From positions 2,614,501 to 2,678,500 of the forward strand of contig NZ_AP025516.1 in assembly GCF_023169885.1 (NCBI RefSeq): a stretch of 64,000 nucleotides of DNA, read 5' to 3'. Each line of letters begins with the position of its first letter. Position 1 is the stretch's first letter. Both the position numbers and the translations under genes were made by a program. The stretch is from Desulfofustis limnaeus (GTDB taxonomy: Bacteria; Desulfobacterota; Desulfobulbia; Desulfobulbales; Desulfocapsaceae). Shown here one piece after another: positions 1-64,000 of the stretch. Under the pieces are notes generated by a model. It saw only the letters and a list, made by a program, of their open reading frames with translations, did not search any database and was not told the DNA's origin.

Positions 1-94
1 GTAGCGGCTCGCCACCTTGAGCTTTTCCCGAGTAAAAGGCGGGCCGTCTGTTTTTTTGCCACTTGCCTGAACAACAAGATTCACGGAGGAGGGT

Positions 95-310
95 GTGAAG
101 AAAATAGCCGCTATGATTTCTGTTGGCGCTGCTGCTGCCGTATTTGCACTCTGGTATTCACAACCGAAATCATACGAAGACTGTGTGTTGAAAAATCTTA
201 AAGGCGTTGAAAGTGAGATGGCGGCTCGATTGGTTCACGCCGCTTGCAGAGAAAAATTCCCAGAGCCGCCAAATCCATTCGATCAGTTCGACAACCAGCC
301 CAGTAAGTAA
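95..310 (+). CDS. small exported/membrane-anchored hypothetical protein
   Basis: A 71-residue protein starting at GTG, chosen because a strong GGAGGAGG ribosome site sits just upstream (85-92). Residues 4-20 form one hydrophobic segment that could be an uncleaved anchor or signal peptide. The rest is short and polar, with two cysteines (in YEDC and AACR) and a proline-rich tail. The YEDC...NLKGV...AC pattern resembles small conserved hypothetical proteins found scattered in many proteobacteria; no function is known to me. It precedes the exported ClpP-fold gene in the AT-rich segment. Confidence 0.6.
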   Translation: MKKIAAMISVGAAAAVFALWYSQPKSYEDCVLKNLKGVESEMAARLVHAACREKFPEPPNPFDQFDNQPSK

Positions 311-534
311 TCTCTATTAAGGTGAAATGAGTGTTTTGATAGAATAGGAGAGTAGGTGTCCTATCTTAGTCTTTGGTGATGTTAGCTACTTCCTCATGAA
401 AAAACTCTTCTTCATCAATATGTTGAGCTACATCCAATAGAAAAGAGACTGTCTTAATCTGGCATAAAGTTCATGGTAAGATTTTTTTATTGTGCATATC
501 ATCTACTTATCGTCTTACTGCTAATGGAGAGAGA

Positions 535-1422
535 ATGAAACTGATCAAAACGACATCAATATGTGTGACAATAGTTCTCATCTTTTCACTCTTTGTCATT
601 CATGCTCATGCAAAGGTTGAATGTAACGAGCTAAAAAAAAATGAAATAATTCTCTGGGAAGCTGAGCTGTTAATATTTGATGAAATCACAGCAGACGATC
701 CATTTTTAGTTCAAAAATGTATTGATAAATACCCTTCCTTAGCAACATTTCTGGATAGTCCTGGTGGTGATATTGACGCTGCAATGACAATTGGTAAAAT
801 TTTACGAACTAACCGAAAGAGCGTTTTTGTTAAACAATCGTCTCAATGCGTGAGTGCGTGTGTTTTGATACTTGCTGGAGCGGTTAATCGTGCTCCTTAT
901 GGAATTATTGGAATCCACCGGCCATATTCTACAAGAACTGGAATTGTTAATTTTGATTATGCACAAAACAAATACCAGAAAATCAAGTCAGATGTAGAGA
1001 ATTATTTACGTCTAATGAATATTCCTGCCTCGCTTTTCTCTGCTATGGAGCGAATACCACCAGAGGAAACAAAGATTCTTACTGCTCACGAAATTGATGC
1101 TTATGGATTAAGCGGCATGGATCCAGTAGAAAATGAAGTTCAAAATGCGTATTATGCTGACCAAAGGGGGGTATCAATTCAAGAGTATATTCGCCGAAAA
1201 GAAGAAGCTAAAAGACTATGTAAACAGAGCTATAAAACATCAAGCAACGATATGTTATCTGAGTTTGACTGTAGAGAAGCTGTCTCATGGGGGTTGACAA
1301 CAAGTGTATATAACTCACGTCGAATGAGATTGTCGCTTTGTGATAAAGACAAAATGAACTACGGCCTAGAATCAAGAGAATACAATTCTTGTGTTAGAGA
1401 AATCATGAATGGCACTAAATAA
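535..1422 (+). CDS. exported ClpP/crotonase-fold protein, probable periplasmic serine peptidase-like
   Basis: Start taken at ATG 535 (gagagaga just upstream), which gives a clean signal peptide ending near AHA at residue 26; an in-frame ATG at 490 would bury it. The mature part shows three hallmarks of the ClpP/SppA fold: SPGG at 75-78, a candidate nucleophile Ser107 in CVSAC, and a candidate His128 in GIHRP. This is the pattern of predicted periplasmic proteins of the COG3904 type, whose substrates are unknown. The C-terminal third (from about residue 190) is charged with several cysteines and unlike ClpP. Base composition is strikingly AT-rich compared with everything after 1.7 kb, suggesting horizontal acquisition. 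Peptidase activity is inferred, not shown. Confidence 0.7.
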   Translation: MKLIKTTSICVTIVLIFSLFVIHAHAKVECNELKKNEIILWEAELLIFDEITADDPFLVQKCIDKYPSLATFLDSPGGDIDAAMTIGKILRTNRKSVFVKQSSQCVSACVLILAGAVNRAPYGIIGIHRPYSTRTGIVNFDYAQNKYQKIKSDVENYLRLMNIPASLFSAMERIPPEETKILTAHEIDAYGLSGMDPVENEVQNAYYADQRGVSIQEYIRRKEEAKRLCKQSYKTSSNDMLSEFDCREAVSWGLTTSVYNSRRMRLSLCDKDKMNYGLESREYNSCVREIMNGTK

Positions 1423-1625
1423 AAAATACAAAAAAATAGATAATATATAGTAATACTAACGCTTTCTGTTCTGATTTAATGGATGTTCCGATTTAGGATA
1501 AACTCAGGGTATACCCCTCCGGGTAGTGGATTGGCCGTAATGGATGTTGAGGTTTTAGGACGGCGAGTTGAGTGGAGAAGCGGAGAGGGCTGAAGAGAAA
1601 TTGCTTACATAGCGCTTACACAATC
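1423..1625. other. non-coding stretch with a direct repeat and palindrome
   Basis: No gene seen. An 11-base word (TAATGGATGTT) occurs at 1477-1487 and 1538-1548, and each copy is followed a few bases later by TTTAGGA, so a roughly 22-bp imperfect direct repeat about 61 bp apart is present. Between them lie the palindrome GGGTATACCC (1507-1516) and the overlapping small hairpin TACCC/GGGTA (1512-1525). It lies between the AT-rich genes and the tRNA-Arg 3' end, so it could belong to an island border; that is inference. Confidence 0.4.
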
Positions 1626-1669
1626 ATAAAAAGAAAAAGGCAGTTACAAGATTCAACCTGTAACTGCCT
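1626..1669 (-). terminator. intrinsic terminator of tRNA-Arg
   Basis: Read on the minus strand, a 10-bp stem (AGGCAGTTAC / GTAACTGCCT, arms at 1660-1669 and 1639-1648) is followed at once by a T-rich tract (TTTTTCTTTTTAT). It lies immediately 3' of the tRNA gene. Confidence 0.85.
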
Positions 1670-1677
1670 GATATTTC

Positions 1678-1754
1678 TGGTGCACCAGGAGAGATTCGAA
1701 CTCCCGACCTACGGATTCGTAGTCCGTTGCTCTATCCAACTGAGCTACTGGTGC
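1678..1754 (-). tRNA. tRNA-Arg (anticodon ACG)
   Basis: The minus strand folds as a full cloverleaf. The acceptor stem GCACCAG pairs with CTGGTGC, the D arm is GCTC/GAGC, the anticodon stem ACGGA/TCCGT holds loop CTACGAA with anticodon ACG at positions 34-36, and the T arm has TTCGAAT in its loop. Discriminator A is followed by an encoded CCA (1678-1680). The ACG anticodon reads CGN codons after A34 is deaminated to inosine. Its 3' end faces the AT-rich segment, the usual orientation for tRNA-targeted integration. Confidence 0.97.
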
Positions 1755-1767
1755 GTAAGGATTGGTG

Positions 1768-1796
1768 ACTATACTTCAGAACAGGCATCAACTCAA
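1768..1796 (-). promoter_or_regulatory. sigma-70-type promoter of tRNA-Arg
   Basis: On the minus strand, TTGAGT (1796-1791) and TATAGT (1773-1768) are separated by 17 bp, placing the start a few bases before the mature tRNA. The -35 box overlaps the stop codon of the RNase E/G gene. A small hairpin (AACAGGC/GCCTGTT) also covers this spot. Confidence 0.7.
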
Positions 1797-3958
1797 GCCT
1801 GTTTTTTACCGGCCTCCTCTTTTTCCGCCTTCTCGAAGGCGATCTCGTGCTCCAGGGGTTTCAGGGTCGGATCGGCGGTGATCAGGACCTTGACCTGATA
1901 CTGCTCTTCCAGCTCCACCAGTTCCTGGCGCTTATTGTTCAGCAGATACTGAGCGATATCCAGCGGGAATCGGCATTTGACCCGTACCACCTGCTTGCGG
2001 CTGGCGCCGGTGTGGATGCGGCGCAGGTAGAAAAGCGCTTGCGTCTCCACCGAACGGACTGTACCCCGGCCGCGACAATGGTCGCAGATGCGGTAGTTAC
2101 CGGACTCGATCGGAGCCCCCAGCTTCTGCCGGGAGATCTGTAGCAGGCCGAAACGCGAGATACGGGTGATGTCGACCTTCGCCTTGTCACGCTTCATGGC
2201 GTTTTTCACCTGCTTCTCCACTTCCCGGATATGCTTGCTGCTGCGCATATCGATAAAATCGACGACGATCAGGCCGCCCAGGTCGCGCAACCGGAGCTGC
2301 CGGGCTAATTCGGTGGCCGCCTCCATGTTCGCCTGAAAGATGGTCTCCTCAAAGTTCTGACCTTTGCCGGTTGAGCCCGAGTTCACGTCGATGGAGACGA
2401 GCGCCTCGGTGGGCTCGATAACGATGGACCCCCCGGAAGGCAGGCTGACCCGCGGTTGGTAGATGGATTCGATCTGGTCTTCGACGCTGTAATGATTGAA
2501 AACCGGCCGGGCGCCTCGGTGCAGCTTGACCTTGACCGTGCGCTGCTTGGCCGGCAGCATCTCGACGAATTCCTCGACCTTTTCCAGGGCGGCTTCGTCG
2601 TCGACCAGGATCTCCTGGATGTCGGGATCAAAGTGTTCCCGCAGAAAGCGCATGACGCAGTTGTGATCTTGATACAACAGGCCGACGCCGTCCATCTTCT
2701 GCCCCTTTTCCTTGATCTCCCGCCACAGCCTGAGCAGATAGCGGACATCACGGGTCAAGGCGGTCTTGGTGATATCGACGCTGGCGGTGCGGACGATCCA
2801 GCCGATTCCCTCCGGGATCTGCAGCGAGTTCATGATCTCACGCAGTTCGTTGCGTCGCTCCTCTCCGGATATCTTGCGGGAGACTCCTTCCGACTCGGAA
2901 CCGGGCATGAGGACCACGCAGCGGCCGGGCAGCGACAGATACGTCGTCAAGTTGGCGCCTTTCTTACCGACTTCTTCCTTAACCACCTGGACCAGCATCT
3001 CCTGGCCTTTTTCCAGCACGTCGGAGATGCTCAGTTTCTTCCACTGCTGCTGCTCCACCAGGGAGCGAACCTCAGCAGAGAGATTCTGCCGGTAGTATTC
3101 GGGATGGATCTCGCCGAAGGTGAGAAAACCGTTCTTCTCGGTACCGTAATCGACGAATGCGGCCTGCAGGTTCGGCTCGATGGCCATCACCCGCCCCTTG
3201 TAGATGTTGTTACGGGTCTGCACCCGGCCGACACTGCTAACGTACAAGGACTCGAGCCGGCCGTCCTCGAGCAGGGCCAACCGACACTCTTCGGGCTCAT
3301 CGGCATTGATCAGTAATTTGACCACGGGCTTGCGGCCCGTTCCAACCGGTTCGGGCGCGGGGATCTCGGATTCGTCCTCCGCCTCGACCTCGCTTTCTTC
3401 CGCCACCAGGTGTGCTGCCTCGTTTTGTCGTTCAGGTGCAGCCTGATCAGTCGTTGCCTTACCGGACTTGCGTCGCCCACCTCGCCGTCCTCTGCTGCGT
3501 CGACTGCGCCGCTCTTCCTTGGGGGCCTCTCCATCGCCCCCTTCTTCAGGCGCAGATACGGTCGCGGGGTCAGGGTCAGGGTTCGTGGCTTGGTCGGGGG
3601 AAGATGCGACAGAATCGCTGCCGGAACCGGCAACAGGCGGCGCCGCGGGCTCGCTATCACCACCTTGCGGACCGGCCACCTCGCTTTCGGCGACAGGCTT
3701 GTCACCGGCAGGTGCAGAACCTGATTTCTTTCGGCCGCCCCGTCGAGACGCCCGCTTCGCCCGCGTCGGGGCCGCCGGCTCCTCGCTCTTCAGGGGGGGC
3801 TCGGTGGAACCAGCTGGTTCCGGTGGTGTCGGAGTCTCCGACTGCACCGGCTCATCGTTGAGCAGGGGGCTTTTCCACCAGGCTCCAGTGGTGGCTTTTG
3901 CTTTTTTCTTTTCTGTTTTCTTAGGCTTGGGGGATTGGTTTTGTTTGGACTCCGCCAT
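1793..3958 (-). CDS. rne: ribonuclease E/G family endoribonuclease
   Basis: A 721-residue RNase E/G. The start at ATG 3958 has AAAGGA just upstream; the longer frame to 4210 lacks support. Residues 1-200 are a low-complexity charged region rich in E, P and RRGGRR/RRSRGRRGG motifs, likely disordered and RNA-binding, placed N-terminally instead of the C-terminal tail of enterobacterial RNase E. An S1 domain follows (about 235-310). The DNase I-like catalytic part carries the metal-binding aspartates in SIDVNSG (about 522) and DFIDM (about 567), and the Zn-link CDHCRGRG sits near 625. It should cleave single-stranded AU-rich RNA in mRNA decay and rRNA/tRNA maturation. It directly precedes tRNA-Arg. 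Confidence 0.93.
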   Translation of the reverse strand: MAESKQNQSPKPKKTEKKKAKATTGAWWKSPLLNDEPVQSETPTPPEPAGSTEPPLKSEEPAAPTRAKRASRRGGRKKSGSAPAGDKPVAESEVAGPQGGDSEPAAPPVAGSGSDSVASSPDQATNPDPDPATVSAPEEGGDGEAPKEERRSRRSRGRRGGRRKSGKATTDQAAPERQNEAAHLVAEESEVEAEDESEIPAPEPVGTGRKPVVKLLINADEPEECRLALLEDGRLESLYVSSVGRVQTRNNIYKGRVMAIEPNLQAAFVDYGTEKNGFLTFGEIHPEYYRQNLSAEVRSLVEQQQWKKLSISDVLEKGQEMLVQVVKEEVGKKGANLTTYLSLPGRCVVLMPGSESEGVSRKISGEERRNELREIMNSLQIPEGIGWIVRTASVDITKTALTRDVRYLLRLWREIKEKGQKMDGVGLLYQDHNCVMRFLREHFDPDIQEILVDDEAALEKVEEFVEMLPAKQRTVKVKLHRGARPVFNHYSVEDQIESIYQPRVSLPSGGSIVIEPTEALVSIDVNSGSTGKGQNFEETIFQANMEAATELARQLRLRDLGGLIVVDFIDMRSSKHIREVEKQVKNAMKRDKAKVDITRISRFGLLQISRQKLGAPIESGNYRICDHCRGRGTVRSVETQALFYLRRIHTGASRKQVVRVKCRFPLDIAQYLLNNKRQELVELEEQYQVKVLITADPTLKPLEHEIAFEKAEKEEAGKKQA

Positions 3959-4434
3959 AAAATTCCTTTGTTCGGTTGTCCCGTTGAGCAAGACGGACAC
4001 CGACACCTTACGGATGTCAGATCGACGGCTCATACAAGGAAACGTCATCGATCCGATACCACAATCTGTTGGCAAAGCCGCGAATTGATCGCAGCTCGAT
4101 CTGCCGGTACGACGCCGTCGGCATGAACTATCCATTCCAGAGGGCTTGGTAGTCCCCCTGAAGTGGTCCCGCCGACTAAGCCGTATCGTCACATTTTCGG
4201 CACGAAACAAGCAGCAGACAACCTCTGCTCAACTCGTTGGAGCTGCTCATCATGCCCTCTTAACCGGTGGCGGCAATGCGCCAGACGCGCTTGCCCGTTT
4301 CGGGTTTGGCACCGACCTCGTACCCTTTCTCACCGGTTTCTTTCGACCGCCTGAGATGACTCCGTTCCAGAGCAATGGCTCCACTGCCTCCGGAAATGGA
4401 GTGCCGGTTCTGTCATAAGCGGTGAATCCTTCGA
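3959..4434 (-). promoter_or_regulatory. long untranslated leader of the RNase E/G gene
   Basis: No convincing gene in this interval: frames on both strands lack ribosome sites and recognisable sequence. With the promoter at 4435-4463 the mRNA would carry about 470 nt of 5' leader. It contains imperfect hairpins, for example GGCTT...AAGCC arms near 4143-4182. Enteric rne also has a long leader that RNase E cleaves for autoregulation; the same role here is inference. Confidence 0.5.
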
Positions 4435-4463
4435 AAATTAAAACAAATGCACGATATTATCAA
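4435..4463 (-). promoter_or_regulatory. predicted promoter of RNase E/G gene
   Basis: Minus strand TTGATA (4463-4458) and TAATTT (4440-4435) with a 17-bp spacer. It lies back to back with the lptD promoter. Confidence 0.55.
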
Positions 4464-4484
4464 GGCAAAACTATTACTTTTGGC

Positions 4485-4513
4485 TTGACACCACGCTGGC
4501 CGACCCGTACATT
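4485..4513 (+). promoter_or_regulatory. predicted promoter of lptD
   Basis: A consensus -35 TTGACA (4485-4490), a 17-bp spacer and TACATT (4508-4513). Transcription would start about 100 nt before the lptD GTG start. Confidence 0.7.
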
Positions 4514-4618
4514 TCGGAGCTTGAGGGGAGGTGGGTTTCCGTCGGCGCGAAACGGTGTGGTCAATGCTGATTGCTCACCTCCGGACTCGATTTTCTGTCT
4601 TTGCAAAAGGAGTGTACC

Positions 4619-6928
4619 GTGATCAAGAATCTGCCAGGCATAGTCAGATCATCCGTTGTCTTCCTGTCGGCGATGCTTCTATTTGTCCCCGGACCGTCGA
4701 ATCTATCGGCCGCCGAATCCGTGGCCACCGAAGAATGGGATATCACCGCCGACAAGCTGACCCGTTTCGATCAACCGGCCAGCATCGTCGCCGAAGGCAA
4801 CATCGTCCTGGTCAAACGCAAACAGCTGCCGCCGCCGAGCCCCACCGTACGTTCCGAGTCCTCCGACTGGTCAACGCTGCTCGAAGAAGAACCGGAACCG
4901 ACCGAAATCACCCCTGCCGATCTCGAGGAAGAAGGCGAACCGCACTATCGTACGGAGATAACCATCACCGCCGATTGGGCGGTATACGACATCGCCCTGA
5001 ATACCATCAAGGCTCGCGGCAACGTCTCGGTCATCACCGATGACGAACAGCTCTACGCCGACCAGGGTGAAGTCAACTTGGAGCAGGAGACCGGCGTATT
5101 CAAGCAAGCCACCATCATCCGCAAGGAGCACGATCTCCATCTGGAAGGCGAGGTCGTCGAAAAGACCGGTTTCAAGACCTACCACATCCAAAATGGCTGG
5201 GTCATCACCTGCAAAGTCGAGGCCGATGAAACCGCGCCCTGGAGTTTCGCCGCCAGCGATGCGGTAATCGAGCAAGACGGCTATGCCGTGCTCAAGCATG
5301 CCCGATTCCGCGTCAAGGACGTGCCGCTGCTCTACTCTCCGTGGCTGATGATCCCGGCCAAGAGCAAGCGGGAAACTGGTTTTCTGCTGCCGGAGCTGCT
5401 CTCCAGTGAAAACAGCGGGTTCGGTTTCAATCTCCCCTTTTTCTGGAATATCTCCGACTCCACCGACCTCACCGTTTATACCCAATATTACAGCGACCGC
5501 GGCTACATGCCCGGACTCGAGTTCCGCTACGTGAAGAGCGAGACCGACCGCGGCCTCTTTATGGGCAACTACCTGCACGACGAATTGAGCGACGAATCGG
5601 AGACGGCCTACTATGCCGACACCGAGTTCACCCACGACAATCAGGACCGTTATTGGTTTCGCGGTAAAGCCGATCAGGATTTCGCCAACGGCTGGATGAC
5701 GCGTCTCGATGTGGACATCGTTTCCGACCGCGATTACCTCACCGAGTTCAACACCGGCATGACTGGATTTACCAAAACCAACGAGAAATTCCTCGGCTCC
5801 TTCGGCCGTAGTCTGGAGAGCAAGACGGAGGACCAGCGCACCAACACGCTGGGCGTCCAGAAAGCCTGGGGCAGCACCTCGCTCGCCGCCGAACTGCTAG
5901 CCATCAACGATGTTCGCGATAACACGAGCGGCAACAGTCCCCTGTGGAACCTGCCGTCCGTCGACTACACCGGCACCCTGCCCTTGGAGACCTTCGGCGA
6001 TATCACCCTGTCCTGGGATTCCTCCTATTACAATTTCTGGCGCGAGGAAGGTGTCGGCGGCCATCGGGTCGATCTCTACCCCCGTCTGAGCGCACCGGTC
6101 CCCCTGAGCCAGTACCTGGAATCTCGAGCCGAGATCGGTCTCCGGGATACCTTCTATGTCGTCCAGGAATACGGGGACGCCGAGTGGACCGAGGACACCA
6201 CCCAGAACCGTGCCCTGTTCGATTTCAACGCCGAAGTGGGGACCACGCTGATGCGGGCCTTCCCGCTTGAAGGTGAAGCGGGCCGAAGCCTCAATCACCA
6301 GATCCGCCCGTTCGTCGAATACGGCTTCGTGCCCGACATCGACCAGGACGATCTGCCGCGCTTCGACGGCATCGACCGGATCGGCGAAGAAAACGGCATA
6401 ACTTACGGTATCGACAACTTTTTCAACCTGTTCGACGGCGAGATGGAAGATCGGGAATTCGCCTATGCCTCAATCAGCCAGTCCTACAGCCTGCTCGACG
6501 ACGATTCGGATGAACCGTTCTCGGCCGTCAACCTCCAGGTGCGATTCCAGCCCATCGAACGGCTGTTCTTCGACTATCGCACCGATTTTGACGTCTACGG
6601 CGAGGGCTTTGTCCGCCACTTCTTCGAAACCTATTACTCCAATGATCGTGGCGATTTCTTCGAACTCGAGTATTACTTCGACGACGGCTCCAACGACGAG
6701 CAGATTAACGGCATGCTCTCCACCTATCTGGCGGCCAACTGGCGAACCGAGCTGTCGTTCGAGCATTCGATCTCCGAAGGCGAGACCAACGAGGCCGACT
6801 TTGCTCTGATCTACCAGGCGCTCTGTTGGTCGGTCGAATTCGCCACCCAGTATACACGGACCGATACGGCCTTCATGGTCGTCTTCAGTCTGGCCAACAT
6901 CGGCAGTGAACTCGGTTTTTCGTATTAA
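4619..6928 (+). CDS. lptD: LPS-assembly outer-membrane protein LptD
   Basis: A 769-residue protein that inserts lipopolysaccharide into the outer leaflet. The GTG start at 4619 is preferred to ATG 4571 because AAAGGAG lies at 4605-4611 and it yields a normal signal peptide ending near SAA. The periplasmic N-terminal OstA/LptA-like jellyroll (ITADKLTRFD..., to about residue 200) contains a charged, proline-rich insertion near 60-105. The rest is a beta-barrel with many alternating aromatic strands, ending in ...GSELGFSY with a C-terminal aromatic residue. No LptE or LptA gene is adjacent. It has its own promoter and is divergent from the RNase E/G gene. Confidence 0.9.
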   Translation: MIKNLPGIVRSSVVFLSAMLLFVPGPSNLSAAESVATEEWDITADKLTRFDQPASIVAEGNIVLVKRKQLPPPSPTVRSESSDWSTLLEEEPEPTEITPADLEEEGEPHYRTEITITADWAVYDIALNTIKARGNVSVITDDEQLYADQGEVNLEQETGVFKQATIIRKEHDLHLEGEVVEKTGFKTYHIQNGWVITCKVEADETAPWSFAASDAVIEQDGYAVLKHARFRVKDVPLLYSPWLMIPAKSKRETGFLLPELLSSENSGFGFNLPFFWNISDSTDLTVYTQYYSDRGYMPGLEFRYVKSETDRGLFMGNYLHDELSDESETAYYADTEFTHDNQDRYWFRGKADQDFANGWMTRLDVDIVSDRDYLTEFNTGMTGFTKTNEKFLGSFGRSLESKTEDQRTNTLGVQKAWGSTSLAAELLAINDVRDNTSGNSPLWNLPSVDYTGTLPLETFGDITLSWDSSYYNFWREEGVGGHRVDLYPRLSAPVPLSQYLESRAEIGLRDTFYVVQEYGDAEWTEDTTQNRALFDFNAEVGTTLMRAFPLEGEAGRSLNHQIRPFVEYGFVPDIDQDDLPRFDGIDRIGEENGITYGIDNFFNLFDGEMEDREFAYASISQSYSLLDDDSDEPFSAVNLQVRFQPIERLFFDYRTDFDVYGEGFVRHFFETYYSNDRGDFFELEYYFDDGSNDEQINGMLSTYLAANWRTELSFEHSISEGETNEADFALIYQALCWSVEFATQYTRTDTAFMVVFSLANIGSELGFSY

Positions 6929-6942
6929 GTGAACACTTCTCG

Positions 6943-6974
6943 GTCACCCGGTGCACTGTGGCGCACCGGGTGAC
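6943..6974 (+). terminator. 12-bp perfect hairpin after lptD
   Basis: GTCACCCGGTGC (6943-6954) and GCACCGGGTGAC (6963-6974) are perfect complements around an 8-nt loop. No T tract follows, so it may be an mRNA 3'-end stabiliser or weak terminator rather than a classic intrinsic terminator. It sits 11 bp before the next gene's ATG. Confidence 0.45.
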
Positions 6975-6985
6975 GGATCTTCTCC

Positions 6986-7978
6986 ATGCCTCTCAGCAGA
7001 CAGCAACGCGGTGTACAATACGATGTGTTCAACGGTGACGCCGACGGCATCTGCGCCCTGCACCAGCTGCGCCTGACCAGACCGGCCCCGGAGGCACGCC
7101 TGATAACCGGGGTCAAACGCGATATAGCCCTGTTGCGACGCCTCCAGGATGCCACCAACAGTTCGATCACCGTTCTCGACATCTCGCTCGATTCAAATCG
7201 AACCGACCTGCTTCGCCTGCTGGACGCCGGCAACGAGGTCCTCTATATCGATCACCACTACGCGGACACAATCCCGACAGCAGTCAACCTCACCGCCCAT
7301 ATCGATCCGGCTCCCGACCGTTGCACCTCTCTGATCGTCGACGGCCTGCTGCAGGGGGCACACCGCTCCTGGGCCCTGTGCGGGGCTTTCGGCGACAACC
7401 TGCACGCGGTGGCAGAACAACTGGCCAGCGCCAGTGGCCTGTCGCAGCAGGAAACGACCATTCTTCGAGAAATCGGCGAACTGCTCAACTACAACGGTTA
7501 CGGCAACGATCTGCAGGATCTCTACTTCGCGCCGGATCAGCTCTACCAGTCGATCGCCACCTACCCGAGTCCTTTTGCCTTCTACGAACAATCGCAGACG
7601 CTGAAAACCCTGAAGGCAGGATTCGCCAACGATATGGCCATGGCACTGGACCAACCGGTGTTCTCCCAAAGCGGCGCCAACCGTATCTATCGACTCCCCT
7701 ACAGCCCCTGGGCCCGCAGGATTTCAGGAGTCTTCGCCAATCTCAAGGCACGGGAAAATCCCCACGGAGCGCACGCCTTGATCACCGAAAACGGCGACGG
7801 TTTCCTGCGAATCAGTGTGCGAGCCCCCCTGGCTGACCGGCGCGACGCCGACACACTCTGCCGTCAATTCCCCAGTGGCGGCGGTAGAGCCGCTGCCGCC
7901 GGTATCAACTCGCTGGCCGAAGACGACCTCAATCGCTTCGTGACAGCTTTCAATCACATCTATCAACACCCATCATGA
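6986..7978 (+). CDS. DHH-family phosphoesterase
   Basis: A 330-residue protein of the DHH superfamily, which hydrolyses phosphoester bonds with Mn2+. Visible motifs are NGDADGI (16-22), an aspartate in VLDISLD (about 70), the family DHH in YIDHHY (about 90), and a DHHA1-type glycine-rich C-terminal motif, SGGGRAAAAGI (about 295-306). It is closer to single-domain oligonucleotide or cyclic-dinucleotide phosphodiesterases than to RecJ; the substrate cannot be told from sequence. The start is not backed by a strong ribosome site. Its stop overlaps the mltB start (ATGA), so the two are translationally coupled. Confidence 0.8.
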   Translation: MPLSRQQRGVQYDVFNGDADGICALHQLRLTRPAPEARLITGVKRDIALLRRLQDATNSSITVLDISLDSNRTDLLRLLDAGNEVLYIDHHYADTIPTAVNLTAHIDPAPDRCTSLIVDGLLQGAHRSWALCGAFGDNLHAVAEQLASASGLSQQETTILREIGELLNYNGYGNDLQDLYFAPDQLYQSIATYPSPFAFYEQSQTLKTLKAGFANDMAMALDQPVFSQSGANRIYRLPYSPWARRISGVFANLKARENPHGAHALITENGDGFLRISVRAPLADRRDADTLCRQFPSGGGRAAAAGINSLAEDDLNRFVTAFNHIYQHPS

Positions 7979-9066
7979 TCGTTTTTTGGTATCACCAGAC
8001 AGCCAACGTTACCCAGGCGACACGACACGCGTCCCGATTCTTTGCAGCCTTTTTCATCCTCCTGGTGTTAACAACCTCTCCTTCCGAGCGCCTCAATGCC
8101 GCCGAACCGTTGGCCGCCGATCTGGTAACCGACGGCCAACCGATCGATGTATCCAGTTCCCGTTACCGCGAACTCTTCGCCGAACTGCAGCGTGATCACC
8201 AGTTCTCGGAAGAGGAGCTGCAACGCCTGTTTGCCGGGGTTAAAATCAACCGTAAGGTTCTCGAACTAATGGACCGCCAGTGGGAGGCGAAGCCCTACCA
8301 CCAGTATCGCCCCCTCTTCGTGACCCCGAAGACCATCGCCACCGGACGCAAAAAGATGGCGGAGCACGAGGAGCTGCTGGACCGGATCGAAGCGGAATTC
8401 GGAGTCGACCGCGAAGTGGTTGTCGCCATCTGGGGTATCGAGTCCCGCTTCGGCACCCATCGCGGCAGTTTTCCCGTATTTGAGACCCTCAACACCTTGT
8501 TCGACGCCTATCCACGCCGGTCCACGTTCTTTCGCACCCAACTCGTCCATTTTCTGCTGCTGTGCCGGGAAAACCAGATGGACCCGATGCAGATCAAAGG
8601 CTCGTATGCCGGCGCCTTCGGTCAACCGCAATTCATCCCGTCCAGTCTGCGCGAGTATGCGGTCAGTTTCGACGACGATGATATCACCGACGTATTCAAC
8701 TCGATCGAAGATGTCTTCGCCTCGATCGCCAACTATCTGAAACGGTTCCACTGGACGCTCGACGCCCCCATCTACGTGGATATCGGCCCCGAGCTCAACT
8801 CGGCGGAATTGATCGCTGCACTTCAGAAAGGGAGGAAAGGAAAGGTCGAGGTGGCTCTGGTCAGCGCCGACCAGGGCGTCAATCTGCCTGAATCGCCCGA
8901 CAATCGGAAAGTGATCATTGTCGGACTGGAACTCGCCCCTTTCGAAGGGGGCGGTTTTCGCTACGTAGCGGGATATCCCAATTTTCAGGCAATCATCGAG
9001 TGGAACCATTCAAGCCGCTATGCCATGGCGGTGGCGGAGTTGGCCGAGGCCATCAAGGCCGAATGA
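7975..9066 (+). CDS. mltB: lytic murein transglycosylase B (GH103)
   Basis: A 363-residue periplasmic enzyme cleaving the MurNAc-GlcNAc bond of peptidoglycan with formation of 1,6-anhydroMurNAc. A hydrophobic segment (22-35) followed by LNAAEP acts as signal peptide; no lipobox cysteine is seen, unlike E. coli MltB. The catalytic glutamate is Glu156 in WGIESRFG. The SLT_2 domain motifs GSYAGAFGQPQFIPSS and SIEDVFASIANYL follow. It overlaps its neighbours by ATGA on both sides, so DHH-mltB-mltA form one unit. Confidence 0.93.
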   Translation: MIVFWYHQTANVTQATRHASRFFAAFFILLVLTTSPSERLNAAEPLAADLVTDGQPIDVSSSRYRELFAELQRDHQFSEEELQRLFAGVKINRKVLELMDRQWEAKPYHQYRPLFVTPKTIATGRKKMAEHEELLDRIEAEFGVDREVVVAIWGIESRFGTHRGSFPVFETLNTLFDAYPRRSTFFRTQLVHFLLLCRENQMDPMQIKGSYAGAFGQPQFIPSSLREYAVSFDDDDITDVFNSIEDVFASIANYLKRFHWTLDAPIYVDIGPELNSAELIAALQKGRKGKVEVALVSADQGVNLPESPDNRKVIIVGLELAPFEGGGFRYVAGYPNFQAIIEWNHSSRYAMAVAELAEAIKAE

Positions 9067-10301
9067 TCGAGCCCATGCCCCGCCGCTCAGAACAGAACGT
9101 GGCGCCCGGATATCGATGCCTGAGCTTTTTTTTCCGCGCCGTCACCTGCTGTTTGCTTCTGGCCCTGGGCGGCTGTACCCCGGTTCGGGTGCCGCTGGTC
9201 GAGGTGGCAACCAACCACGCTCCGCTCTTCATCGACGACCTGGCCATCGAGGATCTTCTGCAAGCCATCGACCGGCAGATCGTTTACCTGCAGAAGCTCC
9301 CGGCAGAACAGGAAACCAGCATTGCCGGCCATCGCTTTTCCGCAATCCATCTGATCGACTCGTTGGGCTCGTTTCGCGACCTCGTTGTCGGCCAGACGAA
9401 TCCACTGGAGTTGAGCCGACTACTCAGAGAACAATTTCATGTCTTTCAAGCCGCCGGACGAACCGCTGACCACGCCATGCTCGTTACCGGCTATTACGAA
9501 CCGCTCTTTGCCGGCAGCTTAACCAAAGAAGGGCCGTACCGCTTTCCTCTCTACCGGGTTCCCGACTCGCTGGTTGTCAGAACAGACCCGGCAACGGGGG
9601 ACAAACAACCGGGACGGATCGACGCTGCCGGCACCTTCCGTCCCTACTGGACCCGCAAAGAGCTGGAAGACGGCCAGCTGCTCAGCGGCCAGGAACTGGT
9701 CTATCTGCGTGATCCGTTGGACGCCTATCTGATGCACGTCCAGGGGTCCGGTCGCATCCGGCTACCTGATGGATCCACTCATGCGGTGCAGTTCGCCGCC
9801 ACCAACGGCCTGACGTACAATAGCCTCGGTAAGCTCTTTGTCGATCGAGGCATCCTGCCGCGAAATGAGGTATCGATCCCCGCCATACGAGCCTACTTCG
9901 CCGATCATCCGGAAGACCTGGAGGAGATGCTGCACCACAATCCCCGCTACGTCTTCTTCCGCCAGGGCGATAGATTGGGGCCTCGCGGTTCGCTGGGACT
10001 GATCCTGACCCCAAATCGCTCCGCAGCCATTGATCACCGGGTGCTGCCCACTGGGGCCATCGGCTTTCTGTTCAGCAAACGTCCGGTGCTCGACGCCTCC
10101 GGCTCCATCTCCCACTGGCGGCCTTACGGGCGCTTTCTTTTGCCTCAGGACAGCGGCGCCGCCATCACGGGTCCGGGCCGAATCGACCTCTTCTGTGGCT
10201 CCGGCCCCGCAGCCGAAACGATAGCCGGCCATCTCAACGAACCGGGAGAGCTGTTCTTTCTTGTCAAAAAGAGTGCTACGGATTTTGCGTCGCCCCGATA
10301 A
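9063..10301 (+). CDS. mltA: membrane-bound lytic murein transglycosylase A
   Basis: Start at ATG 9063 overlapping the mltB stop (ATGA). Residues 20-38 form a lipoprotein signal with lipobox LGGC (Cys38), predicting an outer-membrane-anchored periplasmic enzyme. The 412-residue protein carries the MltA domain (TGYYEPLFAGS near 145, VQGSGRIRLPDG) and a C-terminal 3D domain with the catalytic-aspartate pattern QDSGAAITGPGRIDLFCGSG. It cleaves glycan strands like MltB but with an unrelated fold. Adjacent MltA and MltB suggests coordinated peptidoglycan turnover. Confidence 0.93.
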   Translation: MIEPMPRRSEQNVAPGYRCLSFFFRAVTCCLLLALGGCTPVRVPLVEVATNHAPLFIDDLAIEDLLQAIDRQIVYLQKLPAEQETSIAGHRFSAIHLIDSLGSFRDLVVGQTNPLELSRLLREQFHVFQAAGRTADHAMLVTGYYEPLFAGSLTKEGPYRFPLYRVPDSLVVRTDPATGDKQPGRIDAAGTFRPYWTRKELEDGQLLSGQELVYLRDPLDAYLMHVQGSGRIRLPDGSTHAVQFAATNGLTYNSLGKLFVDRGILPRNEVSIPAIRAYFADHPEDLEEMLHHNPRYVFFRQGDRLGPRGSLGLILTPNRSAAIDHRVLPTGAIGFLFSKRPVLDASGSISHWRPYGRFLLPQDSGAAITGPGRIDLFCGSGPAAETIAGHLNEPGELFFLVKKSATDFASPR

Positions 10302-10369
10302 ATCAGGTAAGATATTTACGGTGCGTGCAGGTCACGGCAAGATTGAGTGAAAAACACAGAACCGATCTC

Positions 10370-11206
10370 ATGAGACAGAGCGGGTTTCCCATAACCCTCA
10401 CTACAGATTTTGGTCTTCAGGATGAATACGTTGGCGTGATGAAAGGCGTCATCCTGATGATCAACAAGGGTATCCCAATCATCGATCTCACCCATGGCAT
10501 CCCCCCCCAGGACATCCGTCAGGCCGCCCGGGTCATCGGCAACAACTACCGGTACTTCCCCCCGGGAACGGTGCATGTTTGCGTCGTCGATCCCGGTGTC
10601 GGAACCAATCGCCGCATCATCGCCCTCCAGTGTGATACCCTTTTCTTCATCGGTCCCGATAACGGTGTTTTTACCCAGCTCCTCAACAGCAGCGAGTCGG
10701 TTGACGTCTATCAGGTGGAAAACCAAAAACTCTTTTTGAAAAACGTATCCAAGACCTTCCACGGCCGTGACATTATGGCCCCGGTGGCCGCCCGACTTGC
10801 CTCCGGGATGTCAATCGTCCATGTGGGGCCGCGTATCGCCAGAGACGCATGTGCTCTGATCAGCCTTCGGGACCCGATCGTAAAACGTGACGGTATTGCC
10901 GGTGAGGTCATCAGCGTCGACTCGTTTGGTAACCTCAGGACCAATATCACCAAGGCTCACTTAAGCCGTGTCGATCTCGGCGAAAAACCCTGCGTCACCT
11001 TGCGCTCCTACGCCATCGGGTTCTCCTCCGGCAGCTACGAAGACGTCAGCGACACTCTGCCGACCGCCATCATCAATAGCAGCGGGGAACTGGAGGTCTG
11101 CGTGAAAAAAGGGAATGCCGCCCGGCTCTTGCGTGCCGGCCGGGGCGAACGGGTCTTCGTACACGGCCATCGCAGCGGCTGTCAGGACGCCGACTTGGCG
11201 ATCTGA
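10370..11206 (+). CDS. SAM hydroxide adenosyltransferase (DUF62, SAM hydrolase)
   Basis: A 278-residue member of the family related to SAM chlorinase and fluorinase, whose ordinary members split S-adenosylmethionine with water into adenosine and methionine. N-terminal ITLTTDFGLQDEYVG and VDPGVGTNRR are family signatures, and DNGVF and FHGRD follow. ATG 10370 is chosen because it places the conserved strand at the normal distance from the N-terminus; a GTG at 10325 in the same frame is possible, and neither has a good ribosome site. The gene closes the rightward run and converges on aroA. Confidence 0.85.
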   Translation: MRQSGFPITLTTDFGLQDEYVGVMKGVILMINKGIPIIDLTHGIPPQDIRQAARVIGNNYRYFPPGTVHVCVVDPGVGTNRRIIALQCDTLFFIGPDNGVFTQLLNSSESVDVYQVENQKLFLKNVSKTFHGRDIMAPVAARLASGMSIVHVGPRIARDACALISLRDPIVKRDGIAGEVISVDSFGNLRTNITKAHLSRVDLGEKPCVTLRSYAIGFSSGSYEDVSDTLPTAIINSSGELEVCVKKGNAARLLRAGRGERVFVHGHRSGCQDADLAI

Positions 11207-11229
11207 TCGCCGCCGGACGGCACCCATCT

Positions 11230-12498
11230 TTAATGGAGCAGGGCAAAACGCTGCCAGAAATCAGGAAACGATTTTTTTACACAGGTCTCACCGGTAATCC
11301 GCACACCCGGTACCCGCAAACCAGCCAGGGCCATGCTCATGGCCATTCGGTGGTCGTTGTAGGTCTCGATTTCGGCCCCGCGTAGCCCTCTGCCGCCACG
11401 GCCATGGACCACCATTTTGTCCGGATACTCGTCCACCCGTACGCCGATCTTGCCAAGTTCGGTGACAACCGCATGCAGACGATCACACTCCTTGATGCGC
11501 AGGTGGGCGATATTGCTGATCTCGGTCTCGCCCTCGGCAAAGGCTGCCACAACCGCCAAGGTCGGCACCACATCCGGCATGTTGCCCATATCCACCGAGA
11601 CCCCCTCCAGCCCGCCACTACGTTCAAGGGTGATACCGTTTCCGGTCTGGGTAACGGTGCACCCCATACGCCCCAGTAACGGGACCAGCATGATATCGCC
11701 CTGAATGGATAGTACCGGCACGTTGGTCACGGTGACCCGTCCCCCGGCGATGGCGGCAGCCGCCCAGAAATATGATGCGTTCGAGGCATCGCCCTCGATC
11801 CGGTAATCCCGAGCCCGGTATACCCCTTGCGGCACCCGGAAGAAGGAGAAATCGGGAGCCACTTCGACGGCAATACCGAAATCGGCCATGACGCTCAGCG
11901 TCATGGCCACATACGGTTTGGACAGGATCTCGCCCTGCACTTCCAGTTCCGCCTGCTCCCTGGCAAACGGGGCAACCAGCAGCAGCGAGGACAGATACTG
12001 GCTGCTCCTTCCCTCGGGCAGCACCGTCCGGCCCCCGCTCAAGCCGTTAGCCTGAAGGCGCAAAGGCGGACAGCCGTTGCCCTGCATGGATTCGACGGCC
12101 ACCCCCCAGCCGCGCAGCGCCTCCAGCAACGGCGCGATGGGTCGTTGGCGCATGCGCTCATCACCGTCGATGATACATTCACCCTGCGCCAACGCCGCCA
12201 CCGAGGTAAGGAACCGGGTGGCGGTACCGTTGTTGCCGAGGAACACCGGCTGCCCGGGGGCACAGATCGCACCGCCGGTGCCGTCAATCGTCCAGCGATC
12301 CGGCTCCGTCGTCAGCGAAACACCCATGGCACGCAAGGCTGCTGACGAGTAATCGGTATCCTCGCTGACTAGCGGCTCGATAAGGGTCGATCGGCCCGCT
12401 GCCAGCGCCGCGGCAATCAACGCTCGCTGGGTGATCGATTTGGAACCGGGAACAGAGACGGTGGCGGCCAGTTCGGACACCGGTTGAATCTCAATCAT
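11230..12498 (-). CDS. aroA: 3-phosphoshikimate 1-carboxyvinyltransferase (EPSP synthase)
   Basis: Transfers enolpyruvate from PEP to shikimate-3-phosphate in aromatic amino-acid synthesis. The start at ATG 12498 has AGGAG six bases upstream (a TTG two codons earlier is possible), giving 422 residues, normal for the family. Motifs seen are PGSKSITQRAL (Lys20 and Ser21 bind substrate), LGNNGTATRFL, GDERMRQRPI and IKECDRLHAV near the C-terminus. Two-fold related halves are as expected. It follows aroE on the same strand, 87 bp apart, consistent with one shikimate operon. Confidence 0.96.
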   Translation of the reverse strand: MIEIQPVSELAATVSVPGSKSITQRALIAAALAAGRSTLIEPLVSEDTDYSSAALRAMGVSLTTEPDRWTIDGTGGAICAPGQPVFLGNNGTATRFLTSVAALAQGECIIDGDERMRQRPIAPLLEALRGWGVAVESMQGNGCPPLRLQANGLSGGRTVLPEGRSSQYLSSLLLVAPFAREQAELEVQGEILSKPYVAMTLSVMADFGIAVEVAPDFSFFRVPQGVYRARDYRIEGDASNASYFWAAAAIAGGRVTVTNVPVLSIQGDIMLVPLLGRMGCTVTQTGNGITLERSGGLEGVSVDMGNMPDVVPTLAVVAAFAEGETEISNIAHLRIKECDRLHAVVTELGKIGVRVDEYPDKMVVHGRGGRGLRGAEIETYNDHRMAMSMALAGLRVPGVRITGETCVKKSFPDFWQRFALLH

Positions 12499-12585
12499 CG
12501 TCAACTCCTGTGTTTCTTTCTCGTGAACTGTATTCCGGCACGGCCACCTGCAGACCAGGCCGATAGGTGCCGCTGAACACCGGCT

Positions 12586-13422
12586 TCATGGGACGCCGGT
12601 GGCACTCTGTTGGAGCAACGCCTGCCGCATCACCGCCAGTGGCGCGTCGCGCCCGGTCCACAGCTCAAACTGTGCCACGCCCTGATAGAGCAACATCTGC
12701 AGGCCATCGATGCAGCAACAACCGGCGGCTGCCGCCTCCCTGAGCAACCTGGTCTGCAACGGAGCGTAAACGGCATCCATGACCACCTGAAAGGCCGGCA
12801 GTACCGCCGGATCAACAGGTATCGCCGTCACGTTCGGCGTCATACCGACCGAGGTGGCGTTGATCAGGATGTCCGCCTGCCGCTGTCCCGTCTCTTCCAG
12901 CGGGAACCATGCACAATCGAGCAAGCGGGCCAAGGCCCGGCCTTTTTCTTCACTCCTGCTGTGAATGATCACGTCGGCACCGGCCTCGATCAGGCCGAAG
13001 GCAACGGCTTTGGCAGCACCTCCGGCACCGAGAATGGCGGCCCTGCTTCCGGCCAACGGGATCTCCTCCGCCAGGGCCCGATTCGAACCCAACCAATCCG
13101 TATTACACCCGTAGATCCGGCGATCGGTTTCGGAGACGCGGACCTGGATGGTATTGACCGCGCCGATCCTGGCAGCCAGCGGATCTATCTCGTCCACCAG
13201 ATCGAGGACCGCCTCCTTGAACGGGATGGTAACACTGGCTCCAGCCACACCGAGGTGGCGCAACGCGGCAACAGCGGCGGCCAAGTCGTCAGCCGGCAGG
13301 GGGATATAGACCCGATCTTCATGGAGGGCCGAAAATGCGGCATTGTGCATAACCGGGCTCAAGGAGTGACGCACCGGGTTGCCGATGATCCCATACACGA
13401 GGGTCTGGCCTGTGATTTTCAT
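12586..13422 (-). CDS. aroE: shikimate dehydrogenase (NADP+)
   Basis: Reduces 3-dehydroshikimate to shikimate. ATG 13422 is chosen because AGGTGA stands just upstream; 278 residues. Visible are the substrate-binding GNPVRHSLSP (14-23), catalytic Lys69 in TIPFKE, NTDWLGSN with the catalytic aspartate, and the NADP-binding loop GAGGAAKAVAFGL. It is first in the aroE-aroA unit. Copy A of the dispersed repeat begins 48 bp upstream of its start codon. Confidence 0.95.
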   Translation of the reverse strand: MKITGQTLVYGIIGNPVRHSLSPVMHNAAFSALHEDRVYIPLPADDLAAAVAALRHLGVAGASVTIPFKEAVLDLVDEIDPLAARIGAVNTIQVRVSETDRRIYGCNTDWLGSNRALAEEIPLAGSRAAILGAGGAAKAVAFGLIEAGADVIIHSRSEEKGRALARLLDCAWFPLEETGQRQADILINATSVGMTPNVTAIPVDPAVLPAFQVVMDAVYAPLQTRLLREAAAAGCCCIDGLQMLLYQGVAQFELWTGRDAPLAVMRQALLQQSATGVP

Positions 13423-13470
13423 CGATTCACCTGAACAAACCACCTGATGAACGAACCGTCACATAAAAAC

Positions 13471-13607
13471 CCTTGATACCTTGCCAATTCGTTCAATGCT
13501 ATCGTTGCGCAATCACACGTTATCACTGGAATATCTTATAGACGCCTGCGGTAAAATGTTCGTGCGCGCCTCGAGCTTGAACGAACTTCCTAATCTTTCA
13601 AGCTCCC
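13471..13607 (+). repeat. dispersed intergenic repeat, copy A
   Basis: Aligns without a gap to 32067-32203 (constant offset 18596). In the core (13496-13609) 92 of 114 bases are identical, including a 20-base identical run from 13555 and a 16-base run from 13500 that contains TTGCGCAA. Both copies share the inverted pair GTTCGT/ACGAAC. Copy A alone has a 9-bp stem GAGCTTGAA (13573-13581) / TTCAAGCTC (13597-13605). An ATG frame is open in both, but differences fall equally on all codon positions (7, 9 and 6), which argues against a protein. It lies antisense to the flanking genes. Confidence 0.75.
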
Positions 13608-13683
13608 TTAAGAAGGGCGAAGGCTATTCCATCGGGTTACCGGACCATACGTCAACAGGCTGGGAATAACGATGGCGACGCCG

Positions 13684-13953
13684 TCAAGTGGTGTGCCGAT
13701 CACTCTTTTTGTCCGCCATCATTTTCCCTGCCAACCAGCCGAGCAGGGAGACCACCGCCAGATCGTCGACGATGCCCAGCCCGAGAAACCAGTCGGGCAG
13801 CAGATCGTAAGGCGATAGCAGATAGAGAAGCCCGGCTGCCAGCATAATCCGCACCCGCAACGGGGTTGTCGGCTCGATCATCAACCTGAGATAGCCGACG
13901 ACCGGTTGAAAGAACTGTCGCAGCCGCTGCGCCACCGGTGTTCCCCGCTTCAT
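13684..13953 (-). CDS. DUF1232 (YkvA-like) small membrane protein
   Basis: An 89-residue protein with the family's signature block YLLSPYDLLPDW...GIVDDLAV at about 43-66, overlapping two hydrophobic stretches. AGGAGAT precedes the ATG, which lies 6 bp after the pyrD stop, so it is probably co-transcribed with pyrKD. The family is widespread and its function is unknown. Confidence 0.8.
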   Translation of the reverse strand: MKRGTPVAQRLRQFFQPVVGYLRLMIEPTTPLRVRIMLAAGLLYLLSPYDLLPDWFLGLGIVDDLAVVSLLGWLAGKMMADKKSDRHTT

Positions 13954-13959
13954 GATCTC

Positions 13960-14898
13960 CTAGACCTCCAGGGCACCAATCAGTTCCCGGATGGACTGCA
14001 GGTCATGGTCCTGCACATAGGCGCCGATGCCTTCCACCACTTCCTCGCTGATCCTTGGATTGATGAAATTGGCGGTACCTATCTGCACTGCGGTAGCCCC
14101 GGCCAAGATAAACTCCAAAGCATCCTCGGCACTGTCGATACCACCGATACCGATCACCGGGATAGCCACCGCCCCGGCCACTTGATAGACCATACGCAAG
14201 GCCACCGGTTTGATGGCCGGCCCGGACAGGCCACCGATGACATTGGCCAGGACCGGTCGGCGACGTTTCAGATCGATGGCCATGCCGATCAAGGTATTGA
14301 TCAGCGAAACCGAATCGGCTCCGCCGTCCTCGACAGCCCGGGCCATGGCAACGATGTCGGAGACGTTGGGCGACAACTTGACCATCACCGGAACGGCCGC
14401 CACCTCCTTCACCGCTTCGGTTACCTTACGGGCCATCTGCGGATCGGTTCCAAAGGCGACACCGCCCCGCTTCACATTGGGGCAGGAAATGTTGACTTCA
14501 AGAGCGGCGATACCTTCGATCAACGCCAACCGCTCGGTGATCTCCCGATATTCTTCGACGGTGTCACCCAGGATGTTGACGATGACCGGCACGGCAAGAT
14601 TGCGCAGATACGGCATCTTTTCGCTGATGAACCGTTCCACCCCGACATTTTGCAGGCCGATGGCGTTGAGCATGCCACAGGGCGTTTCAACGATGCGCTG
14701 AGGAGGGTTGCCCCGCCGCGGATGCAGGGAGATACCCTTGACGATAACCGCACCAAGCCGATGCAGATTGACCAGGCTCTCGAATTCACGGGCATAACCG
14801 AAGGTCCCGGAAGCGGTCATGACCGGATTCTGCAAGACCAGGGAGCCGATATTGACGCGCAGATCAGGGTACTGCTTTGGATCATTCACATATTCCAT
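13960..14898 (-). CDS. pyrD: dihydroorotate dehydrogenase B, catalytic subunit
   Basis: FMN enzyme oxidising dihydroorotate to orotate in pyrimidine synthesis. ATG 14898 has GGAGGATC just upstream and lies inside the last codons of pyrK (13-bp overlap), giving 312 residues. Signatures: LQNPVMTASGTFGYA, NISCPNVKRGG (substrate loop; the catalytic base is the Cys in this block in class 1B enzymes), VKLSPNVSDI, and GIGGIDSAEDALEFILAGA for the phosphate site. Pairing with pyrK identifies it as the NAD+-linked 1B type. Confidence 0.96.
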   Translation of the reverse strand: MEYVNDPKQYPDLRVNIGSLVLQNPVMTASGTFGYAREFESLVNLHRLGAVIVKGISLHPRRGNPPQRIVETPCGMLNAIGLQNVGVERFISEKMPYLRNLAVPVIVNILGDTVEEYREITERLALIEGIAALEVNISCPNVKRGGVAFGTDPQMARKVTEAVKEVAAVPVMVKLSPNVSDIVAMARAVEDGGADSVSLINTLIGMAIDLKRRRPVLANVIGGLSGPAIKPVALRMVYQVAGAVAIPVIGIGGIDSAEDALEFILAGATAVQIGTANFINPRISEEVVEGIGAYVQDHDLQSIRELIGALEV

Positions 14899-15686
14899 GC
14901 CAGATCCTCCGCGTTGAAAACCGGCCCATCGATGCAGACGTGCAGATAGCCGCCGCCGCTGGCATCGACATTGCAGCCGAGACAGGCGCCCATGCCGCAC
15001 GCCATGACGCTCTCGATGGAGACCTGGCAGGCCACTCCACGATCGGCACAGAACCGGGCCACCTGGGCCAACATCGGCTCAGGACCGCAGGCATAAACGA
15101 CGCCGGAGGGATCGATCCGCTCGCCGTCCAGCAGATCGGTCACCAATCCGGGGCGGCCGTATGAACCGTCGTCGGTGACCACCTGCAGCGGCAGGCCGAA
15201 CTGCTGGAAATCAGGGACCAGCGGTGCCACATCATCTCTGCTTCTGCCGCCGAGCAATATCTGGTCCCGGCTGAGATCCCGACCGGTCTGGCAGATTCGT
15301 TGGGCGAGAAACAACAACGGAGCGATCCCCAAACCGCCACCGACGAGATAGGCCGGTCGCTCGGCCTCGATCCGGTAGCCCCGTCCAAGCGGGCCGAAGA
15401 CATCGAGGGTCTCACCGACTTTGGTCTTGGCAAGCAACTCGGTACCGCGACCAACCACCCGGAAATAGATTTGGATCTGACCGTTACTAATTGCCTGATG
15501 GATCGAAAAGGGCCGGCGCAGCAATGGATCCTTGCCAAGACCGGCACGAATCATGACAAAATGACCGGGTCTGGCATCGGCAGCTATCTGCGGGGCTGCC
15601 AAGGTCAACCTGACCGTCTCCGGAGACAACTGCTCAAACCTGATAATTCTTGCTTTTTCCTGATGTTGGGCCATAATATCTTGCAT
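14886..15686 (-). CDS. pyrK: dihydroorotate dehydrogenase B, electron-transfer subunit
   Basis: FAD and [2Fe-2S] protein passing electrons from PyrD to NAD+. The 266-residue sequence has the ferredoxin-reductase layout: a flavin-binding barrel with LLRRPFSIH, a nucleotide-binding domain with VGGGLGIAPLLFLA, and a C-terminal cysteine cluster CGMGACLGC plus a later Cys (VCIDG) for the 2Fe-2S centre. The start may be ATG 15686 or ATG 15674; neither has a clear ribosome site. It is divergent from the prepilin peptidase gene. Confidence 0.95.
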   Translation of the reverse strand: MQDIMAQHQEKARIIRFEQLSPETVRLTLAAPQIAADARPGHFVMIRAGLGKDPLLRRPFSIHQAISNGQIQIYFRVVGRGTELLAKTKVGETLDVFGPLGRGYRIEAERPAYLVGGGLGIAPLLFLAQRICQTGRDLSRDQILLGGRSRDDVAPLVPDFQQFGLPLQVVTDDGSYGRPGLVTDLLDGERIDPSGVVYACGPEPMLAQVARFCADRGVACQVSIESVMACGMGACLGCNVDASGGGYLHVCIDGPVFNAEDLAWNM

Positions 15687-15735
15687 ACGAAAGGTTTTTG
15701 CATCTCTGCCCGGTCCCGCACGTTACCCGGAAACC

Positions 15736-16524
15736 ATGGAACACTACCTGCTCGGCTATCTTGCCGCCTTTGCCTTGGGGGCTGTCATCGGCAGCTTCCT
15801 CAACGTGGTTATTCTTCGTTTGCCGCAACAAGGGGCCTCGGTCGTCTTTCCCGCGTCCCACTGCCCCCAGTGTCGGACGCCGTTGTTTTGGTACGAGAAT
15901 ATTCCGATCGTTTCCTATCTGCTGTTGCGCGGTAAATGTTCCCACTGCGGGGTTTCCATCTCCCTGCAGTACCCGGTTGTCGAACTGCTCACCGGATTGA
16001 TGGCCATGGCGGTACTGGCCCGGTTTGGCCCGACGCCCACCGCAGCCGTCTTCTTTCTCTTCTGCGCCGCCCTGATAACTATAATCTGGATCGATATCCA
16101 TCACCAGATAATACCAGACCTGATTAGTCTGCCGGGGATCGGAATCGGGTTTCTCTTTTCGTTTGTTTCTTCGTTCATCGGCTGGCAGGATTCATTGCTC
16201 GGCCTGCTCGCCGGAGGTGGTTTCTTCTATTTGATTTCGCTGGGCTATTATCTGATTCGCAAGCAAGAGGGTCTTGGCGGCGGCGACATCAAGTTGTTGG
16301 CCATGCTCGGCGCCTTTCTCGGCTGGCAATCTCTGTTGTTTATCATCTTCGCCAGTTCCGTGACCGGCTCGATCGCCGGCTTGATTGCGATGCGCTCGCA
16401 AAAAAAGGGGGGGTCGACCCGGATCCCCTTCGGTCCGTTCCTGGCGGTAAGCGGGCTGGCATATCTCTTTTTCCGGCCGCAGATCAACGATCTCTTCCTC
16501 TTGTACCTGAACACCCTGAGCTGA
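15736..16524 (+). CDS. pilD: type IV prepilin leader peptidase/N-methyltransferase (A24)
   Basis: A 262-residue polytopic inner-membrane aspartyl protease that trims and N-methylates type IV pilin-like precursors. The N-terminal domain has the GSFLNVVILRLP signature and two cysteine pairs, CPQC and CSHC, of the zinc-binding methyltransferase part. The two catalytic aspartates lie in IDIHHQIIPD and GGGDIKLLAMLG. No pilin genes are nearby, so it probably serves pilus or type II secretion genes elsewhere. Confidence 0.95.
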   Translation: MEHYLLGYLAAFALGAVIGSFLNVVILRLPQQGASVVFPASHCPQCRTPLFWYENIPIVSYLLLRGKCSHCGVSISLQYPVVELLTGLMAMAVLARFGPTPTAAVFFLFCAALITIIWIDIHHQIIPDLISLPGIGIGFLFSFVSSFIGWQDSLLGLLAGGGFFYLISLGYYLIRKQEGLGGGDIKLLAMLGAFLGWQSLLFIIFASSVTGSIAGLIAMRSQKKGGSTRIPFGPFLAVSGLAYLFFRPQINDLFLLYLNTLS

Positions 16525-16602
16525 CCCGCAGCGAGATCCCCACACCGCCAGCTGCCGACTGCTCAGAGCCGATAGGCACCACCACCGCTAGCGGGATGAG
16601 CA

Positions 16603-16650
16603 TAATAAAAAGCCCCCGATCGGCTTGACAGCGCCGATCGGGGGCTGGTT
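16603..16650 (-). terminator. intrinsic terminator of the dsr operon
   Basis: A 14-bp perfect stem, AGCCCCCGATCGGC (16611-16624) with GCCGATCGGGGGCT (16633-16646). On the minus strand it is followed by TTTTTATT, fitting the end of dsrMKJOP; a weaker T-rich run on the plus strand could also serve pilD. Confidence 0.85.
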
Positions 16651-16698
16651 GGTTTTATTCTCTGAGGTTGCGGTCGCTCAACCCGCAACGGCGATCGC

Positions 16699-17874
16699 TC
16701 AGGCTTCTACCTCGTGCTCGACACCGACAGCTATCTTGTAGAGCAGCGTCAACAGGAAGAAACCGGTAGCCCAGATACCAAGGGTAATCCCCAACTCGTT
16801 TAGGGTCGGGATATATTCGGTCACCTCTTCCAGCGGATTCGGTACGAAGCCGGCGAAGACGAATCCGAGTCCCTTGTCTGCCCACAGCGCCAGGAAGATC
16901 AGCGCGGCAGCGGTGCCCACCAAACGATAATCGAACACCTTGAAGATCTTCATGTAGGCGAGGATGCCCAAGCCGGCGAAGTTGAACAGGGTTGCCGTCC
17001 ACATGAAGGGCACCAGGTTGTTGTACACATGGCCGTCATGCTCGAGGCCGAAGAACAGGTACTGGAGGCTGTGGATGTGCCCCGGTACTTCCGAGTAATA
17101 GCCGACGAAGAACTCGAGTAGGAAGAAGAAGGTGTTGATGATCACCGCATACATGATGATCGTCGTCAGCTTCTGGATGGCTTCCTTGCCGGCGTCGAAG
17201 TTGGCAAATTTTCGCATGACCAGGCAGGCCAGCAGGATCAACGAGGGACCGGCGGCAAAGGCGGAGGCCAGGAAGCGGGGGGCGATGATCGCCGACAACC
17301 AGAAATGCCGTCCCGGCAGACCGCAGTACAGCATGGCGGTGACCGTATGAATGGAAACGGCAAAGGGGATGGAGATGGCCACGAAGAAGTAGATCCATTT
17401 CGGCGGCGGCACCTGCTTGCGCTCGGCGGTGAGGATGACCCAACCGCACAGGATGTTCAGCAGCAGATAGCCCCAGAGCACGCACATATCCCAGAACAGC
17501 ATCGATTGCGGGGTCGGGTAGAAAATGACGTTAAGTCCGCGCAACGGTTGACCGAGGTCGGCCATGATGAACATCAAACACATGACCAGGGCCGAAATGG
17601 CGAGAAATTCGCCAAGGATGGTGATCCTGCCGAAGGCCTTGTAGTTGTGGATATAATAGGGCAACACCAGCATCAGACCTCCGGCGGCAACGCCGACCAG
17701 GAAGGTGAACTGGGAGATGTAGAGGCCCCAGGAAACGTCTCGGCTCATGCCGGTCAGCCCGAGGCCGAATACATATTGTCTGAAATAGCAGGCCCAGCCG
17801 ATGGCGATACAGGTGCCGAGAATGGCAAGCCAGATCCAGTAGGCCGGTTTTCCTTTGAGAGTCTTTTCAATCAT
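16699..17874 (-). CDS. dsrP: DsrMKJOP complex subunit DsrP, integral membrane quinone-interacting protein
   Basis: A 391-residue NrfD/PsrC-family protein with about ten hydrophobic helices, expected to exchange electrons with the quinone pool. Its place as last gene of dsrMKJOP, 7 bp after dsrO, and the NrfD-like start (PAYWIWLAILG...GWACYFRQY) support the call. With DsrJ and DsrO it forms the periplasm-facing module of the complex. The operon terminator lies about 50 bp downstream. Confidence 0.95.
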   Translation of the reverse strand: MIEKTLKGKPAYWIWLAILGTCIAIGWACYFRQYVFGLGLTGMSRDVSWGLYISQFTFLVGVAAGGLMLVLPYYIHNYKAFGRITILGEFLAISALVMCLMFIMADLGQPLRGLNVIFYPTPQSMLFWDMCVLWGYLLLNILCGWVILTAERKQVPPPKWIYFFVAISIPFAVSIHTVTAMLYCGLPGRHFWLSAIIAPRFLASAFAAGPSLILLACLVMRKFANFDAGKEAIQKLTTIIMYAVIINTFFFLLEFFVGYYSEVPGHIHSLQYLFFGLEHDGHVYNNLVPFMWTATLFNFAGLGILAYMKIFKVFDYRLVGTAAALIFLALWADKGLGFVFAGFVPNPLEEVTEYIPTLNELGITLGIWATGFFLLTLLYKIAVGVEHEVEA

Positions 17875-17881
17875 GACAACC

Positions 17882-18688
17882 TCACACGATGTAGAAGACT
17901 GACGGCCTGGTGCCGGCAGCTGAGTTACGCTGAATGGTGAATTCCTGGTTCAATACCTTTCTGATCTCCGATTCCGGGTCGTTCAGATCTCCGAAGACCA
18001 TCGCTCCGGTGCCCTGGCAGGCCTCGACACAGGCCGGCTCGAGGCCAAGCGCCAGGCGCTCGCCGCAAAAATTGCATTTCTCGACGACACCGCGCATCCG
18101 AGTCGGGAAATCGGGATTGTAGGTCTCGATATAGGGTCGGGGATCTTCCCAGTTGAAGCTTCGAGCGCCGTACGGGCAGGCAGCCATGCAGAAGCGGCAG
18201 CCGATGCAGCGATGGTAGTCCATGGCCACGATGCCGTCTTCTTCGTGAACAAAGGTCGCCTTGGTCGGGCAGACCTTGACGCAGGAGGGGTTGTCGCAGT
18301 GGTTACAAAGAACCGGGAACTGATTGTTTAGGACCGTTTCCGAACGCTTGTTGTGGGACTGATCGACAAAGGCATTGGCAAAACCGGTCTTCCAGATCCA
18401 CTTGATCTCGCTTTTCCGGTTCTGAATCTTCGGGATATTGTGGACCCGGTAGCAGGCCTCGATGGCCTTGTCCAGCAACTCCTGATTGCCATAGAATTTG
18501 CGCATGTCGATCACCATGCCGAGCCGGACGCCGGTCGGCGCCGGTCCCCCATGGCCGCCATGGGCAGCATCGGTTCCGGAGGCCGCCAGCGCCGACCCCG
18601 ATGTCAAATTGACCACGGCCGGAGCGCTGATGCCGGCAAGTACCGTGGCGCCGGCCATCTTCAGGAATTTTCTTCGTTTGTTATCCAT
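17882..18688 (-). CDS. dsrO: DsrMKJOP complex subunit DsrO, periplasmic iron-sulfur protein
   Basis: A 268-residue ferredoxin-like protein. ATG 18688 overlaps the dsrJ stop (ATGA) with GGAGG upstream. A Tat signal is clear: RRKFLKMAG at 5-13, then a hydrophobic stretch ending ALAAS, so it is exported folded with its clusters. Cysteine groups for [4Fe-4S] centres are CNHCDNPSCVKVC, CIGCRFCMAAC, CNFC and a later CVEAC. It should pass electrons between DsrJ and DsrP on the periplasmic side. Confidence 0.95.
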   Translation of the reverse strand: MDNKRRKFLKMAGATVLAGISAPAVVNLTSGSALAASGTDAAHGGHGGPAPTGVRLGMVIDMRKFYGNQELLDKAIEACYRVHNIPKIQNRKSEIKWIWKTGFANAFVDQSHNKRSETVLNNQFPVLCNHCDNPSCVKVCPTKATFVHEEDGIVAMDYHRCIGCRFCMAACPYGARSFNWEDPRPYIETYNPDFPTRMRGVVEKCNFCGERLALGLEPACVEACQGTGAMVFGDLNDPESEIRKVLNQEFTIQRNSAAGTRPSVFYIV

Positions 18689-19086
18689 CAGTGAGCCTCC
18701 TTCTTTGCTGCAGCTTCTGTCGGGGTCAGATGACAATCCCAGCAGTCGGGGGTTACAGCCGCGTAATCGTGACAGGTGTCACAAAATTTTTCTTTATTGG
18801 AATGGCATTCCATACAGGCCATCTGCAAGCCTTTACGATACTCCTTGCCGCCCACCGTGACCGCCACGCGATCGGTGTTGCGGAGGACGTCATCGCGCCA
18901 CTCGTAGAGCAGTTGCATATGCTTGTCGCGCATGAAAGACGCCGATGCCACACATTCCTTTTCGCCGCCGGGCGGCAGTTCCGGTTTTGGCAGCGGACCA
19001 GCATCGAGGCGGTTGTACCAGACAGGAAACGTCACCATCAAGACGAAGATGACCAGACCTGCAACTATCATCGTTTTGTTATACAT
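18688..19086 (-). CDS. dsrJ: DsrMKJOP complex subunit DsrJ, triheme cytochrome c
   Basis: A 132-residue protein with an N-terminal membrane anchor (5-21) and three CXXCH haem sites: CMECH (91-95), CDTCH (102-106) and CWDCH (115-119). Lone Cys45 (in EKEC) fits the unusual His/Cys-ligated haem known for DsrJ. AGGAGTGA precedes the start. It faces the periplasm and overlaps dsrO. Confidence 0.95.
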   Translation of the reverse strand: MYNKTMIVAGLVIFVLMVTFPVWYNRLDAGPLPKPELPPGGEKECVASASFMRDKHMQLLYEWRDDVLRNTDRVAVTVGGKEYRKGLQMACMECHSNKEKFCDTCHDYAAVTPDCWDCHLTPTEAAAKKEAH

Positions 19087-19115
19087 TATTCGTCACTCCT
19101 CTTATCTGGTCAGGT

Positions 19116-20747
19116 TTAGAGCAAGGTCCGCAGGCCCTCGTCGAGTTCACCGCGAGTCTCGCCGTCCATGATGATTGCGTTGCCCACCAGTTCGGTAATA
19201 CCGCAGACACCCACGTTGGGATTCCAATAGTTCATCAGCGAAGTCAACGTGGCACGATCAATGGCGCAGACGCAAGAGAGCATGTTGACCCCGTGCTTCT
19301 CCTCCACATACTTGACCGCATTGGCCCGCGGCAGACCGGAACGCATGCGCAGTTCCATGATCTCGTCGGTGTTGAGGCCGGTGCCCGATCCGCAGCAGAA
19401 GGTCTGCTCGCGAATGGTGTTCTCCGGCATCTCGTAGAAATTATTGACCACATGGTTCAGGACATAACGCGGCTCGTCCATCATGCCCATGGCCCGGGCC
19501 GGGTTGCACGAATCATGGAAGGTCACCTTGAGGTGATCGTTGCGGCTCTTGTCCACCTTGATCTTGTTATGGCGGAACAGATCGGCGGTGAACTCGCTGA
19601 TATGCACCATCTTCGTCGAGGCGGCATTCTGGAAGACGGTGCCGGTGAGCGGTGAACGCGGTACCTCGAGGAAATCGGCCGGACCGTTCATGGTGTCCAT
19701 GTACTGGTGCAACACCCGCCACATGTGCCCACACTCACCACCGAGAATCCACTTGACCCCGAGACGCTTGGCCTCGGCGTACATCTTGGCGTTGAGTTTC
19801 TTCATCGCCTCGTTGCTGGTGAACAACCCGAAGTTGCCGCCCTCGGAGGCATAGGTGGACCAGGTGTAATCAAGTCCAATATGCTCGAAGAGGATCAGAT
19901 AGCCCATGGCCGTGTAGAGGCCAGGCTCGGCGAAGACGTCGGCGGACGGGGTGATGAACAGGACCTCGGCGCCTTTGCGGTTGAAGGTCGGGTTGATCCG
20001 AACTCCGGTCAGGTTCTCGATGTCGTCGGCGAGAAACTCCACGTTGTCCTTGAAGGTATGGGGCTGCAATCCCATGTGGTTGCCGGTACGGTTGGAGTTG
20101 GACACCGGCTCGAGGATCCAGTTGATACCGATGCCGACCAGGTGCAGCAGCTCACGGAGCATCATGGTCACCTCGGCGGTGTCGATGCCGTATGGACAGA
20201 AAGCCGAGCAGCGCCGGCATTCGGTGCATTGATAGGAGTACATGAACCACTCCTTGATCACCTCCGGCGTCACCTCGCGGGCTCCGGCCAGCCGGCCGAG
20301 CAGTTTGCCGGCCAGGGTGAAGTCGTTACGGTAGACAGAGCGGAGCAGTTCGGCCCGCAGAACCGGCATGTTCTTGGGGTCGCCGGTGCCGAGGAAAAAG
20401 TGGCATTTATCAGCACAGGCGCCACAACGAACGCAGCAGTCCATAAAAATTTTCAGGGCGCGGAATTTCTCCAAGCGCTCTTTCAGGCCGTTGATGATGA
20501 TCTCTTTCCAGTTCTCCGGGAGTTTCCAGTCATCGTCTTCCGGCGACCATTCCCGGGCATTGGGGAAATGGAGCCCTTTTTGGCTGTTGAGGTACTCGAC
20601 CTTGTCCTTCTTGGCAGGAAACGCATAATTACCCGGCTTGAAGACGGCCGGGATATCCATCCAGTCCCTGGTGGGGATCGCTCCGGTGGACAAGGACGGT
20701 CCCTGCGCAACGCTTTTTGATAGTTGTTCCAGTTTTGCAAGTGCCAT
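19116..20747 (-). CDS. dsrK: DsrMKJOP complex subunit DsrK, HdrD-like catalytic subunit
   Basis: A 543-residue cytoplasmic iron-sulfur protein related to heterodisulfide reductase HdrD. Two ferredoxin-type cysteine groups are seen, CVRCGACADKC (105-115) and CTECRRCSAFC (near 180). CCG-domain cysteines follow, including HDSC and FCCGSG, the pattern that holds the catalytic 4Fe-4S cluster. It is thought to reduce the DsrC trisulfide made by sulfite reductase; DsrAB and DsrC are not in this window. AAAGGA precedes the start. Confidence 0.96.
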   Translation of the reverse strand: MALAKLEQLSKSVAQGPSLSTGAIPTRDWMDIPAVFKPGNYAFPAKKDKVEYLNSQKGLHFPNAREWSPEDDDWKLPENWKEIIINGLKERLEKFRALKIFMDCCVRCGACADKCHFFLGTGDPKNMPVLRAELLRSVYRNDFTLAGKLLGRLAGAREVTPEVIKEWFMYSYQCTECRRCSAFCPYGIDTAEVTMMLRELLHLVGIGINWILEPVSNSNRTGNHMGLQPHTFKDNVEFLADDIENLTGVRINPTFNRKGAEVLFITPSADVFAEPGLYTAMGYLILFEHIGLDYTWSTYASEGGNFGLFTSNEAMKKLNAKMYAEAKRLGVKWILGGECGHMWRVLHQYMDTMNGPADFLEVPRSPLTGTVFQNAASTKMVHISEFTADLFRHNKIKVDKSRNDHLKVTFHDSCNPARAMGMMDEPRYVLNHVVNNFYEMPENTIREQTFCCGSGTGLNTDEIMELRMRSGLPRANAVKYVEEKHGVNMLSCVCAIDRATLTSLMNYWNPNVGVCGITELVGNAIIMDGETRGELDEGLRTLL

Positions 20748-20786
20748 CGTTGAAATCCTTTTAAGCTATATTTATCAGAACCGTTC

Positions 20787-21806
20787 TTATTCGTCCTTTT
20801 GCGGAGCGGGTTGTTTCTCCACCGGGATACCGGCATCCACCATGAAATCACGGAACTCGTCCTCGTAGGCATCATATGAATGCGGTTTGATATCGGGGTT
20901 CCACGGATTCACATGGCGTACCTCGCGGGTGTTGTTGCGCATATTCCGCGTCGGGCTGAGAAAGACGCCGCCCAGATGCATCAGCTTGCTGAAGGGGAAA
21001 TAGATGAGCAGGACGCTGACCAGGAACAGATGAATGTAGAAAATGGAGCCGATATCGCCACTGATGACCGGGCTGAACGTGGCAAGGCCCACCGCCAGTT
21101 GCTTGATGGCGTTAATATCCACGCCTTCACGCAGGAACATGCGCATCAACACACCGGTGATGCCGATGCCCAGCAGCAGTAGCAGCGGAAAATAGTCGTT
21201 GAGCAGGGAGATATAACGGACCTGGCGGTTAACCAGCCGACGGCCGAACAGGTAGATGAGGCCGATCAGCAAACCGGCATCGGTCAGGTACATGGCCGGC
21301 ATGCCGATCTCGAACATGGAATCGGCCCAGTCGAGCCAGGCGATGGCATCCGGAACCGGGTTGAGAAAGAGGCGTAGGTGACGGATAACGATAATGAAGA
21401 AGGAGTAGTGAAAGGCCAGAGCGAACAGCCACAGCCACTTCGACGACTCGTAAGTGATCTTCGGGCCGGCGTAGATCTCCGACTTGGTGTTCCGAAACAG
21501 GGACCGGAAGGTCAGAATTTCCAACGCCATCCGGGCTATCACCTCGGCATTGGTGTTCGGTGCTTCAAGCCGGTTGTGCTTGATGAAATCAAGCGATTTG
21601 GCCTGCCCGCAGGTGGTCTGGATGGAGAATGGAACCGGAGACTTGGCCCAATGGACGACTCGATAGACGAAGCCCCCCAAAAAGACCATGATGGCCAGAT
21701 ACGGCACGGCAACACCGAAGAAGTATTGCATGCCGGGTATCTGCGATCCGAGCCAGGCAATCAGGATCAGAGCGATGACTGCCAGGAATGAATAGGCATA
21801 CTTCAT
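20787..21806 (-). CDS. dsrM: DsrMKJOP complex subunit DsrM, membrane cytochrome b
   Basis: A 339-residue membrane protein of the nitrate reductase gamma (NarI/HdrE) type that carries b haems and connects quinol to DsrK. About six helices are visible: two N-terminal helices, a soluble insert near 60-110, then four more. Conserved histidines occur in the membrane segments (for example FHYSFF and RHLRLF). First gene of the dsr set, with an acceptable site (GCGAGG) before ATG; 86 bp separate it from the RsbRD-type gene. Confidence 0.95.
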   Translation of the reverse strand: MKYAYSFLAVIALILIAWLGSQIPGMQYFFGVAVPYLAIMVFLGGFVYRVVHWAKSPVPFSIQTTCGQAKSLDFIKHNRLEAPNTNAEVIARMALEILTFRSLFRNTKSEIYAGPKITYESSKWLWLFALAFHYSFFIIVIRHLRLFLNPVPDAIAWLDWADSMFEIGMPAMYLTDAGLLIGLIYLFGRRLVNRQVRYISLLNDYFPLLLLLGIGITGVLMRMFLREGVDINAIKQLAVGLATFSPVISGDIGSIFYIHLFLVSVLLIYFPFSKLMHLGGVFLSPTRNMRNNTREVRHVNPWNPDIKPHSYDAYEDEFRDFMVDAGIPVEKQPAPQKDE

Positions 21807-21892
21807 TTGTTAACCTCGCTTCATGGTGAACTGTTTTGGATGCCCGCCACCCCGGCAACCCGATCCGGTCGACCGGACATCCGGTAATTTTG

Positions 21893-22417
21893 CTACTTCT
21901 TGATTTCCTGTATATTCTTCAACGCCTTTGATGGACAGGCGTTGTCTGTGAGGATATGCGCCCCGGACTTGACTTCATCGATCCGGATCCGATACACCTT
22001 CTCCCGGCATTGCATGTACAAGTCGAAAGCGGCAAGCACCGCCAGATCGACAGCAAACTCGAAATCATAGAGATCGTTGATCAGCGCTTTGGTCTGCTTA
22101 TCAGCGCCAAGCACCTCTCGACTGATATGCTTGACGGCGTTGAGCGGCGCCACGGCCTGGGACGGTGTGAAATCCTGAACAGCCCGCAAATGCATGAGTG
22201 TGGCCAGGGGTTCGTTGACACCCGTGGCTTCACTTCCCTGGACCAGCAGTGAAAACAGCTGCTTTAACGACGATCGCACCGTCGAACCGATCGGGTTCGC
22301 GAAGCGGTCCTGCTCTTTTTGCAGGAATTCAGTGGCCTGGTAGGTCTTCAAGGTATAGGCGACCCATTTATCGACAATGGTATGCCTGTGGTTATGCAGC
22401 GCTTCAGCGATTTTCAT
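21893..22417 (-). CDS. RsbRD N-terminal-domain protein upstream of dsrMKJOP
   Basis: A 174-residue soluble protein beginning MKIAEALHNHRHTIVDKWV, the pattern of RsbRD-type sensor domains (a four-helix globin-like fold: work in helix 1, LxxW, then an all-helical body). ATG 22417 is preferred because the family starts here; an in-frame ATG at 22495 would add 26 atypical residues and would sit only a few bases from the predicted transcription start. There is no STAS domain, so it is a stand-alone sensor module. Same-strand position directly ahead of dsrM suggests a role in controlling or sensing for the Dsr complex; this is inference. Confidence 0.75.
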   Translation of the reverse strand: MKIAEALHNHRHTIVDKWVAYTLKTYQATEFLQKEQDRFANPIGSTVRSSLKQLFSLLVQGSEATGVNEPLATLMHLRAVQDFTPSQAVAPLNAVKHISREVLGADKQTKALINDLYDFEFAVDLAVLAAFDLYMQCREKVYRIRIDEVKSGAHILTDNACPSKALKNIQEIKK

Positions 22418-22504
22418 GCCGGCAGCCCGGTACCCTGACCCCTGATGTCCAAGGATCTCAAACGGTTCTCTGATCCTGAATGAATGGCCATTCACAAAAG
22501 CAGA

Positions 22505-22533
22505 TAACTAGCACTTTTGTGTCGCTTTTTCAA
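22505..22533 (-). promoter_or_regulatory. predicted promoter of the RsbRD-dsrMKJOP unit
   Basis: Minus strand TTGAAA (22533-22528) and TAGTTA (22510-22505), 17-bp spacer. No terminator is visible between the RsbRD-type gene and dsrM, so one transcript could cover all six genes and end at 16603. Confidence 0.5.
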
Positions 22534-22592
22534 GACTAATTGTGGAAGAAACCGCCGGTATTGGTGGCCGTTGAGCAGGTCGCCTGGTTCGG

Positions 22593-24713
22593 TCAGGGAG
22601 TCGGCAGGACGGCAAGATCGCGCAGGATCATCCGTGCCTCGCCGATGTAAGGATCGGTGTCCAGCGATTCCAGCCAGTCACCCGCATCCTCTTCCTGCCC
22701 ATCCGACAAACGGTCGTCCCCGGTTTCCTCACCCACCAGTTGCCGCTCCTCTTCCAGCCGCTGGTAGTGGGCCCCAACCCGATCGCGCGCCTGCCGTTCT
22801 TCCTCGCGCCGACTCCGCATCGAGTCGAGATCCAGCGTCAGCACCGTCTGCTCACTGCGCAAAGCACTGCGCTGGGCTTCCTCCTCGATGAGGCGCAACC
22901 CTTCAGAGGCGGCAACCCGCTCCCGGCTGCGCTGCACTATGGTTGCCAAATCGGGAACCATGTCAGCATAGCTTTGATAGGCAGCCGGCTCCTCCTGGTC
23001 CCAGGGCAGGGAGTAATCGAGATACTGCTCGCCCGATTCGAGATGTTGAAAGAGACTGGGCAAAATGATATCCGGTTCGACGCCGCGATATTGCGTGGAA
23101 CCGCCGTTGACCCGGTAGAATTTCTGGATGGTCGCCTTCAGGGCACCGAGATCTTCGTAACGGCGCAGGTGAAACAACGGGATATTCTCGTTGAGATCGA
23201 CGATCGTCTGCACCGTCCCTTTACCGTGCGTATGCTTGCCGCCGACAATGACGGCTCGCCGGTAATCCTGCAGAGCGGCGGCGACGATTTCGGAGGCCGA
23301 GGCGGAAAACTGGTTGACCAGGACCACCAGCGGCCCACCGTAATCGAGCGTACTGTCTTCATCTTCAAGTACGCGCTTGAGTCCGTAACTGTTTTTCACC
23401 TGGACCACCGGCCCGGAATTGATGAACAGCCCGGTGATGTCCACGGCGTCGACCAAGGAACCGCCACCATTGTCACGCAGATCGAGAATGATACCCTCAA
23501 TCCCCTGGTTCTTCAGCTCGACAATGGCATTTCGCGTATCATCGGTTGAATTGCGCCCCTGCTCCTGTTCGCCGTTATTTTCGAAGTCGCGGTAGAAGCT
23601 GGGGATTCTGATGTATCCGAAGCGGTGGCCGGCAGCGTTGATGACGGCGTGTTTGACGAATGTCTCTTCAATCTGCACCACGTCCCTGACGATCGGGATG
23701 ATGTCCTTGGTCCCGTCCGACTTGCGCACCGTCAGTCGAACTTCGCTTCCCTTCGGCCCGCGAATCAGCCGAACGGCGTCGCGAAGCCGCATGTCGGTGA
23801 TTTCCACCGGCTCCTCCTCACCCTCGGCCACCGCCTGGATGATATCCTCGGCCTGCAGCCGGCCCTGCCGGGCCGACGCGCTGCCGGGGATGATCCGCAC
23901 CACCTTGATGTACCCGTCTTCCTCGCGCAGCAAGGCCCCGATTCCTTCGAGGCTGCCGCGCATATGAATATCGAAATCCTCCTTGCTGTCCGGGGCCATG
24001 TAATTGGTATGCGGATCGAAAGCTCGAGCCACCGCGTTGAAATAGCGATCGTAATGATCCTGCAGCGTTTCCTGGTGAAGGCGGTGAAAGAAATTGGCAA
24101 ACCGCTTCTTCACCCGTTCTCTGGACTCTTGCCAGAGTGCTTCGGGATCGACGCTCAACCCATCACTTTTCTGCTGCTCTTCCAGGTCCAGATAGCGGGT
24201 CAATACCTGAAACGTGAGAATGAGGCGCCAACGCTCTTCAAGTTCACGGGAATCAAGACAGAAATCCAACTTCTCCGGGTCTGATTCAAATGTCTCCGGC
24301 TCCTCGGGATCCAGTCGCCCGCTCATCAGCGTCTCCACCATTGCCTCCACCTGACGAACCCGTTCGTTCAGGATCACATAGCCGGTTTCCGGCAAGATGA
24401 TGGAACCGTTGATGAGGTTGTCGTCGATTTTATCGGCATACGCTCGCAACTCGTCCACGTCTTCTCTGAGCAGAAAGCGTTTCTGGAAATCCAGTTGTTT
24501 CAGATAGAGGTCGAAGGCTGCCAGAGACAGTTGATCATTCATCTCTTTATCGCTGAAATGAATTGACGGTAATTGCTTGCCCAGCATATAGCCGATCAAT
24601 TTGTTGCGTTTCTCGCCAATCTGATCGCCACCAGTAGCCAGCCCGGCAACGATCAGCAGGAGCAGTGAAACAAGGACGACAACAAGGTGAAGGGGGTAGA
24701 TACGGATTTTCAT
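22593..24713 (-). CDS. prc: C-terminal processing (tail-specific) peptidase, S41 family
   Basis: A 706-residue periplasmic serine protease. An N-terminal hydrophobic segment (8-27) is the signal peptide or anchor. A helical N-terminal domain is followed by a PDZ domain near 230-320 and the S41 catalytic domain. The Ser/Lys dyad is recognisable: Ser within FSASASEIV and Lys within HTHGKGTVQ. It degrades or trims envelope proteins from their C-termini, in E. coli including lipoproteins and peptidoglycan hydrolase regulators. The C-terminal part is charged (many E/R) and may be a helical tail. It stands alone, with a 7-bp inverted repeat TGGTGCA/TGCACCA at 24757-24774 in its upstream region. Confidence 0.92.
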   Translation of the reverse strand: MKIRIYPLHLVVVLVSLLLLIVAGLATGGDQIGEKRNKLIGYMLGKQLPSIHFSDKEMNDQLSLAAFDLYLKQLDFQKRFLLREDVDELRAYADKIDDNLINGSIILPETGYVILNERVRQVEAMVETLMSGRLDPEEPETFESDPEKLDFCLDSRELEERWRLILTFQVLTRYLDLEEQQKSDGLSVDPEALWQESRERVKKRFANFFHRLHQETLQDHYDRYFNAVARAFDPHTNYMAPDSKEDFDIHMRGSLEGIGALLREEDGYIKVVRIIPGSASARQGRLQAEDIIQAVAEGEEEPVEITDMRLRDAVRLIRGPKGSEVRLTVRKSDGTKDIIPIVRDVVQIEETFVKHAVINAAGHRFGYIRIPSFYRDFENNGEQEQGRNSTDDTRNAIVELKNQGIEGIILDLRDNGGGSLVDAVDITGLFINSGPVVQVKNSYGLKRVLEDEDSTLDYGGPLVVLVNQFSASASEIVAAALQDYRRAVIVGGKHTHGKGTVQTIVDLNENIPLFHLRRYEDLGALKATIQKFYRVNGGSTQYRGVEPDIILPSLFQHLESGEQYLDYSLPWDQEEPAAYQSYADMVPDLATIVQRSRERVAASEGLRLIEEEAQRSALRSEQTVLTLDLDSMRSRREEERQARDRVGAHYQRLEEERQLVGEETGDDRLSDGQEEDAGDWLESLDTDPYIGEARMILRDLAVLPTP

Positions 24714-24870
24714 GGTTAATCAGCTCACTCTTGGGGATGACGATGCAGCACCACATTGGTGCAAAACTGCACCAGGATGCAGTCTTACCAGAAGCATCAG
24801 ACAAATACCACGATAAAGGGTCTTGACGGAACGCGACCCGCTTGGGGGAGAAGAGGTGGTAAGGCTGCGA

Positions 24871-25374
24871 TCACTCTCGGCGACACAAAGTTTCGTACTC
24901 TTCGGGGAGCATCGAGTCGATCATCCCAAGTTGTACGGCAAATCGGCTTAGTTCGGCAAAACTGCAGTTGAGAGGGGCCCGGCAGCGGCCGCCGCGGACG
25001 TCACTCATTTCTCGGGCCAACAACCGGAGAAGGTCTGCCGCCACCTGGTGTTGGAAAGTCTCGAGTGGTACGCCCTGACGCCGGCAGAAGCGCTCATAGC
25101 GACGCCAGTTGACGATAGCCCGATGCACCCCTCGGTAAAATGGCTCGTCCCGGTTGTCCGCATTGAGATCCCGCCGCACCATCTCCCGATAGCGCGCCGC
25201 GGCCGCTTCGACCAGCCAGCGGCGCTCTTCCGGCGTCAGGCGCAGCCCGGGACCATTGGCGTCATCGCACAAATAATAAAGAGCGGAATGCAATGCCACT
25301 TCGGGAATTTCCCCCGAATGACGCACCGCGTACCATTCATCCTCAAGCAGGGTCGACGGAGGTGTCGTCATCAT
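24871..25374 (-). CDS. hypothetical protein at the end of the hemA operon
   Basis: A 167-residue soluble protein I do not recognise. It is rich in Arg and Glu, mostly helical in appearance, with blocks EEYETLCRRE at the C-terminus and DEPFYRGVHRAIVNWRRYERF in two helices near 95-115. Three or four cysteines are scattered without a metal motif. Its start overlaps the hemA 3' end by 32 bp on the same strand, which indicates co-expression with the tetrapyrrole genes. Start is ATG 25374 or 25371; no strong ribosome site. Confidence 0.65.
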   Translation of the reverse strand: MMTTPPSTLLEDEWYAVRHSGEIPEVALHSALYYLCDDANGPGLRLTPEERRWLVEAAAARYREMVRRDLNADNRDEPFYRGVHRAIVNWRRYERFCRRQGVPLETFQHQVAADLLRLLAREMSDVRGGRCRAPLNCSFAELSRFAVQLGMIDSMLPEEYETLCRRE

Positions 25375-26671
25375 CGGAGACGCCGTTGTTTTCCAACCCG
25401 AACACGGTCCTGACCATGTCGATCTTGGCCGTATCGCCCTGGCGGCAGGAAGGGCTCTTCAGGAATTGAAGCGGGTCATACAGCATCTTGCTGGCGATCG
25501 ACTGGGCGAGCCGTTCGATACGCTGCCTGTCTCCCTCGTTCAGTTCCAATTTCGGCAAGGTTCTGGCCAACTCGCGCCGACAGATGTCGTCGGCCTTCCG
25601 CCGCAGGGCGGCAATGGTCGGCGTTACCGCCAGTCCTTCCTGCCAGCGGCAAAATTTGTGTGTCTCCTCGTCGATGATCTGCCGGGCCGTGACCGCTTCC
25701 TTCTCGCGTTCTGCCCGATTACCCTCCACCACCTGACTGAGGTCGTCAATATCATAGAGAAACACATTGTCGATATCGTTGAGCGCCGGATCGAGATCGC
25801 GGGGGACGGCGATATCGATGAAGAACAGCGGTCGGTTTCTGCGGCTGCGCATCAACGGTCGCACCTCTTCTTCCCGGAGGATCAATCCGGCGGCACCGGT
25901 CGAGGAGATGACGATGTCCACCTCCCGCAGCTGGGTGATCAGGTCGTCCAGCGAACAGGCCCGTCCGTGGAATCGGCCGGCCAACTCCACAGCTCGCTCG
26001 ACGGTCCGGTTGGCAACCATGACCCCACCGATCCCCTGGCCGATCAAGTGCTCAGCTGCCAGTTCCGCCATCTCGCCGGCACCGATCAACAACACCTGCT
26101 TTTCTTCGAGTCGGCCGAAGATCTTTTTTGCCAATCCCACAGCGGCCGAGCTGATGGAGACCGCCGCCGATCCGATGCCGGTCTCACTGCGCACCCGCTT
26201 GGCCACCGAAAAGGATTTATGCAGGAGTTTATTGAGCAGTGGCCCGGTGCACTGGTGGGCCGCCGCATGGCGATACGCCTCCTTGATCTGGCCGAGAATC
26301 TGGGCCTCGCCAACCACCAGCGAATCCAGAGACGAAGCCACCTGAAACAGGTGATTGACCGCCTCGGCTCCGACATAACGGTAGGAATACCGTTGGCGAT
26401 CCTCAGGAAGGATCGCGTCGCCGAAAAGAAAACCGGCCAGCCGCTCTTCGAGCAGTGCGTCACCGTTGGAGACGAAGAGCAATTCCACCCGGTTGCAGGT
26501 AGACAACAGGTAGTGTTCCACCTCTCCGGCGATCGCTTTCAGATCAGTCAGCGCCTCTTCATAACCGCCTCGCAAGGCCAGACACTCACGGATCTCGACC
26601 GGTGTCGTCTTGTGATTAACGCCGAGCAGCGTGATAGTCCTGCCGGTCGGTATGTTACCCATCGCGTGCAT
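25343..26671 (-). CDS. hemA: glutamyl-tRNA reductase
   Basis: Makes glutamate-1-semialdehyde from Glu-tRNA, the first committed step of the C5 haem pathway. The real start is ATG 26671, which overlaps the ccsA stop by one base (TGATG) with GGGTGAC upstream; 442 residues. The catalytic Cys59 lies in LLSTCNRVELL, followed by EAQILGQIKEAY, the NADPH site LLIGAGEMAELAAEHL, and a C-terminal dimerisation helix. A longer in-frame reading up to 27472 merely crosses ccsA in another frame. Confidence 0.96.
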   Translation of the reverse strand: MHAMGNIPTGRTITLLGVNHKTTPVEIRECLALRGGYEEALTDLKAIAGEVEHYLLSTCNRVELLFVSNGDALLEERLAGFLFGDAILPEDRQRYSYRYVGAEAVNHLFQVASSLDSLVVGEAQILGQIKEAYRHAAAHQCTGPLLNKLLHKSFSVAKRVRSETGIGSAAVSISSAAVGLAKKIFGRLEEKQVLLIGAGEMAELAAEHLIGQGIGGVMVANRTVERAVELAGRFHGRACSLDDLITQLREVDIVISSTGAAGLILREEEVRPLMRSRRNRPLFFIDIAVPRDLDPALNDIDNVFLYDIDDLSQVVEGNRAEREKEAVTARQIIDEETHKFCRWQEGLAVTPTIAALRRKADDICRRELARTLPKLELNEGDRQRIERLAQSIASKMLYDPLQFLKSPSCRQGDTAKIDMVRTVFGLENNGVSDDDDTSVDPA

Positions 26672-27495
26672 CAGGTCGTCACCCGCCAGAGCGTCAAGAT
26701 CACCACGACGAAACCGACAACCACCATGAAAGCGGCTCGGCGGCCGCGCCATCCCGCCGTAAAGCGCAGATGAATCTGGACCAGATAGACGAGCCAGATA
26801 ATCAGCGAACAGACCTCTTTCGGATTCCATCGAAAGTAGGTGCCCCACGCCTGTTTGGACCAGAAAGAGCCGGAAACCATGCCCAGGCAAAGGAAAACGA
26901 AACCAATGGCCAGACAGTGGGAATTCAGCTGATCGAGTGCGTCGAGCGAGGGCAGACGGGAATAGAAGTAGCCGAGTCGCCGGCTCTTCAGTTCCCGTTC
27001 CTGCAGCAGGTACATCAATCCACCGCAGAATGCCAGACCGAGAAAACCATAGGCGATCAGCGAAAAGCCGGCGTGCACCGGCAGCCACCAACTGCGCAAC
27101 GGCGGTTCGAGGGGGATCACCTGCCGCGGGGCAAAGGCGGCGGCAATCAGCAGGAGCACAATGAGAAACGAGACAAAGGTGCCGAAATTCCGTACGGTAT
27201 AGCGCCAGCGAAAAGAGAAATAGGCCGCCGTCGTGGCCCAAGCAAAAAAGACCACGGTCTCGTGATAGGTGGTAACCGGTGTATTCCCGATCAGAAAATA
27301 GCGGGAAACGATGTACAGACTCTGCAGGACCAGCGACCCGAGCAACAACCGTCGGGCCCAGTCCCGCCTGTGGTTTTGCTGACCGACGAAATAACTCACA
27401 TAATACGCACTGGCGGCCACCGTTACCAGAAGGACACCGAGGAACAGATAGGTATTGACCTGATGAAACCACGGCTGCTGCAACATGGGTGTCAC
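26671..27495 (-). CDS. cytochrome c assembly protein (CcsA/HemX-like)
   Basis: A 274-residue inner-membrane protein with about eight helices. It holds the CcsA/CcmC-family region with a WGTYFRWNPKEVCSL motif, which resembles the haem-handling tryptophan-rich loop (WG.YW.WDPKE), and conserved histidines (HETVVFF, VHAGFSLIAYG). Being between the siroheme dehydrogenase and hemA genes matches the HemX position in many bacteria, where it influences HemA level; haem delivery for c-type cytochromes such as DsrJ is the alternative or additional role. Overlaps both neighbours. Confidence 0.85.
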   Translation of the reverse strand: MTPMLQQPWFHQVNTYLFLGVLLVTVAASAYYVSYFVGQQNHRRDWARRLLLGSLVLQSLYIVSRYFLIGNTPVTTYHETVVFFAWATTAAYFSFRWRYTVRNFGTFVSFLIVLLLIAAAFAPRQVIPLEPPLRSWWLPVHAGFSLIAYGFLGLAFCGGLMYLLQERELKSRRLGYFYSRLPSLDALDQLNSHCLAIGFVFLCLGMVSGSFWSKQAWGTYFRWNPKEVCSLIIWLVYLVQIHLRFTAGWRGRRAAFMVVVGFVVVILTLWRVTT

Positions 27496-28229
27496 CTCTC
27501 TTCGCCGGACCCGGCTGTCTCCTGGGTGTCCAGCGCTTCGATCAACAGGTTACCATCGACATGGCCGGGCAGGACCTGGTGCAGGAGTTGTCGCACTCCC
27601 TCCCAATCCCGCTCACGGATTCTTTCCAGAATCGGCAAGGCCAGCACCTCATGAAACAACTCTCGATTATCGGCCGACTGTTCTGCACAGCCCACCACCT
27701 GATGACGAAGCGCCGCCATCAGGCGCACCAGCAATCCGTATTCTGGTCCGAACTGCAATGCCAGGCGGCGCTTGATCAACGCCGACAAGGCCGGGCTGGC
27801 ACCTCCCGTGGAAACTGCCAGCAGAAAATCGCCGCGCCTGATTCTGGCCGGCACCAAAAACGTCGACAGAGAGGGAGACTCGGCACTGTTGAGCAGTACC
27901 TTGCGCTCCCGGGCCAACTCTGCGACGCGGCGCTGCACATGGGGCGCGTTGGTGGCGGCAAAGACGAGAAACGCACCGTCAAGATCATCATCACGAAACG
28001 CTCGCCTCACCCACTCGATCCTGTCCTCGTCAGCCAACCGACGTAGTTTCGGGCAAACCTCAGGGCTCACCACCCGGACCATCGCTTCACTGAGCAACAA
28101 GGAGGTGATCTTGCGTGTCGCCACGGCGCCACCGCCCACCACCAGACAAAGCCGGCCGGAGATGTCGAGGTTGACCGGGTACCACACCTTTGTATCGGCA
28201 GCCACCTGCACGCTAACGTCCTCTTTCAC
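27492..28229 (-). CDS. precorrin-2 dehydrogenase / sirohydrochlorin ferrochelatase-like (CysG N-terminal type)
   Basis: A 245-residue NAD-binding protein. VVGGGAVATRKITSLL is the Rossmann motif, and SPSLSTFLVPARIRRGDFLLAVSTGGASPALS is the CysG/Met8 signature, broken here by no gap. It oxidises precorrin-2 to sirohydrochlorin and may insert iron, giving the sirohaem that dissimilatory sulfite reductase requires. It begins at GTG with GAGAGG close by, 7 bp after the upstream methyltransferase, and overlaps ccsA by 4 bp. Confidence 0.9.
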   Translation of the reverse strand: MKEDVSVQVAADTKVWYPVNLDISGRLCLVVGGGAVATRKITSLLLSEAMVRVVSPEVCPKLRRLADEDRIEWVRRAFRDDDLDGAFLVFAATNAPHVQRRVAELARERKVLLNSAESPSLSTFLVPARIRRGDFLLAVSTGGASPALSALIKRRLALQFGPEYGLLVRLMAALRHQVVGCAEQSADNRELFHEVLALPILERIRERDWEGVRQLLHQVLPGHVDGNLLIEALDTQETAGSGEER

Positions 28230-28236
28230 CTGCCTC

Positions 28237-28938
28237 TCACTTGCCGCTGTTCTTGAACCGTAATCGATTTATCAGGATATCCCAGTCTCGCCCGTTGCGC
28301 CGCAAGGTCATCTTGCGGCTGCCGATGTCAAAATGTTCCGACGCCGCCCGAAGAAATGGTGCCAGGGATTGCCGTCGAACATCATGGGCGAGATAGACGG
28401 CCCCTTCAGGCACCAGATAGTTTTTGCATATCAGCACCAATGGTTCAACAAATTCCTGACGAAACAGTATCTCTGCTCCGGCGATCACCGCAAATCGATC
28501 CAAAGCCGGCGGGTCGAGCCAGTCGAAACGGAGGCTTTGCACCGTTTTCAAGCCGTTGGCGGCAGCACTGACCCGCTGAAAATCGAGGATCTCTTCGTCG
28601 TAGTCGCTCAACACCACGTCATACCCTGCCTGAGCCGCTGCCAGACCACTGAGACCCGACCCCGCGCCGAGTTCGAGGAGGCGCGTCCCGGGGTTCACCG
28701 GCAGATCGGCAAGAACCGTGCCGAGCACGATGGAGGATTCCCACAACCGAGCCCAGAACGGAAACGATTTCACGTCACTGAACGGATCCCGGCCACCCAG
28801 AAGCTGTTCCAGGTCGGCCGGCATGAGTACGCGTGTCGAGTAGCGGCCAACGGTCTCCCGGGCGAAATATAACGAGTACTTGCGACGCAAGCGCTGATAC
28901 AATTCCCGCTCAGCTTCAGGTAAGGTTCTGACATCCAT
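28237..28938 (-). CDS. class I SAM-dependent methyltransferase (methyltransf_16/METTL-like)
   Basis: ATG 28938 is chosen because it lies 8 bp after the uppP stop; an upstream ATG at 28998 would overlap uppP. The 233-residue protein has FPFWARLWESSIVLG before the SAM motif LLELGAGSGLSGLAAA, then VVLSDYDEE. This arrangement (W-x-x-S before motif I) is typical of the METTL21/EEF2KMT-like protein-lysine methyltransferases. The substrate is unknown; siroheme or haem intermediates cannot be excluded from context. Confidence 0.8.
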   Translation of the reverse strand: MDVRTLPEAERELYQRLRRKYSLYFARETVGRYSTRVLMPADLEQLLGGRDPFSDVKSFPFWARLWESSIVLGTVLADLPVNPGTRLLELGAGSGLSGLAAAQAGYDVVLSDYDEEILDFQRVSAAANGLKTVQSLRFDWLDPPALDRFAVIAGAEILFRQEFVEPLVLICKNYLVPEGAVYLAHDVRRQSLAPFLRAASEHFDIGSRKMTLRRNGRDWDILINRLRFKNSGK

Positions 28939-28946
28939 ACGGCTGC

Positions 28947-29756
28947 TCACGAAGTGAAAACGATAATGGCCAAGCCGATGAAGGCGACCGCCAGACAATA
29001 ATAACCAAACCAGGGCAGGCGATTTCTGCGCACCATATCGAGCAGCAGAACAATCGCCAGGTAGCCGGTGACCGCCGACATCAAGGTGCCTGCCGCCATG
29101 TTGACCAGATGCTCAGTGGGCGGCGGCTGCCGCAGCGCTTCCGGCACATGTAGTACCGCAGCGCCGAGGATCGCCGGCAGCGACATCAGAAAAGAGAACC
29201 GGGCTGCCGTCTCCCGGTTGATGCCGAGCATCATCCCGGTGACGATGGTCGTCCCGGATCTCGACAAACCGGGCATGATCGCCATAGCCTGCCCGACGCC
29301 GATGATCAGCGCCCGCCAGCCGGTAAGCTCGTTGCCCCGATCCACCAAGCGACGGCTGACCAGCATCAGGACACCGGTAACGATGAGCATCAGACAGACT
29401 GCCAGGATCGAAGAAAACAGGTGTTCCACCTGATCTTTGAGGGTCAGACCGACCAGTACCGCCGGCATGGTGGCGACAAGGATGCAACCGTCCCACAGCA
29501 GGAAGCGGCGCACCTCGGCGGAACGGACTCCCTGCAGCCAGCGCCAGGGCGCCGCGATCATCTTCCCGATATCGTGCCGGAAAACGACCATGACCGACAC
29601 CAGTGTGCCGAGGTGCAACATGATGTCAAAAAGCAGGCTCTGCTGGGAAAAATCGAGCAGATGAGCACCGATCACCAGGTGCCCCGAACTCGATACCGGC
29701 AGAAATTCGGTGGCTCCTTGAATGAAGCCAAGGAGCAAAGCCTTCAACATCTCCAC
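28947..29756 (-). CDS. uppP: undecaprenyl-diphosphatase UppP (BacA)
   Basis: A 269-residue inner-membrane phosphatase recycling the undecaprenyl-PP lipid carrier for peptidoglycan and O-antigen synthesis. Both signature blocks are present: GFIQGATEFLPVSSSGHL near the N-terminus and PGLSRSGTT in the middle. About eight helices. The start is GTG 29756 (AAGGTG upstream) or ATG 29750. It heads the six-gene minus-strand operon that continues to 24871. Confidence 0.95.
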   Translation of the reverse strand: MEMLKALLLGFIQGATEFLPVSSSGHLVIGAHLLDFSQQSLLFDIMLHLGTLVSVMVVFRHDIGKMIAAPWRWLQGVRSAEVRRFLLWDGCILVATMPAVLVGLTLKDQVEHLFSSILAVCLMLIVTGVLMLVSRRLVDRGNELTGWRALIIGVGQAMAIMPGLSRSGTTIVTGMMLGINRETAARFSFLMSLPAILGAAVLHVPEALRQPPPTEHLVNMAAGTLMSAVTGYLAIVLLLDMVRRNRLPWFGYYCLAVAFIGLAIIVFTS

Positions 29757-29821
29757 AGATCACCTTCTGCGTCAGTGATTGGCACGGCAGGAAAGAAAAC
29801 GCGAGACCTTATGACCAAAAA

Positions 29822-29861
29822 AACAATACAAAAAAGGCCGGCTGACCCACGTCAGCCGGCC
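29822..29861 (-). terminator. intrinsic terminator of the small secreted protein gene
   Basis: An 11-bp stem GGCCGGCTGAC (29836-29846) / GTCAGCCGGCC (29851-29861) with a CCAC loop. On the minus strand it is followed by TTTTTTGTATTG. Confidence 0.9.
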
Positions 29862-29894
29862 TCGCAGATTACCGGTCTTCGGTTAGTCTGTCAA

Positions 29895-30101
29895 TTAGCA
29901 ACCTTCGATGGCACCGCCTTTGGGCGGGGTAACACGGGGTTTGTCGCCAGGTTTCAACTGATCGGCACCTTCACAGGTCATGGTAACTTTGTCGCCTTCG
30001 ACGGAGTCAACGGTACATTTCAAACGGGCGGCGAAAACCGTACCGGCAGTTGAAGCGACAAAAAGCAGAGCTAACACGGCGGCAATAATTCTTTTCTTCA
30101 T
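29895..30101 (-). CDS. small secreted cysteine-containing protein of unknown function
   Basis: A 68-residue protein. ATG 30101 has AGGAG upstream; in-frame upstream codons lack one. A signal peptide (MKKRIIAAVLALLF...VFA) leaves a mature part of about 44 residues with three cysteines (LKC, MTC and the final C). The repeat of short strands (TVDSVEGDKVTMTCEG, then LKPGDKPRV) suggests a small beta-barrel. No family recognised. It is monocistronic with its own promoter, structured leader and strong terminator, which suggests high or regulated expression. Confidence 0.75.
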   Translation of the reverse strand: MKKRIIAAVLALLFVASTAGTVFAARLKCTVDSVEGDKVTMTCEGADQLKPGDKPRVTPPKGGAIEGC

Positions 30102-30133
30102 GATCAGTCTCCTATGTGCTGATGAACGATAAC

Positions 30134-30152
30134 ACCGAAACCAGGTTTCGGT
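30134..30152 (-). promoter_or_regulatory. palindrome in the leader of the small secreted protein gene
   Basis: A near-perfect 19-bp palindrome (ACCGAAACC, centre base, GGTTTCGGT) lies in the 5' leader, about 33 bp before the ATG. A second hairpin, CCCGC/GCGGG, lies at about 30171-30192. It could be an operator or an mRNA hairpin. Confidence 0.45.
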
Positions 30153-30247
30153 TTTCAAGCCTTACCGGCTCCCGCACCGCCATCCGGGCGGGTTATAAAA
30201 GGACACGGCTAGCTGAGGCGATGTCTTTCCATATTTAAGAGCAAATT

Positions 30248-30276
30248 AACATACCTGTCCCGAGAATCTTTGTCAA
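30248..30276 (-). promoter_or_regulatory. sigma-70-type promoter of the small secreted protein gene
   Basis: Minus strand consensus TTGACA (30276-30271), 17-bp spacer, TATGTT (30253-30248). The leader would be about 140 nt. Confidence 0.7.
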
Positions 30277-30298
30277 GATGGCGGACCATCCGGCTGAC

Positions 30299-30796
30299 TC
30301 AATCGATGATTTGCTCCAGATCACGCATTAAAACAGCTTGGGGGACATAGCCCGTATAGCGCTTCACTACCGTTCCTTTGTTATTCACCAGAAACGAGGT
30401 CGGCACCCCATAGACCCCGCCGAAACTGACGGTAATGGCATTGTCGGCCATCATCACCGGGTAGTTGATCGATCGCTCCGAGACCAGGTCGCGGACCACC
30501 TGTTTTTCCGAATCAACTGAAAGACCGATCACCGAGAACTGTTTCGCGCCGTACTCTTTTTGCAGCTTTATCAGGGTCGGAATCTCCTGAATACAGGGTG
30601 GACACCAACTGGCGAAAAACGTCACCAGCAGGGATTTGCCGGCAAACATGGTACTGTCGATTTTTTTCCCGGTTGCCACCTCTTCGAGCTTGAAGGCTGG
30701 CATCTTGGTCGCAGACTGCATCGGAGTCACTGTGAAGATGACACCGCAACAGATCCACAGCGAAAAAAACAGCAGAGAAACAACCCGCTTAGCCAT
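30299..30796 (-). CDS. TlpA/ResA-like periplasmic thiol-disulfide oxidoreductase
   Basis: A 165-residue thioredoxin-fold protein. ATG 30796 has AGGGGA upstream and gives a signal or anchor helix at 5-25. The active site is WCPPC in TFFASWCPPCIQE (about residue 70), and GVPTSFLVNNKG holds the cis-proline. Such proteins reduce apocytochrome c haem-site cysteines or other periplasmic thiols. A link to the cytochrome c genes in this window and to ccdA at 53.2 kb is plausible. Divergent from surA. Confidence 0.88.
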   Translation of the reverse strand: MAKRVVSLLFFSLWICCGVIFTVTPMQSATKMPAFKLEEVATGKKIDSTMFAGKSLLVTFFASWCPPCIQEIPTLIKLQKEYGAKQFSVIGLSVDSEKQVVRDLVSERSINYPVMMADNAITVSFGGVYGVPTSFLVNNKGTVVKRYTGYVPQAVLMRDLEQIID

Positions 30797-31032
30797 GGCA
30801 AAATCCCCTGATCTCTTGTATCGTTGTCCGTGATTCCTGTACGGATTCTCACGTAAGTACCATAATGCATCAGCGGCAGGCAGTAAATAAGTTTTTGGTA
30901 AAATACTTGTGCAGCGCCCACGCGATCTGCTACTATTCAACCCCGCCTTACCCGGCAGCGTCACATGTACTTCTGAGTCAGCGTGCTGCCATGGCACAGA
31001 CCCGGCACCCGAAAAACCAAACGGAACGCATC

Positions 31033-32061
31033 ATGACATCGTTTTCTTCCCGAACAACCGCACCGCTTTTGGCTTTCGCAGCACTCCTGCTGACCGCTGC
31101 GGTCTCCCTCATCTCCCCATCAACGGCCGACAGCGAGGTGATCGATCGAGTTATCGCCGAGGTGAATGATGATATCATCACCACGTCTGAACTTGACCGG
31201 GAAGGACAGCCGATTTTTCAGAGAGTCATGCGGGAATCACCGGTTGAAGAGCAGGCCACCATCCTCGATCAGGTGCGCCGACAAGTGCTCGACTCTCTGA
31301 TCGACCGCAAGCTGATCATGCAGGAAGCGGTCAAACAAGGTATCGAGGTGAGCGAAGCGGAAATTGACGCCACTGTCAAGGAGATGCTGGCCGCCAACAA
31401 CCTGACCAAAGAGGCATTTGTGCAGCAGTTGGAAAAGAACGGTCTGGATGAGGCGACCTATCGCCGCAACCTACGAGTACAACTCCTGCAAAACAAACTA
31501 CTGATGCGGGACGTTAACTCGAAGATCCTGATCACCGACGCCATGGTCAGGGACTTCTATCAGAACAACTACACCCAGGCGGTAGACCCCGATAGCTACT
31601 ATCTGCTCCAGATTGGCATCAGTTGGGACCAATCAGCCGACGCAAACGACCCGGCCGCCCTGGAAAAAGCGAAACAGGAAGCCCGCCGACAGGCCGAACG
31701 GGTTCGCGATCTCGCGATAAATGGCCAGGATTTCCGCGATCTGGCCCGACGCTTCTCTGACCTGCCCTCCGCCGAAGAAGGGGGTGACCTGGGGTCTTTT
31801 GCCCACAACGAGATGGCCGATTACATGAAAAAAGCCGTTACCGGCTTGCAGCCTGGACAGATCAGCGATATTGTGGAGACTCCGTTCGGCTATCAATTCT
31901 TCCAGTTGCTCGCCGGCGGAGAAGCGGCAACGGTATCCCAGGCCCCGTTTGATGCAGTGCAAGAAGAGATTCGGGAACGACTCTTTCGGGAAGCGATGCA
32001 AAAGCAACACCGAGCCTGGATGCAGCGTCTCCGGGACACCGCTTATATCAGGAAATCGTAA
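31033..32061 (+). CDS. surA: SurA-like periplasmic peptidyl-prolyl isomerase/chaperone
   Basis: A 342-residue protein helping outer-membrane proteins fold. ATG 31033 begins a normal signal peptide (cleavage near TADS); upstream in-frame ATGs give no signal. The SurA N-terminal chaperone region (IDRVIAEVNDDIITTSEL...) spans 35-200, and one parvulin domain follows with FRDLARRFSDLPSAEEGGDLGSF and GYQFFQLL. E. coli SurA has two parvulin domains; one is common outside gammaproteobacteria. Copy B of the dispersed repeat starts 5 bp after its stop. Confidence 0.9.
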   Translation: MTSFSSRTTAPLLAFAALLLTAAVSLISPSTADSEVIDRVIAEVNDDIITTSELDREGQPIFQRVMRESPVEEQATILDQVRRQVLDSLIDRKLIMQEAVKQGIEVSEAEIDATVKEMLAANNLTKEAFVQQLEKNGLDEATYRRNLRVQLLQNKLLMRDVNSKILITDAMVRDFYQNNYTQAVDPDSYYLLQIGISWDQSADANDPAALEKAKQEARRQAERVRDLAINGQDFRDLARRFSDLPSAEEGGDLGSFAHNEMADYMKKAVTGLQPGQISDIVETPFGYQFFQLLAGGEAATVSQAPFDAVQEEIRERLFREAMQKQHRAWMQRLRDTAYIRKS

Positions 32062-32066
32062 GGGAA

Positions 32067-32203
32067 CCTTGAAAAAGTGTCATTTCGCCCAATGTCATCG
32101 TTGCGCAATCACGTTTTATCCTGGCAATATCATATATATGCCTACGGCACAATGTTCGTGCGCGCCTCGATCTCGAACGAACTTTCGAATCTTTCAAGCA
32201 CCC
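32067..32203 (+). repeat. dispersed intergenic repeat, copy B
   Basis: Partner of 13471-13607. It lies sense to its neighbours, between surA and the RodZ-like gene, whereas copy A is antisense to its own. Conserved blocks are at 32096-32111 (with TTGCGCAA), 32151-32170 and near 32188-32199. The 9-bp stem of copy A is not conserved (no compensating changes), while GTTCGT/ACGAAC is. A 38-codon ATG frame is open here but shows no sign of coding constraint. Confidence 0.75.
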
Positions 32204-32273
32204 CGTAAATGACAACGAGAGCCGGGCCAGGCCAGCGGCCCAGCGGACGACCCACCAAGACAGGGACCAACCA

Positions 32274-33152
32274 ATGGATGACAGGATCGACATGAGCGGC
32301 CACGAAAGCACCGGGGCGCTGTTGCGGACAATCCGCCTGGAACGGTCTCTGGAAATCTCCGATGTCGCTCAAGAGACCCGCATCACCCCGGACATTATCA
32401 GGGCCATGGAAGCCGACGATTACAGTTCGTTGCCTGCCCTTGCCTTTGCCCGTGGGTTCTATGGGCTCTACGCCACCACCTTGGGGCTGGATCCGGATAA
32501 AATCGTACAACGGTTTCTGGAAGAATACCGAAAAGCCGAAGCCATTCCCAAGGCAAGCGGCTTAACCCCACCGCAATGGCAGGGACGTAGCGTCGGCAGC
32601 ATGGCCTCGCCGCCATCCCACTCCTTTGGCACCTATCTCGGGATCGGGCTACTGCTCCTGCTCGCCGTCCTCGCCGTTATCAGTTGGTACACGGGGTATA
32701 ACCCGGCCAGCCAGGCAAGCAAATGGCTGCGCGGATTTCAGGATCCGCCGGCGCAGCAGTCACTGCCCGCCGACCAGGCTCAGCAACCGGCCGCCCAGGG
32801 GCCAAGCCAGGTGTCACCGCCGCCGAGCGTCTCCAGTGAGCCGGCCATACCGATTCCCGAGCCGCTACCGCCGCCGGAGACGCAACAGCCGGTGGCCGAA
32901 GGGTACCGTTATCTGCTCGTAGTCGAGTTCATCGACACCACCTCGATGTCCATCACCGTTGACGAAAATCCGCCGGAAACGGTGACTCTGGCGGGAGGTA
33001 CCATCAAAACCTGGCAGGCCAGCGAGTCCATCACCTTGGAGATGCCTCCGGCAGCGGCCGTACGGCTCTTTCTCAACGGCATCGCCCTCCCCTTGCCGCC
33101 AGCCAGCGACGGCACCATATCCCTCACCATCCCGGAGTATCTGCTCGATTAA
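32274..33152 (+). CDS. RodZ-like cytoskeletal/HTH membrane protein
   Basis: A 292-residue single-pass protein. Cytoplasmic residues 10-80 form a RodZ-type helix-turn-helix (LLRTIRLERSLEISDVAQETRI..., ALAFARGFYGLYA) that binds MreB in RodZ. One membrane helix lies at about 120-140. A proline/glutamine-rich linker (about 155-205) leads to a periplasmic DUF4115 domain (from about 215, with TTSMSITVDENPPETVTLAGG). The expected role is elongation-phase cell shape. It precedes recO by 3 bp. Start ATG 32274; 32292 is an alternative. Confidence 0.85.
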   Translation: MDDRIDMSGHESTGALLRTIRLERSLEISDVAQETRITPDIIRAMEADDYSSLPALAFARGFYGLYATTLGLDPDKIVQRFLEEYRKAEAIPKASGLTPPQWQGRSVGSMASPPSHSFGTYLGIGLLLLLAVLAVISWYTGYNPASQASKWLRGFQDPPAQQSLPADQAQQPAAQGPSQVSPPPSVSSEPAIPIPEPLPPPETQQPVAEGYRYLLVVEFIDTTSMSITVDENPPETVTLAGGTIKTWQASESITLEMPPAAAVRLFLNGIALPLPPASDGTISLTIPEYLLD

Positions 33153-33155
33153 TCA

Positions 33156-33914
33156 ATGTCGCGGCTGCATTCCGAGGTACCGGCAGTGGTTGTGGACAGC
33201 CACGATTACGGTGAATCGGACAAGATCATCACCCTGTTCTGCCGAGATCAGGGGAAATTGACGGTCATCGCCAAAGGGGCGCATCGCAGCAAAAAGCGCT
33301 TTGTCAACAAGCTCGAACTGTTCTCCTTTCTCCAGTTCACCTGTTCGCAGTCGGCCCCGGGAAGGCTGCCGGTCATTATCGAGGCCGAATTGCTCAACGG
33401 CTTCATCGGCCTGAGAACCGACCTCAACGCCTATCGCTCGGCTTCGATAATCCGGGAGTTGATCCTGTTGGCCAGCAGCGAGAAGCTGCAGGACGACAAC
33501 CTCTTTCAATTGCTGCTCTGGGCGCTCCATTCGCTCGACCAAAGCCGAGAACCTCGCCCAGTGATCGCGCTGTTCCTCGTCAAGCTTCTGGACTACGTCG
33601 GGTATCGGCCTGATCTTTCCCGTTGCCAGCGCTGCGGAACTCCCTGGCTGGAGAATCATTCCGGCCGGTTCACCCCGCTCACCGGCGGGCTCACCTGCCC
33701 CACCTGTCGGCCTGACGAAGACCGCGGCGGCATCAACCTATCCGCCGGGGCGATTCGCACCATGACCCTGGTTCAACAACAACCGCCGGCCCGCCTAAAC
33801 CGCTGCAAGTTGTCGGGCACCGTCCTCCAGGAGACACTGGACTGCCTGCATCACTATGGCAGACATCTTTTTCAACGAGAGATCCACTCATGGAAATGGC
33901 TGCCCCCGCCATAA
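33156..33914 (+). CDS. recO: DNA repair protein RecO
   Basis: A 252-residue protein of the RecFOR pathway that anneals ssDNA and loads RecA. The N-terminal OB-fold starts VVVDSHDYGESDKIITLF, and GAHRSKKRF follows. A zinc-finger pattern CQRCG...CPTC lies at about 155-188. It is translationally close to the RodZ-like gene and converges on birA, with only 16 bp between stops. Confidence 0.95.
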   Translation: MSRLHSEVPAVVVDSHDYGESDKIITLFCRDQGKLTVIAKGAHRSKKRFVNKLELFSFLQFTCSQSAPGRLPVIIEAELLNGFIGLRTDLNAYRSASIIRELILLASSEKLQDDNLFQLLLWALHSLDQSREPRPVIALFLVKLLDYVGYRPDLSRCQRCGTPWLENHSGRFTPLTGGLTCPTCRPDEDRGGINLSAGAIRTMTLVQQQPPARLNRCKLSGTVLQETLDCLHHYGRHLFQREIHSWKWLPPP

Positions 33915-33930
33915 CCGCCGGCACCAAGCG

Positions 33931-34845
33931 TCACAGGTAGCGGATTTCTCCGCTGTATTCGACAATCTCACGGCCATCCTCGAGCCGCAAGCGCAAGCCG
34001 CCGTCATTCGTCACCTCGACCGTACGGGCCCGGTACTGCGGCCGAGCGACGACATCGAAGCCATAGACCACCGGGCGTCCGATGGAGTCGCTCAACTCTC
34101 GCCACAGCAGCAGCAGGGGATGAGGGTGCTCCTCCGTTTCCTGGCGCAATACGCGCGTCTCGTGATAATGGAGGAGGCCAACCTGGAAAGCAAGCGCCGC
34201 CAGAAAATCACAAGCGAACCGAGTCAGATCAACAGATCTTCCGGCCACCATGCTCACTGAAGCGGCACTGTCTCGCAGTTCGTGAGGAAACTGCTCGTTG
34301 TTGACGTTGATGCCGAAACCGAGCAGACAATACTCTTCTCCCGAGCGCTCACCGGTGAAGCTTTCGCAGAGAAACCCGGCAATCTTGCGCTCGTCGACCA
34401 GAACGTCGTTGATCCAGCGGATGGTGGCCGGCACACCGTAACGACGGACGGCTTCGCAGCAGGCGACGCCGACCGTCTGCGGCAGCAGATTACGGAAACG
34501 GGGCAACAGGGTGTTAACCAGGATCACCGTTCCCCACAAGCCGCCCGGCGGAGCATGCCAGTGGCGGGTAAATCTCCCTTTCGAGCCGGTCAAGGAAGCG
34601 GCGATGATAGTGGTACCGGAGCGGATGGAACGACCCGCCTCCTCCAGTTGGTTGATTGCCCGCCGGGCCCGAACCATCGTCCGATCCAGCGAGGCGTGGC
34701 AGTGGACTTCGGAGCCGATGAAAGCACCGTAGCGGAGGATCTCGGCGGCGGATTCGGCGTGGGCGCCGCTGCGCCGTAACGGCAGTTCGACTTCGTCGAT
34801 GTGGGTTTTGAGCCGGGCCGCACTCACGTGGTCAAACGACGCCAT
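33931..34845 (-). CDS. birA: biotin--[acetyl-CoA-carboxylase] ligase
   Basis: A 304-residue biotin protein ligase of the BPL/LplA fold without an N-terminal DNA-binding domain, so probably not a repressor. The nucleotide-binding loop is present as TGSKGRFTRHW in place of the usual GRGRxGR-W. The KWPND motif appears as RWINDV, so the usual active-site Lys is Arg. CLLGFGINVNN and the C-terminal SH3-like domain (VTNDGGLRLRLEDG) fit well. The deviations leave lipoate-ligase-like activity as an alternative. It directly follows a biotin-carrier-like gene, which supports biotin transfer. Confidence 0.8.
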   Translation of the reverse strand: MASFDHVSAARLKTHIDEVELPLRRSGAHAESAAEILRYGAFIGSEVHCHASLDRTMVRARRAINQLEEAGRSIRSGTTIIAASLTGSKGRFTRHWHAPPGGLWGTVILVNTLLPRFRNLLPQTVGVACCEAVRRYGVPATIRWINDVLVDERKIAGFLCESFTGERSGEEYCLLGFGINVNNEQFPHELRDSAASVSMVAGRSVDLTRFACDFLAALAFQVGLLHYHETRVLRQETEEHPHPLLLLWRELSDSIGRPVVYGFDVVARPQYRARTVEVTNDGGLRLRLEDGREIVEYSGEIRYL

Positions 34846-34910
34846 GACGATCAGGGTCAGGGAAGGAAGTCAGCAGCAGGGTCTGGTCCCGGTGGGGTGG
34901 CAAAGACCTT

Positions 34911-35564
34911 TCAAATATTGTCCCACTCGGCCTTGACCCGGGTTATGACCTTCTGGATCAACGGCAGTTTCTCGGCACTGCAGATACCGATGAGCGGTTC
35001 CCCCTGCGCCACCGACAGTCCCGGTTCGAAATACACGGAATGGATCACCCCTTCTTCGCCGGCATAGTAGACCGGTGTATCTCGTTTCATCAGGGACATG
35101 GTGAGGATTTCGTCACCCGGCTTGATGGTGACCGAGCGTGCGCCTTTCTTGTCAATGCGGGTCTGGATATCCAACGCAAAGAAATACTTGGCCTTTTCCG
35201 GGGCACGGAAGAGATACAGGACATCCTTCAGGATGTTCTCGATAATATCCTTTTTCTTCAGGGGATGACGGATGGTCATCAAAGGCTCACCGGCCTCGAC
35301 GAAACGTCCCTCCAGATCGGCGCGCAGCTCGGAGACAATGCCAGCGATCGGGCTGAAGATCGGCTTGCCGTTGTTCTCGCGGGTTATCTCGAACAGCCTG
35401 GTGCCGGGAATATGGAGCCATTCGCCACTCGCCGCGTCCACCGCCGCTCCTTTACCCACGCGGAAGGCCACCACGCCGGTATGTGGAGCACAGACCTCGA
35501 TGTATTTGTAGGGATCCGAGCGATACTTGGCAATGATATCGTCAAAATCGATTTCGTGAGTCAT
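34911..35564 (-). CDS. biotin/lipoyl-attachment carrier-like protein
   Basis: A 217-residue protein with two biotinyl/lipoyl-like segments. One lies at about 68-100 (PIFSPIAGIVSEL...) and lacks an acceptor lysine. The second, at about 152-195, has SLMKRDTPV with Lys160 exactly where EAMKM carries biotin in BCCP, then EEGVIHSV and AQGEPLIGI. A 50-residue helical linker joins them. Being next to birA makes it a likely biotin acceptor for a carboxylase encoded elsewhere. Start is ATG 35564 (GTG one codon earlier). Confidence 0.7.
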   Translation of the reverse strand: MTHEIDFDDIIAKYRSDPYKYIEVCAPHTGVVAFRVGKGAAVDAASGEWLHIPGTRLFEITRENNGKPIFSPIAGIVSELRADLEGRFVEAGEPLMTIRHPLKKKDIIENILKDVLYLFRAPEKAKYFFALDIQTRIDKKGARSVTIKPGDEILTMSLMKRDTPVYYAGEEGVIHSVYFEPGLSVAQGEPLIGICSAEKLPLIQKVITRVKAEWDNI

Positions 35565-35626
35565 CACATCTCATACTGGCTGAATGATTGCGCGGCAGCT
35601 GCCGGACTGCCGGTCGGCAACGCACC

Positions 35627-36142
35627 TCAGTGGTTTCTTCCCGGTTGGTGACCGGCTAGCTGCGGTCCGCCCGAGCGAACGTCGACAATCCGACAGATGG
35701 TTGACGATGCGTCGATCAAATGGGAGAGGTAGCGCTTTTCCTGCAGTTTGTAGCGTTCCTCATGCAACGGATCGATCGTGTCGTAGACGACCCAGCGGCC
35801 ACCGCCACGCTTTTCCCCGGTCCGATCATAGAAATCGCAGAAGATAGTTACGTCGCGAACCGGTCGGGAACCGTTATTGACCAAGGCAAACTCGGCCTGG
35901 GTCATCGACCCGGGCTGGTGCAGGTCGAAACGGTAATCACTGAGCACCAGATGCCTGCCCTCGGCTTCTACCCGAGCAGTCGGTTCGACCCCGGGATTGA
36001 GCAAGCCGATAATATCGGGCGCTTCGGCAACCCGTTTGATCCCGTAACCACAAGCCAGGAGGATACACACACAGAGGGCAACTCGGGCGAATTGCTCGAG
36101 TCGACCGGGCCGTCGTCCCTGTTGATGGTTCCGCATTTCCAT
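35627..36142 (-). CDS. membrane-anchored hypothetical protein with FxLYD-like domain
   Basis: A 171-residue protein with a single N-terminal hydrophobic helix (about 19-36) and a periplasmic beta-rich part. The block AEFALVNNGSRPVRDVTIFCDFYDRTGE (longer than quoted families' core) resembles FxLYD/DUF-type extracellular domains, where a polar-backbone correction motif precedes a Cys and Asp. It is otherwise unrecognised. The same strand as the carrier/birA pair, 62 bp upstream, so perhaps co-transcribed. Confidence 0.6.
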   Translation of the reverse strand: MEMRNHQQGRRPGRLEQFARVALCVCILLACGYGIKRVAEAPDIIGLLNPGVEPTARVEAEGRHLVLSDYRFDLHQPGSMTQAEFALVNNGSRPVRDVTIFCDFYDRTGEKRGGGRWVVYDTIDPLHEERYKLQEKRYLSHLIDASSTICRIVDVRSGGPQLAGHQPGRNH

Positions 36143-36389
36143 GGCACACTCCGCAGGAAGGTTTGCTATATACTTTCATATCTACCCGATGGCAAGGTAA
36201 TTTTCCAGTCCTTCCGAACGACACCGGCAGTCGGTGGCCCCCACTTTTCTCTGGGCTTTTGTCCTTCAGTCATTTACCTTCACAGAGGAGCTGTTGGCTT
36301 GGTTGTCCGACGCCACGCACGCCAGAGCCATTGCTTAGGTTCAGCCGGATGATATCGTACTCGTGAGAGCTACGAGCAAAAACCGGGCT
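36143..36389. other. non-coding stretch upstream of the structured element
   Basis: No gene seen. It carries a hairpin GGAAGG/CCTTCC (about 36159-36208), a hairpin CTCGT/ACGAG (36360-36376), and a weak plus-strand promoter candidate TTGCTT...TATCGT (16-bp spacer, about 36332-36359) just ahead of the self-complementary element. The frame from GTG 36363 to 36590 is basic and lacks any recognisable family. Confidence 0.35.
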
Positions 36390-36550
36390 AAGGGTAGCGC
36401 TGGAAAACGCCTCGCGAAGGCCCGCCGGGGCGCCACAACAGGGTTGCGGGCAGGACGTCCGCAACTGACAGCCTGCCGTGGATGGCCTGTCTGTCAGCCG
36501 TGGCGTGACGGCGATGGGGACGAAGAGCAGCGTTTGGAAGCGCTACCCTT
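36390..36550 (+). ncRNA. candidate structured RNA with three-way junction
   Basis: Nested complementarity suggests a folded RNA. P1 is a 12-bp perfect helix (36390-36401 with 36539-36550). A symmetric GGA/GGA internal loop (36402-36404, 36536-36538) follows, then P2 AAACGC/GCGTTT (36405-36410, 36530-36535). P3 CGCCAC/GTGGCG (36431-36436, 36500-36505) closes a three-way junction holding two hairpins: GTTGCGG/CCGCAAC (36443-36449, 36459-36465) and CTGACAG/CTGTCAG (36465-36471, 36491-36497, sharing one base). It matches none of tmRNA, RNase P, SRP, 6S or the common riboswitches that I can recall. Strand is uncertain. A folded DNA element is the alternative. Confidence 0.4.
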
Positions 36551-36586
36551 CGCCTTCCCGGTTACAGACACACAGGCGCGAGTCGG

Positions 36587-39160
36587 ATGAGCCATTTTTT
36601 CTATCCCATGCGCATGCGAGTTATCCTTCATTATTCGATACGCGCCCTTTCCCTGGTGGTAATCGGTGGATTGCTGGTTGTCCTGTTGATTCCGCTGCTG
36701 ACCAACACCGTGCTACTGCCGCACCTGTTGAGCAGACTGCCGGTCGATCGGGCGGCGGCTAACCTGTGCAGCTTTAGGCTGTTCTCCGTCAGCGGTTCGC
36801 TGGCACTGCAAAACGAGCAACAGACGATTATCAGTCTTCCCCGCATCACCCTTACCCATACGCCGCTCGACCTGCTCGGCAAAAAAGGCGGGACCCTGCA
36901 GATCGAGCAGGCCGTCGTTCATCTTCAGCAGCACAACGGCCGTTACCGGCTACGCGGCTGGCCCAACCAAGGCGACCAGGCCAATCCATCCATGCTGTCA
37001 GCGGCGCTGATGCCCTTCGCCATCGACCGGCTGCACCTGAGCGACTGTACCCTGATTCTCCATGACGAGACCGGGCAGGCCCGCCGCTTGTCCGTTTCCA
37101 CCGATCTGCATCTTTCTTTCCAGCGGCAGGAGGGGGACGGCTTTCGGCTGCAAAACGCAGTCGGCACCGTGGAGTTATCCGATCTTTTTTCCACCAGCGG
37201 CACCATCAGTCTGGCGACTGGCCCCGATTCCGTCGACATCTCCCTGCTCCTGGAAGAGCTGGATGCCAGGCCACTCCGGGATCTGCTGCCGGCGCCGCTG
37301 CGTGACTCACCCCTCGGTCGGGCAACCCTCTCGGCCCAGGTGGTCACCTCGTCTGACTACCGAGACATTCGGCAGATCGAAGTACAGACAACCCTGCACC
37401 AACCTGACCTTGCCGCGGCTCCCTTGTCCTTGCAAGGAACCGATGCGACCGGGGAGATTCGCTGGCGTGTCGTCGGCCCGCCGCACGACCTGCAGGTCAC
37501 GGTGGATCCGGTTGCGTTGGTTGCCCCGTCATGGCGTATCGAGGCAGCTGTCCGCGGCCGTCTGTCATGGCAGCGGGATGTTCTGAGCGGTACCGGGGCC
37601 GTCGACCTGACGGTCTCTTCCTCAGATCTGGAGGTTCCGCTGGCTTTCACGTATCAGGCCCTGGTTGACGGCGATGGCAGGTGGCGCCTTGAAATCGACG
37701 GGCAAACGAGTGGTCCGCTGCTCCTGCCGGAGTATCGAGGGATACCCCGGATTACGGCAGGGCCGGTTGTAACGCTCGGGGCGCGGCTGAACGGACAAAG
37801 CAACCACGTCGACGCCGCCCTCTCCCTCACCGTACCGAAATTGGAACTCACCCTGCCCGCCACCGCCGTTGCCGCCAGCCAGCTGCAGGCCGCTGTGACT
37901 TTTGCCTCCGACCCGACCGGAACAAACGCACGGCTCTCCGGCACCGTCAAGCAGGTACGGTTGGCTGATGGGCAGGCGGGCGTGGATGACTTGACCGTCG
38001 TTTTGCCGCTCACCTGGAACGATGAATCGCAAGCGGACGCGGCCGGGTCGATCGCAGCCGCGTCACTGTTCTTCCGCGGCGCCTCCTGGGCCGCTCTGTC
38101 CGGTGAAATAAGCCGCAGCGAAGGGGCGATCGGCTGTACCGGCAGGGTGCGCGCCCAGTTTTTTCCGCATCCGGAGCTGAGCTTTTCCACCCACTACCGA
38201 TTGAAAGAGCACCATTTACAGCTCGACTGGCGACTCCCCGTCACCCTGATCGATAGCGCGAACCTCCCCGCGCGCGACTGGCTCCCTGGCGATTTCTCCT
38301 TTCAGGGCCGCCTAGCCAGTCAGGGACAGCTGCAATTTACCGGCAGTCGATTCACCGGAGCGGCTGAGCTCGAACTTTTGGACGGCACCGCACTCGTCCA
38401 CGAGCGAGGGCTCGCCGTCAGCGGCATGGCCTGCTCCCTGCATCTGCCGCGCCTGCCCCTCCTGATATCGGCACCGAGCCAAATCTGCCGCGCCGCTTCG
38501 GTCGATATCGGCACCCTCCACTTCAGTGATGCCACTATCGCTTTCCGGGTGGAGGATCCAACCACGATCTTTATCGAAAAAAGCCGTGCCGGCTGGTGCC
38601 AGGGAACGGTGGAATCGGGGAGCGTGCGCCTCTCCTCACGAAAACCGGAAGTGGAGACTGTCCTTTACGCCAGCCGGCTCAATTTCGCCGAAGTGCTCAA
38701 CCAGTTTGGGTTTGACCAGACCGAAGGGGAGGGGACCCTCAACGGTAAGCTGCCGGTACGCTGGGCCGATCGGCGACTCTTTTTTGACGATGGTTTTCTG
38801 TTTTCCACCCCCGGAACAGGTGGTATAGTGCGCTTCACCAGCACCGAGCTGCTCCGCCAGGGAATCGGCGCCGCGTCACAGAACGGCTCGCTGAATTATT
38901 CCGTGCGGGCCCTGGAAGACTTCGCCTACAATTGGACAAAGGTGACCCTCAACAGCTCGGCCGACGAATTGCTCATGGCCTTGGAACTCGACGGCCAGCC
39001 GCGAACGCCGCTGCCTTTCTCGTTCAAGGACGGGGCCCTTGTCGAGTCGCAGCAGGGCAGCCTGCAGTATCCGGTCCGCCTCGACATCAATGTGCGTCTG
39101 CCCCTCAACGAGCTGTTGCAGGTCGGGCACAACGTCAAAACAATCATGGGAAACCGCTAG
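36587..39160 (+). CDS. YdbH-like AsmA-superfamily envelope protein
   Basis: An 857-residue protein with one N-terminal helix (about 13-35) and a very long periplasmic beta-rich body of repeating short strands, typical of AsmA/TAM/YdbH bridge-like lipid transporters. The following two small genes are a YnbE-like lipoprotein and a YdbL-like protein, reproducing the E. coli ydbH-ynbE-ydbL order. E. coli YdbH is one of three partly redundant proteins moving phospholipid to the outer membrane with YnbE as its outer-membrane partner. The conserved C-terminal region (QGSLQYPVRLDINVRLPL near 840) fits the family. Start ATG 36587 (or 36608) is uncertain. Confidence 0.8.
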   Translation: MSHFFYPMRMRVILHYSIRALSLVVIGGLLVVLLIPLLTNTVLLPHLLSRLPVDRAAANLCSFRLFSVSGSLALQNEQQTIISLPRITLTHTPLDLLGKKGGTLQIEQAVVHLQQHNGRYRLRGWPNQGDQANPSMLSAALMPFAIDRLHLSDCTLILHDETGQARRLSVSTDLHLSFQRQEGDGFRLQNAVGTVELSDLFSTSGTISLATGPDSVDISLLLEELDARPLRDLLPAPLRDSPLGRATLSAQVVTSSDYRDIRQIEVQTTLHQPDLAAAPLSLQGTDATGEIRWRVVGPPHDLQVTVDPVALVAPSWRIEAAVRGRLSWQRDVLSGTGAVDLTVSSSDLEVPLAFTYQALVDGDGRWRLEIDGQTSGPLLLPEYRGIPRITAGPVVTLGARLNGQSNHVDAALSLTVPKLELTLPATAVAASQLQAAVTFASDPTGTNARLSGTVKQVRLADGQAGVDDLTVVLPLTWNDESQADAAGSIAAASLFFRGASWAALSGEISRSEGAIGCTGRVRAQFFPHPELSFSTHYRLKEHHLQLDWRLPVTLIDSANLPARDWLPGDFSFQGRLASQGQLQFTGSRFTGAAELELLDGTALVHERGLAVSGMACSLHLPRLPLLISAPSQICRAASVDIGTLHFSDATIAFRVEDPTTIFIEKSRAGWCQGTVESGSVRLSSRKPEVETVLYASRLNFAEVLNQFGFDQTEGEGTLNGKLPVRWADRRLFFDDGFLFSTPGTGGIVRFTSTELLRQGIGAASQNGSLNYSVRALEDFAYNWTKVTLNSSADELLMALELDGQPRTPLPFSFKDGALVESQQGSLQYPVRLDINVRLPLNELLQVGHNVKTIMGNR

Positions 39161-39161
39161 G

Positions 39162-39368
39162 ATGAACCGAAGACTCCACTGTCTGTTTTTCTGTCTCCTG
39201 ATGGCTTTTGGCGTGTCGGCCTCTTGTACCAGGCACGAAGTTGAAGTCAAGCCGGTGGAGATCAAACCGATCCATATCACCATCGACGTCAACGTCAAAG
39301 TCGACCGGGCCCTCGATGACTTTTTCGGAGACATCGATGAGGCGGCACAGGACGTTCAATCACCCTGA
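39162..39368 (+). CDS. YnbE-like lipoprotein
   Basis: A 68-residue protein starting one base after the YdbH-like stop. A signal peptide leads to a lipobox-like VSASC with a less usual serine at -1. The mature part is the family's pattern of alternating short strands, PIHITIDVNVKV, then an acidic tail. In E. coli, YnbE multimers stack on the C-terminal strand of YdbH to complete the bridge to the outer membrane. Identified by position and the strand pattern. Confidence 0.75.
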   Translation: MNRRLHCLFFCLLMAFGVSASCTRHEVEVKPVEIKPIHITIDVNVKVDRALDDFFGDIDEAAQDVQSP

Positions 39369-39390
39369 GGATAGTTTCGAGGAGGTTTTC

Positions 39391-39768
39391 ATGCGTACCC
39401 CATTCTCCGCTCCCCTTATTATGATCGGTCTCATCCTTTTCGGCCTTCTTGCGGCACCGCTCGATGGCTCGGCCGCCTCCATCCAGGAACGGATGAAAGC
39501 CCGGCTGGATTCCATCATCGCTCTCAAGAATCAAGGCCTCATCGGTGAAGATGCACACGGATATCTGGCCTACCCCACCGACCAGCGCCCCGAGCAGCAA
39601 CTGGTGCAGGATGAAAACAACGACCGTCGGGCCGTTTACAGCCAAATCGCCAAACAGCAGGGCGTCGATGCCGCCCTGGTCGGTCAACGGCGAGCCAAAC
39701 AGATCGCCGAAAAGGCTACCCCCGGCCACTGGTTTCGCCGGGCCGACGGCAGTTGGTACCGTAAATAG
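39391..39768 (+). CDS. YdbL family (DUF1318) periplasmic protein
   Basis: A 125-residue exported protein. ATG 39391 follows GAGGAGG. A signal peptide to about residue 28, then SIQERMKARLDSIIALKNQGLIGED and NNDRRAVYSQIAKQQG, with VGQRRAKQIAEKATPGHWF near the end, are DUF1318 features. In E. coli YdbL modulates YdbH-YnbE assembly. Third gene of the group, 8 bp before cmoA. Confidence 0.85.
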   Translation: MRTPFSAPLIMIGLILFGLLAAPLDGSAASIQERMKARLDSIIALKNQGLIGEDAHGYLAYPTDQRPEQQLVQDENNDRRAVYSQIAKQQGVDAALVGQRRAKQIAEKATPGHWFRRADGSWYRK

Positions 39769-39776
39769 TCGCACTC

Positions 39777-40523
39777 ATGTCCGTCACCCCGCCGTCGCCA
39801 CCGGACCGCCTCTACCAGACCGAAACCGTTCCCGAGGATTTCGCCTTCAGCGAGCGCGTCGTCGAGGTCTTCGACGATATGCTCGACCGCTCGATTCCGT
39901 TCTACCAGGAGGTGATCAAGGCCACCGCCCGCCTGCTCGAACGATACCTGCAGCCGGGCGATACGATCTGCGATCTCGGTTGTTCCACTGGTTCCTCGCT
40001 GTTGCAATTGGCCCGCCTGTTGGAAGGCCGGGAACTCCGTCTGATAGGCATCGACAACTCACCGGCGATGCTGGAAAAGGCCCGTTGCAAGGCGACCCTA
40101 TTCGATCGGGACAAGCAGATGCGCTTCATCCTCGAGGACATCACTCGCTTGCAGCGTCCCGGCACCGGGGCCTTCATCTGCAACTACACCCTGCAGTTCA
40201 TCCGACCGATCCGACGACCGGCCCTGATCAACGGGTTGTTCGCCAACCTGCGACCGGGCGGGGTACTGATCGTCAGCGAGAAGACGGTCCTCCCCGCAAG
40301 TGCCCTCAACCGTGGCTTTATCGATATCTATCATGATTTCAAGCGGGAACGGGGTTATTCGGAGTTGGAGATCGCCCGGAAACGCGAGGCGCTGGAAAAC
40401 ATCCTGATACCCTTCAGCATCGAAGAAAACATCTCGCTGCTGGGGGATGCCGGTTTCACTCCGGTCACCCCCTTCTTCCAATGGTTCAACTTCTCTTCGT
40501 TCATCGCCTGCAAGCCGGGTTGA
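39777..40523 (+). CDS. cmoA: carboxy-S-adenosyl-L-methionine synthase
   Basis: Converts prephenate and SAM into carboxy-SAM, used by CmoB. The 248-residue sequence has the family N-terminus (FAFSERVVEVFDDMLDRSIPFY) and SAM site ICDLGCSTGSSL, with conserved RPIRR and FIDIYHDFKRERGYSELEI. The start overlaps nothing and follows ydbL by 8 bp; cmoB follows by 15 bp. Together they modify wobble uridine 34 of tRNA to cmo5U. Confidence 0.95.
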   Translation: MSVTPPSPPDRLYQTETVPEDFAFSERVVEVFDDMLDRSIPFYQEVIKATARLLERYLQPGDTICDLGCSTGSSLLQLARLLEGRELRLIGIDNSPAMLEKARCKATLFDRDKQMRFILEDITRLQRPGTGAFICNYTLQFIRPIRRPALINGLFANLRPGGVLIVSEKTVLPASALNRGFIDIYHDFKRERGYSELEIARKREALENILIPFSIEENISLLGDAGFTPVTPFFQWFNFSSFIACKPG

Positions 40524-40538
40524 CCATCGTTTTCCACC

Positions 40539-41495
40539 ATGCATTATCTTGATTTTTTACCGGATACCGTTCGCAGAGCGGACATCGAAAAAATTAGCGC
40601 CCAACGCCACGATTGGGTGCGCCAACCGAAAAAGGGCTTTCTCCGCTACCGCCGCCCGTTCGAGTCGCTCCGCCGGCATCGGGCCAAAACCGTTGTTTGT
40701 ACCGGCGATACGGTGCTCATCGGCAGCTCCGATGAAATCGATAGCGCAGTGCGGGCTACCATCGAGGCAGATCTCAGGTCCTTCATGCCCTGGCGAAAGG
40801 GGCCCTTCTCGGTTTTCGGCATCGACATCGACGCCGAGTGGCGCAGCGAGCGCAAATGGCGGCGGGTCTTGGCTCGCCTGCCCGAACTGAGCGGCAAGAC
40901 GGTTGCCGATATCGGCTGCAACAACGGCTACTACCTGTTCCGGATGGTGCCGCACCGCCCCCGGCTGGCCCTCGGGTTTGAACCATCCGTACAGCACTAT
41001 TTCTGCTTTCAGGCGCTCAACGCCATGGCCGGGTGCGCCGAGCTGGCCGTCGACCTGCTCGGCGTCGAACAGATCAGCCTGTTTCCGGAGACATTCGACG
41101 TGGTTCTGCTGATGGGCGTCATCTACCACCGACCCTCGCCGATCGAGGTCCTGCGCGACATCCACACCGCCCTCAAGCCTGGCGGCAGGCTGATCGTCGA
41201 ATCCCAGGCCATCCCCGGTGAAGACCCGGTGGCGCTGTTTCCGGAGCGGACCTACGCCAAAGTCCCCGGTACCTATTTCGTACCCACCGGCGCCTGTCTG
41301 CGCAACTGGTTGCATCGTGCCGGCTTTGCCCGGGTCGAACTGTTCGACGCCCACCCCATGAGCGGCAGCGAACAGCGTCGCACCGACTGGATGATTTTCG
41401 AATCCTACCAGGATTTTATCGATCCCGCCGACCCTTCCCGCACGGTTGAAGGGTATCCGGCACCATGGCGGGTCTATCTCTGTGGAGAAAAATAG
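40539..41495 (+). CDS. cmoB: tRNA U34 carboxymethyltransferase
   Basis: Transfers a carboxymethyl group from carboxy-SAM to 5-hydroxyuridine 34 of tRNA. The 318-residue sequence shows WRKGPFSVFGIDIDAEWRS, the SAM-site VADIGCNNGYYLFRM, and MGVIYHRPSPIEVL, all family blocks. Paired with cmoA. Gammaproteobacterial pairing is classical; presence in this lineage is reported less often. Confidence 0.95.
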   Translation: MHYLDFLPDTVRRADIEKISAQRHDWVRQPKKGFLRYRRPFESLRRHRAKTVVCTGDTVLIGSSDEIDSAVRATIEADLRSFMPWRKGPFSVFGIDIDAEWRSERKWRRVLARLPELSGKTVADIGCNNGYYLFRMVPHRPRLALGFEPSVQHYFCFQALNAMAGCAELAVDLLGVEQISLFPETFDVVLLMGVIYHRPSPIEVLRDIHTALKPGGRLIVESQAIPGEDPVALFPERTYAKVPGTYFVPTGACLRNWLHRAGFARVELFDAHPMSGSEQRRTDWMIFESYQDFIDPADPSRTVEGYPAPWRVYLCGEK

Positions 41496-41599
41496 GAAAC
41501 CGCAAAAGAGTAGCCGGTGCGGTTGCCTTTCTCATCATCTGTATTATAGAATCGAACAGCAAGGAACCAGCTTCTGAAACCCATACCAAGGATCACTCA

Positions 41600-42145
41600 A
41601 TGAACCCGAAAAACTGCACACTCTACAGCGGCGGCCTGAAAGGAGCCGAGACCGTTTTCGGTGAAACCGCCGAAAAATACAACGTCAACGAAGTCATTTA
41701 CACCTTCGATGGGCACAAGTTGTCCCGGGAGAAAAACATCCGGATCCTGACCGAGGAAGAGTTGGAGCGCGGCGACATCAGCATGGAACTCGCCTCCCGG
41801 ATGATGCACCGCACCTATTACGAGACCGACAAGATCCGCAAAGTTCTGCAAACCATCTTCCACATGGTCAACAGCGGCCACCAGGTATTCGTCGTCGGTT
41901 CCATCCAAGAAGACGGTTCGGTCAAGGGCGGGACCGGCTGGGCGGTACAGTTGGCCAAGATCTTCAACCGGCCGCTGCATGTATTCGACCAACCCCAGGA
42001 AAAATGGTTCACCTGGAAAGGGAGCAACTGGCAGGAAGACCATCCCCTGATCAAGTACGACACGTTCGTCGGCTCCGGCACCCGCTACCTGAGCGATGCT
42101 GGCCGCGCCGCCATCGAACAATTGTTCGCAGAAAGTTTCTCTTGA
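41600..42145 (+). CDS. SLOG/Rossmann-like protein of unknown function
   Basis: A 181-residue soluble protein. ATG 41600 is preceded by AAGGATC; the longer reading from 41465 overlaps cmoB. It begins CTLYSGGLKGAETVFGETA, a glycine-rich strand-loop-helix like SLOG nucleotide-binding domains, and has GSIQEDGSVKGGTGWAVQLA and YDTFVGSGTRYLSDAG, the GG-T/GxGTR pair typical of LOG/SLOG folds that bind nucleotides. No partner gene indicates its ligand. It ends the ydbH-cmoB run. Confidence 0.6.
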   Translation: MNPKNCTLYSGGLKGAETVFGETAEKYNVNEVIYTFDGHKLSREKNIRILTEEELERGDISMELASRMMHRTYYETDKIRKVLQTIFHMVNSGHQVFVVGSIQEDGSVKGGTGWAVQLAKIFNRPLHVFDQPQEKWFTWKGSNWQEDHPLIKYDTFVGSGTRYLSDAGRAAIEQLFAESFS

Positions 42146-42160
42146 TTGATCCCAGGAGTT

Positions 42161-42211
42161 GTTGACCGCGGTCGCGAGGGACAAACCCCACCACTCGCGA
42201 CCGCGGTCAAC
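42161..42211. terminator. 18-bp perfect inverted repeat between convergent genes
   Basis: Arms 42161-42178 and 42194-42211 are perfectly complementary around a 15-base loop. Each arm itself contains the palindrome GACCGCGGTC. The right arm includes the ModF-like stop codon. No T tract exists on either side, so a factor-independent terminator is not certain; it may act as a bidirectional stop or mRNA end-stabiliser. Confidence 0.55.
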
Positions 42212-43634
42212 CAAGCTCCACGTGCTGCCGGAAGAAGGGGCGATACTCATCCCGGCGATGGCTGACGTAAAGGATGGTGCTGATCTGCCGCGCGGCGATC
42301 GTTTCCAAAAAATCAAGCAGACTGGCCCGGTAGCGATCATCCAGACCATGGGTCGGCTCGTCGAGCACCAGCAACTTGGGCAGTTTGATCAAGGCCCGGG
42401 CGATCAGGATCAGCCTCTGTTCGCCATATCCAAGCCGTCGGAACGGCATCTTCTCCCGGTCGCTCAAGCCGATCTCGGCCAGCCACGCGCGGGCCTGCCG
42501 CTGCTGCTGGTGCGTTGGTTTGCTATAGAGGCCGATGGAGTCGAAGAACCCGGAAACGATTACCTGCAGAGCGCTTCCCGGCAGATAATGTTCCCGGTGC
42601 AGGGCCGGGCTGACAATACCCATCTGCCGTTTCAACTGCCAGATTGATTCCCCACTGCCGCGGCGGATGCCGAACAGATATAATTCGTTGGTATAACAGT
42701 CGGGATGGTCGCCGCTGATCACTGCCAGCAGGGTCGATTTCCCGGCCCCGTTCGGCCCGGTGATCAAGGTATGCTGGCTGCGATCGACCTGAAAATCGAG
42801 ACCGGAAAAGATTTCCCGTTCACCGTAACGGGCATGGCCGGCAACCATCCTGACCAGTACCTCGGGAGCCGTCTCCGGCAACGCCTGCTCCCCGTTCAGC
42901 AGATGCTCCCAACTCCCCGCCGACTCGGCCTGATCCAAGGCGGCCAGCACTTCGTCTCGTGGGCCGGTGCGGACCATGGTCCCGGCATCGATGACCGCCA
43001 GGTGGTTACACCAGGGCGGAATATCGACCCGGTTGGCGAGGACCAACAGAAGGGTGAATCCCTGTTGCAGCAGCTCGGCCATGATCTGGTCGAAATCCTG
43101 ACAGGATTTGACATCAAGGCCATCATAGGGGTTTTCCACCACGAGGTACTGCGCCCCCCTGGTGATCGCCGAGAGCAGCAGCAGCTTGCGGCTCTCGCCG
43201 GAACTGAGCTGGCGGTAGCCCCGGTCCAGGACGTGACCCAAACGAAAGGTCCGTACCAGTTCGTCCGTTCGCGTCCCGGGTTGAAGAAAGGTGTGGGCCG
43301 GGGTTCCGGGGTCGACGCGATCCAGAAAATCGGACTCATCCCGCCGCACCTCTTCTTCGAACAATGCCTGCTGACCGCGAAAGCTGACAACGGCCAGCTG
43401 CTCCGGCAGGACCAGCCGCCCGGCCTGCAGCACTTCCTCCTCGCCGCTAAGCAGTGACACAAAGCGGTCAATCCCGGATCTGGTTCCGCCGAGTATGCAC
43501 CAGGCCTGGCCCTTTTCAGCACGGAAGGCCGCAATGGACAATTCTTCCACGACGACGTGCTGAATGTCGATACCATGGTCCGTGTCGATACGATCCTCGT
43601 CCTGCCGGCCGCTGTCTGATGTTTGCTGTTTCAT
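42207..43634 (-). CDS. ModF-like tandem ABC ATPase
   Basis: A 475-residue protein with two fused ABC ATPase domains and no membrane segment, like E. coli ModF (490 residues, unknown role in molybdate transport). ATG 43634 has AAGGGG upstream. Domain 2 is intact: Walker A GPNGAGKST, LSDREKMPFRRLGYGEQ with a signature GYGEQ, Walker B LLVLDEP. Domain 1 keeps signature LSSGE and Walker B-like YLVVENPYDGLD, but its Walker A reads GGTRSGID, without GK[ST]. No modABC genes flank it. Confidence 0.8.
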   Translation of the reverse strand: MKQQTSDSGRQDEDRIDTDHGIDIQHVVVEELSIAAFRAEKGQAWCILGGTRSGIDRFVSLLSGEEEVLQAGRLVLPEQLAVVSFRGQQALFEEEVRRDESDFLDRVDPGTPAHTFLQPGTRTDELVRTFRLGHVLDRGYRQLSSGESRKLLLLSAITRGAQYLVVENPYDGLDVKSCQDFDQIMAELLQQGFTLLLVLANRVDIPPWCNHLAVIDAGTMVRTGPRDEVLAALDQAESAGSWEHLLNGEQALPETAPEVLVRMVAGHARYGEREIFSGLDFQVDRSQHTLITGPNGAGKSTLLAVISGDHPDCYTNELYLFGIRRGSGESIWQLKRQMGIVSPALHREHYLPGSALQVIVSGFFDSIGLYSKPTHQQQRQARAWLAEIGLSDREKMPFRRLGYGEQRLILIARALIKLPKLLVLDEPTHGLDDRYRASLLDFLETIAARQISTILYVSHRRDEYRPFFRQHVELG

Positions 43635-43728
43635 GGCCCCTTGCTTTACCACGTTGTCCAGGCAAACACAACTGAGCCGCGCCAACGATACGTACTTTTC
43701 GCCAACCGGAAGCAAAGCGCCGACACCG

Positions 43729-43766
43729 TCGGTGGTGGCGGGGAGGGGCCGTATCGCCACCACCGA
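43729..43766. promoter_or_regulatory. 12-bp inverted repeat upstream of the carA promoter
   Basis: TCGGTGGTGGCG (43729-43740) and CGCCACCACCGA (43755-43766) are perfect complements with a 14-bp spacer, ending 6 bp before the carA -35 box. It could be an operator for a dimeric regulator or a terminator for the divergent ModF-like upstream region. Confidence 0.5.
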
Positions 43767-43772
43767 TTACTC

Positions 43773-43801
43773 TTGACGACAAGCGCTTTTCCGAGTTATA
43801 T
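43773..43801 (+). promoter_or_regulatory. sigma-70-type promoter of carAB
   Basis: TTGACG (43773-43778), 17-bp spacer, TTATAT (43796-43801). The leader to carA would be about 135 nt; I see no obvious attenuator or PyrR-like element in it. Confidence 0.65.
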
Positions 43802-43942
43802 GTTGGCGTTTTATCTTTACTAAACGGCTCTGCAGACGCCGCTGTGCCACCCGCTCCAGTGAGCCGCCGACCGTTTTCCCCTCGACAGCAACTGCAACAA
43901 TACTGATGTGGTCCCGGACCACCCGTGCAGAAGGAAGTTCCT

Positions 43943-45076
43943 ATGAAAGCAGTCATCGCCCTTGAAGACGGAACCGTCTTCACAGGGCAGTCGTTTACCG
44001 GCCGCGGCGAGGCAGTCGGCGAGATCGTCTTTAACACCTCCATGAGCGGCTATCAGGAGGTCTTGACCGATCCCTCCTACACCGGTCAACTGGTGGTCAT
44101 GACCTACCCGCTGATCGGCACGTACGGCATTAACCCGGAAGACATGGAATCGGCCGCCGTTCACCCGAAAGCCTTTCTGGTCAAAGAGTACCAGCGTCTG
44201 CCGAGCAATTTCCGCTCCCGGCAGAGTCTGGCCGAATTCCTCCAGGCCCATGGTGTGCTCGGCGTCGAAGGGTTCGACACCAGGGCGCTGGTCCGCCACA
44301 TCCGCACTAAAGGAGCGATGAAGGGCATCGTCTCCACCGAGGAGTTGGATGCGGTGAAACTGGTTGAGAAAGCGAAAAACTGGCCTGGCCTGATCGGCCA
44401 GGACATGGTCCGACTGGTCAGTTGCAGTACCCCATACGGCTGGGCCGACAACCATCCGGTACCCGGCAGCAGTTTCAGCACGACCGCAGGTTCTGCCGAC
44501 GGGCTGAAGGTGGTCCTTTTCGATTTCGGTATCAAATACAACCAGATCCGCATCCTGGCCGATAAAGGTTGCCGGGTCCTGGTGGTACCGGCCACCACCG
44601 ACGCCGCCACGATCATGGCCATGGAGCCGGACGGCATCTTCCTGTCCAACGGCCCCGGTGACCCGGCCGGCGTCGAGGGCGTGGTCTCGACCCTGCGCCA
44701 GCTCCTCGGCCGCCTGCCGATTTTCGGTATCTGCCTGGGGCACCAGATGCTCGGCCTGGCTTATGGCGGGTCCACCTACAAGCTCAAATTCGGCCATCGC
44801 GGCGGCAACCAGCCGGTCAAGAACCTGCTCAGCGGCAGGGTGGAAATAACGTCCCAGAACCACGGCTTCTGCGTCGACATGTCGACGCTTGATCCGGACG
44901 AGGTAGAACTGACTCATGTCAACCTCAACGACAACAGTTGCGAAGGGATGCGCCACAAGCGCTGGCCAGCCTTCTCGGTACAATATCACCCGGAACACGC
45001 GCCCGGCCCCCACGATTCGCTCTACCTGTTCGATCGCTTCATCGACATGATGCAGGAGCACCGCCGGTCCACCTGA
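43943..45076 (+). CDS. carA: carbamoyl-phosphate synthase small (glutaminase) subunit
   Basis: Hydrolyses glutamine and channels ammonia to CarB for carbamoyl phosphate, feeding arginine and pyrimidine synthesis. ATG 43943 follows AGAAGGAAG, giving 377 residues. The N-terminal CPSase domain ([30 protein letters not shown]) precedes a class I glutaminase with nucleophile Cys in [13 protein letters not shown] and [13 protein letters not shown] holding the His-Glu pair. Confidence 0.97.
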
Positions 45077-45137
45077 GCCAGGAGCGAAACCGACCGGTTC
45101 CGCCAGACTTCCCTTTTCAATCCGTGTTACACCTACC

Positions 45138-48100
45138 ATGCCCAAACGAACAGACATCAAGAAGATCCTGATCATCGGCTCCGGCCCCATCATTATCAGC
45201 CAGGCCTGCGAGTTCGACTACTCCGGCACGCAGGCGGTCAAGGCCCTGAAAGAGGAAGGCTACGAGGTGGTGTTGATCAACTCCAACCCGGCCACTATCA
45301 TGACCGACCCCGGTATTGCCGACGCCACCTACATCGAACCCATCACTCCGGAGATGGTGGCCAAGGTTATCGAACGGGAGCGCCCCGACGCCCTGTTGCC
45401 GACGCTCGGTGGCCAGACTGCCCTAAACACGGCCATCAAGGTAGCCGAGCTGGGGATCCTGGAGAAGTTCCAGGTGGAGATGCTCGCTGCCGACATCTCG
45501 GTTATCCGTAAGGCCGAAGGACGCGAGGAATTCCGTGCCGCCATGCGGGCCATCGGCCTCAAGGTTCCGGAGTCGGTCATCGTTCATACCCTCGACGAGG
45601 CGATGCGGGCCGGCGAGGAAATCGGCTTCCCGCTGATCGTCAGACCGAGTTTCACCCTCGGCGGCACTGGCGGCGGCGTCGCCTATAACCGCCAGGAACT
45701 CGAGGCCTTGTGCAAACAAGGTCTGGACCTGTCCATGACCAGCGAGCTGATGCTCGAGAGAAGCCTGCTCGGCTGGAAGGAATTTGAGCTGGAGGTGATG
45801 CGCGACCGCAACGACAACGTGGTCATCATCTGTTCCATCGAGAACATGGATCCGATGGGCGTCCATACCGGCGACTCGATCACCGTCGCCCCGATCCAGA
45901 CGCTGACCGATCGTGAATACCAGGAGATGCGTGACGCCGCCATTGCCATTATCCGCGAGATCGGCGTGGAGACCGGCGGCTCCAACGTCCAGTTTGCCGT
46001 CAACCCGCTGGACGGCGAGATGATGGTCATCGAGATGAACCCCCGCGTATCGCGCAGCTCGGCGCTGGCCTCCAAGGCCACCGGGTTCCCCATCGCCAAG
46101 ATCGCCGCCAAGCTCGCGGTCGGCTACACCCTGGACGAAATCCGCAACGACATCACTCGGGAGACCTATGCCTCTTTTGAGCCGACCATCGACTACTGTG
46201 TGGTCAAGATCCCACGCTGGACGTTTGAAAAGTTTCCCGATGCCGTCGACTACCTGACCACATCCATGAAATCGGTCGGCGAGACCATGGCCATCGGCCG
46301 AACCTTCAAGGAGGCTTTCCAGAAGGGCATACGCTCCTTGGAAACCGGACGTTTCGGTTTTGGCGGCGACGGCAGGGAGGTATTGAGCCACCTGGATGAC
46401 GAGGACTTGAAAAGCGGCCTCCTGACCCCCAGTTCCAAGCGGGTCTCCCATATTTATGAAGCTTTGAAGCGATCCATGCCGACCACCAGGATCTCCGCCC
46501 TGACCGGCATCGATCCCTGGTTTATCGACAACCTCAGACAGATCGTCGAGACCGAAAAGTCAATCACGGAGCGCGGATTCCGCGGGCTTGACCGGGATTT
46601 TCTGCAGGTCTGCAAGCAGCAGGGTTTTTCCGACCGGCAACTGGCCTTTCTCACCCAGACCGCCGAAGACGACATCCGTGGGTTGCGCCATCGACTGGGA
46701 GCCCTGCCGGTTTACAAGTTGGTGGACACCTGCGGCGCCGAGTTCGAATCCTACACGCCTTACTACTACTCCACTTACGAGCAGGAAAACGAAGCGTCTC
46801 GTACCCCGCGCCAGAAGATCATGATCCTCGGCGGCGGGCCGAACCGGATCGGTCAGGGCATCGAATTCGATTACTGCTGTGTCCATGCTTCGTTTGCGCT
46901 GCGCGAGATGGGGGTGGAATCGATCATGGTCAACTCCAATCCGGAAACCGTCTCCACCGACTATGACACGTCCGACAAGCTCTACTTCGAACCGCTCACC
47001 CGGGAGGACGTACTCAACATCATCGAACGGGAACAACCGGACGGCATCATCGTCCAATTCGGTGGCCAGACCCCGCTCAACTTGGCGGTTTCCCTGGAGA
47101 CGGCAGGAGTCAAAATCATTGGCACCCCGCCCGACGCCATCGACCGGGCCGAAGACCGCGAACGGTTCCAGCAGCTGCTGCGCAAGCTCGGCCTGCGGCA
47201 ACCGAAAAACGATACCGTCCAGACCCTTGAAGAGGCGTTGCGCGCCGCCGCTGACATCGGTTATCCGGTCGTTGTCCGTCCATCCTACGTGCTCGGCGGC
47301 CGGGCCATGCGTATCGTCTACAACGACGACGGCATCCGCGAGTTCATGCGCACCATCGGTGAAATTGCCCCGGATCACCCGATCCTGATCGACCACTTTC
47401 TCGAAGATGCGGTCGAAGTCGATGTGGATGCCATCAGCGACGGCCAGCAGACGGTCATCGGCGGCATCATGGAGCATATCGAGGAAGCCGGGATCCACTC
47501 CGGTGACTCGGCCTGCGTTCTGCCCCCCCATACCCTGCTCGAGTCGATGGTGCTAGAGATCATGGCGGCCACCAAAGCCATGGCCGCCGAGCTCGGCGTC
47601 GTCGGCCTGATGAACGTGCAGTTTGCCGTCAAGGACAACACCCTCTATGTGCTCGAGGTCAATCCGCGCGCCTCGAGAACCGTGCCCTTCGTCAGCAAGG
47701 CGACCGGCGTGCCGCTGGCCAAGCTGGCAACCAAGGTCATGCTCGGCAAGACCCTGGCCGAACTCGGTCTCAGCGCAGAGGTACGAATCCACCACTGGGC
47801 GGTCAAGGAAGCGGTCTTTCCCTTCGATCGTTTCGCTGGTGTCGACTCCCTGCTCGGTCCGGAGATGAAATCCACCGGAGAAGTGATGGGCATCGACGAC
47901 GATCTCGGCATGGCTCTGGGCAAGGCGCAGTTGGCGGCCGGCTCATCACTGCCCACCGCCGGCAATGTCTTCATCTCGGTCCGTGACGACGACAAGCCGG
48001 CCGTTGTGTCCATCGCCAGGATCTTGGTCGAACTCGGTTTCTTGATTTACGCCAGCGACGGCACCGCTCTTTTTCTGCAGGAAAGCAGGATCGACTGCCA

Positions 48101-48350
48101 ACGGATCAACAAGATATCCCAGGGCCGGCCGCATATCCTCGACAAGGTCCAGGATCACGATATTGCCTGGATCGTCAATACCTCTCTGGGACGGAGAACC
48201 ACCGAGGACAGCTACCGGATTCGCCGGGCTGCCATCGACCTCCACATTCCGTATACCACCACCATCAGCGGTGCCGCTGCCTTCGTCAAGGCACTCAAAG
48301 AGATGAGGAACAAGCCGGTGGCGGTAAAACCTGTACAAAAGTTTGCCTGA
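45138..48350 (+). CDS. carB: carbamoyl-phosphate synthase large subunit
   Basis: A full-length 1070-residue enzyme with the two homologous ATP-grasp halves ([17 protein letters not shown] at about 12 and [16 protein letters not shown] at about 565), each phosphorylating an intermediate. [12 protein letters not shown]-type loops follow and a C-terminal MGS-like allosteric domain occupies about 935-1070 ([14 protein letters not shown]). It follows carA by 61 bp under the same promoter. Supplies both arginine and pyrimidine routes; pyrKD lie at 14 kb. Confidence 0.97.
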
Positions 48351-48492
48351 TGACTAGAATAACGGGTGGCGCAGCCTCGACTTTACCCGCAGATGTTTTA
48401 ATGTAGGGGCAGCCATAACCATCGTTTCGACGACCACTAACACTTTTTGAGCGGCGCACTGCAGTTTCTGGTGACGGCGCCGGGAGGTATTT

Positions 48493-50442
48493 TTGAATAC
48501 GTTTTACAAGAACTTGAGCATGTGGCTGGTAATCGGCCTGACCATGATCCTGCTCTTCAACCTGTTCAACAAGCCGCAGGGCAACGTGTCATCGCTCTCC
48601 TATACCGAATTCGTCTCACGCATCGAGAACAAATCCATCAATCGCGTACGAATCGACGGCGACACCATTTCCGGAACCTTGCAGGACGGCAAACCCTTTC
48701 GCACCGTCTATCCGCCCAATGACGATCAGCTGATCCCGATGCTGCGCGACGCCGGAGTGGATATCAGCGTCAAGGAGTCGCAGAAGGAAAACTGGATCAT
48801 GACCATCTTCGTCTCCTGGTTCCCGATGCTCCTGTTGATCGGGGTCTGGATCTTTTTCATGCGCCAGATGCAGGGGGGCGGCAAAGGCGGGGCCTTGTCC
48901 TTCGGTAAGACCCGCGCCCGGCTCATGGAACAGGGGACCAACAAGGTCACCTTCGCCGATGTGGCCGGCATAGACGAAGCCAAGGAAGAACTGGAGGAGA
49001 TCATCGACTTTCTTCGGGACCCGCACAAATTCACGGCCCTGGGCGGCCGTATCCCGAAAGGGGTCCTGCTGGCCGGCCCTCCGGGCACCGGTAAGACGCT
49101 GCTGGCCCGAGCCATCGCCGGCGAGGCCGATGTGCCGTTCTTCTCCATATCCGGCTCCGATTTCGTCGAGATGTTCGTCGGTGTCGGCGCCTCCCGGGTC
49201 CGCGACCTCTTCATCCAGGGCAAGAAACATGCACCCTGCATCATCTTCATCGACGAGATCGATGCCGTCGGTCGTCATCGCGGCGCCGGTCTGGGCGGCG
49301 GCCACGATGAACGCGAACAGACCCTGAACCAGTTGCTGGTGGAGATGGACGGCTTCGAGTCCAACGAAGGGGTCATCATCGTGGCCGCCACCAACCGTCC
49401 GGACGTGCTCGATCCAGCTCTGTTGCGTCCCGGCCGTTTCGACCGGCAGGTGGTGGTGCCGATCCCCGACGTGGGAGGGCGGCAGAAGATCCTCGAGATC
49501 TACGGCAAGAAGACGAAGATGGCGGCCAACGTGGACTATGAGATCCTGGCTCGCGGTACTCCCGGCTTTTCCGGAGCCGATCTGGAAAACCTGGTCAATG
49601 AGGCGGCGTTGATGGCCGCTCGCCAGGGGGCTAAAGAGATCACCCTGGAACTGCTCGAGAAAGCCAAGGACAAGATCATGATGGGTGCCGAGCGGCGGTC
49701 CATGATCATTACCGAAAAGGAAAAGGAAGTGACCGCCTATCACGAAGCCGGTCACGCTCTGGTCGCTTACCTGCTGCCCAACACCGATCCTATTCACAAG
49801 GTCACCATCATCCCGCGCGGACGGGCGCTCGGACTGACCATGCAACTGCCGATGGAGGAGAAGTACACCCACTCCAAGGCCTTCCTGAAGAACTCCATCT
49901 GCATTCTTTTTGGCGGCCGTATCGCCGAAAGGATAGTGTTCAATGAAATAACCACCGGGGCCGGCAACGACTTGGAACGAGCCACCGAGCTGGCCCGCAA
50001 GATGGTCTGCGAGTGGGGCATGAGCGATGAACTCGGACCACTCACTTACGGCAAGAAGGAAGAGCAGATCTTCCTTGGCAGAGAGATCGCCAAACATCGT
50101 GATTTCAGTGAAGAGACAGCCAGGCAGATCGATATGGCGGTGAAAGATATCATCATTGAGGCCAGCGACAAAGTCACCGGGCTCCTGGATAGTCATCGCG
50201 ATGTGCTGGATCGGATGGCCAGTGAACTGCTGGAAAAAGAGACCATCGTGCTCGAAGATATCAAACGGATTCTCGCCGAACTGCGGCCGGAGGAACACGG
50301 CACGGCCACCGACCGGCAAGAGCCAAAGACTGAGCAAGGCCAAGACGCACCGGTCGACGACGAGGAGATGCCGACCGAGGCGGCGGCCATCGACCCACAG
50401 AATCCCAGCGAGAACAGGCAGGAACCGGGTCTGACTCCATGA
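48493..50442 (+). CDS. ftsH: ATP-dependent zinc metalloprotease FtsH
   Basis: A 649-residue membrane-anchored AAA+ protease degrading misfolded membrane proteins and regulators such as LpxC. The TTG start at 48493 is chosen because GGGAGG stands 5-10 bp upstream and it matches the family start ([16 protein letters not shown]...). Two membrane helices (10-30 and about 100-120), Walker [12 protein letters not shown] (about 200), Walker B IIFIDEID, and the zinc site HEAGH (about 420) are present. The C-terminal 45 residues are acidic/proline-rich. Its stop overlaps the folP start. Confidence 0.97.
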
Positions 50443-51248
50443 CCTCGCCGTCCCCCATCGAGATCATGGGGATTGTCAATGTCACCCCCGATTCATTCTC
50501 CGACGGCGGCTCCTTTTACGATCTGGAAGCCGCCGTTGCGCAGGTTCGTTGGCTGATCGCCTCCGGCGCCGACAGTATCGACATCGGTGGCGAATCGACT
50601 CGCCCCTTTGCCGAAGGGGTGAGTCTCGATGAAGAACTGCGACGCACCATCGAACTGATCCGTCAGGTCCGAACCTTTTCCTCCATCCCGATTTCCATCG
50701 ATACCCGTAAGGCCGAGGTTGCCCGCCAAGCATTGGCGGCCGGGGCCTCCATCATCAACGACATCACGGCCCTGCAGGGCGACCCGGAGATGATCGAGGT
50801 GGCGCGAGCCAGCGGGGCACGAGTGGTAATCATGCACATGCAGGGAACGCCGGAAACCATGCAGGTGGATCCCCGCTACGACGATGTGGTCGAGGAGATC
50901 TATTCCTTTTTCGCCCAACGGCTTGAAGAACTTGAAGCGGCCGGCATCGACCAGGAGCGGATCATCATCGATCCGGGTATCGGTTTTGGGAAACGATTAG
51001 CGCACAACCTGTCTCTGATCAAACAGCTGAATCGTTTCACCCGGTTGGGGCGCCCGATCCTGCTTGGTCACTCGCGCAAACGATTCCTCGGGGAATTGAC
51101 CGGACAGGCGGCTCCCGACCGTGATCTGGCCACTGCCGTGATTTCCGCCCTGAGCGTGGGAAAAGGGGTGTCCATTCTAAGGGTGCATGATGTGGCCGCC
51201 ACCAGGCAGGCGGTTGCCATCGCCGAAGCTGTGATTGCGGCAACCTGA
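50439..51248 (+). CDS. folP: dihydropteroate synthase
   Basis: Joins p-aminobenzoate to dihydropterin-PP in folate synthesis. The 269-residue TIM barrel has GIVNVTPDSFSDGG (10-23), IDIGGESTRP and GVSILRVHD with the family lysine-containing C-terminal GHSRKRFLG block. ATG 50439 overlaps the ftsH stop (ATGA), the order ftsH-folP known from many bacteria. Confidence 0.97.
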   Translation: MTSPSPIEIMGIVNVTPDSFSDGGSFYDLEAAVAQVRWLIASGADSIDIGGESTRPFAEGVSLDEELRRTIELIRQVRTFSSIPISIDTRKAEVARQALAAGASIINDITALQGDPEMIEVARASGARVVIMHMQGTPETMQVDPRYDDVVEEIYSFFAQRLEELEAAGIDQERIIIDPGIGFGKRLAHNLSLIKQLNRFTRLGRPILLGHSRKRFLGELTGQAAPDRDLATAVISALSVGKGVSILRVHDVAATRQAVAIAEAVIAAT

Positions 51249-51260
51249 GCGGCCGAACTG

Positions 51261-51755
51261 CTACCGGCCGGGCGTCAAGCTGACGATAAACCCGCGCAGG
51301 TCATGGAACCGATAGCGATACGGGCTCTCCATGGTGCCAACGGTAATGATGTCGCCATCGTTCAGGGAACGTGTGCCGCCCTGATCCTCCCCGCCAATCG
51401 GTTCATCATTGATTTTCGTGCCGCAGGCACTCCCCCGATCAACCAGGACAAAAGAGGAGCCAACCACATCGATCAGCAGGTGCTCCCGCGAGATATTAAG
51501 TAATTGACCATGGTCGACCAGGTAGAGATCATTGTTCGGTTCTCGATCGTCCATCTTGGGCCGTTCGATCCGTTCAAGTCTTCCATTGACCTTTTTAACC
51601 CGCGACTCTCTACCGACCCGAAACGGGACCTGCCTGACAGCGACCAATCCCTGCAGCAACTGTGGTTGCGGTACCGCATCCGCTGCCTCGGCAGTCAGCG
51701 TTTCCAAGGCGGCAATGGGTATGAAACGTTCGATAATCTGTTCTTTCCTGTTCAT
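51261..51755 (-). CDS. FHA-domain protein
   Basis: A 164-residue soluble protein with an FHA (phosphothreonine-recognition) domain. The core blocks are VGRESRVKKVN, ISREHLLID (about 95) and DRGSACGTKINDEPI. The N-terminal 30 residues are a helical lead with no other domain. GGAG precedes the ATG. FHA modules read Ser/Thr kinase signals; no kinase gene is adjacent, and it converges on folP with a small hairpin between. Confidence 0.85.
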   Translation of the reverse strand: MNRKEQIIERFIPIAALETLTAEAADAVPQPQLLQGLVAVRQVPFRVGRESRVKKVNGRLERIERPKMDDREPNNDLYLVDHGQLLNISREHLLIDVVGSSFVLVDRGSACGTKINDEPIGGEDQGGTRSLNDGDIITVGTMESPYRYRFHDLRGFIVSLTPGR

Positions 51756-52220
51756 CTGACTCCGCTTCGACAGACCGATAAACGGTCGACGCGCTCATCT
51801 GACACGGCCTCGACATCGCCCCCATGATAGCTGGTATGGCGGCGAAAAATCAAACGCTTTCTCCAAACAACAGAGAAGTCTCGAACCGCAAAGCGGCAAC
51901 AAGCGACACAACTTGGGAATAAAACCGAACGGGGGGAAAAAGAGAGATCAGCACAGACGGGGTCTCAGCATGATGCGTGACGGAGCAGGTGGAGAGAGGG
52001 AGTGAAAGAAGAGAAGAAGCGCCCCGTTTCGGCATCATGCAAAGACCCTGCTGTGATTTTATAATAATCATTCTTTTGTCCGGTGCACGTTTTCGCGCAA
52101 CAAATAGTCATTTTTTGCTGCGCCTCGGCACCAACAACCCGGTGAGCGGTGTGACGACAAAACCAACCGGCCGGAGATTTTACCCCGACCGTCTACGAAG
52201 GAACGTAGCCAACGGCTGCA
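51756..52220. other. non-coding stretch with inverted repeat and purine-rich tract
   Basis: No gene I can support. Two 9-bp arms GCATGATGC (51968-51976) and GCATCATGC (52031-52039) are perfect complements about 54 bp apart. The interval between them contains an almost pure purine run of about 38 bases. An AT-rich box near 52058-52067 might be a promoter. A minus-strand reading of 73 codons here looks like chance. Confidence 0.4.
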
Positions 52221-53159
52221 TCATCGTGACAGGCGGGCTTTTTTGAGCCGTACGCGGTTGAGCAGGCTTTCGCCGAGAAAAACCAGGAGCGCGCCCCAAA
52301 CCATAAAAAAGCCCACCGCCCGGCTCCAGGGAAAATCTTCTTGATAGATAAAGACACCGATGAGCAGGTTCAGGGTCGGTGCCAGGTACTGCAAGATACC
52401 GAGCAAAGAAAGTCGGATTGAATGAGCAGCGTATGCGAAAAGCAGCAATGGTACCGTGGTTATCACCCCGGTCGCCGCCAACAATGCGGCACGCTGCCAG
52501 CCGCCGCTGAAAAAGACGCCGGTTCCCGACAATTCGTTATAAAAAACCAGCACCCCGGCGGGGATCAGGAAGACCAGCGTCTCCACAAACAGCCCTTCCA
52601 GCGGTGCCACCCTGGTGGTCTTATGCAGTAATCCGTAGACGGCGAAAGTCATGGCCAAGGTCAGAGCGATCCAAGGGAAACGACCATAGACCACAGTCAA
52701 ATAAACAACACCGCAGACGGCCAGGGCCAGGGCCCCAATCTGCCCCAACCGTAACCGCTCCCGCAAAACGAGGACGGCCAGGACAACCGTCACCAGGGGA
52801 TTGATGTAATACCCGAGACTGGCCTCGACGATATGGCCGCTGTTGACCGCCCAGATATAAATAAACCAGTTTACCCCGAGAAGCATGCCGCTGAAGGTCG
52901 AACCGGCAACGACACGACGGTCTGCAAAGAGTGCGCGAAGCCCGGTCAGTTTGCCCAGCAGGAGCAGAAGCAGCACCGTGACAAGCAGCGACCAGAACAT
53001 CCGATGAGCGAGGATGTATAAAGAATCGACCTGATCGAGCAGCTTCCAGTAAACCGGCAGTACCCCCCAGATGAGATACGAGCCCCCCGCCGCCAGTATG
53101 CCGCGCCCGGAACTGACCGTGTCATCCCGGCTCGTCATGTTCGTCGCCAGACCAGGCAT
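52221..53159 (-). CDS. rarD: RarD/EamA-family transporter
   Basis: A 312-residue membrane protein of the drug/metabolite transporter superfamily with about ten helices in two EamA halves. The block YLIWGVLPVYWKLL and SGHIVEASLGYYINPL are characteristic of RarD, named for chloramphenicol sensitivity in E. coli; the natural substrate is not known. Its start is ATG 53159 or ATG 53138; neither has a good ribosome site. Confidence 0.88.
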   Translation of the reverse strand: MPGLATNMTSRDDTVSSGRGILAAGGSYLIWGVLPVYWKLLDQVDSLYILAHRMFWSLLVTVLLLLLLGKLTGLRALFADRRVVAGSTFSGMLLGVNWFIYIWAVNSGHIVEASLGYYINPLVTVVLAVLVLRERLRLGQIGALALAVCGVVYLTVVYGRFPWIALTLAMTFAVYGLLHKTTRVAPLEGLFVETLVFLIPAGVLVFYNELSGTGVFFSGGWQRAALLAATGVITTVPLLLFAYAAHSIRLSLLGILQYLAPTLNLLIGVFIYQEDFPWSRAVGFFMVWGALLVFLGESLLNRVRLKKARLSR

Positions 53160-53214
53160 CCATGCCAGTGCATGGCAACCGCGGAGCCTCTCCGCATGGT
53201 ATCAGCGTTGATCA

Positions 53215-53964
53215 TCAGAGGAGCAACCCGCTTCCCAGCCAGTAATAGCAGATATACGCCCCGGCCAGGATCAGCAGGACTGCGGAGATAACCTGGACAT
53301 AGGGGATGATCCGACGCAGGTAGCCTAACACCAGGCCGCCCTGCACGAAGGCCATGGCCAAGGTCAGGACGAGAAACACACTGGCGGTACCGAGGACGTA
53401 CCAGAGGAACTGCACCATGCCGGCAACAAAATCGCCGCTGGTCAGGGCCCCACCGACCACCACGAGAAAGATCGGCAGCGTACATCCCAGCGACGTGGCC
53501 CCGAAGGCGAGGCCGAACAGAAAGAACCCTCGGATGCTGATGTTCCGGGGATCACCGATCCGTCCGGAAAGCCGCACCATGCTGTCGAGAGAAAGGTGTC
53601 GTCCGAAGAGCAGCAGGATGCCCAGAATGATCAAAGTGGCGCCGATGACCACCGAAAACCAGGGCAGCACTCCCAGCAACAGCGATCCCCCGGCCGACAC
53701 GACCATGCCGATGAGGCCGAACAGCAGGCCGTAGCCGCCGCTCACCACAGCGGCCACGCCAACAGCGCGGCTCAGTCGGAAAAACCAGGAACGATCTTTG
53801 AAATGCTCATCCCCGGCCCCAAGATAGAGCGACAGATAGACAGGCAACATGGCGAACCCGCACGGGTTTACGGCCGAGACCATGCCCGCACCAAAGGCAT
53901 AACCGACTTGCAACCATCCGGCCAGTTGACCCAGTCCGCCGCTTGCCCACGCCTGAATATCCAT
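53215..53964 (-). CDS. ccdA: CcdA-type thiol:disulfide interchange membrane protein
   Basis: A 249-residue protein with six or seven helices. The pair of conserved redox cysteines lies in SAVNPCGFAMLP (about residue 35) and TSLGCTLPIFL (about 163). CcdA carries reducing power from cytoplasmic thioredoxin across the membrane to periplasmic thioredoxin-like proteins for cytochrome c maturation. The TlpA-like protein at 30.3 kb and CcsA at 26.7 kb are candidate partners. It is divergent from tetR. Confidence 0.9.
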   Translation of the reverse strand: MDIQAWASGGLGQLAGWLQVGYAFGAGMVSAVNPCGFAMLPVYLSLYLGAGDEHFKDRSWFFRLSRAVGVAAVVSGGYGLLFGLIGMVVSAGGSLLLGVLPWFSVVIGATLIILGILLLFGRHLSLDSMVRLSGRIGDPRNISIRGFFLFGLAFGATSLGCTLPIFLVVVGGALTSGDFVAGMVQFLWYVLGTASVFLVLTLAMAFVQGGLVLGYLRRIIPYVQVISAVLLILAGAYICYYWLGSGLLL

Positions 53965-54207
53965 TAAGACCTCTTGTTGGCGATTGCCCCGGGTTTTTCC
54001 GGGTTCAATCCTGATGACGCGATCCCGCCCCCGGACTCAGCCCCTAAGAATAAGGCAGAACGAGCAAGAAGGCAATCAGGCTGCCGCAACATCTCCCCGC
54101 CGCAACGGTTCCTTGGCCGAGCGTTCGCCGGCAAACGGTTCGCGACGTCTCGCAAAAACCAGATGATTACATACGATTACCAACGACGCCCACTGGTAAG
54201 CTTTTTT

Positions 54208-54258
54208 TCGACCCGGGTCGATTATGCAATTGACCGGTGCTGTTTTTCCGGTTATATG
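54208..54258 (+). promoter_or_regulatory. tetR promoter with candidate operators
   Basis: TTGACC (54230-54235), 17-bp spacer, TATATG (54253-54258). A 14-bp perfect palindrome TCGACCCGGGTCGA (54208-54221) ends 8 bp before the -35 box, and the inverted pair ACCGG/CCGGT (54233-54252) spans -35 to -10. Both could bind the TetR dimer for autoregulation. The wider stretch 53965-54347 contains no gene that I can support. Confidence 0.55.
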
Positions 54259-54347
54259 TCTGCCCCGATATCGTCTATCCTGCACCATCCTTCAACCGGT
54301 CCTACCTGGCCTGGCGTTGTGCCATCGTCGGGACCCACATCACTGAC

Positions 54348-54947
54348 ATGCAGCCGCTGCGAGAACAAAACAAGAGTAATAAGCGAAGAGCGATCCTCAA
54401 CGCCGCCATCAAGCTTTTTCCCCAAAAGGGCTACCATCAGACCAGTATCGAAGAATTGGCGCGTAAAGCCGGGGTTGGCAAGGGAACCGTCTACAGCTAT
54501 TTCCAGACCAAAAAAGACATCGTTCGGGCCTTCTGTGAAGACGAGCTTGAACAGACCCGCCAGACACTTACCACCAAGAACGGCAAGGAAATGTCTCTCA
54601 TGGAACAGCTGCTCCTGATCTTTCTTGCCGAATTCAACCATATCACAGAGCATCCAGAATTCGGTCGTATCTATTTACAGGAAACGGTCTTTCCCCACGA
54701 GCATTATGGCGCTGCCGACCTGGAAGTGCAAGGTCAATACTTTGCCATACTCTATCCGCTTTTCGAGCGTGCCCAGAACCGCGGGGAGCTGCGCAAGGAC
54801 CTGGAATTAATTCATATCGCCGGTCATTTTCGCGCCCTCAACCTACTCGTTCTTTCCTGCTGGTATAACGGCATGCTCTCGACCGATGAGATCCCCGAAG
54901 CCTTGGGCGCCTTGATTACCCAGGCCGTGAACGGACTGAAACCCTAA
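54348..54947 (+). CDS. TetR/AcrR-family transcriptional regulator
   Basis: A 199-residue repressor. ATG 54348 is taken because it places the helix-turn-helix (SIEELARKAGVGKGTVYSYF, about 33-52) at the usual distance; the upstream reading to 54237 is not family-like. The C-terminal helical ligand domain is of the AcrR type. It lies first in a run with an MFP-RND-OMF efflux set and so most likely represses that set and itself, released by an efflux substrate. Confidence 0.93.
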   Translation: MQPLREQNKSNKRRAILNAAIKLFPQKGYHQTSIEELARKAGVGKGTVYSYFQTKKDIVRAFCEDELEQTRQTLTTKNGKEMSLMEQLLLIFLAEFNHITEHPEFGRIYLQETVFPHEHYGAADLEVQGQYFAILYPLFERAQNRGELRKDLELIHIAGHFRALNLLVLSCWYNGMLSTDEIPEALGALITQAVNGLKP

Positions 54948-54966
54948 GTGAGAAACGCCATCACCG

Positions 54967-56118
54967 ATGAACACCCCTTACCAGAAACCAACCAGCCGTC
55001 GCGGCCGCATCGTCTTCTTCCTCTGGCGTAACCTGCCCCGCTTTTTTCTGGTGGGACTGGCGCTTCTGATCGTCATCCTGGCCTCTGCCATCTCCGGCAA
55101 AAAAGCGGCCATCCAAGAGGAACAAATGGCTGCCGTCTCCAATGAACGACCGCCAGTGAACGTTGTCACCATGACGGTCAAACCGACCACCATCAGCAAT
55201 CGACTGAACCTGCCCGGCGTGATCGAAGAATGGATCAGGCTGAATCTGTCCGCCGAAATCGCCGGCACGGTTCGAGACGTGCTGGTTGCCGAAGGTGATG
55301 CGGTGCAGGCCGGCAACGTCCTCCTGCGCATCGAAGACGACGACTACCGCATTGCCGTCGACCGGGCCCAGGCTGCTTACGATTTGGCCCTTGCCGACTT
55401 CAAACGGGATCAGGCGGTACATGCCAAAGGGATCATTCCCACCGCCGAGATGGAAGCGATCCGCACCCGGATGCAGACCGCCAAAGCCGACCTGGATAAC
55501 GCTCGCCTGCTGCTGCGCCGCTGCACCGTCACGGCACCGATCGACGGCGTGATCCGGCGGCTCGACGCCAAACGGGGCACGTTCCTCGGGGTCGGCGATC
55601 CGCTCGGCGTCATTCTGCAGATCGATACGGTCAAGGCCGTTATCGGCATTCCGGAGTCCGACATCCCGGCAGTCCGCCGGCTCGAACAGATCGAGGTACA
55701 GATCCGGGCTTTGGACAACCGCCGAATCGTCGGCACTCGCTCCTTTCTCTCGGCCTCCCCGGATACCGCCGCCCGGCTCTACCGGCTGGAATTGTCCCTG
55801 GAAAACGGCGACCACGCCATTTTGCCGGGCATGTTTACCCGAGCCGACATCGTCAAGCAGCAACATGACAACGCGCTTGCCGTACCGATGTTCAGTGTCA
55901 TCTCCCGTAACGAGCAAACCTATGTTTTCGTAGAAAAAGAAGGCGTTGCAGAAAAGCGAATGGTGACCACCGGGATCAGCGAGGAATGGCTGGTGGAAAT
56001 TACCTCCGGCCTGCAGGCCGGAGATCGGGTGATCGTCGAGGGGCACCGTGACGTGGAAGACGGCCGGCCGGTCACCGTGGTCAAAGAGGTGAGCGAACCG
56101 GGGAGATTAACCCTATGA
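54967..56118 (+). CDS. RND efflux periplasmic adaptor (membrane-fusion protein)
   Basis: A 383-residue adaptor bridging pump and outer-membrane channel. An N-terminal helix (about 22-42) is followed by a lipoyl/hairpin domain (SAEIAGTVRDVLVAEGDAVQAGNVLLRI) with a long coiled-coil hairpin (about 130-185), a beta-barrel, and a membrane-proximal domain. It starts 19 bp after tetR; its stop overlaps the RND start (ATGA). Confidence 0.93.
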   Translation: MNTPYQKPTSRRGRIVFFLWRNLPRFFLVGLALLIVILASAISGKKAAIQEEQMAAVSNERPPVNVVTMTVKPTTISNRLNLPGVIEEWIRLNLSAEIAGTVRDVLVAEGDAVQAGNVLLRIEDDDYRIAVDRAQAAYDLALADFKRDQAVHAKGIIPTAEMEAIRTRMQTAKADLDNARLLLRRCTVTAPIDGVIRRLDAKRGTFLGVGDPLGVILQIDTVKAVIGIPESDIPAVRRLEQIEVQIRALDNRRIVGTRSFLSASPDTAARLYRLELSLENGDHAILPGMFTRADIVKQQHDNALAVPMFSVISRNEQTYVFVEKEGVAEKRMVTTGISEEWLVEITSGLQAGDRVIVEGHRDVEDGRPVTVVKEVSEPGRLTL

Positions 56119-59100
56119 TCATCTCCGATACTGCGGTCCGGAAGAGCACCTCCGTCGCCGTCCTCGCCCTGGTGCTGATCATCATCGGGACCTACTGCTA
56201 TCTGACCCTGCCCCGGGAGAGTTCGCCCGATATCACCATCCCCAACGTATTCATCTCCACCGATTATCGCGGCGTTTCCCCGGTCGACATGGAGACCGCC
56301 GTGACCATCGAGATCGAGAAAAAGCTCAAGGGGCTCGACGGTCTGAAGAAGATCCAGTCGGTCAGTTCCGAGGGAAAATCGATGATCAACGTGGAGTTCG
56401 TCACCGGTACCGATATCGACCAGGCCCTGCAGGATGTCAAGGACAAGGTGGACGAGGCCATGGGCGAACTGCCGACCGACCTGGAAGAGGACCCGTCCGT
56501 TTTCGAAGTGAATTTTTCGCAGATGCCGATCGTCGTCTACTCGCTCTCCGGAACCTGCGGCCTGCCCTGCCTGAAAAAGATCGCCGACGACCTGGAAGAC
56601 GACATCGAGGCGATAACCGGGGTGCTCGAAGTCGAAATCACCGGGGGACTGGAACGAGAGATCAGGGTTGAGGTCGACCCTGACAAACTCGGCTACTACG
56701 GCTTGACCATCAACGACTTCCAGACAACGGTCCGCAATGAAAACCAGAACACCTCAGGCGGTGCCATTCGTCTTGGCAGTGGCCGCTTTCAGCTCCGGGT
56801 TCCTGGCGAGTTCACCACCCCGGAAGAGATCTACGGCCTGGTGTTGACGACCCACCAGGGACAACCAGTGTACCTCAAGGATGTCGCCGAGGTTATCGAC
56901 GGGTTCAAGGAGGAGATGTCCCGCTCCCGCCTCAACGGCCGTGACGCCGTCAATATCACCGTGAAAAAACGGTCCGGAGAAAATATCATCGAGATCATCA
57001 ACGATGCCGATCGGATCATCGCAGAGTCGCGGCCGGCCTGGCCGGAGGGCACGGAAATCACCAAGGTGATGGACCAATCCAACGACATCCGACTGATGGT
57101 GATCGACCTAGAGAACAACATCCTTTCCGGACTGATCCTGGTCCTCATCGTCATCTTTCTCTTCATGGGTTTTCGTAACGCACTGCTGGTCAGTCTCGCC
57201 ATCCCCTTCTCCATGCTCATCTCCTTTACCATCCTGTTTGTCCTTGGGGTAACGCTGAATATGGTGGTTCTCTTCAGCCTGACCCTGGCCCTGGGGATGT
57301 TGGTGGACAACGCCATCGTTATCGTCGAAAATATCCATCGTTTCATGGAGCAGGGAGCTTCGCGCGTGGAAGCGGCCATGAAAGCCACCGCCGAAGTGGC
57401 CTACCCGGTTATCGGCTCGACGCTCACCACCCTCGCGGCCTTTGCACCGATGCTCTTTTGGCCCGGCATCATGGGCGAATTCATGAGCTACCTGCCGCTC
57501 ACCCTGATCGTCACCCTCTCCGCCAGCCTCTTCGTCGCCCTGGTTATCAATCCGGCCATGGCCTCATTGTTCCTCAAGACCAAAAGCCTGGCCGCCACCG
57601 TCGCCGACAGGAATCTCCAGGAAATCGCTGCCGCGGTTGAACAGCCGGTCGTCATCAGAGGCTGGCTGCTCACCCGCTACACCAACTCCCTGTCCCGGGC
57701 TCTGGCCACCCCCTATGCGGTGATCGGTATAGCTTTCGGTGCACTGATCCTGATGGTGCAGGGCTGGCTGCTGGTTGTCGGCCTGGAAAAGCCAGTGGAG
57801 TTTTTCCCGGAGATCGATCCAAAGGGGATCTATGTCAACATCGATGTCCCGGAAGGAGCCGACCTGGATTACATCGATCGAGTCATTCAGAGAATCGAGT
57901 TTTCTCTTGCCGGCATCGACAAACAGGACAAAAACGGCAGCACCGAGACCCGAGTGACCCCTTTGCAGGCCCTCGCCCCCAAGGAGCATCAGCTGGCCAG
58001 CGGCATGACCGTTTTCGGCCCGAGCGATATGGCCAATGTGGAGTCTATTTATATGCGCGGCACCATCGACTCCGGCGGGAGCCTCGCCTTCTCCGCCAAC
58101 ACCCCGAACCACGTCGGCATCCGTTTCGTCGAACTGCACGACCGCATCCGCTCCTCCCAGCTCGATGTGGAAGAAATCCGGCAACGGGTCCAAGACATCC
58201 CCGGCGGCAAAATCACCATTGCCAAGGAAGAGGAAGGTCCCCCGACCGGTGCGCCGATCAACATCGAGATCGCCGGGGACAATTTCGCCGTGCTGGGCGA
58301 GATAGCTGGTCAGGTTCGCGATATACTCAGCGGTATCCCGCATGTGGAAGACATCCGCGATGATTTTGTCGAGGGCATCCCCTCGGTGCAGGTCTCGGTC
58401 GACCGCCAGAAAGCAGCGCTGTTCGGCCTGACCACCAACACCATCGGCTTCGCCCTGAAAAGCGCCTATAATGGCCTGGAAGTCTCTTCCTTCCGCGAAG
58501 GCAGCGACGACTACGACATCACCGTGCAGTTGGCCGAACGCGACCGAAAGATGCTCGATGTCCTGTACCAGTTGCTGCTGCCAACCCCAAGTGGTGAACT
58601 GGTTCCCCTGACCACGGTAGCCGACATCAGTTTCGGCGGCTCGCTGGGAGACATCAATCGAATCAATAACGAGCGGGTGGTTACGGTCAAGGCCAACGTC
58701 GATGAGACCAGAATCCCCGGACCGGTGGCGCGGGCGGAAGCCGAGAAACTGCTCCAGCACTTTCCCCTGCCGCCCGGCTACCAGGTCAAATTCACCGGTG
58801 AATTCGAATTTCAACAGGAATCCGAGGATTTTCTGAGCAAGGCCTTTCTCGTCGCCCTGCTGGTGATCTTTCTGATTCTCGTCTCCATGTTCAACTCGGT
58901 CAGTCAACCATTCATCATCATGACCTCGGTCATCCTGTCGCTGGGTGGTGCCTTCCTGGGCCTGATGCTTTTTTTCCAACCGTTCGGTATCATCATGACC
59001 GGGGTCGGCGTCATATCCCTGGCCGGTGTCGTGGTGAACAACGCCATCGTCCTGATCGACTACACCAACAAACTCAGGGAACGAGGCTTCACCCTCCGGG

Positions 59101-59450
59101 ATGCCGTCATTTCGGCTGGAGCCACGCGGTTGCGCCCGGTCCTGTTGACGGCCATCACCACCATTCTCGGTTTGATCCCCATGGTTACCGGCGTCTCACT
59201 GGACTTTCACGCCATGGCCATTTCCTGGGTCAGCGAATCGAGCCAGTGGTGGCGCTCCATGGCGATCGTAGTCATCTTCGGTCTGTTGGTGGCCACTTTT
59301 TTAACCTTGATCGTCGTGCCGACCATCTATTATCTCTTGCAACGGGAGGACAGTCGCTTGGTCCATTTCCGCCGGCGGCTCCATGAGCTGTATTGGAAAC
59401 CGTTTCCCTATGTGGCCGGAGAACCCCTGATAAAAAAGGAGCGATCATGA
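56115..59450 (+). CDS. RND-family efflux transporter, inner-membrane pump (AcrB/MdtB-like)
   Basis: An 1111-residue, 12-helix proton-driven pump with large periplasmic loops. TM1 begins STSVAVLALVLIII. The helix-4 motif LALGMLVDNAIVIVENI carries the conserved aspartate used for proton relay, and GVVVNNAIVLIDY occurs in the second half. Longer than AcrB (1049), with inserts in the second half. It shares ATGA overlaps with both neighbours. Substrate is unknown; the sequence is HAE-like rather than metal-exporting CusA. Confidence 0.93.
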   Translation: MIISDTAVRKSTSVAVLALVLIIIGTYCYLTLPRESSPDITIPNVFISTDYRGVSPVDMETAVTIEIEKKLKGLDGLKKIQSVSSEGKSMINVEFVTGTDIDQALQDVKDKVDEAMGELPTDLEEDPSVFEVNFSQMPIVVYSLSGTCGLPCLKKIADDLEDDIEAITGVLEVEITGGLEREIRVEVDPDKLGYYGLTINDFQTTVRNENQNTSGGAIRLGSGRFQLRVPGEFTTPEEIYGLVLTTHQGQPVYLKDVAEVIDGFKEEMSRSRLNGRDAVNITVKKRSGENIIEIINDADRIIAESRPAWPEGTEITKVMDQSNDIRLMVIDLENNILSGLILVLIVIFLFMGFRNALLVSLAIPFSMLISFTILFVLGVTLNMVVLFSLTLALGMLVDNAIVIVENIHRFMEQGASRVEAAMKATAEVAYPVIGSTLTTLAAFAPMLFWPGIMGEFMSYLPLTLIVTLSASLFVALVINPAMASLFLKTKSLAATVADRNLQEIAAAVEQPVVIRGWLLTRYTNSLSRALATPYAVIGIAFGALILMVQGWLLVVGLEKPVEFFPEIDPKGIYVNIDVPEGADLDYIDRVIQRIEFSLAGIDKQDKNGSTETRVTPLQALAPKEHQLASGMTVFGPSDMANVESIYMRGTIDSGGSLAFSANTPNHVGIRFVELHDRIRSSQLDVEEIRQRVQDIPGGKITIAKEEEGPPTGAPINIEIAGDNFAVLGEIAGQVRDILSGIPHVEDIRDDFVEGIPSVQVSVDRQKAALFGLTTNTIGFALKSAYNGLEVSSFREGSDDYDITVQLAERDRKMLDVLYQLLLPTPSGELVPLTTVADISFGGSLGDINRINNERVVTVKANVDETRIPGPVARAEAEKLLQHFPLPPGYQVKFTGEFEFQQESEDFLSKAFLVALLVIFLILVSMFNSVSQPFIIMTSVILSLGGAFLGLMLFFQPFGIIMTGVGVISLAGVVVNNAIVLIDYTNKLRERGFTLRDAVISAGATRLRPVLLTAITTILGLIPMVTGVSLDFHAMAISWVSESSQWWRSMAIVVIFGLLVATFLTLIVVPTIYYLLQREDSRLVHFRRRLHELYWKPFPYVAGEPLIKKERS

Positions 59451-60916
59451 ACATCTGTTTCAGCCGTTGCCGCACCTTCTTCCTGGTCCCTCTTGTCGCT
59501 TTCTTCTCTTTGGTACAGGCCGCCCACAGCCAAGAACCCAAAGCGATCGGCTGGTCACTGGCGGAGGCAGTGGAAACGGCTTTGCTCAGTAACCTCGGGC
59601 TGCAATTGAAACGACATGAGGTGCAGCAGGCCGAAGGTACTGCCCAGGCTGCGCAAGGGAGCTTTTCTCCGCTGCTCTCGGCAGAGGTTGGCGCCACCGG
59701 CCTCCAGAGAACACCGGCGAGCGTGGCTGAAGCCGAAACCGAACAGACCACCGTCTGGCAGGCTGGAATCAGCAAACGGTTCACCCCCGGAACCGAGATT
59801 GATCTGAGCTTGTCCAACAACACCTTTGACTCCGACACCGACCTGTTGTTGTTCGACCCGGTGTATCGCAGTGGCTGGACCCTCGGCATCACCCAGCCCT
59901 TGTTGAGAGGACGGGGCGAAGACGCACAAACCGCCGATCTGGAGGCCGCCCGCAGGGCGCTGGAGGCGCAGACCTTTCTCGTAGACGACGAGGCTGCCGC
60001 ACTGGCCGCTCAGGTGAAAAACGCCTATTGGGAACTGGTATTTGCCCATCGGAACCTGGAAGTATTGCAGCTATCCCTGGTTTTGGCCCAACGATTGAAG
60101 GAGGAGACGGCGGCCCGGATCGAAACCGGCTCGCTGGCCACCATCGACATCTTTCAGCCCGAATCGGAAGTGGCGGTACGCGAGCAGGAGTTAATCTCCG
60201 GTCAGCAGCTGATCGGCTCAGCCGAAGATCGCCTGAAACTGCTGACCAACACCAGCGACTGGCAGACCCCTCTGCAACCGACGGAATATCCGGACGTCAG
60301 GCCGGTCAGGCCCGACTTGGCGACGGTCATGGAGAAGGCATTGGCTAATCGTCCCGACTTGAAGGCGGCTGCCTTGCAGATTCAGGCGGCGGCATGGCGG
60401 CTCAAGCGAGCGGAAAACGAGCGGTTGCCAGCCCTTGACCTGTATGGCCTTGCCGGCCTCGGAGGGACTGCTGACAGCTTTGGCCGGGCCGTGGACAACA
60501 CCTGGGGCGATACTGACCACCAGTGGCAGATCGGCCTGCGTTTCTCGCATCCCCTGGATTCCTCGCTGGCCGATGGTAATTATCGTCAGGCAGCGGCCGT
60601 CCATGCCCGCAGCCGGACCAGCCTGGAAATGATGAAGCAGGAAGTACGCCGCCTGGCCCGCTCCACCGTTCGTGACATTGAACTGGCCCTCAAGACCATC
60701 GAGGCAGCAAAAAAAACAACGCTTGCCCGGCAGAAGAGCCTGGATGCCGAACAGGCCAAGTTCGAAGCCGGCCGCTCCACCACCCTCGATGTTCTGATCG
60801 CACAGCAGCACTATTCCCAGGCGCTCACGGCGGAACATCGAGCCCATGTGTCTTACGCGCAGATACTTGCCGATCTTGACCGGTTGCAGGGAATCATCTC
60901 CCTTCCGAAAAGATAG
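59447..60916 (+). CDS. TolC-family outer-membrane efflux protein
   Basis: A 489-residue channel. ATG 59447 overlaps the RND stop and follows AAAGGAG; a signal peptide ends near AHS. Two homologous OEP repeats with long helices are seen, EAVETALLSNLGLQLKRHEVQQAEG and, later, ANRPDLKAAALQIQAAAWRLKRAE. It completes the tripartite TetR-controlled pump in one operon. Confidence 0.92.
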   Translation: MNICFSRCRTFFLVPLVAFFSLVQAAHSQEPKAIGWSLAEAVETALLSNLGLQLKRHEVQQAEGTAQAAQGSFSPLLSAEVGATGLQRTPASVAEAETEQTTVWQAGISKRFTPGTEIDLSLSNNTFDSDTDLLLFDPVYRSGWTLGITQPLLRGRGEDAQTADLEAARRALEAQTFLVDDEAAALAAQVKNAYWELVFAHRNLEVLQLSLVLAQRLKEETAARIETGSLATIDIFQPESEVAVREQELISGQQLIGSAEDRLKLLTNTSDWQTPLQPTEYPDVRPVRPDLATVMEKALANRPDLKAAALQIQAAAWRLKRAENERLPALDLYGLAGLGGTADSFGRAVDNTWGDTDHQWQIGLRFSHPLDSSLADGNYRQAAAVHARSRTSLEMMKQEVRRLARSTVRDIELALKTIEAAKKTTLARQKSLDAEQAKFEAGRSTTLDVLIAQQHYSQALTAEHRAHVSYAQILADLDRLQGIISLPKR

Positions 60917-61065
60917 CCGCACGGGTGGTTGATGGAGGCAAACCAATTTCCCCCGGCAGAGACTGCGGCGGGAACCTTGTTCTTTGTCCTGAAATCAGCT
61001 ACAGTTGTCGGACTTTTTTCGCAATCCGTTGGCCCCCAGACGAGGAAACCAAAACGCCGGTACCG

Positions 61066-62958
61066 ATGAGCACACCAGAATCGCGCTTCGCCACGTTGTC
61101 CGAGGCCCTGCCGGACGTCCTCCCGTCTGCTGCGGCTGCCTCTTTCGTTCAGCGAGCCGGTGAGGGTTTGTTCTCATGGTCAGAGCTGCTCGCACTTCTC
61201 GAAGACGATCGTCCCGTCGCCAACTCGCTGATCCGCTTCGCCGCCGTCACCAGTACCGCAACAGAACCGGTCCCGGAGACGCTGTCTCAAACCCTGCTCG
61301 CTCTCGGGCTCAAGAGCACGCTGGCCCTGGCTGCCGCTTTTTCGATCCAGGCTGCCAACGGCTCCGGACCATGCCACCAGTTTGCTTACCAGAGATTCTG
61401 GGACGTCTCGCTGGCCCGCGGCTTCGCTGCCCGGACCCTGGGACGGCTCTGTTCTCACGCCGACCCCGATGAATTCTTTGTCTACGGGCTGCTGTTACGT
61501 GTCGGTCAAATCAGTCTGGCCGCCGAACATCCTCAGACCTATGCGGGCATGGTTGCCGAGACGGATGACCCGTTGCTCTTGCTGAGCCAGGAACAGGCCC
61601 AATTCCGCACCACTCATCTCCGTGCAGGACTGAAGTTGATCAACGGTTGGCCCCTGCCTCGCGGTGTTGCCACCACCCTACAGGTCCTTCTGGCGGATAG
61701 TCACGCTCCGTCGCCGGACTCATCCACCACCAGAGACCTCGAACTTCTCCGGCACGCCGAGGGGGCAGCCCAGGTTCTCCTGGCCGACCAGCCACTCGAC
61801 ACGCTGGCCGCCTGTTTGTCACCTCTGATGAACCTTGGTTTGCGTCCCAGCGACTGCCTCCTGCTCGCCACCGAAATGCGAAACCACTGGAAGGCGTGGT
61901 GTCGACAAACGACCTCGGTCAACGCCTTCGCCCCGTGCACGGCCCCAGAAGTTGCTCCTCACGAGAAAAGCCAGGGCAGACGTCATCCGGCAGCCGACGA
62001 CGATCCGTTGACCATCCTGATCATCGACGACGACCCGATGACCGTGCTGAGTCTCAGCCACCTGCTGCACACCCCGACCAAGGTGGTCATCAATGCCGCC
62101 GATGGCAGTCAGGGACTGGCCTTGGCGGAACGTCACCAACCGCAGATCGTCATTACCGATTGGCGGATGCCCGGCCTCAACGGCATCGAATTATGCCGAC
62201 TGCTGCGCAGCGATGAGCGTACCCGGCACACCTATATCATCATGCTCACCGGATGCGAATCGGACGACGAACTGCTCCAGGCATTTGCTGCCTGGGCCGA
62301 CGACTACATCGTCAAACCGTTCAAGCCGAAGGTGCTCGAGGCCAGAATCCGCAGTGGTGAACGGCTGGTCCGTTCGCACCGAACGATCATCCGGGACCGG
62401 GAGATCATCCACCATTATGCCGAACAACTGGCTCAGGCTAACCGCACCTTGCAAGAACTGGCCCTGACCGATGTGTTGACCGGTCTGCCTAATCGCCGCA
62501 ACGCGTTGGAAAGGCTCAAAGAAGTAACGGCCGAAGCACGCCGGCACCAGGGCCCGCTGTGCTGCATCATGATTGACATCGACCACTTCAAAAAGGTCAA
62601 CGACGACTGGGGACACGACGTGGGCGACCGGGTATTGCGGGAACTGGCTGAGGTCTTCATCTCATCGGCCCGAAGATATGACATGGTAAGTCGTATCGGT
62701 GGCGAAGAGTTTCTCGTCATCTGCCCGCACAGCACGGTGGTCGAAACGCAACATCTGGCCGAACGATTGCGTCAAGCGGTCGCCGATTACCCCATCGTTC
62801 ACGACCGTCAAGCCATCGGGGTTACCATCAGCTGCGGTGTCGCCGCCTGGCGGCAAAACATGCACGATTTCGAAGAAATGACCAAGACCGCCGACCGAGC
62901 CCTCTATCGGGCCAAACAGCGAGGACGGAATTGTGTGGTGGTCGAGGAGGGCCGCTGA
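61066..62958 (+). CDS. HDOD-REC-GGDEF diguanylate cyclase
   Basis: A 630-residue cytoplasmic signalling protein. Residues 1-280 form an HDOD domain (TLSEALPDVLPS..., FFVYGLLLRVGQIS). A receiver domain at about 315-435 has IIDDDP acid pocket, phospho-acceptor Asp in ITDWRMPG (about 364) and K in VKPF. A GGDEF domain from about 465 ends with active GGEEF (about 544). An RxxD inhibitory site (RRYD) lies five residues before it, so it should make c-di-GMP with product feedback. ATG 61066 is preferred; a longer reading reaches 60925. Confidence 0.9.
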   Translation: MSTPESRFATLSEALPDVLPSAAAASFVQRAGEGLFSWSELLALLEDDRPVANSLIRFAAVTSTATEPVPETLSQTLLALGLKSTLALAAAFSIQAANGSGPCHQFAYQRFWDVSLARGFAARTLGRLCSHADPDEFFVYGLLLRVGQISLAAEHPQTYAGMVAETDDPLLLLSQEQAQFRTTHLRAGLKLINGWPLPRGVATTLQVLLADSHAPSPDSSTTRDLELLRHAEGAAQVLLADQPLDTLAACLSPLMNLGLRPSDCLLLATEMRNHWKAWCRQTTSVNAFAPCTAPEVAPHEKSQGRRHPAADDDPLTILIIDDDPMTVLSLSHLLHTPTKVVINAADGSQGLALAERHQPQIVITDWRMPGLNGIELCRLLRSDERTRHTYIIMLTGCESDDELLQAFAAWADDYIVKPFKPKVLEARIRSGERLVRSHRTIIRDREIIHHYAEQLAQANRTLQELALTDVLTGLPNRRNALERLKEVTAEARRHQGPLCCIMIDIDHFKKVNDDWGHDVGDRVLRELAEVFISSARRYDMVSRIGGEEFLVICPHSTVVETQHLAERLRQAVADYPIVHDRQAIGVTISCGVAAWRQNMHDFEEMTKTADRALYRAKQRGRNCVVVEEGR

Positions 62959-62970
62959 CCGGCTCCCTGC

Positions 62971-64000
62971 TCAGTTCAGCTGGTTGCTGTTACCGTTGGC
63001 TTCTGCGGTCTCTCTGGCCAGAAGCTCGGTGAGACGGGCCACTTCCACCGTCAAACGAGAAAAGATTTCCGCACAATCACTCATTTCTCCGCTCTTGCCA
63101 CGCATTTCCAGAAGCAGCGCCTCCCGGTGGGCTCGTGCTGCACAGAAATGATTGAGGGCCCCCTTCAGTGCATGGGCGGCATCATCGAGCTGTTGTGGGT
63201 CTTCGGCCATGATCGCCTGTTCCACCCGAGCCAGGAGCAGACCGTGACGTTCCAGAAAGAGCTTGATCAAGCCCCTCAACAAGGCGGGGTCTCCTCCGGC
63301 AAGATGGAGCGCCTCGGGGCGGCTCCACAACAGGCCAATTTCCCCGTCGTCCATCTCGTGTTGTGATTTTTCCCCTAGTTGCTCCGCCGTCACGTTGTTG
63401 CCGGCGAACCAGGGTCGCAGACGCTCTGCCAGCATCTCCGGATTGATCGGTTTGGAGATGAAATCGTCCATTCCCGATTGGAGACAGCGCATCCTGGTGC
63501 TTTTCAGCGCATTGGCGGTCATGGCGATAATGACCGTCGGCTCCCGCCCGTCGGTCAGTTCTCGGCTGCGTATCCGTTCAGTGGCCTCGTAACCGCTCAT
63601 CTCCGGCATCTGGATATCCATCAGGATGATCTGATAACGATGAGCAGCGGCTCGTTCTATGGCTTCACGTCCGTTTGCGGCGCTATGGACGACCAGGCCA
63701 AATCGCTCGAGGATCGCACACACCACCATGCGGTTGATCGGCTCATCGTCAACCAGCAAAATGGTCCCGCCCGGCAGCACCGGTCTTGCACCGGCGACCG
63801 ACTCGGCAACGCCAAGATGCTGCTCTGCCGCCCCGTTCAGGGCCTCGACCAACTGGGCCCGGAGGATCGGTTGATACACAATAGCCGCGACTCCGTCCGG
63901 AAACCTGGTGGAAAAGGATGCGGTACGTCGGCACAAGAGGATGAGCCGCGGCCCGGCCTTTTCCTCCGATATGCCACGGTGTTCGAGAAACCGATGAGGG
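62971..64000 (-). CDS. hybrid histidine kinase, C-terminal part (REC-REC-HPT), cut by the window end
   Basis: The frame stays open to 64000, so the N-terminal sensor and kinase domains lie outside. Visible are the end of one receiver domain (PRLILLCRRTASF...IVYQPILRAQLVEAL), a complete receiver with LLVDDEPINRMVV, phospho-acceptor Asp in LMDIQMPEMSG and Lys in SKPI, and a C-terminal HPT domain with the phosphotransfer histidine in DAAHALKGAL. This BarA/EvgS-like relay would pass phosphate to a separate response regulator. It converges on the diguanylate cyclase gene, 12 bp away, perhaps its partner. Confidence 0.9.
   Translation of the reverse strand, partial: PHRFLEHRGISEEKAGPRLILLCRRTASFSTRFPDGVAAIVYQPILRAQLVEALNGAAEQHLGVAESVAGARPVLPGGTILLVDDEPINRMVVCAILERFGLVVHSAANGREAIERAAAHRYQIILMDIQMPEMSGYEATERIRSRELTDGREPTVIIAMTANALKSTRMRCLQSGMDDFISKPINPEMLAERLRPWFAGNNVTAEQLGEKSQHEMDDGEIGLLWSRPEALHLAGGDPALLRGLIKLFLERHGLLLARVEQAIMAEDPQQLDDAAHALKGALNHFCAARAHREALLLEMRGKSGEMSDCAEIFSRLTVEVARLTELLARETAEANGNSNQLN

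Follow-up and report, generated by a model that had tools for sequence, protein, structure and literature searches.

A worn ISL3-type MITE copy in Desulfofustis limnaeus that probably carries a captured TwoAYGGAY-related RNA module

Introduction

A stretch of 64,000 nucleotides from the sulfate-reducing bacterium Desulfofustis limnaeus (contig NZ_AP025516.1, positions 2,614,501 to 2,678,500; hereafter the window) contains, between two divergent ORFs, a segment of elaborate self-complementarity, which raises the question of whether it is a new structured RNA or a part of some other kind of element. A preliminary description, made from the letters of the window, had delimited this segment as 36390-36550, drawn it as a closed helix with a three-way junction, and put it forward as a possible new RNA.

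Small RNAs such as CsrB and RsmZ act by sequestering CsrA. TwoAYGGAY (Rfam RF01731), according to a 2014 article, was proposed from motif matches to bind CsrA, has tandem-GA pairs noted in one stem, and was named as one of two candidate CsrA-sequestering RNAs outside Gammaproteobacteria (PMC4333381); an entry in a 2010 listing places it in the human gut, gamma-Proteobacteria and Clostridiales (PMC2864571).

Results

Fold of the window copy

Every pairing of the preliminary description, namely the 12-bp closing helix, the GGA/GGA internal loop, the 6-bp helices and the two hairpins, was recovered when the sequence of the window copy was read (Table 1). Its expectation that so intricate a fold is unlikely to arise by chance is likewise borne out: the fold energy of the window core is -88.6 kcal/mol for the + strand and -81.7 kcal/mol for the - strand (z -5.50 and -5.41, respectively), and none of 200 dinucleotide shuffles matched it on either strand. 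The three-way junction survives in part: as originally drawn it is the minimum-energy fold of the - strand, whereas that of the + strand has a rearranged interior and differs from both the three-way junction and the family fold. Alignments further reveal that the inner stem of hairpin 2 is worn in this copy, with CCTGCC replacing CAGGCC opposite GGCCTG, and that it carries a deletion (alignment of 40 copies). The covariance model of the family (R1) scores the window core at 138.6 bits, the core itself being among the 17 rows used for building the model.

Table 1. Coordinates of the features in the window
Feature	Position	Strand	Basis or remark
Whole element, probable non-autonomous ISL3-type MITE, 256 bp, RNA-like core	36338..36593	.	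alignment of 40 copies
Left terminal inverted repeat, end type B (GGTTCAGCCGGATGATATCGTA)	36338..36359	+	type B 45 vs type A 20
Right terminal inverted repeat, end type A (reverse complement GGCTCATCCGACTCGCGCCTGT)	36572..36593	-	type A 50 vs type B 22
Left 8-bp flank ATTGCTTA, possible worn target duplication	36330..36337	.	5/8 vs right flank
Right 8-bp flank ATTTTTTC, possible worn target duplication	36594..36601	.	5/8 vs left flank
Core, putative TwoAYGGAY-related structured element	36390..36550	+ (strand with GGA loops)	blastn repeats, model R1
12-bp perfect closing helix, 5' arm	36390..36401	+	pairs with 36539-36550
12-bp perfect closing helix, 3' arm	36539..36550	+	pairs with 36390-36401
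Symmetric GGA/GGA internal loop, 5' GGA	36402..36404	+	GGA/GGA kept across family
Symmetric GGA/GGA internal loop, 3' GGA	36536..36538	+	GGA/GGA kept across family
Second helix AAACGC/GCGTTT	36405-36410 with 36530-36535		pairing read in sequence
Junction-closing helix CGCCAC/GTGGCG	36431-36436 with 36500-36505		pairing read in sequence
Hairpin 1, loop AGGAC at 36452-36456	36443..36465	+	loop GGA kept across family
Hairpin 2, loop with GTGGAT	36465..36497	+	loop GGA kept across family
Downstream gene, 857-aa ORF	36587..39160	+	ORF list; no Pfam match
Upstream divergent ORF, 171 aa	35627..36142	-	ORF list; no Pfam match; rejected by codon-score caller

A repeat family with inverted ends and target duplications

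Using a 181-base query, blastn returned at least 41 matches to the window core, corresponding to at least 40 places in the 4.23-Mb genome (40 of 83 candidates scored), one copy being split into two pieces. When the remaining 39 places, each with some 2 kb of flanking sequence at either end, were aligned with the window copy, the family similarity was seen to extend beyond 36390-36550 in both directions, up to inverted ends (GGTTCATCCG..T...GCGTAC) that begin GGTTCATCC. The extent originally proposed was thus too short: the segment occupies the central part of a 256-bp repeat.

With up to 3 mismatches, the end pattern has 98 matches genome-wide, as against 3 for a reversed control, and 46 elements with both ends (some weak) were recovered in 72 stretches; 26 of these elements contain one of the 40 cores. 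The window copy is absent from these 46 two-ended elements, as its ends are worn and fall below the two-ended pattern cut-off; its limits in Table 1 rest on the alignment and on end-type scores. Identity between the 8-bp flanks of the 46 elements is 0.658 versus a shuffled mean of 0.352 and a shuffled maximum of 0.424 (500 shuffles), with values of 0.469 and 0.406 in the 7-bp and 9-bp registers respectively; the duplication is exact in 8 of the 46. The target is 76% A+T versus about 46% immediately outside, and the agreement between the two flanks of the window copy is compatible with a worn target duplication. Seven elements elsewhere in the genome, each of about 80 bp, no longer contain the core. 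No transposase-sized ORF is present in the 256 bp of the window copy. By its shared inverted ends, target duplications, short length and lack of a transposase the family is a MITE.

Relationship to ISL3 elements

Allowing up to 1 mismatch, the same end pattern is present in 17 of 58 genomes, D. limnaeus being one of the 58. Paired ends enclose longer stretches in two of them: 1328 bp in G003 (C337 292-1619), where an ISL3 transposase (PF01610, E 6e-68) lies between nearly identical ends, and 1253 bp in G028 (C56 7068-8320), where the ORFs, which are partly masked, look similar by eye and the copy is flanked by an exact 8-bp duplication, ATAAATAG. A PF01610 search of D. limnaeus found eight ISL3 transposases and, among them, no autonomous partner with the ends of the MITE. 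They belong to eight copies (L122-L129) of another ISL3 element with different ends (GGCTCCTCG...), which rules it out as the direct partner; hence, the MITE appears to be without a partner in this genome. Three inspected flanks of the resident element also show 8-bp AT-rich duplications. Seven of its copies are 100% identical over about 1334 bp and one is 97% identical, and two lie about 30 bp apart.

Orientation of the core within the MITE

Relative to the two end types, the core lies one way in 29 of the 40 copies and the other way in 9, with 2 unclear and some scores close. On a tree of 33 cores (five truncated copies and two with unclear ends being set aside), 6 changes are required to explain the orientations, and well supported branches force at least 2 of them, the support values being rough. 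This suggests that the core was inverted repeatedly relative to the MITE ends. The edges of the core carry 25-bp inverted arms, which are likely to have been the site of exchange.

Free-standing relatives

Hits at E <= 0.001 were counted with the covariance model, whose 17 source cores come from three genomes. The model matched at least 56 places in D. limnaeus and at least 61 in D. glycolicus (150 candidates scored), at least 8 of the 58 genomes (52 candidates scored per genome) and at least 6 of 395 Desulfobacterota genomes (7 candidates scored per genome), D. limnaeus being included in both counts; the homologues in Desulfobulbales that the preliminary description had advised looking for thus exist. 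In a set of named genomes, from which that of D. limnaeus was possibly left out, an exact basal-domain pattern was found in 20 stretches, each belonging either to Desulfofustis glycolicus DSM 9705 or to a single Desulfobulbaceae MAG.

Cores also occur free-standing, outside the MITE: six in D. limnaeus (L191-L195 and the truncated L201), dozens in D. glycolicus and fewer in other Desulfobacterota. Paired MITE ends are absent from the free copies of both Desulfofustis species; L201, classed as free, has MITE-end-like sequence on its left. Five model hits without a blastn match (L196-L200), some with MITE-end-like sequence, were kept out of the free class. Inspection of the flanks of the D. glycolicus free copies revealed no clear target duplication, and a comparison of the six D. 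limnaeus loci with 28 of D. glycolicus found no common flanking genes, bar one weak 43-aa match. Many of the D. glycolicus free copies (L202-L222) lie within a longer repeat consensus, which continues several dozen bases past the helix.

The outer helix of the free copies varies in sequence between copies, with the two arms matching within a copy. Over its first 16 positions, 94% are paired within a copy versus 53% with mixed arms in D. limnaeus (n=6), and the corresponding values are 92 versus 82% in D. glycolicus (n=21), 78 versus 67% in G003, 77 versus 66% in G011 and 60 versus 47% in G055; in 13 distant copies they are 44 versus 37%, an outer helix not being evident in most of these.

Relationship to TwoAYGGAY

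An Rfam search gave no match above cut-off for the window copy: TwoAYGGAY, one of two weak hits (E up to 5), scores 20 bits against a gathering cut-off of 43. A free-standing relative from the same genome (L193) reaches 44.5 bits, above the cut-off, over model positions 1-168, and another locus (L017) reaches 42.0 bits. Of the first six loci tried, four scored 30 to 42 bits and two had no match. Across the 58 genomes, RF01731 had 23 matches (E <= 0.001) in two genomes only, three places being above cut-off (one in D. limnaeus and two in D. glycolicus), and none in 14 control genomes. Six of the eight loci taken from other families of the phylum reached 31 to 36 bits; the loci tried from G055, G011, G025 and G036, along with one from G003, had no match at E <= 2. 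The earlier statement that no known RNA class fits therefore falls for the family, which fits TwoAYGGAY, the window copy itself remaining at its low score. Judged from sequence comparisons, the family is a multicopy, TwoAYGGAY-related element of Desulfobacterota that is partly borne by an ISL3-type MITE.

In the family alignments the hairpin 2 loop is mostly AUGGAU or ACGGAU, and that of hairpin 1 is CAGGAC/U, one base short of AYGGAY. With the five truncated MITE copies of the 40 and L201 dropped, and with 35 free copies from D. limnaeus, D. glycolicus and G003, the GGA/GGA internal loop is present in 32/35 MITE and 27/35 free copies, the GGA of the hairpin 1 loop in 34/35 and 31/35, and that of the hairpin 2 loop in 34/35 and 32/35. 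The stems differ in G055, yet most of its loops are still CAGGAA or CAGGAU, the exceptions being found in L225 and L227. The G011 copies keep the basal domain but have other apical hairpins and show no evident GGA loops, which argues against such loops being essential for every member. Two of these copies (L229, L230) have the basal domain GCTGCATCGCGGAGGCC...AGGCCGGAGAGCCGCAGC in common and very different apical hairpins, and two different forms are close neighbors on opposite strands in G011.

Genomic contexts

Gene contexts were derived from a simple codon-score gene caller, with no annotation behind them. The 40 MITE copies comprise 10 sense and 10 antisense tandem placements, 6 convergent, 10 divergent and 4 that are unclassed or in a gene. 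The 70 free copies, from eight genome groups and including 28 of the 61 D. glycolicus matches (with the coordinates of one locus, L020, 31 bases off), comprise 24 convergent, 13 sense, 11 antisense and 10 divergent placements, with 12 in genes or at contig edges. A sense-oriented 3' UTR element was considered as an explanation of the free copies and rejected: D. glycolicus and D. limnaeus together are 8:2 in favor of sense, but G055 is antisense in 5 of 5 and the total is 13:11.

RNA-level constraint or DNA palindrome

In the 17-row alignment 96.3% of the cells pair. Change on both sides is seen in 18 of 43 pairs versus a shuffled mean of 11.1, and the covariation score is 0.345 versus 0.159, with 0 of 500 shuffles as high in either case and slid structures at or below 0.073; one of the five measures, further pair types, is not unusual (37 versus 35.1; 100 of 500 shuffles). 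Covariation, a check the preliminary description had called for, is thus above shuffled controls in the family, with the caveats that related rows can inflate such controls and that a process correcting palindromes gives the same signal; copying could mimic it because the free copies are dispersed repeats.

A G-U pair on the RNA strand corresponds to A-C on the other, and the two kinds of change therefore discriminate between strands. Among distinct single changes, 26 free copies of D. glycolicus have 22 G-U versus 6 A-C (p 0.004) and 35 MITE copies have 26 versus 20 (p 0.46); with inherited changes included, the ratios are 48:6 and 52:26 (p 0.004 for the latter). The contrast between free and MITE copies has a Fisher p of 0.079 on distinct changes, on which it is only suggestive, and of 0.004 on all changes. 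Free copies of D. limnaeus (4:1) and G003 (6:4) provide small numbers. Paired double versus broken single changes, again counted as distinct, are 30:28 in the D. glycolicus free copies and 11:54 in the MITE copies (Fisher p 5e-5). Thus, the free copies look constrained at the RNA level and the MITE copies mostly do not, with gene conversion or subfamily structure as further possible sources of the difference.

These data bear on the possibility that the core is a dispersed DNA palindrome, of the kind of the intergenic palindromes REP, BIME and ERIC, that never had an RNA function, its symmetry being kept by template switching between its arms during replication. In favor of such an origin, the window copy folds as well on one strand as on the other, and the free copies lack an overall sense orientation and favor convergent intergenic positions (24 of 58 classed versus 6 of 36 MITE copies, p 0.013). 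Two of the three copies in G121 (L236, L241) have perfect 20-bp outer arms of unrelated sequence, which also fits. Template switching should however erase the GGA/GGA mismatch and the hairpin GGA loops, and both are kept; G-U exceeds A-C on one strand in the D. glycolicus free copies; and three free copies score above the cut-off of an Rfam RNA family. On balance we regard a purely palindromic origin as possible but somewhat unlikely.

The window locus

Whether the window copy serves the 857-aa gene at its right end as a cis-regulatory leader can be considered from its local setting. GGA loops placed upstream of a start codon are the layout of CsrA repression; the window copy has such loops, lies on the strand of the gene, and its MITE end includes the first ATG of the ORF (36587). 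A later in-frame ATG, at 36608, may be the true start. Tandem MITE copies show no preference for the sense orientation (10 versus 10 of 40), in the window copy hairpin 2 is worn and a deletion is present, and no sigma-70-type promoter-like site was found in 36100-36700. We accordingly hold a leader function to be very unlikely. The two flanking genes had previously been likened to FxLYD and ydbH; neither protein has a Pfam match at E <= 0.001.

Discussion

In our view the element in the window is quite probably a non-autonomous ISL3-type MITE, present as a worn copy, with a captured, TwoAYGGAY-related structured RNA module as its core. Since the core occurs at 40 or more places within a transposable MITE, the window copy is most likely a decayed passenger rather than a new RNA gene. 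Several observations sit less comfortably with a MITE carrying such a module. The window copy has a low TwoAYGGAY score, a + strand fold other than that of the family, flanks agreeing at only 5 of 8 positions and ends below the two-ended cut-off. Several loci (in G055, G011, G025 and G036, and one in G003) lack a TwoAYGGAY match. The strand contrast on distinct changes does not go below p 0.079, the MITE copies are themselves G-U-rich at 52:26 once inherited changes are included, and the D. limnaeus and G003 numbers are small. One of five covariation measures falls within the shuffles, the free copies have no overall orientation (13 sense and 11 antisense in tandem), and D. limnaeus has no ISL3 partner with the ends of the MITE.

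Of the proposal of a new structured RNA, the structured and RNA-like character stands, and the novelty gives way to a MITE-borne, multicopy core. The preliminary description had itself said that an Rfam or insertion sequence match would identify the element as something else, and this is largely the outcome; the folding advantage and the homologues, whose lack it had also named as telling against it, are both present. An entirely new class of RNA that has a function of its own at the window locus could appeal to the absence of an above-cut-off Rfam match for the window copy; it is extremely unlikely given a core repeated across a transposed family and homologous to TwoAYGGAY-matching relatives. 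A single-copy RNA gene is ruled out by the whole-genome search.

The history of the MITE with its TwoAYGGAY-related core may be envisaged as follows. An RNA module related to TwoAYGGAY would have been captured and then multiplied by the ISL3-type MITE, which an ISL3 transposase recognizing the common ends would have moved in trans. The free-standing form is probably transcribed, or once was, from the GGA strand; its transcript would fold into the three-way junction, offering the GGA loops to CsrA, which might thereby be titrated, or neighboring transcripts might be tagged. The MITE-borne copies, that of the window included, would mostly decay as passengers.

CsrA binding is a proposal of others, which the conservation of the loops might extend to this family. 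The D. limnaeus genome encodes csrA (L160 1501-1737), between what we take to be a flgL-like gene on one side and a fliW-like gene on the other; on account of this fliW-like neighbor, a protein antagonist may sequester CsrA as well. It is conceivable, if rather unlikely, that the ISL3 MITE made a CsrA-binding module mobile, with its roughly 40 sites forming a distributed CsrA sponge and placing CsrA sites in new transcripts. Were this so, a transposon would be rewiring or titrating a global post-transcriptional regulator. Searches of the literature on TwoAYGGAY, CsrA, Desulfofustis and ISL3 MITEs found, at the level of titles and abstracts, no MITE carrying TwoAYGGAY, and none of the reports found joins CsrA, small RNAs and Deltaproteobacteria or Desulfo- genera. 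A TwoAYGGAY-related core in a MITE would be a case of a transposon-borne regulatory RNA module. The function of TwoAYGGAY is poorly understood. D. glycolicus, a sulfate reducer available in culture, has dozens of free copies bearing strand-specific signs of constraint at the RNA level and offers a natural system for testing the proposed link to CsrA.

Comparison with known systems

The element resembles CsrB and RsmZ in having GGA in its hairpin loops and in co-occurring with csrA in the genome. It differs in being a dispersed repeat rather than a single small RNA gene and in that the csrA of D. limnaeus adjoins a fliW-like ORF. With REP, BIME and ERIC it shares a dispersed, palindromic and mostly intergenic character; it departs from them in keeping its GGA loops and mismatch loop, in its Rfam match and in the wobble-biased changes of its D. 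glycolicus free copies. Like ISL3 insertion sequences and their MITEs, it has 8-bp AT-rich duplications and inverted repeats starting with GG, and in a relative nearly the same ends bracket an ISL3 transposase; unlike the insertion sequences it is without a transposase, and its interior is RNA-like and lies in either orientation relative to the ends. Finally, differences from TwoAYGGAY are seen in its multicopy and partly transposon-borne nature, in a hairpin 1 loop one base shorter and in the below-cut-off score of the window copy (20 versus 43 bits), whereas the two adjacent hairpins set in a junction, with GGA in their loops, are common to both.
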